From the IMG/VR virus record IMGVR_UViG_3300030451_000615, positions 1-23,679 of that record: a DNA stretch of 23,679 nt; one strand, given 5' to 3'. Each line of letters opens with the position of its first letter. Within the stretch, counting starts at the first letter, position 1. A model generated the notes under the pieces. That model saw only the letters and a program-made list of their open reading frames with translations, did not search any database and was not told where the DNA came from. Source of the stretch: a virus. The position numbers and the translations under genes are program-made. Shown piece by piece: positions 1-23,679 of the stretch.

Positions 1-602
1 CTAGCTATCTCTTTAGGATCATCCATCCAAGGATCAGCTGGAGGATTCTCTGGATAGTATCCTCTCTTATTAGTTCTCTCAAATGTTTTTCTAGGACCAG
101 CTAAGTCATCTCTCCACACATCAGACATCGTTTCTGGACGAGTACTAGTGTACTTCTTACCAGATCTTACAGCAGCTCTTTCAGCTCCTTCTTTAAGTGT
201 AGCTTTAGTAGCACCTGCTACTTTCCTGATACCTTTATCAGCAAGAATAGCTGTACCTAATCTAGTACCCCAGCCAGCAAAGCGAGGATCTAGATTAGGA
301 GTTAAAACACCACTAACATTCCTAGCACCTTCAGCTAGTCTATCTTCAGCCCAGCCAATACCTCTTAAGAGATCACCAGCTACAGGAGTATTACCTAAGA
401 CCCAACCTACACCTTCTACACCACGGATAGCTCCAGCTGTAGCAACACTGAAAGGGTTAAGATATTCCCAACCCTCTAGTGTTCTTTCATCTTGGTACCA
501 TCTACTAGCACCTGTTTCAATGGCATCAAGAAGTTTAGTACCATCATATACCCTATCGTCTTCTCTAGGGTTATAGTTAGGTACTCTTTTTTCTTCTTCC
601 AT
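1..602 (-). CDS. Hypothetical protein, C-terminus cut by window edge
   Basis: An open frame begins at an ATG at 602 and stays open through the left edge (200 codons visible). It starts MEEEKRVPNYNPRED and contains a Gly/Ala-rich, partly hydrophobic stretch at about residues 52-125 (for example VATAGAIRGVEGVGWVLGN), then a charged region ending PENPPADPWMDDPKEIA at the edge. It starts 2 bases after the stop of the 367-aa gene, so it is co-transcribed with it. I do not recognise the family. The amphipathic Gly/Ala stretch resembles the style of phage internal virion proteins, but that is only an impression. In T7 the large terminase follows the small terminase closely; this sequence shows no Walker motif in the visible part and is not that gene. 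Confidence 0.8.
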   Translation of the reverse strand, partial: MEEEKRVPNYNPREDDRVYDGTKLLDAIETGASRWYQDERTLEGWEYLNPFSVATAGAIRGVEGVGWVLGNTPVAGDLLRGIGWAEDRLAEGARNVSGVLTPNLDPRFAGWGTRLGTAILADKGIRKVAGATKATLKEGAERAAVRSGKKYTSTRPETMSDVWRDDLAGPRKTFERTNKRGYYPENPPADPWMDDPKEIA

Positions 603-604
603 GG

Positions 605-1708
605 CTAGTTCATATAATGTGGATTATCTTTATCATATAATGCACGTTGTCTTCTAGTTAATACACCTAATTGATCTCCAGCTTTTATAGTTCTACCACC
701 AACATAATAGTCATTACCTTTATGTATAGTTAATGCAGTTGAACCACCAGTTGATGTACGTATATCTGTACCACTACCAAACCAACCACCGCCACCATAT
801 ACTGTATCACCTGAAATAGATAAAGAAGAAGAAGATGAAGAATTTAAACTTCTAGTTTTTAATACTGAACCTTTATCTTTACTTTCTTGTGAACCACTAT
901 ATGTTGTATCTCCGAAGTGATCTGTTTTAACACCATACTCAGGATGATTTAATGTTTGTGGACCTTTTTTAGTTCTAGTATATGGGAGAATACCTAAAAG
1001 TTTTCCTCTCTTTGTAACTGTTGTACCTTCTTTTGCATCATAATAATCATCAACCCATCTTTCACTTGTAAATGGATTATCTGGACCCTCCTGATTTCTT
1101 AACCAAGACCTACCTCCTATTTGTAATGGATTTGCAACTCCTCCACCAGTTTTAGGTGATAAATCCCATCTTCCAAAATACTTCTCTAAGTTTGGATCAT
1201 TAGAATGTAAAACAGCCCACGGTACATTTTTCAGATCTTTACCAGTTAATTTAGGTACTGATAATGATTTTAATATCCATTTTTGATTCTCTTTTAATTC
1301 AGTTAAAGCTCCTTTTGCAGTAGGCATGCCTCTTACATGACCGCTTGAAATATGAGTACCAGATTTATTTACTTTAAAATTTTGTCTTCCCCAAGTCCAG
1401 TCTTTCAAAGAACCAATATGAAGACCTTGTGGTATATCATCTTGACCAAAATCAACAGTAACTCCTCCTCTTCCACCACTACTAATCTTTCCTGTATATT
1501 TTCTTCTAATAGCTAATATATAAGGATTATCTCCATCATAATTAATCCAAGCTTTAAGAGCTTTAGTTTTAGCTAAATTATATTTAGCTTTTCCTCTTTC
1601 AGTTTTTATATCAAAATTTTTTACATTAGCCATCTCTTCTATTGAAATTGCATAATCAATTGCTTTATTCACTAGATCGAGCTGCTTCTCCATTGAGTTT
1701 TTTGCCAT
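605..1708 (-). CDS. Hypothetical protein, 367 aa, Gly/Ser-rich C-terminal part
   Basis: The start chosen gives MAKNSMEKQLDLVNKAID; a second Met at residue 6 is an alternative. The first 70 residues are charged and look helical. The middle is rich in Gly, Trp and aromatic residues. Near the C-terminus there is a run of six serines, followed by a Gly-rich stretch (VYGGGGWFGSG), and the protein ends TRRQRALYDKDNPHYMN. No signal peptide or membrane segment is visible. It sits between the 89-aa basic protein (15-base gap) and the partial gene at the left edge (2-base gap), in the place where T7 would have lysis genes and the large terminase. I do not recognise the family; a virion-associated role is possible from position alone. 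Confidence 0.8.
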   Translation of the reverse strand: MAKNSMEKQLDLVNKAIDYAISIEEMANVKNFDIKTERGKAKYNLAKTKALKAWINYDGDNPYILAIRRKYTGKISSGGRGGVTVDFGQDDIPQGLHIGSLKDWTWGRQNFKVNKSGTHISSGHVRGMPTAKGALTELKENQKWILKSLSVPKLTGKDLKNVPWAVLHSNDPNLEKYFGRWDLSPKTGGGVANPLQIGGRSWLRNQEGPDNPFTSERWVDDYYDAKEGTTVTKRGKLLGILPYTRTKKGPQTLNHPEYGVKTDHFGDTTYSGSQESKDKGSVLKTRSLNSSSSSSLSISGDTVYGGGGWFGSGTDIRTSTGGSTALTIHKGNDYYVGGRTIKAGDQLGVLTRRQRALYDKDNPHYMN

Positions 1709-1723
1709 AGTTAAGTAAAGGGG

Positions 1724-1993
1724 TTATTTGCGTTTTGCACCACCACGGGCACGATTTTTCTTGGGTATTTCAAGCTTAAGACGATTACCTTTATGTGATA
1801 CGTCTTTACCACCTTTACCCATAATACCTAGCTCTCTACGTTTACGAGAGAGTAGCTTTCTGTACTTCTTCTTTGCAGGAGTACTATTAATCTTCTTTTG
1901 TTTTTTCTTCTGCTTCTCATAAGACTTCCTACCTTTAGCAGATTGGTAATATCTAGAAGTCTTGCCTGGGTTCTTAGCCCGTCTTGGAGCCAT
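1724..1993 (-). CDS. Small, very basic protein, 89 aa
   Basis: About 35 of 89 residues are Lys or Arg, spread along the whole length, with a central KKQKK block and a KKKYRKLLSRKRRELG segment. The C-terminal half contains GKGGKDVSHKGN and ends PKKNRARGGAKRK. The combination of a basic R/K stretch, a D-S-H motif and a terminal N-R-A-R segment recalls small basic proteins encoded beside terminase genes in many tailed phages, often listed as structural or DNA-binding. I could not confirm that from sequence alone. Its start overlaps the end of the small terminase by 20 bases, which suggests coupled translation. The charge makes binding to DNA or RNA the likeliest property; a packaging role is inferred from position. 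Confidence 0.8.
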   Translation of the reverse strand: MAPRRAKNPGKTSRYYQSAKGRKSYEKQKKKQKKINSTPAKKKYRKLLSRKRRELGIMGKGGKDVSHKGNRLKLEIPKKNRARGGAKRK

Positions 1994-2219
1994 ATAACCT
2001 CCGTTGAACTAATTCAGGGTCTACTTTAGGGAGGATTCTGTTGAGCTTATCCATAGGACTGCCCTCATAAGCAACGCCTGTTATGTCATTAGTCTTAAGC
2101 CAATCACAGGCTGCTTTTAAGTCTTGAGTAGTAGCCTCGCCACTACGAACCCTCTTAAGGAATTCGTTAGTGACAAGGTTATGTAACTCATCAAACTTCT
2201 CTTCTTTGGCTTTTGCCAT
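1974..2219 (-). CDS. Small terminase subunit (T7 gp18-like DNA packaging protein)
   Basis: This 81-aa protein matches the compact small-terminase type of T7-like marine phages. It has an N-terminal helix (FDELHNLVTNEFLKRVRSG, residues 9-27), then TTQDLKAACDWLKTNDITG (30-48) and a C-terminal VDPELVQRRLYG (66-77). The gp18 class recognises concatemeric genome DNA and hands it to the large terminase for packaging into procapsids. T7 gp18 is 89 aa, so the length fits. The ATG overlaps the stop of the preceding 51-aa gene by one base (TAATG), and the 3' end overlaps the basic 89-aa gene by 20 bases. The call rests on recognition of the family and on genome position after the fibres; a profile search against the T7 packaging protein family would confirm it. 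Confidence 0.75.
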   Translation of the reverse strand: MAKAKEEKFDELHNLVTNEFLKRVRSGEATTQDLKAACDWLKTNDITGVAYEGSPMDKLNRILPKVDPELVQRRLYGSKTG

Positions 2220-2374
2220 TATGTTAGTAGTTTCTTTTTAACAATTTCCAATGCCTGATCATCTAGTTTGTTATCAGTTCTAGCTACATAAGCTTCAAGT
2301 AAATCTACTACTAGCTTCTTAACTGAATCTGACTTCAAGAAGGCGAAAAGGATGGGCTTGATAATTAGGATCAT
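2219..2374 (-). CDS. Short hypothetical protein, 51 aa
   Basis: The frame runs from an ATG at 2374 to a TAA at 2219-2221 and translates as MILIIKPILFAFLKSDSVKK, then a helical, charged remainder ending EIVKKKLLT. The N-terminal dozen residues are hydrophobic with one Lys, too short and too polar for a clear membrane span. The stop overlaps the start of the small terminase by one base, a common sign of translational coupling, which supports it being real. I recall similar short proteins next to the small terminase in marine podoviruses, but no function is assigned. A minor lysis or membrane role cannot be excluded. Confidence 0.7.
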   Translation of the reverse strand: MILIIKPILFAFLKSDSVKKLVVDLLEAYVARTDNKLDDQALEIVKKKLLT

Positions 2375-2392
2375 TGTAATAGGGGATTAAGT

Positions 2393-2521
2393 TTAACGTC
2401 TGTCGAGTGTGCCACGTGTGGCTTTTGCTGAGAATTTCCCAGGAACCTTTGCTTCGACTTTAGGTTCTTCTTTTACTTCTTCTTTGGTGTCTTCGGACAC
2501 TGATACTTCTGCTTCTGCCAT
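2393..2521 (-). CDS. Short hypothetical protein, 42 aa, Glu/Lys-rich
   Basis: An ATG at 2521 opens a frame that begins MAEAEVSVSEDTKEEVKEEP and ends GKFSAKATRGTLDRR before a TAA at 2393-2395. The N-terminal half is acidic and Pro/Glu/Lys-rich, so it is probably disordered; the C-terminal tail is basic. The first 49 bases overlap the 3' end of the upstream secreted-protein gene in a different frame. A weak purine-rich site (GGAAA) lies just before the ATG. The overlap and the gap of 18 bases to the next gene fit the compact layout here. It is too short to be sure, but without it this stretch would be an unusually long gap. No function can be given. Confidence 0.5.
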   Translation of the reverse strand: MAEAEVSVSEDTKEEVKEEPKVEAKVPGKFSAKATRGTLDRR

Positions 2522-3078
2522 AGTTTCCAGTTCTTTTTAATAGGTTTACATTCTTCTTTTAATTTCTTTTCAACAGCTTTTTCTACATCTTTTTCCCATT
2601 TAGCTATTGGTACAACATCACTACACATATGACCTAGATCAGAATTAGGAAGTAGCATAAATCCTTTCTGTTGCAGTTCTGCACACTTTAAGACTCTAAC
2701 TAATTCATAGTCTAATCTCATCTTTTCTTCTTGTCTAGCTGCTATACTACGACATCTTCTCAACCCTTCACGGTCTAAAGGTATCATAAAGTTAATTTGA
2801 CCTCCCCAGTTTTCAGCTACAGTATAGTTCTGTTGCTGCATACTTCCACCTTCAATATCATATGGAGTTGTATGGTTTCCCATATAGAAAGGGGAGAATG
2901 TCATTGTAGCTCCATTACAGCTGATATTAGGACCGTAATGCTGTCTAGACGGTGCTCCATTATTCTGGAATTGTACCGCCTGATTGGTTACATTACCTGT
3001 CGCAGCTGCAACTGGATTACTAACATTCCTATCTCCTTCAGCACGGACTGGAGCTATTGAGAGAAGACTGATAAGGAT
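2473..3078 (-). CDS. Probable secreted/periplasmic protein, about 200 aa, start uncertain
   Basis: The C-terminal 200 residues of this frame look like a genuine protein. A signal-like stretch (YYGILISLLSIAPVRA, then E-G) is followed by NPVAAATGNVTNQAVQFQNN, SRQHYGPNISCNGATMTFSP and a charged, helical C-terminus ending CPKTPKKK. Six Cys fit an exported protein. I recognise this pattern from marine phages, always as an uncharacterised protein. The frame stays open far upstream (to 3417), but that part is Arg/Ser-rich and is the out-of-frame shadow of the 123-aa gene at 3054-3425, so it is not accepted. No ATG, GTG or TTG lies near the signal peptide; the 3078 boundary is the AUC codon at the head of the hydrophobic core and is a guess. 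The true start may lie a few codons further upstream, because the preceding Arg-rich residues would make a good n-region. Confidence 0.65.
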   Translation of the reverse strand: MLISLLSIAPVRAEGDRNVSNPVAAATGNVTNQAVQFQNNGAPSRQHYGPNISCNGATMTFSPFYMGNHTTPYDIEGGSMQQQNYTVAENWGGQINFMIPLDREGLRRCRSIAARQEEKMRLDYELVRVLKCAELQQKGFMLLPNSDLGHMCSDVVPIAKWEKDVEKAVEKKLKEECKPIKKNWKLWQKQKYQCPKTPKKK

Positions 3079-3425
3079 ACCGTAGTAGAAGTAACGTCGA
3101 TTTCTCTGTCTATTACTTCGACTGATAGTACCTGACTGGCTGCTCTTTCTACTATTTCTAGTGAGAAAGGATCTCCAGCTGTATGTAGTGTGTATACCGA
3201 ATCTGAATCGGCTAAACCTCCTGATGAGGCTGATGTATGAGTGATGTTTTCCCCACTCCATTTGTTTAATGCAGACCCATAGGTTGTCGTAGTTATTTCT
3301 TCTACAATCTCTTGAGTCGTTGTCGTTGTACTGTTCATCGAACCCTGGGTGAAATTCGGGGTTACTAATTCTGCTCTTGCTACCGTGGGTGATGCCAGTA
3401 AGAAGAGTACTAGCCATTTCTTCAT
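3054..3425 (-). CDS. Exported hypothetical protein, 123 aa, Thr/Ser-rich
   Basis: The protein starts with a clear signal peptide: MKKWLVLFLLASPTVARA with a probable cleavage after A18 (ARA before E). The mature part begins ELVTPNFTQGSMNSTTTTTQ and is rich in Thr, Ser and Val, ending TTVSLSVFSQ, probably mostly beta-strand. No catalytic motif is visible. Its ATG overlaps the stop of the 93-aa membrane protein gene by four bases. Its 3' end overlaps the next secreted-protein frame by about 25 bases. I associate this pair of exported proteins with marine cyanophages, where both lack an assigned function. A role in the periplasm during late infection, or on the virion, is only inferred. Confidence 0.8.
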   Translation of the reverse strand: MKKWLVLFLLASPTVARAELVTPNFTQGSMNSTTTTTQEIVEEITTTTYGSALNKWSGENITHTSASSGGLADSDSVYTLHTAGDPFSLEIVERAASQVLSVEVIDREIDVTSTTVSLSVFSQ

Positions 3426-3703
3426 GTCTTTGGTTTTTCCTTTTTTCCGTTACCGTTACCAGTAGTTAAGCCGAATGTAGCTAAAGCCCCAGTAAAGATA
3501 CTGGCAGGGAAAGTTATATCACCACCTGGGCTTTTCTTAATCATTGGTATTTCTACATAGTTCAATGTAATAATAAAGCCACTCCATACCACAACACCAA
3601 GTCTAACAAATGTACCTAATATTTGTATTTGGTGTTCTTGGTCTTCTGCAGCATCTTTTAATTTTCCGAAGAATCCTTTTTCTTCTTTCGCTTTTGCTTC
3701 CAT
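3422..3703 (-). CDS. Membrane protein, 93 aa (holin candidate)
   Basis: The N-terminus is charged (MEAKAKEEKGFFGKLKDAAEDQEHQ). A hydrophobic segment follows at about residues 28-48 (ILGTFVRLGVVVWSGFIIT), then KKSPGGD and a second, weaker hydrophobic segment at 64-80 (FPASIFTGALATFGLTTG), with a basic tail KKEKPKT. Two short membrane spans, a small size and a charged C-terminus fit a holin. In T7 the holin gene (17.5) lies between the tail fibre and the small terminase, the same interval as here. The similarity is of shape and position, not of sequence, so the holin call is an inference. The gene overlaps its upstream neighbour by 46 bases and its downstream neighbour by four. Confidence 0.8.
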   Translation of the reverse strand: MEAKAKEEKGFFGKLKDAAEDQEHQIQILGTFVRLGVVVWSGFIITLNYVEIPMIKKSPGGDITFPASIFTGALATFGLTTGNGNGKKEKPKT

Positions 3704-4044
3704 TTATCAATCTTATCTTGTAGGAATTTCTGTAGTTTTTTCTTTATTTGATTAAAGAAAGGCGTAGCTAGAGTGGTAGTTGCTACAGCTGCTACAGCTG
3801 CATAGGTAGCAGTAGCTACTACTTCTGCAGTGGGTAGAGGTAACTGTATATCTAATACAGGTAACTGTACGCTAGGAGCAGTTGGTTGTTCTTCTTTAGC
3901 CTCTGCCTCTACCCCTTCAGGAGCCTCCAGATCACTTGGAGGGATCACCATAGGGGTATACCCAGGAATACGAGCTTCAGGCGGCTTAAACTCGACTTGC
4001 ATTGTAGGTAGAGACTTAGGAGTTTTAGGTATCCTTATTTGCAA
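3658..4044 (-). CDS. Proline-rich protein with one membrane segment and basic tail
   Basis: The first 70 residues are Pro-rich and probably extended (PEARIPGYTPMVIPPSDLE). An Ala/Thr/Val hydrophobic segment follows at about 73-97 (AEVVATATYAAVAAVATTT), and the tail is strongly basic (KKKLQKFLQDKIDKWKQKRKKKK), so it would sit on one side of a membrane with the Lys-rich end free. The start used is a TTG at 4044, overlapping the upstream gene by 20 bases. An ATG at residue 15 (position 4002) is the main alternative and would remove the overlap. No ribosome binding site decides between them. Similar proteins occur in marine phages without known function; a lysis or virion role is possible. Confidence 0.7.
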   Translation of the reverse strand: MQIRIPKTPKSLPTMQVEFKPPEARIPGYTPMVIPPSDLEAPEGVEAEAKEEQPTAPSVQLPVLDIQLPLPTAEVVATATYAAVAAVATTTLATPFFNQIKKKLQKFLQDKIDKWKQKRKKKKDSSEN

Positions 4045-4306
4045 TTAAGAATGCTTTGTAATCTGCTTTGACTTGTGTAGTCCATGCAGCATTGCAGATT
4101 GCCTGAACATCTGCGTCCTCGCCCGATATGCTTGTTTCAACTAGGTTATCACTTGCATCAAGTGTTCCTGGTACTAATACTTTTCTATGAAAGGAACGAG
4201 TAAGTTCTTTACCATCTTCTTTGATGACGGTTGCAGTTCTTACCTGTACGTTCCATTTATTGACGACCTCTATTTTGTCGTTCTCTAATGTTTTTGTTAT
4301 TGCCAT
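4025..4306 (-). CDS. Hypothetical protein, 93 aa
   Basis: The protein begins MAITKTLENDKIEVVNKWNV and reads as a mostly beta N-terminal half (VQVRTATVIKEDGKELTRSF) followed by a helical C-terminal part (DVQAICNAAWTTQVKADYKA). No signal peptide, membrane segment or catalytic motif is visible. A GGAG sequence lies about 11 bases before the ATG. It is the first gene after the last fibre-like protein, with a 65-base gap that is one of the longer ones in this part. I do not know its function; such short proteins beside fibre genes are sometimes fibre accessory or assembly factors, but nothing here shows that. Confidence 0.75.
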   Translation of the reverse strand: MAITKTLENDKIEVVNKWNVQVRTATVIKEDGKELTRSFHRKVLVPGTLDASDNLVETSISGEDADVQAICNAAWTTQVKADYKAFLIANKDT

Positions 4307-4371
4307 TTAGGGAAATTCTCCGAATTAAACAGGTTTATGGCTTAGTTTTAAGACGTGCTAACGGTCTAAAT

Positions 4372-5394
4372 TTATGGAACTATATAACTTACAGAAAAGG
4401 ACAATACAGAAGTATTATTAAAATTCCCTTCACCACAATTTACAAGGTAATCCCAATTAGTATGTATTCGCCTTACGACCATACTTGTACCATTTACGGA
4501 TGTCCATAATGTAAGAGGAGCATCTAAATCCATGTCTGCAAAATAACCAATTGAAGCAGAACCTTTACCCCCATTATTAGTGTCTGGAGTAAAAGGTAGT
4601 CCTTCTACTCTTGCAACACCTGTAGCACTACCTTTTGAAGTTAATTTAATATAAACACTACAATTAACTAGCCTTCCTATCTTTGTATAATGCCCAGTAG
4701 TTGTATCTGCTCCTGCTGTGTCATAAGTAATACCAGTATTAGATTGACCAAAACTTAGGCTAGGAGTGAATGTGCCTTCTTCATACGAGTCTAACGTCTC
4801 ACTTGTCATTCCTGCTGCATTTGTCTGAGAATCAGCAAAGTTAATACCGTGACCAGTACCGCCTATAACTAGATCACCGTCATTTATTTTTACGTTTCCA
4901 CCTGATTCGATACGCAATCTTTCTGCTGGAGTTCCTGCTGATGCAGTTCTAAATGTTATAACTCCATCGTCTTTGTTTGTTGTGTCACTACCTGTTTCAA
5001 GAATAATATTTGCAACTGTTGTACCATTCCACATTCCTCTAATGTTGCCGAGAAATTGATCTGAACCACTCCTGTTTATATCAAAAGTGAGGGCAGGATA
5101 GGTGTCACCTGTGTCTTTAAAAGTTAAACCGTCAAGATTTGATGCTGGATGTATCTCTAATAGATCGCTAGGACTAGATGTGTTTATACCTAAATTAGTC
5201 CCATCAAAGGTAAGATTTGCCTCACCGTTTAGACCACCTGATCCATCTCCTGTAACGACTCTATTGTTTCCGTCATTAGCAAGGGTTGGCTTCGCTGTGT
5301 TAGCCGTTCTTTCTGTATTTATGGCATTAGCTAATTTATCTGTAGTGACAGCATCATCAGCTAGACCTGTTGTTTTTACTTGTGTTAATGCCAT
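4372..5394 (-). CDS. Tail fibre / receptor-binding protein, 340 aa
   Basis: The N-terminus (MALTQVKTTGLADDAVTTDKLANAIN) carries the same decapeptide-type motif as the shaft of the large fibre at 8294-10462. A middle part (residues about 45-180) has the pattern TFDGTNLGINTSSPSDLLEI found in phage fibre and appendage proteins. The C-terminal domain begins at a LDSYEEGTFTP motif and contains YTKIGRLV, a signature also seen in the 210-aa protein at 6748-7380, so the two share a receptor-binding fold. The start overlaps the stop of the 56-aa gene by one base (TAATG). It is expected to be trimeric and to sit on the tail, binding the host surface. The receptor cannot be told from sequence. Confidence 0.8.
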   Translation of the reverse strand: MALTQVKTTGLADDAVTTDKLANAINTERTANTAKPTLANDGNNRVVTGDGSGGLNGEANLTFDGTNLGINTSSPSDLLEIHPASNLDGLTFKDTGDTYPALTFDINRSGSDQFLGNIRGMWNGTTVANIILETGSDTTNKDDGVITFRTASAGTPAERLRIESGGNVKINDGDLVIGGTGHGINFADSQTNAAGMTSETLDSYEEGTFTPSLSFGQSNTGITYDTAGADTTTGHYTKIGRLVNCSVYIKLTSKGSATGVARVEGLPFTPDTNNGGKGSASIGYFADMDLDAPLTLWTSVNGTSMVVRRIHTNWDYLVNCGEGNFNNTSVLSFSVSYIVP

Positions 5395-5564
5395 TAGTCT
5401 GCTGCCTCCGCTGTGTTACCTTCTGCTACCCATTCTAAATACTCTTGGTAGTCTCTGTTTTCTGCATCAAATGGGATGCTAATTTTTAATTTAGAATTAG
5501 AATTTTTAAGAACTGAACTAACCTCACCTGTCATTTTATCTTTTATTAATTTATATAATGCCAT
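5394..5564 (-). CDS. Short fibre-associated protein, 56 aa
   Basis: An ATG at 5564 opens a frame beginning MALYKLIKDKMTGEVSSVLK, continuing ISIPFDAENRDYQEYLEWVA and ending EGNTAEAAD before TAA at 5394-5396. The IPFD...N.DYQEYLEWVAEGN pattern is one I associate with short segments that accompany phage tail proteins. The stop overlaps the next fibre gene by one base, and the start lies 2 bases after the stop of the fibre gene at 5567. Tight spacing on both sides supports it as a real gene. It might be a fibre assembly or capping factor; this is an inference from position. Confidence 0.75.
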   Translation of the reverse strand: MALYKLIKDKMTGEVSSVLKNSNSKLKISIPFDAENRDYQEYLEWVAEGNTAEAAD

Positions 5565-5566
5565 AG

Positions 5567-6745
5567 TTAAAGCTCCGCATCGAAAACAAAATAATCAGTA
5601 CTAGAAGAACCTCTTCTTATCATACAAGCTTCTCCTCCTGTTCCAGAGGCATCATCTCCATTCCAAATCTGTGCCCCATTAGAACCACTTTGATTAGCAC
5701 CTAGTACCCAATTGTTTATAAAATCAACAGACCCACTACTATAAACATTATAACCATCTGTTAGATCACTAGTTAATAATGTTGGTTTTGATCTCATTGT
5801 AACTGGAAATGCAATACGACTATAAACCGAAGAACTATTGTAATAAGTACCTATAGCGAGAGTAGCGTATTGACCACAATTAGGAGTAATAAGGTTAAAA
5901 CAATACCTTTGACACCTAGCTAATTCATCACCATAGGTTCTATGTTCAAAATCAGTGGCAACGTCTCCAGCTTCTACCTGAAGCCCTGTCACCTCAAAAG
6001 TTGCGTTAGCTGTACCAGTCCAATCTTGTGCAAAGTTAGGTAGTCGAGTCCCACTTACAAAAGAAGCCCATGAACCTGTGGAAGTTCCTGCGTCTGTATA
6101 ATTAGTACCCCAATCAACTGCAATATTAATATTAAGTCCAGCTGTATTATCATTATTGATAGTTACATTAGAATCACCAGGCGTTGTAAAGCTTACTTTC
6201 TTCCAAGTATTCGCTGCTAATGTATACGAATGGATATAAACTTTATTAGTACCACCTTTTGACCTTAGCCAAATATAATAGGTACCAGCTACACTAGACT
6301 TTGCCCAAAAAGAGACTGTAATATAAGAAGATGCAGAAGTATGAATCCAAGCATTAACATCTTGTCCTTCAATTCTGTATTGAATTTCTCTATAAGCACC
6401 TTCCGAACTTGATGCACTAGTATTAGTTAGTTTAAAACTATATTTAAAACCTTTTTCCCATGGTCCTGTATCAGAAGAGGATAAAGCATTTCGTTCTTGT
6501 TGACATGTTCCTCCTGAACGGTTGCAAACCATACGATCAACAGTATGAACTCCATCATCAGTAGAAGTGCTCGTACTTCTTTGTGCGATTCTCATATCGC
6601 CATTTATATTGATGCGTCTGTTACTTAGATTATTAGTAATCTTTGCTGTACATTCTCCTATAGCAGCTGTACCGTCTGCAGCCAACGTAATCGCATCACT
6701 TGATGCTCCTGTATGGCGTATTGTGTTTACTTTTAATTGGCTCAT
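5567..6745 (-). CDS. Tail fibre / tip protein with carbohydrate-binding-like domain, 392 aa
   Basis: The N-terminus (MSQLKVNTIRHTGASSDAIT) is a short attachment segment used by many phage tail proteins. It is followed at about 40-60 by NNLSNRRININGDMRIAQRS, a common start of a tip domain. Residues about 85-260 read as a beta-sandwich with the spacing of carbohydrate-binding modules (YITVSFWAKSS, NTWKKVSFTTPG), ending in FEVTGLQVEAGDVATDFEHR and YGDELARCQRYC, a motif widespread in phage tail proteins. The last 110 residues form a separate tip domain with no motif I recognise. It is probably a virion adhesin. Glycan binding is inferred from the beta-sandwich pattern, not shown. Confidence 0.8.
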   Translation of the reverse strand: MSQLKVNTIRHTGASSDAITLAADGTAAIGECTAKITNNLSNRRININGDMRIAQRSTSTSTDDGVHTVDRMVCNRSGGTCQQERNALSSSDTGPWEKGFKYSFKLTNTSASSSEGAYREIQYRIEGQDVNAWIHTSASSYITVSFWAKSSVAGTYYIWLRSKGGTNKVYIHSYTLAANTWKKVSFTTPGDSNVTINNDNTAGLNINIAVDWGTNYTDAGTSTGSWASFVSGTRLPNFAQDWTGTANATFEVTGLQVEAGDVATDFEHRTYGDELARCQRYCFNLITPNCGQYATLAIGTYYNSSSVYSRIAFPVTMRSKPTLLTSDLTDGYNVYSSGSVDFINNWVLGANQSGSNGAQIWNGDDASGTGGEACMIRRGSSSTDYFVFDAEL

Positions 6746-6747
6746 AA

Positions 6748-7380
6748 TTATGTCGAATAAGTAAGTGCGAAACAGACTTGCTTTGCAGAGAACTGGTTAT
6801 TACTAAAACCTCCTATTGCTAAAGATCCATCATAAGTTGCGTGCATACCAGCAGAATCCATATGAATTTGAACTCCATTAGCATACCCACCAGCCAAACT
6901 AACTACTCCGCTTGATGTGGTTCCACCTTCAATGGCAAAAGGTACACCACCGAATTTCATTGCGTTAGCATTACTAGTTGTAGGAAAAGTTATATTTACC
7001 ATGATATGAACTACTCTTCCTACTTTTGTATATCTATTGGCTTGACTAGTGAAAGTTAAACTTCCTCCACTAATATCAGTAACAGTGAATCCGCCTTCTT
7101 CATAATCATCAAAAAGCTCACTTGACGTTGTACCAGACCCATCACTTGTCGATGAAAAGTCAATACCATTTCCACTATTAAAAGAGATATTAGAGGCTCC
7201 ACCTGCGGAGACAGCTCCCCAACTGAGTGTACCTGAACCGTTTGTTTTTAAAGCTTCATCTGCAGATCCATCATTTACTGGAAGAGTAAGGATGAAATCG
7301 CTATTACCTGTTGTTGCAGCTGGACCTTTAAGAGCTATGGTTCCTCCACCTCCGTCAGCTGTTAATTTTAATGTACTCAT
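6748..7380 (-). CDS. Tail fibre-like protein, 210 aa
   Basis: The N-terminus (MSTLKLTADGGGGTIALKGP) and the following FILTLPVNDGSADEALKTNG are typical of short fibre proteins that plug into a common tail site. The C-terminal domain has NGIDFSS, LFDDYEEGGFT and YTKVGRVVHIMVNI, matching in order the GHGINFAD, LDSYEEGTFTP and YTKIGRLV motifs of the protein at 4372-5394. The two are therefore related in their distal halves although their N-terminal parts differ. Its ATG overlaps the stop of the 107-aa gene by four bases. A receptor-binding or tip role is the likeliest reading; no enzyme motif is visible. Confidence 0.8.
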   Translation of the reverse strand: MSTLKLTADGGGGTIALKGPAATTGNSDFILTLPVNDGSADEALKTNGSGTLSWGAVSAGGASNISFNSGNGIDFSSTSDGSGTTSSELFDDYEEGGFTVTDISGGSLTFTSQANRYTKVGRVVHIMVNITFPTTSNANAMKFGGVPFAIEGGTTSSGVVSLAGGYANGVQIHMDSAGMHATYDGSLAIGGFSNNQFSAKQVCFALTYST

Positions 7381-7700
7381 GATTTAGGGTATTTATCTTT
7401 AGTTTTTTTAATAGTCGTCTTCCATCCATCTATACCGTTATGGTAGATGTCATCCAACTGATCGACCACAGAAGGGTATTCTTTAGCTCTTTTACGAGCA
7501 TAATCTAAAGCGTCGAAGTCATCTTGTAACTTCTTAAGTCCTGCATTTACGTCAGCTTCACTAGGTTTAGAACCACCGTCATGTACGATTAGATTTGCAT
7601 AAACTTTATTCTTTGAGTCAGACCAGCCAAACCATTGTCCATCTCTGACAGTGATTAAATAGTCTTCAATGTGATCTGCTCTTCCTGTTTGTATATTCAT
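7377..7700 (-). CDS. Fibre-associated accessory protein, 107 aa
   Basis: The C-terminal half carries a conserved-looking pattern: ALDYARKRAKEYPSVVDQLD followed by DIYHNGIDGWKTTIKKTKDK and YPKS. I know this YARKRA-EYP-DQLD-YH-GW signature from small proteins encoded among phage tail fibre genes, often annotated as tail fibre assembly or hypothetical proteins. The N-terminal half (IEDYLITVRDGQWFGWSDSK) is mixed alpha/beta. It lies between two fibre genes with a 1-base gap upstream and a 4-base overlap downstream, which supports a fibre assembly role. That role is inferred; whether it stays on the virion cannot be told. Confidence 0.75.
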   Translation of the reverse strand: MNIQTGRADHIEDYLITVRDGQWFGWSDSKNKVYANLIVHDGGSKPSEADVNAGLKKLQDDFDALDYARKRAKEYPSVVDQLDDIYHNGIDGWKTTIKKTKDKYPKS

Positions 7701-7701
7701 G

Positions 7702-8289
7702 TTATGTATCTCCTAATTTTAGAGTCCAGAAGCCAGTTCTTTGTTGGTCTGTATGTCCATTCCATGAAATTGAAGCTGCTGCTACTGTTGTAAATTTCAT
7801 TGGCATAGCTGCTGCGTTTGATATATCTAAACAGGTTGTTGTAAAAAGACTTGCAGCTAACTCATCATCATTAACACTTGTTAATGTTTCAGTTCTTACA
7901 TCATAACTACCTCCACTATTATTAGATACCTTAATCGATATCCCAGCATGATCTGGTGCAGCACTTGTCCAAATATAAGCCATAAAACCAACCAACCATA
8001 TACCATTAGAAGGAAAGGTAAAAATACCACTTGATTCAGTTAAGCCAGTACCTATTTTTTCAAAGTTTGTATCTGCTCTTTCCCAGTTTGAGGTAATATC
8101 TGCATTTTGTTGGGTAAAATTAGAAGTGACCCTCCACATATCAAATTCAGTTATACCTTTTGCTGAACCACTAGATTTTGCTGCTGTCACTGCACTAGCA
8201 GCAATCATATCTGTATCTACTATTCCATCAGGTAAGCCGCCTACAGAGACTCCTGTGACGGTACCGTTTCCATTAATTGTTATTGTCAT
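7702..8289 (-). CDS. Tail fibre tip-like protein, 195 aa
   Basis: The N-terminus (MTITINGNGTVTGVSVGGLP) followed by DGIVDTDMIAASAVTAAKSS is a short attachment segment with one decapeptide-like repeat. The remaining 135 residues look like a compact jelly-roll of the C1q/TNF-like type used as phage fibre heads: FTFPSNGIWLVGFMAYIW, a middle strand set with ISIKVSNNSGGSYDVRTETL, and a C-terminal FWTLKLGDT. The fold assignment is from the pattern of alternating hydrophobic strands and the F-P-S-x-G-I-W motif; it needs a profile search. It follows the large fibre gene by 4 bases, so it may be its distal adhesin. Confidence 0.7.
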   Translation of the reverse strand: MTITINGNGTVTGVSVGGLPDGIVDTDMIAASAVTAAKSSGSAKGITEFDMWRVTSNFTQQNADITSNWERADTNFEKIGTGLTESSGIFTFPSNGIWLVGFMAYIWTSAAPDHAGISIKVSNNSGGSYDVRTETLTSVNDDELAASLFTTTCLDISNAAAMPMKFTTVAAASISWNGHTDQQRTGFWTLKLGDT

Positions 8290-8293
8290 AATT

Positions 8294-10462
8294 TTAAACG
8301 ATTGTCCAGTTTTCTCCAGAGCCGACTGTTACAGTGACACCTGAATTTATTGTTATAGGTCCAAATGAACCTGCATTGGTGTTGTTGGTTATAGTATAGT
8401 TAGTGGTTACTGTTTGACCATTCTCCCAAAATACAGTATCAGAACCACCACCTACAGCTCCACCAGTTGCTGATTGTTCAGCCCATGTTAAACCACCTGT
8501 GTTACCAGATTGAGCTGTTAGGACATAACCGTTAGTTGGGGAATTAGATACTTGTAACTTAGATTCATTAACAGCTTCATTAGCAAGTTTTCCTTGTGTA
8601 ACTGCTAAGTTCTGTATTGTATCTGTAGATACTGTATTATTTCCTGGTGTAGGGATGCTTACAGCAGAACCAGATTGTACAATAAAACATGTAGAACCAG
8701 TTGCAGGTGCAGTACAGAATCTAATAGTATCAGCATCTGTTAAATGGAAACCTTCATTACTTGCACTCCAAGAACCAGCATTAGGTTTCTGTACAACTCC
8801 ATTTAATACAACCATTAACTGATTGATATTACTTACACTAGCTGCACTACCACTATTAGTAGCCTCTTTTAAATCAAAACTTGTATCACTACCATCAAAT
8901 GTAGCTGCTGTAGTTGTACCAGCATCAACAGCAACGAGGAATTTAAAATCACCAGTAGAAGTTACTTCACCCCAAGATGAGCCATCATAGACCTTCATCT
9001 TGTTAGCATTAGTATCAAATGCTAAATCACCTTCATCTGGATTAGAGGGGTTTCCGTTTCCAAAATTATGAACTCTATATCGTTCAGCAAAGTCGTTTAT
9101 ATCATTACTTAAACTTAGTAAATCAGCTTCTTTAAGTGTTGCTTTATGATAGTTATATATCTGACCAGAGCCAGTAGAACTAACCATCATAGCTACTCCA
9201 TCAGCAATAGTAGAGCCATTGAAGTTAGAAGCTATATTATTAATAGTTACTGTTGAACCGCCTACAGTTCTAGCTGTAGTACTAGTACCAGAGCTAACAA
9301 CAAGACCACCAGCATCAGCTATAGATATAACTACACCAGCTGCAGGTTGAGTATTAGGGAATGCTGCATCTGTTGCAATAACTTCTAATCCACCAATAGG
9401 TGCAATCTGAGCAGCAACATAATCGACAACAGCTCCACTAGTAGGGTATGCGGCATCAGTATCTGATATAGTAGTTTCAACAGACTTACCATCGACCACC
9501 GTATTAATTTCGGCAAGAGTCGCAGTAAGAGCAGTACCACTTGCCAGAATAGATGCAGTACCTGACTGCATACCAGCAAGCGTTGTGAGTTCAGCATCGG
9601 CTATTTCTGAAGTAGTAACAGCATTAGCAGCTATATGTTCAGAACCAATAGCATTGTCTGCTATCTTAGTACCATCTATAGCATCTGCAGCTATCTTAGC
9701 TGTAGTAACTTGTCCGTCTGCTATCTTCCCTGTAGTTACAGCATTATTATCTAACTTAGCAGTTATAACTGCCCCTACAGCTAACTTATCTGACGTTACT
9801 GCGCTGTTTACTATTTGATCTGTACCAATTATATTAACGCTACCTAACTTAGCTTGAGTTATTTGACCATCAGCTATCTTAGCTGTAGTAACTGCATTAT
9901 CTGCTAGTTCATTTGAATCAATAGCTCCATTAATTATTTGACTACCACCTACAGAGTTGTTTGCTAGTTTAGCCTGTGTAACAGCATCATCAGCAATCTT
10001 AGCTGTAGTTATAGCATCTGCAGCAATCTTAGCTGTAGTAACTGAACCATCTGCTAATTTAGCTGTTGTAATTGCAGCATCTTTAAATTTAGCTGAAGTA
10101 ATAACTCCATCTTCAAAGTCATAACCCTGTATTAAATGATCATCTTCTTCTAAAGCTCTTAAAGCTTGTGTTTGGTTATCATTTAGATCACCTGCTTTAA
10201 TAGAAGAACCTGCTGAGTATGTAGCTCTAGCACTTGATACATCTGTATCTCTTACGATACGAACAACGACACCATTAGGTACGTTACCAGTAGTCCAAGT
10301 TACTGTACCACCATTAACTGTATAACTTGTTATATTATAATGTGTAGTTGCTGTTTTTAATACACCATCTACATATACTTTAATTTCATCAGAAGAGAAG
10401 GTTGGAATAGAAAAAGCTTCAGAAGCACCCCCACTTGCTGTATATTGTTTAAAACTTGCCAT
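8294..10462 (-). CDS. Tail fibre protein (T7 gp17-like N-terminus), 722 aa
   Basis: Residues 1-105 match the T7 tail fibre N-terminal domain that anchors the fibre to the tail: FSIPTFSSDEIKVYVDG, then VVRIVRDTDVSSARATYSAG and LNDNQTQALRALEE. Residues about 120-290 form a shaft of roughly 17 decapeptides of the form V/I-T-T-A-K-I-A-D-x-A. Residues 300-470 hold further Gly/Ser/Thr-rich beta segments, then NPDEGDLAFDTNANKMKVYD, a motif of phage fibre proteins (about 477-497). The C-terminal 50 residues (ENGQTVTTNYTITNNTNAGS) recur on other fibre-like proteins. T7 gp17 is 553 aa, so this one is longer, mostly through the repeat shaft. It sits just after gp16-like, a usual position. Trimer formation and receptor binding are family knowledge; the receptor is unknown. 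Confidence 0.9.
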   Translation of the reverse strand: MASFKQYTASGGASEAFSIPTFSSDEIKVYVDGVLKTATTHYNITSYTVNGGTVTWTTGNVPNGVVVRIVRDTDVSSARATYSAGSSIKAGDLNDNQTQALRALEEDDHLIQGYDFEDGVITSAKFKDAAITTAKLADGSVTTAKIAADAITTAKIADDAVTQAKLANNSVGGSQIINGAIDSNELADNAVTTAKIADGQITQAKLGSVNIIGTDQIVNSAVTSDKLAVGAVITAKLDNNAVTTGKIADGQVTTAKIAADAIDGTKIADNAIGSEHIAANAVTTSEIADAELTTLAGMQSGTASILASGTALTATLAEINTVVDGKSVETTISDTDAAYPTSGAVVDYVAAQIAPIGGLEVIATDAAFPNTQPAAGVVISIADAGGLVVSSGTSTTARTVGGSTVTINNIASNFNGSTIADGVAMMVSSTGSGQIYNYHKATLKEADLLSLSNDINDFAERYRVHNFGNGNPSNPDEGDLAFDTNANKMKVYDGSSWGEVTSTGDFKFLVAVDAGTTTAATFDGSDTSFDLKEATNSGSAASVSNINQLMVVLNGVVQKPNAGSWSASNEGFHLTDADTIRFCTAPATGSTCFIVQSGSAVSIPTPGNNTVSTDTIQNLAVTQGKLANEAVNESKLQVSNSPTNGYVLTAQSGNTGGLTWAEQSATGGAVGGGSDTVFWENGQTVTTNYTITNNTNAGSFGPITINSGVTVTVGSGENWTIV
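9593..10105 (-). repeat. 30-base tandem repeat coding for decapeptides in the fibre shaft
   Basis: Inside the fibre gene, codons 120-290 repeat with a period of ten residues (30 bases). Examples are ITTAKLADGS, VTTAKIAADA, ITTAKIADDA, VTQAKLANNS and VTTAKIADGQ. The register is kept over about 17 units with one 1-residue shift near residues 210-220. On the plus strand this appears as recurring gctatcttagctgtagtaac-type words. Such repeats form the extended trimeric shaft of fibres and allow length change by unequal recombination; the latter is inference. Confidence 0.85.
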
Positions 10463-10465
10463 TTG

Positions 10466-13400
10466 TTATTTTGGAATAGAGAGAATGTTTCTTGTTTTAT
10501 CTTGCTTTTGATATTTTAATCTATCAGATAATAGCTTTTCAGACCTTAGTGCTTCTATTCTTGGATCTCTCATTATTGAAGCCCACGCCTTTCGTCTCGC
10601 TTCTTGGAAGATTGCATCAATCCTCATGTTGTGATAATAGTCTTCATCCTCATACTTACCTCTATTTCCACCTCTTATATCCTTATACATTTCATCTAGA
10701 GATGCTTGGATTTTAGGTTGTTTAGCTAAGTTAGTCAACTTATATTCTAAGTTCTGTTTACCTATAGCTCTTTGGAACATAGAGCGTATTCGGGGGTGAT
10801 CGGATAAATCTATATTATCAGGAGACATATATGTAGATAGACGAATGTCGTATCCACTATCGAATAGTAATTTTCTACCAGGACTTTGATCTAGATTTAA
10901 TGATACAGGACTAATAGTATTGAATGCTCTAGTCATGAAGTCATAATCTTTTATAGGCTTACCATTAAGTATATCATACTTGATAGGTAAGTCATCTCCA
11001 GGTAAATATTCAGATATTAAGTTTCTATTTCTTATTGAATCACCTATACCAGAGTTTAATTCACGCATATATGGGGTAAATAACTTACCTAAATCATTAC
11101 GTAAACCTGCTAATGGTATCTGATTATTTAATAAATTAGCTAATATTCTGTTCTGTTGTCCAGGTCTACCAGCTACCATATCAACCATTTGCTGTATACC
11201 AGCGAAGTAAGACTTACTTGATATAGCTTGTGCCATAACTAAACTTACTTTCTGTAGTTGATTCTCTGTCCATTCATCTCCCATTAATAAACTATAATCT
11301 CCTATATCAGCGATAGTAGAGAATATTTGGTTGAATGGTTCAATTGCATCATAACCTATCCAGACACCACCCAGTTTAAACTGTCTTGGTCTCCATCCAG
11401 CATCAATCCACATCTGTCTTTTTTGTCTATCAACAGGACCATTACCTGTTATTCTACCAGACATCCAAGCCCAACTAGTCATAGCTACTGTAGCACTACC
11501 TATAGCTAAACGACCAGTCTGTAATGCCTTAGCATTAGCTAGTTCTTCAGGGGTAGTGATACCATACTTGGCTACGTCTTCTAAATTATCAGCAGTAGCT
11601 CTAGCTACATCGTTGAATTCTTTTACTAAGAAGTTGAATCCAGGTGTATGTTTAGCAGTTAATGTTAATCCACTAACACCTGTTCTAGCAAATAGGAAGA
11701 AAGGTTTAGCCCACGGGTTAGCTGCAAAGACATCATTCAAACCTTTAGAGAATCCCTCTAGAGGTGTTTGTAGTGTTACTTCTTTTCTAGCCCATTTAGT
11801 TGCTTCATCCCTTAGTTCTCCTGTTGTTTGATCCCATATCTCACCATAGAATTCCTGTTCATATGCTCTCATTACTTCTGGAGTAATCTCAGGTGTCCTA
11901 CCACCTCGAGCTTGTATATCTAAAACCTTACGCATAGCCTTCTCTCTAGCTTTAGCTCTACCTAACATGTACGCAAAGGTATCGTCAGTAGCAGCCATAA
12001 CTCTAGTTGAGTAGGTTAAGAACTTATTATTATTAAATTCTCTTGCCATATTAGCCATATTAAATAAGGCTTTATCTCCGGCAGTAGCTTTATCACTTTC
12101 ATAGAATCTACGAAGTAATTCCCAGTTCTCGTCTCCTTTAGTAAAGTCATAGAAACGTGTTTTAATAGTAGCTATATCTCCACTCCAGTAGCTATCTAAT
12201 CTAGTTTTAAATACATTATATGCGTCAGGTATTGATTCCATCATAGCATTCATAGAAGATATGCCAGCCCGTAGAGTAGCAGTATCTCCTGTAAATGGAT
12301 ACCTCATAGCAGCACCTAAAGTTGTAGACATAGGCTTCATAAAGGTAGCAGTAGCAGTACCCATAACAGCTCTCATTGGTGTTCTAATACCACTAAGAAT
12401 ACTATTAGTCATCATTGCTCCTAGTTCTCTGATCAAAGCACCAGTTCTATTTGGTTGACTAGGGTCCATTGAACCCCCTCTGATCATCTTTCTAGCCCAA
12501 GAATAGAAATCCTCAACTTGATTAACAGTTTTCATAGATGAGAATACTTCAAATAAAGCATTCATTAAAGCAGGATCTGGATCATCTTTAGCTATCTTTA
12601 AGATAGACATAATAGAATCCTTAGTATCCGCCATCTCTTTAGTTAGAGTTTCAGTTAGGAACTGATTCTGTTTACCTGCACCAATTGCTCTGAAGTCATT
12701 TGATTTAACAATCCTTGCTTTTTTAGTTTCTCTAAGTAAGTAGAGCATGGTGTCTATCACTTGAGCAGCTGGTCCATCTATATCACCTAGATCAACCATA
12801 TCAGCTATCTCTCTTCCTGAGATACCATAGTCTCTAATCTGATGTAGTAAGGAACCGACTAGTAAATCAGCTACTACTATATTCTCACTAACTAATGTTT
12901 CAATTGAATCAATCTGCTTACCACCTTTAATGACAGGGTAAGAAGTTTTATATCTAAGTATATCTTGAAGGAATTCTTCTGGACTCATATCACCAGCATC
13001 TCTACCTAGAGTTATCTTTTGATATGATTCAATAGCATCACCCCATGTTTCCATGAGTGTCTTTCTACCTGCTTTAACTAGTCCTATTTCAGCTTGGTAT
13101 CTTTGATCACCTAATAGAGATTTAAGGATACGCTGTGCAGTATATTCACTTAAGTCACCTTCTCTAGCTATACGTTCTAATTCAATAGGAGTAGCTATAC
13201 GTCCTACAGAACCATCTTTAGAACCGTAATCATTCTTTACACGTCTGTAAGTAGTTAAAGCATCATATGGTTTCTGTTCTGATGTATAAGCTCCTTGAGA
13301 TCTATCAGCTACAGGTCTATTCTTAGAAGCTCTGAAGTCAGGATCTGCTTTTCTTATCTGTTCTACTGCTAATTCAGTATCCATTTTAGGAATACTATCG

Positions 13401-14161
13401 TTCCTATCTTGAATCTGTTTTATTACTTTCTTAGATCCTCTACCTAGTAACATAGCTACACCATCGAAAGCAGTACCTATACCAATACCCTCAAGTATAT
13501 TCTTGAGTTTCATCATAATAGGATGATCTGTTTCTCTTGTTGTCAGTGGTGTATCTATCCATCCATACTTCTCTCTAAGCATACCTAAAGCATTATGACC
13601 ATCTGATTCTTTAGATATTAAATCAGATGTAGCACCGACAGCACCAGCTCTAACGAAAGAGTTAGCTAATATACCAGTACCAGTAATACCTACTCTAGCA
13701 GCTGTGTATTTGGCAGTAGGTATAATAGCAGCAGCCATAGTACCGAAGTGTACAGTACCTCTTAAGAGTTTACCCCACCAAGTCTTTGTTTCTATTGGAT
13801 TCTCTTCATCTACAAATGGGTCCCACTCTGGTCTATAGTAACCTTTCTCTTTACGTTCTCTAGATATTTCTCCAGTGAGAGCATCAATTGTACGTTCTGG
13901 AAATGTAGTTATTGAGGAGGCGGTATCTTGGATACCACCTGATAGAATAGATTGACCTTCTTTTGCAAATGCAGCAACACCCCAATTTTCTTTTTCTCTA
14001 GGATCAGCCAACTCAGCCTTAGCTTGAGTTTCTTCAGCAGCAGCTTCTTGAGCTACAACCTCTCTAGCTTCCTTTTTCTTTTCTAGTCCATCAATGAATT
14101 CATTACTGGCATTCACCGCTGATTCAATATCTTCTGGATCTAGTTGGATATCTATTGGCAT
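10466..14161 (-). CDS. Large internal core / DNA ejection protein (gp16-like), 1231 aa
   Basis: By position (third of three large genes after the tail tube genes, just before the fibre) and size (T7 gp16 is 1318 aa), this is the large internal virion protein, which forms part of the ejection conduit across the cell envelope. The N-terminus is acidic and coiled-coil-like (residues 13-52). A Gly/Ala-rich hydrophobic stretch lies at about 133-178 ([20 protein letters not shown]), and other hydrophobic helices occur, for example [20 protein letters not shown] and [18 protein letters not shown]. These fit insertion into a membrane during ejection. I see no clear lytic transglycosylase motif at the N-terminus, unlike T7 gp16. 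Sequence similarity to T7 is not obvious by eye; the call rests mainly on context. Confidence 0.8.
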
Positions 14162-14162
14162 T

Positions 14163-16799
14163 TTATTCTTGTGTTAATGTACTTCTTACAAGCTCCTTGG
14201 CAGCTTCAGGAAGTAATGTATCTAGTCTCAGCCATGTGGGTAGTTCTCCGACTGTCTCTAAGAACCTTTGATGGTCCTCCTCTGGTATATTAACTAATCT
14301 TCTATATCTACTATTCAATACAGAATAGCTATTAGCAGCCTGTGCTTTCTGTCTTAATCTACTTAATACAACTAAGTCTTGTCCTTTCTCATCAAATGGT
14401 ATATCACCTGTTAATCCATTAGACAGGAATATAGACATGTAAGCTTCAGGAGTTATATCATAACGACCAATATTTGTATAGCCTTCATTGATTAATTGAA
14501 GTACATCTCCGGCTACTACTTCATTTAAAGGTTTACCTAATACGTCTTCTATACTCACATACTGTCCATTAGGATTACGTATAGCAGTATAGCCTCCATT
14601 AGCTTCAGCTGTAGGAGAAGCTACTGTATCTAACATCCATACTAAATCCTCATTCTCCTGAGTGACACGGTATGTCTTAGACCCAGATGGTTTAAGTAAT
14701 AGTTTCTGATGATCTACTGATAAGTTCTTCTCTTCTGGAATTTCTATTTCATTATCTTTAATAGCTCCAGTAGCAATTAATCTATCAGCAATAAGTCTCT
14801 CTGTATTAGCACCTATTCTTCTAGCTAGTTGTCTGTAGAATTCAGGTTGTGATACTCGTCTACCTTTACGACTCTTAGCTATATACTCAGCAGCTTCTTT
14901 TAAATGTGGTTCTTCACCTTCCCACGGTTGAGAGCTATAAATAACATTACGATCTTTAGCAATAGCTAATGCTATAGTATTGATCTGTCTAGTAGGAGAG
15001 GGATCATATGTTGATACTTGCCTGTTATCCCACTGATAAACACCTGGGGATACTTCTTTCCATAAACCATCTTTAACAGCACTCATAGCCTCTCTGTGAG
15101 CATCTAGATCAGACGCATTGTTCTCTATTGCTTTGTTATATACTGCATCATATTCTCTAATAGCCTGTTCATAGTTAGATGTCCACTTAGGAGTTCTAGC
15201 TTTGTTTACATCAGACTCTAAAGTTCTAGCTGTAACTTCAGCTGATACAGCTGTATTACGTCTACTAGTAGCAGCTTGAGTTAAACCTACTTCAGATTTA
15301 ACTATTTGATTCCACTTCTTATGTAAGGCAGGATCTGTGAACCCTCTTAGATCATGTGGAGTAATCTGTTGGTTTAAAGTATAATGTCTCCAAGTTAAGT
15401 CTTGATCTAAAGCTATATCATCTATCATACCATCATAAGGTAAGTTCTTAATGATGTTAGGTAGTTGTTCTGGATCACGTAGTCCAAACTCCTGCATGAA
15501 TTTCTTCTGTATATTACTAACTGATTGAAAAGTGATAGGAGCATCATTAGCATCAAGAGCAGCTACAATATCACTAGCTCTTGTATTAATAGCAGCTTCT
15601 CTATTAGCTTTTGATTCTTCAAATTCAGCTTTCTCAGAATTAGATAAAGCTTTAAGTAATCTCCTAGTATCTTTCTTCCAGTAACTTCTAGCAGTAACTA
15701 TGTGAGGATTCTGTGGAGTACTATCGTGAGCTAAGAACTTATGATCTAGTACAGGTTGAATATCTTCTCTAGTTAATACACCAGTTTGAACACCTCTGAT
15801 TAAAGTATCAAAAGCTTCTTGTCTAGCTAAATTATACTTACCACCATGTAGTCCTTTGTAGGTATGTAGATAAGTTATAAGATAACCAGGATCTTTTTTG
15901 ATTTTAATCTTTAAATCTTTAGCACGATTCTCTTGTTGAATCTCTTTTAATGCAGCAGAATCAGTTTCTAATTCTTTTTTGATTCTAGCTTTATCTCTAT
16001 CAATCAGTGTATTAATAAAGTCTTTCTTCCAAAGACCAAATCTACCACCAGCTATATCCTCATGTTTATAAGCATACCAAGAATCAATAACATCACTTAT
16101 GTATCTCTTCTCTGCTGAATCGATAGCTTCATCATAAGTCTTATATATCTTAGATCCATCAGGTGTAAACTGTCCCGGTATATGTACCTTCATACCAGCT
16201 TCAGCTCTAGGTCTATAAGAAGATTCATGGTGAACAAGTAGACTATCTACATCTTCATAGAACGCATTCTCTTTCTCATAAGCTTGGTCTGGTCCAAGTA
16301 TTAATTCATTAGCTTCATAAGGATTAGCTTCTCTTATCTGACCACCATAATCTATAGCAGTTGCTTTGATGTTTAGACGCTCTTCTTTAGCATTTATCTC
16401 AGCTAATACTTCAGGATCAAATTCTCCTTTACGATCATAGTGTTCCCAAGCATCACCACCATAGATATTCTCATGATTAGCACGTTGGTCTTGTAGTCTT
16501 TTAGAATATTTACGATAAGCTTGATGAGCTTTATTCCATTTCTTTATCTCTTCTACATCTTCTTTGCCCTGTCTCAACATCTTAACAAGCTCTGCTGGAC
16601 GATTAGAAGCTTTTTCATGTTGATGATTATATATCTTGATTAGCTGATCAAAGTGAGCATCAATACCCTTCTGAGTTTCATCAATATTTTTATTGACTGA
16701 TTCAGTCATGTCAGCTATTTCAGGCTGGTAGTTACTCTTCGCACCAGCGGTAGGAAGAGTATCCAGCTTGTACATTAAAGCTAAGTTTGAATCACTCAT
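14163..16799 (-). CDS. Internal core protein (gp15-like), 878 aa
   Basis: This gene lies between the gp14-like and gp16-like genes, overlapping the former by 4 bases and ending 1 base before the latter starts. Its length (878 aa; T7 gp15 is 747) and composition fit the middle internal core protein, which with gp14 and gp16 forms the core inside the capsid and the ejection channel. The protein is highly charged and mostly helical with no signal peptide or membrane span (for example DETQKGIDAHFDQLIKIYNH). The C-terminal third is more mixed, with RYDITPEAYMSIFLSNGLTG. No enzyme motif is visible. The call is from gene order and shape rather than from a recognised motif. Confidence 0.8.
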   Translation of the reverse strand: MSDSNLALMYKLDTLPTAGAKSNYQPEIADMTESVNKNIDETQKGIDAHFDQLIKIYNHQHEKASNRPAELVKMLRQGKEDVEEIKKWNKAHQAYRKYSKRLQDQRANHENIYGGDAWEHYDRKGEFDPEVLAEINAKEERLNIKATAIDYGGQIREANPYEANELILGPDQAYEKENAFYEDVDSLLVHHESSYRPRAEAGMKVHIPGQFTPDGSKIYKTYDEAIDSAEKRYISDVIDSWYAYKHEDIAGGRFGLWKKDFINTLIDRDKARIKKELETDSAALKEIQQENRAKDLKIKIKKDPGYLITYLHTYKGLHGGKYNLARQEAFDTLIRGVQTGVLTREDIQPVLDHKFLAHDSTPQNPHIVTARSYWKKDTRRLLKALSNSEKAEFEESKANREAAINTRASDIVAALDANDAPITFQSVSNIQKKFMQEFGLRDPEQLPNIIKNLPYDGMIDDIALDQDLTWRHYTLNQQITPHDLRGFTDPALHKKWNQIVKSEVGLTQAATSRRNTAVSAEVTARTLESDVNKARTPKWTSNYEQAIREYDAVYNKAIENNASDLDAHREAMSAVKDGLWKEVSPGVYQWDNRQVSTYDPSPTRQINTIALAIAKDRNVIYSSQPWEGEEPHLKEAAEYIAKSRKGRRVSQPEFYRQLARRIGANTERLIADRLIATGAIKDNEIEIPEEKNLSVDHQKLLLKPSGSKTYRVTQENEDLVWMLDTVASPTAEANGGYTAIRNPNGQYVSIEDVLGKPLNEVVAGDVLQLINEGYTNIGRYDITPEAYMSIFLSNGLTGDIPFDEKGQDLVVLSRLRQKAQAANSYSVLNSRYRRLVNIPEEDHQRFLETVGELPTWLRLDTLLPEAAKELVRSTLTQE

Positions 16800-17569
16800 G
16801 ATATCACCTCAAATGGTACGTCAGTTTTAGCATAATTAACAGCTAGGTATCCAGTATTATTAACCATAACAGCAGTAGGTTCTATCTTCATAACATCCTG
16901 TGCTATGACACCACGGTAACGCTCATTACTATGTTTATAATTCCATTCAAAAATCCTGAAACCTTTGTCTGATTTACCAACTTCTTTGATGTTTTCTTTC
17001 AATCTAATATCACTTGCAGCAAATAGAGAAGCTATACTTAAACCCATTGATATACTATTAAACATCTGTCCCATTGTGTCTCTAGGAGGCATCATGACAG
17101 GAACACCATATTCAGGTCTAGTACCAAGAGCTTGTCTATTCTTAGCTACTTGTTGCATATGGTTACGGGTAATCATTTGATTAGCTATATCCATATTCCT
17201 ACCAAATGTATTATTAATTGTACTTTCTATCTGCCTTTGTTTATCTAGTATCTCTTTATACTTAGCAGACATGTACCTATTAGAACGAGAAACACCTCTC
17301 TTGAGATCTACTTGTTTCCCTCTTAGATTTGTTTTTGATTTGTAAAGATTCGCATTAGCTAACCTACCTTTACCTAAAGTCCAAAGAGCTTTAGAGTAAG
17401 CATCACTTCTAGTACGACTTAAGCCTTTAGTTAGGCTGCCTTGTCTTTGTTTAGCACTGACTTCTCTGTTCCAGTACTTTAAAGAATCTGATCTGTACCT
17501 AGCATCTTTCTTTTGTTTTTCTAACTTTGCTTGCATTCTTATGCCAGCATTAGGATCGGGAGCACACAC
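16796..17569 (-). CDS. Internal virion protein (gp14-like) with C-terminal S74 chaperone domain, 257 aa
   Basis: The start is a GTG at 17569, giving MCAPDPNAGIRMQAK, an N-terminus I associate with gp14-like proteins of T7-like marine phages; it overlaps the gp13-like gene by 20 bases. Residues 10-150 are basic and helical. A short hydrophobic helix lies at about 165-184 (MFNSISMGLSIASLFAA). From residue 186 the sequence SDIRLKENIKEVGKSDKGFR, then YRGVIAQDVMKIEPTAVMVN and GYLAVNYAKTDVPFEV, is a short form of the peptidase S74 intramolecular chaperone domain. In that family cleavage occurs just before the Ser of S-D-x-R-L-K; here that is Ser186 with Lys191. T7 gp14 is 196 aa and I know of no S74 domain in it. 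Gene order and size support the gp14-like role in the ejection channel. Confidence 0.8.
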   Translation of the reverse strand: MCAPDPNAGIRMQAKLEKQKKDARYRSDSLKYWNREVSAKQRQGSLTKGLSRTRSDAYSKALWTLGKGRLANANLYKSKTNLRGKQVDLKRGVSRSNRYMSAKYKEILDKQRQIESTINNTFGRNMDIANQMITRNHMQQVAKNRQALGTRPEYGVPVMMPPRDTMGQMFNSISMGLSIASLFAASDIRLKENIKEVGKSDKGFRIFEWNYKHSNERYRGVIAQDVMKIEPTAVMVNNTGYLAVNYAKTDVPFEVIS

Positions 17570-18020
17570 GGCAAAATTCTATAAAGGGTAATTGTTTAGG
17601 CCCGTGAGAAATTTCTCTCAAAAATTTAAAGCCTAAAAACTTGAGTAGTTTTAAATGAACAATATTACGTTTATCAACGATGTTCCATAATAGCGGTTCA
17701 GATCTACTCTCAATGAATCGCTTTGCTTCCCTTGCGAAGGTTATAGGGTAATCATGTATTGCAGGTGTGCATAACATCCAGACTTCACCATTAGGACCAA
17801 CTCCAGCCATACCAGCAGTCTTGCCGTTAGGCACTTCAAACCATACACAGGAGTACCTGTGAACAGCCAAAGTGAGTTCTTCCATAGGATCTAGCCCATG
17901 ACCTTCTTCGACCTCTCTACGGTCTTCTGGAAGTAAATTAGAGGCTACAGTAATTGCAGCCTCAATTGTTGCAGGGTGAATATATTTAGACACGTCTATA
18001 GTGCATAGGGGACCAGTCAC
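17550..18020 (-). CDS. Internal virion protein gp13-like, GNAT-type fold likely
   Basis: The frame starts at a GTG at 18020 (MTGPLCTIDVSKYIHPATIE) that overlaps the gp12-like gene by 35 bases; no nearer ATG exists before residue 46. The C-terminal part LLWNIVDKRNIVHLKLLKFL, with GFKFLRE after it (residues 110-136), parallels the LWNYVWVGNTSHIRFLKTIG segment of T7 gp13, followed in both by an aromatic/acidic strand. That pattern of N-x-x-H-x-x-x-L-x-x-x-G-F is also typical of acetyltransferase-like (GNAT) folds. T7 gp13 is 138 aa, this one 156 aa. In T7, gp13 is needed for proper core assembly though it is not abundant in mature particles. Catalytic activity is not implied. Confidence 0.75.
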   Translation of the reverse strand: MTGPLCTIDVSKYIHPATIEAAITVASNLLPEDRREVEEGHGLDPMEELTLAVHRYSCVWFEVPNGKTAGMAGVGPNGEVWMLCTPAIHDYPITFAREAKRFIESRSEPLLWNIVDKRNIVHLKLLKFLGFKFLREISHGPKQLPFIEFCRVCSRS

Positions 18021-20766
18021 CTTCCCAAGACATAGCTCTTAAGGTAGCAGGTGCTGGATGGGAGGATTTTAAAGTTACATCTACATTTGTATTTCTTTCA
18101 TACACTGGAATCTCTTTAATTTTTTCTGATAAATATGGAGCGTCTGATACATTATACTCATCTAAATCAGCAGATTCATATACTTCAGTATAGTCAGCTT
18201 TACCTACTCTAGTTAATGTAGTTTCATATAAACCTATCTTACCAAAGTTTAACTTCATTCTATGTACAGTAAGTTTAGAGTTTACATCTGATTGTACTGA
18301 TTCTCCTTCTGATTTCTGTAAATAGAATCTAGGGAACTGTACATTATATTCATATAAATAACCTATATAGAATGCACCTGTAGACCAATCTCCTGGTACT
18401 GTAAAGTCATCACCATTGATAACACTACACTCTGCATATCTACCTACTCTATGAGCACCAGCATTTATATCAACTAACACAAGTGTACCATTAGGTGAGG
18501 TTACTTGATCTATCCAATCAGATTGATTAGTAAATGTTGTTAGTTTAGTAGTAGCACTATAAGATCCATTAGTTACAGTAGTCCAGTTATCTAAATGTAT
18601 TAGATACTCAACACTATCCTGAGTAATACTAGGATCTCCAGTCTCTTGTGTCAGATTTATACTTTGTAAGAAGTTATCTGTATCTAAGAAATAGTATTGA
18701 TCATTAACAATGAAATGATATTTAAGTGGGTTATTATGTTTCCATTTAAACCAAGCAGACTGTAAAGATTTGTCTCCCTGTCTTAAATATTTAAACCCTA
18801 TCACTTCATCTGAATCTGTCTTACCAAATAATACTATATTATTTTCTCTTGAGTTTGTTAGTAAATCAATATCTTTAGGTATAAGTGTAGGTACCAGTTC
18901 AGAAGAATTAACTACAACAGCCTCTTGTTCTCTACCTATTTGTGCCATCTCCATAAACCTAGTATGTTTATTAGAGTTATCTATATACCCAACAGTATTA
19001 CCTAATGATATAGGAGGCACAACTTCATTATAATTATATCTAGATACTGATCTTAATTTAGCAGTATCTGGATTCATTATCTCAGCATCTGAAGAAAATA
19101 AGTATTGCTCATTAGTACTGAAACATAGTAATCCAGATGGTATTTCTATAGCATCATATAAATCAGATGGGAATGTAGAAGAACATGAAATATCTATAGG
19201 GTCTATACCTGATACTGTGAGAGCTGTGTCAGACCAAAAGTTAGGTTCTGTTAGGTTTCCAGGTCTAGCTGTTATTACATTCTCACCAGATAGAAATGTT
19301 AATCTATTACGAAAGAAACATACTCTATTTATCTTGTTACCTACGAAGGAAGGTATAGGATTAGTTTCATCATCTCCTACTTCACGGGATGCCCATGTAT
19401 ATTTCTTAACTAAGAAATCTCCATCAGCTTGTCGTTGAAGTACATGAGGCATAGTAGAAGAACGAAAACTTTTATCTATACCTGGAGCTGGACACTCTTC
19501 CCATGTACCTTTACCATCAAGATCATTCTCACCTTTAAATTTTAAATAGTAATCATCTTCAGCAGACATTCTAGTGTTAGCTACTTTAACAATAGCACCA
19601 TGTCTCATTTGAATAGGTAAAGCAGTTACATCGTTTATCTCAGTACCCATGACTCTCATGAGATCTTGATCTACTACTTCTACATTAAATGAACTAGTAG
19701 AATGTAAATAAAGACCATTACCTATTATTTTATAACTTATACCACCAGGAAGATCAGCAATTATACCACCTAATATAGTATCTACAGTTACAGAAGTATC
19801 TGCATCAAACGGAGTAGGAGCTGGTCTTATCATAGCTAGATTAGCTTTAACAGCTACTTCTTCATGATCTTCTACTCGTACAGTATAATCATAATTTGTT
19901 TTAGCTTGAGTTAAAGTAACTGTAGTTGTATCTCCAGTCTCCCAATCCTCTCCACCATGTAGTAAAGATATGTTTCTATTATAAGAACAACTATAAGTAC
20001 TAGCAGGTACAGCATCATCATAACCATTTATCTGACCTTGCTGACCATGTATAGTGATGCGAAAAGTTAGATTCTTTCTACTTCCAGTATCCGTATCACT
20101 ACCTCCGAATACTTGAGTACCTATACCTGGACATGTTCCAGTCCCAGCTGCTTCAGATAAAGTATCAGAAGATATTTTTATTCTAGTAGCTCTTTTTAAA
20201 GTAGTAGTATTACTATTATTATATATATTTAAACCATACTGTCTACCATTCTCTGTACGTAGTAATTCTACATAAGCATAATGATTTTCAGGTCTAGCAG
20301 CTGTAGTATTTATAGTACTTACATTAGTATCTCTATTATTTAAGAATGTAGTATCATTAATAGTTAATGCTTGAACATCTTCTGAATGACTTGCTGAGAG
20401 ATAATTAGTAATAGATGTATGAGCAGCGATACCACTATTATATGCACTGTTATCTGTATCATACCATACATTCTTTTCAGCACCATCATTGCAACTCCAT
20501 ATTCTAACCTTACCGTCAGCTGCTACTTGACCTATATACGATCCTTCTGTTTCATCTCTATAGTAATGGAACCAAGAACCATTAGGCTGTACGTTAGCTA
20601 ATGGTGTAGTTCCTATTCGTTTTGATCCAGGTCTTTTGTATAACCCATTTATTATATCTGGTATAGCATTCTGTACACTCTTTACCTGCCCTGGAAACTT
20701 TAATTGATCAGGTTGTTCAGAGATGCCACCAGTATAACTAGGTATAGTTTGTGTAATACCTGCCAT
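17986..20766 (-). CDS. Tail tubular protein B (gp12-like, nozzle), 926 aa
   Basis: The N-terminus ITQTIPSYTGGISEQPDQLK followed by FPGQ (residues 4-27) matches the GGISQQPDxLRYPDQ signature of T7 gp12, and INGLYKRPGSKRIGT (39-53) follows as in the family. The rest is beta-rich with many Asn, Thr and Tyr, as expected for the propeller-like nozzle. T7 gp12 is 794 aa; the extra length lies in the middle. It starts one base before the end of the gp11-like gene (TAATG type overlap) and ends inside the gp13-like gene. It forms the hexameric distal end of the short tail. Confidence 0.92.
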   Translation of the reverse strand: MAGITQTIPSYTGGISEQPDQLKFPGQVKSVQNAIPDIINGLYKRPGSKRIGTTPLANVQPNGSWFHYYRDETEGSYIGQVAADGKVRIWSCNDGAEKNVWYDTDNSAYNSGIAAHTSITNYLSASHSEDVQALTINDTTFLNNRDTNVSTINTTAARPENHYAYVELLRTENGRQYGLNIYNNSNTTTLKRATRIKISSDTLSEAAGTGTCPGIGTQVFGGSDTDTGSRKNLTFRITIHGQQGQINGYDDAVPASTYSCSYNRNISLLHGGEDWETGDTTTVTLTQAKTNYDYTVRVEDHEEVAVKANLAMIRPAPTPFDADTSVTVDTILGGIIADLPGGISYKIIGNGLYLHSTSSFNVEVVDQDLMRVMGTEINDVTALPIQMRHGAIVKVANTRMSAEDDYYLKFKGENDLDGKGTWEECPAPGIDKSFRSSTMPHVLQRQADGDFLVKKYTWASREVGDDETNPIPSFVGNKINRVCFFRNRLTFLSGENVITARPGNLTEPNFWSDTALTVSGIDPIDISCSSTFPSDLYDAIEIPSGLLCFSTNEQYLFSSDAEIMNPDTAKLRSVSRYNYNEVVPPISLGNTVGYIDNSNKHTRFMEMAQIGREQEAVVVNSSELVPTLIPKDIDLLTNSRENNIVLFGKTDSDEVIGFKYLRQGDKSLQSAWFKWKHNNPLKYHFIVNDQYYFLDTDNFLQSINLTQETGDPSITQDSVEYLIHLDNWTTVTNGSYSATTKLTTFTNQSDWIDQVTSPNGTLVLVDINAGAHRVGRYAECSVINGDDFTVPGDWSTGAFYIGYLYEYNVQFPRFYLQKSEGESVQSDVNSKLTVHRMKLNFGKIGLYETTLTRVGKADYTEVYESADLDEYNVSDAPYLSEKIKEIPVYERNTNVDVTLKSSHPAPATLRAMSWEGDWSPMHYRRV

Positions 20767-21383
20767 TATCTTCTAAGATTTTTCCAAGGTTCGTATGCGG
20801 TGTAAACAGAATCTTCTGGTAGACCAAACATATTATGATTACCTTGATTACATTCATACTCTTGACAAGTTGCTCTTGCTTGTTGTTCTTGTAGTGTTAG
20901 TAGTTGTACTAGTTGAGCGTTAGCTACAAGCTGTGTAGCTGCCATACGACTAGCTTTATATATTATATACCTTTGGAATACAGAAGGTATATCTTCAAAA
21001 GCTATTAGTTTAACTATATCTAATTTAATTGTAGTGTGATCTGAGAAGTCATCAGTATGATTATACTTATCATATAGAAAACCATTCCTTTTTACTACAT
21101 CATGAGTTCTATCTACCCAGCCATCTGTAGTATCCATTCTTAATATATCATTGCCAACAGCTATTTTACCATTGACATCAGGTGTATACTCTACATGTCT
21201 TTCTGTGTTGAAGTGCCAGCCTTCATTCTGTAAATCAACATTAGAATCTCTTAGTAAATTATATATAAATCCTACTTCTGGATTTTCTTTTACTATTGAA
21301 GTGACTGGTGACTGACCGATAGCTCCCAGTATTGAATTAACTGCGGAGAGTTCTGTCTCGGTATCAATTGTTGTGGAAGCCAT
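20766..21383 (-). CDS. Tail tubular protein A (gp11-like adaptor), 205 aa
   Basis: ETELSAVNSILGAIGQSPV (residues 9-27) corresponds to AAELSAVNDILASIGEPPV of T7 gp11, and LQNEGWHFNTE (50-60) to IQSRGWTFNIE. Other family features follow: LPFE-like DIPSVFQRYIIYKASRMAAT in the middle and NHNMFG near the end. Length fits T7 gp11 (196 aa). The protein is the 12-mer adaptor ring between portal and nozzle. The ATG comes only about 20 bases after the hairpin of the terminator that follows the capsid gene and has no clear ribosome binding site, so expression probably depends on read-through. Confidence 0.92.
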   Translation of the reverse strand: MASTTIDTETELSAVNSILGAIGQSPVTSIVKENPEVGFIYNLLRDSNVDLQNEGWHFNTERHVEYTPDVNGKIAVGNDILRMDTTDGWVDRTHDVVKRNGFLYDKYNHTDDFSDHTTIKLDIVKLIAFEDIPSVFQRYIIYKASRMAATQLVANAQLVQLLTLQEQQARATCQEYECNQGNHNMFGLPEDSVYTAYEPWKNLRR

Positions 21384-21392
21384 AAAATTTTA

Positions 21393-21421
21393 TAATAAAA
21401 AAGGGGAGTGTTGACTCCCCC
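21393..21421 (-). terminator. Rho-independent terminator after the capsid gene
   Basis: On the minus strand GGGGAGT, a 4-base loop CAAC and ACTCCCC form a 7-bp GC-rich stem (21403-21420) followed by TTTTTTATTAT. It lies 13 bases after the capsid stop codon and just before gp11-like, the same place as T-phi in T7. It should let most transcripts stop after capsid while some read through into the tail genes. Confidence 0.9.
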
Positions 21422-21433
21422 GTGTGAATAATA

Positions 21434-22612
21434 TTAACCGAATGCAGCAGGCTTAGTGTTTGTTCCACAGAACAATTCTACAGCAGCAGCTGGGTTTAGA
21501 TAGTCGGCTCCCATTGCGAGACGTCCGAGTATAACATCTCCTTGGTAGATGACTGATACATCTCCTGATGTTACTTGAACTTGAGGTCCGATTGCTTCAA
21601 CACAACCTACAGCTTCTTTCTGGAATATAAGTCCACAAGTGTTGTTGAACTTAGCTTCTTGTCCGTAGTCATTTACGGTACGCTGTCCAGAAGGAGTTGC
21701 GTTAGCATGTTGATCACCCATTGCTTCACCAACGAATGAACCTGTGTTACCAGGATCAGTTGTACCTGGAGCAGTTGAGGATGCAGTACCATACTTAGTA
21801 CCGAACTTACCGAAGAATGGTATGTTCATTGACTTGTAAATCTTGATACCAGCAATCTCATAAACACCCTTACCTGATTGTAGGGCATCTCCTTGCTCGT
21901 CTCTGTTTACTAGGTAAGCACCAATACCTGATCCATCTAGACCCTTAATAAGAGCATAGTACTGACGTGGGTTTAGTACTGCTACACGACCTTCAGTTGA
22001 AACTCCCTTCTCATCTAGTGCAGCTGCAGCATCATAGAATGCAGTTACTAGTTTGTCAGGATCATAAGCTTCAGCACCAGAGTTAGTTGCTGTACCTACT
22101 TGAATCTGAGTTCCGCCTGGCTCGACGTAGCTTGTCTTTGTGATAGGTGAAGCTTTACGTGCAGCTTTTGCTACAGCTCTAAAGATTCTTCTATCATAAT
22201 TCTCTGCTAATGCGTAACCAATCTTACGTGAGATTTCTCCACGTAGGTCATAGTGTGCAAGAGTCTCATCTAGCTCATAAACGAATGCACTTGAGATTAA
22301 TAGATCGTCGCAAGTGATTGTCTTCTCAGCTACAGGAGGTGCTCCGTCACCGTTACCTAGTATAGAATTTCCTGGTGTATGGAATTCCGCATTAGTGCGA
22401 CCTGTGTAGATGAACTGTAAAGACTTACCGTTCTTCAAGGTACGCTTAGTGATAAGGTCTCTAGCAATTGTATTGCGTTGGAATCCTTTGAATAGCTCTC
22501 CACTAAAGAGCTTGAGATATAATTCTCTACGTGCAGCAGTTGTTGTAGCTGCACCGTTATCAGCACCACCCCAGGTTAAACTTGTGGTAGTGGTACTATT
22601 TTGATGTGCCAT
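21434..22612 (-). CDS. Major capsid protein (T7 gp10A-like), 392 aa
   Basis: The protein shows the layout of the T7-type HK97-fold capsid: RRELYLKLFSGELFKGFQRN (residues 28-47) in the N-terminal arm, NGKSLQFIYTGRTNAEFHTP (61-80), then TITCDDLLISSAFVYELDET and HYDLRGEISRKIG (98-132). The parallel T7 segments are LFLKVFGGEVLTAF, GKSAQFPVLGRT and HYDVRSEY. T7 gp10A is 345 aa; the extra length is near residues 270-310, Gly/Thr-rich. No frameshifted longer form (as in T7 10B) is apparent. The ATG has no recognisable Shine-Dalgarno sequence. A structured leader lies upstream and terminators lie on both sides, so it is likely a separately controlled, abundant transcript. Confidence 0.95.
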   Translation of the reverse strand: MAHQNSTTTTSLTWGGADNGAATTTAARRELYLKLFSGELFKGFQRNTIARDLITKRTLKNGKSLQFIYTGRTNAEFHTPGNSILGNGDGAPPVAEKTITCDDLLISSAFVYELDETLAHYDLRGEISRKIGYALAENYDRRIFRAVAKAARKASPITKTSYVEPGGTQIQVGTATNSGAEAYDPDKLVTAFYDAAAALDEKGVSTEGRVAVLNPRQYYALIKGLDGSGIGAYLVNRDEQGDALQSGKGVYEIAGIKIYKSMNIPFFGKFGTKYGTASSTAPGTTDPGNTGSFVGEAMGDQHANATPSGQRTVNDYGQEAKFNNTCGLIFQKEAVGCVEAIGPQVQVTSGDVSVIYQGDVILGRLAMGADYLNPAAAVELFCGTNTKPAAFG

Positions 22613-22798
22613 TGTTATGGGATAAATTTATATTGACTTTCTTCAGCTGAAATTTTTTGATCATTTGTTGTGGTCTTTCCCACCGTCTAGACGGCTAAAG
22701 GGTATCCTGCGTACAGGGCCAGAAGCCAATTAGTCAGAGATCCGACACTGAGGTGTCTCTGACCTATGGTAGTTTAAGTGCATACTTTCTACCATAAT
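22613..22798 (-). promoter_or_regulatory. Structured leader of the capsid gene
   Basis: This 186-base stretch between the upstream terminator and the capsid ATG holds several inverted repeats: TATGGTAG/CTACCATA (22765-22772 and 22789-22796); GTCAGA...TCTGAC with an inner GACAC/GTGTC stem and TGAG loop (22733-22763); CCTG/CAGG (22706-22717); the perfect 12-base palindrome CCGTCTAGACGG (22683-22694); and TTCAGCTGAA (22642-22651). No convincing protein is encoded. It could be a promoter region plus a stabilising 5' UTR, as the 5' stem-loop of the T7 gene 10 mRNA does. Confidence 0.6.
22763..22781 (-). promoter_or_regulatory. Weak candidate for a phage RNA polymerase promoter
   Basis: On the minus strand the sequence AAACTACCATAGG resembles the T7 promoter core (ACTCACTATAGG) near the start site: ACCATAGG against ACTATAGG. 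The first transcribed GG would fall at 22764-22763, exactly at the foot of the GTCAGA hairpin, as T7 gene 10 transcripts begin with a stem-loop. The upstream recognition half matches poorly, so this is a weak candidate. Confidence 0.25.
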
Positions 22799-22830
22799 AA
22801 AAAAGGATAGCAGCCCGAAGACCACTATCC
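22799..22830 (-). terminator. Rho-independent terminator with UUCG tetraloop upstream of capsid
   Basis: On the minus strand GGATAGTGGTC, loop TTCG and GGCTGCTATCC form an 11-pair stem (three G-U pairs) closed by the very stable C(UUCG)G tetraloop, at 22805-22830, followed by six T. It lies 18 bases after the stop of the 55-aa gene and should end transcripts from the scaffold block before the capsid leader. Confidence 0.9.
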
Positions 22831-22848
22831 ATAATTCATTGAGTTTCT

Positions 22849-23016
22849 TCACAAAGATGTTAGAGCTGTTTCTAGATCTATGTTCTCATCGAACTCTTCC
22901 TTTGGAGGCTCATGCTCCTCTGGTTTATTGTGATGAGAATAAGCATCATGCTTCTCTTCTATTAATTTATAAGCAGAAGGGCCAGCAACAGCTCCACTTG
23001 ATTGATGTCGATTCAT
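22849..23016 (-). CDS. Hypothetical protein, 55 aa, acidic
   Basis: An ATG at 23016 opens a frame beginning MNRHQSSGAVAGPSAYKLIE and continuing with a His/Glu/Pro-rich part (HHNKPEEHEPPKEEFDE) to the end NIDLETALTSL, with TGA at 22849-22851. The start directly follows the TAA of the 21-aa peptide gene. The C-terminal half is acidic and probably disordered. It is the last gene before the UUCG terminator. I do not recognise a family; its place between scaffold and capsid genes hints at a head-related or late regulatory role, without proof. Confidence 0.65.
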   Translation of the reverse strand: MNRHQSSGAVAGPSAYKLIEEKHDAYSHHNKPEEHEPPKEEFDENIDLETALTSL

Positions 23017-23082
23017 TTACTTTGTAGTTTTGGTGTACTCAACGCCACGATATACGTAAGTTACAGTCATTGTAAAATCCAT
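23017..23082 (-). CDS. Microprotein, 21 aa (possibly longer)
   Basis: An ATG at 23082 gives MDFTMTVTYVYRGVEYTKTT plus K before a TAA that directly precedes the next ATG (TAAATG). A second ATG at 23070 would give 17 residues. The TYVYRGVEY core recalls the L-T-Y-R-G-V-x-Y pattern of the cyanobacterial DUF4278 family, which I mention only as a resemblance. The same frame is open upstream as far as 23148 and encodes protein-like sequence (see findings), so the true product may be about 43 aa with a non-standard start. Coupled spacing supports translation. Confidence 0.5.
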   Translation of the reverse strand: MDFTMTVTYVYRGVEYTKTTK

Positions 23083-23148
23083 ATACCAAGCCCCGTTCCA
23101 TGCTTGGGTGTCATGCGTCTCTGGTTGAAAGAGATGAACGGACGTTGA

Positions 23149-23205
23149 TTATTTTTTAGGTGGTCTACCTTTCTTTGTACCGTAGGTACCTTTTCCTTTA
23201 GGCAT
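23149..23205 (-). CDS. AT-hook-like microprotein, 18 aa
   Basis: The ATG at 23205 overlaps the stop of the 94-aa gene by one base (TAATG). The whole product is MPKGKGTYGTKKGRPPKK, with TAA at 23149-23151. The KKGRPPKK end resembles the AT-hook core (basic residues around G-R-P) that binds the minor groove of AT-rich DNA. I recall near-identical very short reading frames in marine cyanophages, usually left out of annotations because of size. Net charge is strongly positive. A DNA- or RNA-binding role is inferred from composition. Confidence 0.6.
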   Translation of the reverse strand: MPKGKGTYGTKKGRPPKK

Positions 23206-23489
23206 TAATCGTACTGACTTGTATAAAGGTGACGAGTGGTAGTAGGTGGTGTTATATCGAAACCAGTTGCACCGGTTCCTGTATTAGGTGGTGAAGCATT
23301 AAGACTTTCTACGCCTTTAGGTGCTACTTTAGCATGTTCATAGCTTGCTATACTACCTTGCTCGCGATAAGGTGCAAGGAACCAGCTGTTGCCGGATGAT
23401 TGTACTACATATGTCACACCATTATCAGCTACGTGTTCTGTCTCCTGCGGAGCATAGTGAGTTCGTATGTCAGTGATGTCTGTTGCCAT
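23205..23489 (-). CDS. Hypothetical protein, 94 aa
   Basis: The protein begins MATDITDIRTHYAPQETEHV, contains NGVTYVVQSSGNSWFLAPYR (residues 23-42) and ends in a Thr/Pro/Gly-rich tail (DITPPTTTRHLYTSQYD). No signal peptide or membrane segment is visible. A strong ribosome binding site (TAAGGAGA, 23496-23503) overlaps the stop codon of the scaffold gene and sits 7 bases before the ATG, one of the best sites in the window, which implies high expression. T7 has no gene in this place between gp9 and gp10. Family unknown; a minor head or decoration protein is possible. Confidence 0.8.
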   Translation of the reverse strand: MATDITDIRTHYAPQETEHVADNGVTYVVQSSGNSWFLAPYREQGSIASYEHAKVAPKGVESLNASPPNTGTGATGFDITPPTTTRHLYTSQYD

Positions 23490-23500
23490 AATAATTCTCC

Positions 23501-23679
23501 TTAGAAATTAACTTGTGAACGTTCTAATTTTTCATATACATCCTGTCTGTATGCAGGATCATTTTCATAACGTGGATCAGCCATTGCACGTACAACTTCA
23601 GCTTGACTTCTAAATCCATCAACAGCTGAAGATGCTTTACCTTGTACCATCTCACCTTCATACCCTTCGGAATCACTGT
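23501..23679 (-). CDS. Capsid assembly scaffolding protein, C-terminus only (gp9-like)
   Basis: An open frame enters from the right edge and ends in TAA at 23501-23503. The visible 58 residues start SDSEGYEGEMVQGKASSAVD and end in the segment FRSQAEVVRAMADPRYENDP, AYRQDVYEKLERSQVNF. The R-S-x-A-E-V-V-x-A-M-x-D-P-R-Y...AYRxDVxxKLxRS pattern is typical of the C-terminus of T7-type scaffolding proteins, which bind the inner capsid wall during procapsid assembly. The N-terminal bulk lies outside the window. Confidence 0.85.
   Translation of the reverse strand, partial: SDSEGYEGEMVQGKASSAVDGFRSQAEVVRAMADPRYENDPAYRQDVYEKLERSQVNF

Follow-up and report, generated by a model that had tools for sequence, protein, structure and literature searches.

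Genes and features of the locus

The window considered here is the whole of a 23,679-nt stretch of T7-like phage DNA (IMG/VR record IMGVR_UViG_3300030451_000615), and the two genes under study, A and B, lie on its minus strand. Gene A (3054..3425) encodes a predicted exported protein of 123 residues with the signal peptide MKKWLVLFLLASPTVARA, a conserved C-terminus (SVFSQ) and no cysteine, and it is related to phrog_650 and, weakly, to DUF6322. Gene B is read in the −1 frame (equivalently, +2) relative to A and ends with the stop codon at 2473. Its frame remains open well beyond 3120, being given in the list of open reading frames as far as the ATG at 3417, and contains two in-frame ATG codons, both within A. 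The more distal of these, ATG 3417, would give a long form of 314 residues (2473..3417) and is the more likely start in the subclade to which the window belongs; the other, ATG 3261, would give a short form of 262 residues (2473..3261) and is the inferred start of a sister subclade as well as a possible alternative in the window. ATG 3417 lies eight bases past the ATG of A, and approximately 98% of A (364 nt, 3054..3417) would then be read in two frames; if B starts at 3261, the dual-coded stretch is 208 nt.

Alignment, hydropathy, and wobble diversity together delineate the signal region of B at 3040..3105 on the minus strand (RNRRYFYYGILISLLSIAPVRA), comprising the basic end of a leader, a hydrophobic core, and an AxA-type site, and this segment lies over the stretch of A in which synonymous diversity is low. 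An earlier reading, made from the letters alone and hereafter called the sequence-only reading, had already noticed the signal-like segment, and its description is borne out: basic residues precede the hydrophobic stretch and an AxA-type site follows it (RNRRYFYYGILISLLSIAPVRA and then EG), some 188 well-formed residues continue beyond that site in the frame ending at 2473, and the 123-residue gene covers the same bases in another frame, ending at 3054. Counted from 3261, the leader of B is basic (14 K/R and 1 D/E), with one hydrophobic segment and the AxA-type site after it; counted from 3417, an unusual 108 residues precede the signal segment. Mature B (2476..3039; ~188 residues; phrog_848 and phrog_1755) has a C-terminal domain with four cysteines that are invariant in the alignment and a long predicted helix. 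From their sequences, both A and B look exported.

Immediately upstream is a gene for a 93-residue protein with two hydrophobic segments, a member of DUF6450 (3422..3703, minus strand). That gene is in turn overlapped by another at 3658–4044, encoding 128 residues of phrog_9426 and listed among the open reading frames with a TTG start. The pair is therefore bordered by the DUF6450 gene on one side and, on the other, by a small gene and then the terminase small subunit, a neighborhood that resembles the lysis-gene area of T7.

Sequence searches of solved structures yielded no match for A or B. The structure model of A is of moderate quality (pLDDT 76) and contains long predicted beta strands, two of them of more than 20 residues; its comparisons with the PDB were weak, with none significant (best E 0.016), and involved phage tail or collar parts and the beta stems of pore-forming proteins. 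The model of B is poor (pLDDT 61), and none of the 127 solved chains aligned with it scored above Z 3.9. Against the BFVD, significant matches to the two models were mainly cyanophage relatives.

Distribution among cyanophages

Matches to B were found by tblastn in 394 phage records, far above chance and nearly all from cyanophages of the T7-like and T4-like groups; at the same cut-off, A was matched in 25 phage records. Scans of IMG/VR yielded 320 loci. For the close relatives of the window, the codon column at 3261 was read in 79 loci, and 77 unique sequences were used for synonymous resampling. These relatives were split by sequence into a main subclade, to which the window belongs, and a sister subclade, and a tree was built from the non-overlapping part of B, on which the 25 sister-subclade loci that were placed form a single clade.

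Stop avoidance in the frame of B

The sequence-only reading had found no ATG, GTG, or TTG near the signal peptide of B. This holds for the ~52 codons upstream of the arginine at 3105, and it fails for the frame as a whole, since ATG 3261 lies 52 codons upstream of that arginine and ATG 3417 farther still; the lack of any in-frame NTG that would mark a gene with a non-AUG start or a frameshift is thus not found here. Alignment with relatives, which the same reading had proposed as the way to find the start codon, revealed ATG in 67 and GTG in 12 of the 79 loci at the position equivalent to 3261, with no B-frame stop from there to the end of A. This start falls on the tryptophan of a WSG motif in A, and both ATGs of the window lie at Lys-Trp; because Lys-Trp (AAA or AAG followed by TGG) necessarily yields ATG or GTG in the B frame, conservation of the column counts for little by itself. 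In seven loci with a residue other than lysine before that tryptophan, the codon is still ATG.

The case for B, as read from these sequences, is carried by stop avoidance rather than by the start column. When the overlap codons of A were replaced at random by synonymous ones, following the codon usage of the window (300 simulations), 562 B-frame stops were expected in the overlap across the 77 unique sequences, the lowest simulation giving 508, and none was seen. The same resampling predicted 479 stops in the third frame, where 581 were observed, and this abundance makes the avoidance specific to the B frame. At the level of individual codons, T is never used at the wobble position of A before codons beginning AA, AG, or GA (0/1011; hereafter stop-risk codons), as opposed to 35% in the other codons of the overlap. 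A gene starting at the signal peptide would not need an open frame ahead of it, and the absence of stops there points to translation of the B frame already ahead of the signal peptide.

Constraint on synonymous positions is graded across the overlap. In A, four-fold wobble diversity stands at 0.535 from the end of the signal peptide to 3261 and then declines to 0.447, 0.375, and, in the last 23 codons, 0.207; the non-overlapping part of B, serving as the control, has a diversity of 0.555. Between 3417 and 3261, beyond the signal peptide of A, the residues of B are therefore under no visible constraint (0.535 versus 0.555). Diversity is lowest over the signal region of B, so the residues of B matter mainly in this basic and hydrophobic region, and farther upstream the B frame seems only to need to remain open. 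The codons for A's own signal peptide (3375–3420) also have low diversity (0.197) in both subclades, including sequences whose B frame is not open there, perhaps through some influence of the initiation region. Selection is evident in both frames, as expected for same-strand dual coding: B shows stop avoidance and signal-region constraint, and A is conserved as a protein. The dual coding raised by the sequence-only reading is accordingly real, and at 208 or 364 nt it is larger than proposed, extending well beyond the signal peptide to which it had been limited.

Choice between the two ATG codons

On the comparative evidence, ATG 3417 is favoured as the start of B in the window's phage and ATG 3261 as that of the sister subclade. 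Every one of the 48 main-subclade sequences whose 5′ end could be read, that of the window among them, carries ATG 3417, although several relatives in the sister subclade retain it despite a B-frame stop after it, so conservation of this codon alone is not decisive. More telling is the stretch between 3417 and 3261, where T is absent from the wobble position of stop-risk codons throughout the main subclade (0/337, versus 22% elsewhere) even though these same positions do vary among A, C, and G. In the sister subclade, 12 of 27 loci have B-frame stops in this stretch. The three sister-subclade loci that lack ATG 3417 through the substitution of KKL for KKW (L030, L075, and L078) all have stops upstream of 3261. 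The tree tells the same story: changes into T on main-subclade branches number 5 of 63 at sites that are mostly stop-risk versus 108 of 391 elsewhere, and on sister-subclade branches 12 of 32 versus 60 of 169, that is, no avoidance.

It is possible, though the less probable choice, that B starts at ATG 3261 in the window's phage too, the frame being open to 3417 by ancestry or some other cause; this would be a variant of the same explanation, with a canonical ATG and an overlap of 208 nt. In the sister subclade, this position is the likely start of B, with stops lying farther upstream and a GGAG-like motif ahead of it, and the deposited annotation of P-SSP10 begins at its equivalent. Against this choice, the motif is missing from the window's subclade, where no convincing Shine-Dalgarno match precedes either ATG, and the window's subclade shows a stop avoidance at otherwise variable positions that the sister subclade lacks. 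Shine-Dalgarno-like scores were also obtained in two T4-like clades; apart from the GGAG-like motif of the sister subclade, the scoring was otherwise uninformative.

Overlaps of other lengths in other clades

The overlap of A and B differs in length among cyanophage clades. For example, it is 64 nt in S-H38-like phages and 166 nt in S-RIM50-like phages, both with ATG as the start of B, and 112 or 67 nt in P-SSP7-like phages, which use GTG, ATG, or TTG, with 349 nt in a few of these. The tabulated cases in which A occupies this frame all have B starting on a tryptophan codon of A, for an NTG codon in the B frame requires an A codon beginning with TG and, in the window, A has no cysteine. Stops are freely present upstream of the B start in these other clades; within the overlap, the count of zero stops is partly by construction, the overlap having been taken as the open frame, and the informative part is that start sites are shared within a clade and have stops just upstream of them. 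In S-H38-like phages, wobble T is as common upstream of the start at stop-risk codons (551/1233) as elsewhere (2512/5268), so that the ATG marks where avoidance begins.

A few of these loci are of interest for other reasons. One contig of the S-H38 set (L150) has a B-like gene with no recognizable A upstream. Upstream of A, T4-like cyanophages carry a member of phrog_564 (L090:684–1190 and L091:650–1102), and the A protein of S-RIM50 itself matches phrog_564 weakly (E 6.6e-05); judging from these profiles, the phrog_564 gene may be a paralogue of A.

Alternative explanations

What the aligned sequences show directly is a frame that stays open, start codons that are conserved, avoidance of stops, and constraint on the signal region. 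These features argue, with a probability that we put at about 0.88, that B is a gene with a canonical start that shares its strand with A and overlaps it in the −1 frame, starting most likely at ATG 3417 and less likely at ATG 3261. The sequence-only reading had instead offered three other accounts. One of these was initiation at a non-AUG codon (AUC, AUU, or AUA) near the signal peptide, and it is true that most of the clade has no NTG in the ~50 codons that precede the signal segment and that the window has an ATC at 3126; inspection of ~85 aligned loci disclosed no conserved column of near-cognate codons there, and such a start leaves the stop avoidance farther upstream unexplained, making this account highly improbable. 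A −1 frameshift producing an A–B fusion would suit the frame relationship and the overlap of the two genes. It is nevertheless very unlikely, for no slippery heptamer was seen by inspection of the same ~85 aligned loci, stop avoidance in the S-H38-like clade begins sharply at a conserved ATG, and the signal peptide of A would, in a fusion, presumably misorient the second hydrophobic segment of B for export.

Finally, a sequencing error or a pseudogene in the window's contig deserves almost no credence, as dozens of contigs and isolates of independent origin share the arrangement; these include relatives with 95% identity over the best segment of this protein, as well as numerous more remote ones. 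An ordinary ATG near the signal peptide, which the sequence-only reading had said would count against its proposal if seen in homologues, is present in other clades, namely in P-SSP3 and the S-H38-like phages. Unusual translation initiation for B is therefore not supported.

Annotation and protein families

The overlap has been hidden because deposited annotations truncate B or leave out A. In P-SSP10 (AGG54701.1), B is annotated from the equivalent of 3261, and in 9515-10a (ADP00046.1) and P-SSP6 (AGF91576.1) from the equivalent of 3417; NATL1A-7 (ADP00132.1) likewise has a long B call, and A is annotated in none of these four. The record of NATL2A-133 does include A, with B truncated to an internal start. 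These inconsistencies involve five loci of close isolates (L081, L082, L083, L333, and L334), and the Gp165 or hypothetical proteins of P-SSP10, 9515-10a, P-SSP6, and NATL1A-7 are the same gene B.

Profile searches match the mature domain of B to both phrog_848 (E 3.5e-59) and phrog_1755 (E 3.8e-57), and essentially the whole of A (residues 3–123) to phrog_650 (E 2.3e-32). In the B protein of S-RIM50, the phrog_848 match begins at residue 1 and the phrog_1755 match at residue 73, phrog_848 covering the overlapping leader and phrog_1755 beginning after it, and the two would appear to be one B family split by inconsistent start calls. Against Pfam DUF6322, A scores 19.2 bits, below the curated cut-off of 30.6, which is exceeded by its T4-like homologues (58.5 and 145.4 bits). 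Neither protein had a match in NCBIfam, and the PHROG, Pfam, and NCBIfam searches returned no family of known function for either. We found no published account of the A–B overlap, and neither A nor B was identifiable in the virion-proteome text consulted.

Relationship to known overlapping genes

Same-strand overlapping genes are already known as a kind. By our reading of published definitions (PMC3887535), A and B form a phase-2 unidirectional overlap in which the downstream start has moved upstream; 87% of phase-2 overlaps were short in that survey of prokaryotes, and at 208–364 nt the A–B overlap is unusual by comparison. A likeness is also seen in the two-component spanins (Rz/Rz1) of overlapped type, which are also encoded by two overlapping, same-strand genes for envelope proteins, with a small membrane-protein gene adjoining and the terminase small subunit near. 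A and B share the overlapped or embedded architecture, which also occurs in pairs that are not spanins. The defining feature of the outer-membrane subunit, a lipobox cysteine, is found in neither: A lacks cysteine altogether and looks cleaved, and B has no cysteine at the end of its signal segment and hence no lipobox. The pair is for this reason not classed as a two-component spanin.

Gene callers are biased against overlapping spanin genes, leading to missed genes or mis-called starts, and 20 phages of Prochlorococcus and Synechococcus are among those without identifiable spanins (PMC6139136). It is tempting, if decidedly speculative, to suggest that A, B, and the DUF6450 neighbor might constitute an envelope-disrupting lysis module of marine cyanophages that has been missed through uncallable overlapping starts, the start of B having moved stepwise upstream through the tryptophan codons of A until A became nearly all dual-coded.

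Biological significance

Taken as a whole, the comparative sequence evidence indicates that A–B is a real, conserved pair of overlapping genes with canonical starts. Both proteins would be produced, and the long basic N-terminal leader of B would run into the hydrophobic segment, which would send the four-cysteine C-terminal domain across the inner membrane, with the leader probably cleaved between APVRA and EG. The frame from the tryptophan start to the signal segment has to stay free of stops, and the codon choice of A is shaped by that need.

What had been supposed to be an oddity of translation thus becomes a clean case of dual coding that is common to T7-like and T4-like cyanophages, and stop avoidance proved to be a sensitive means of locating the likely start. 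A widespread cyanophage gene pair has evidently been annotated inconsistently, with B truncated or A omitted, and one PHROG family has seemingly been split as well. Finally, the clade-specific lengths of the overlap, from 64 to 364 nt, may allow its growth to be traced stepwise.
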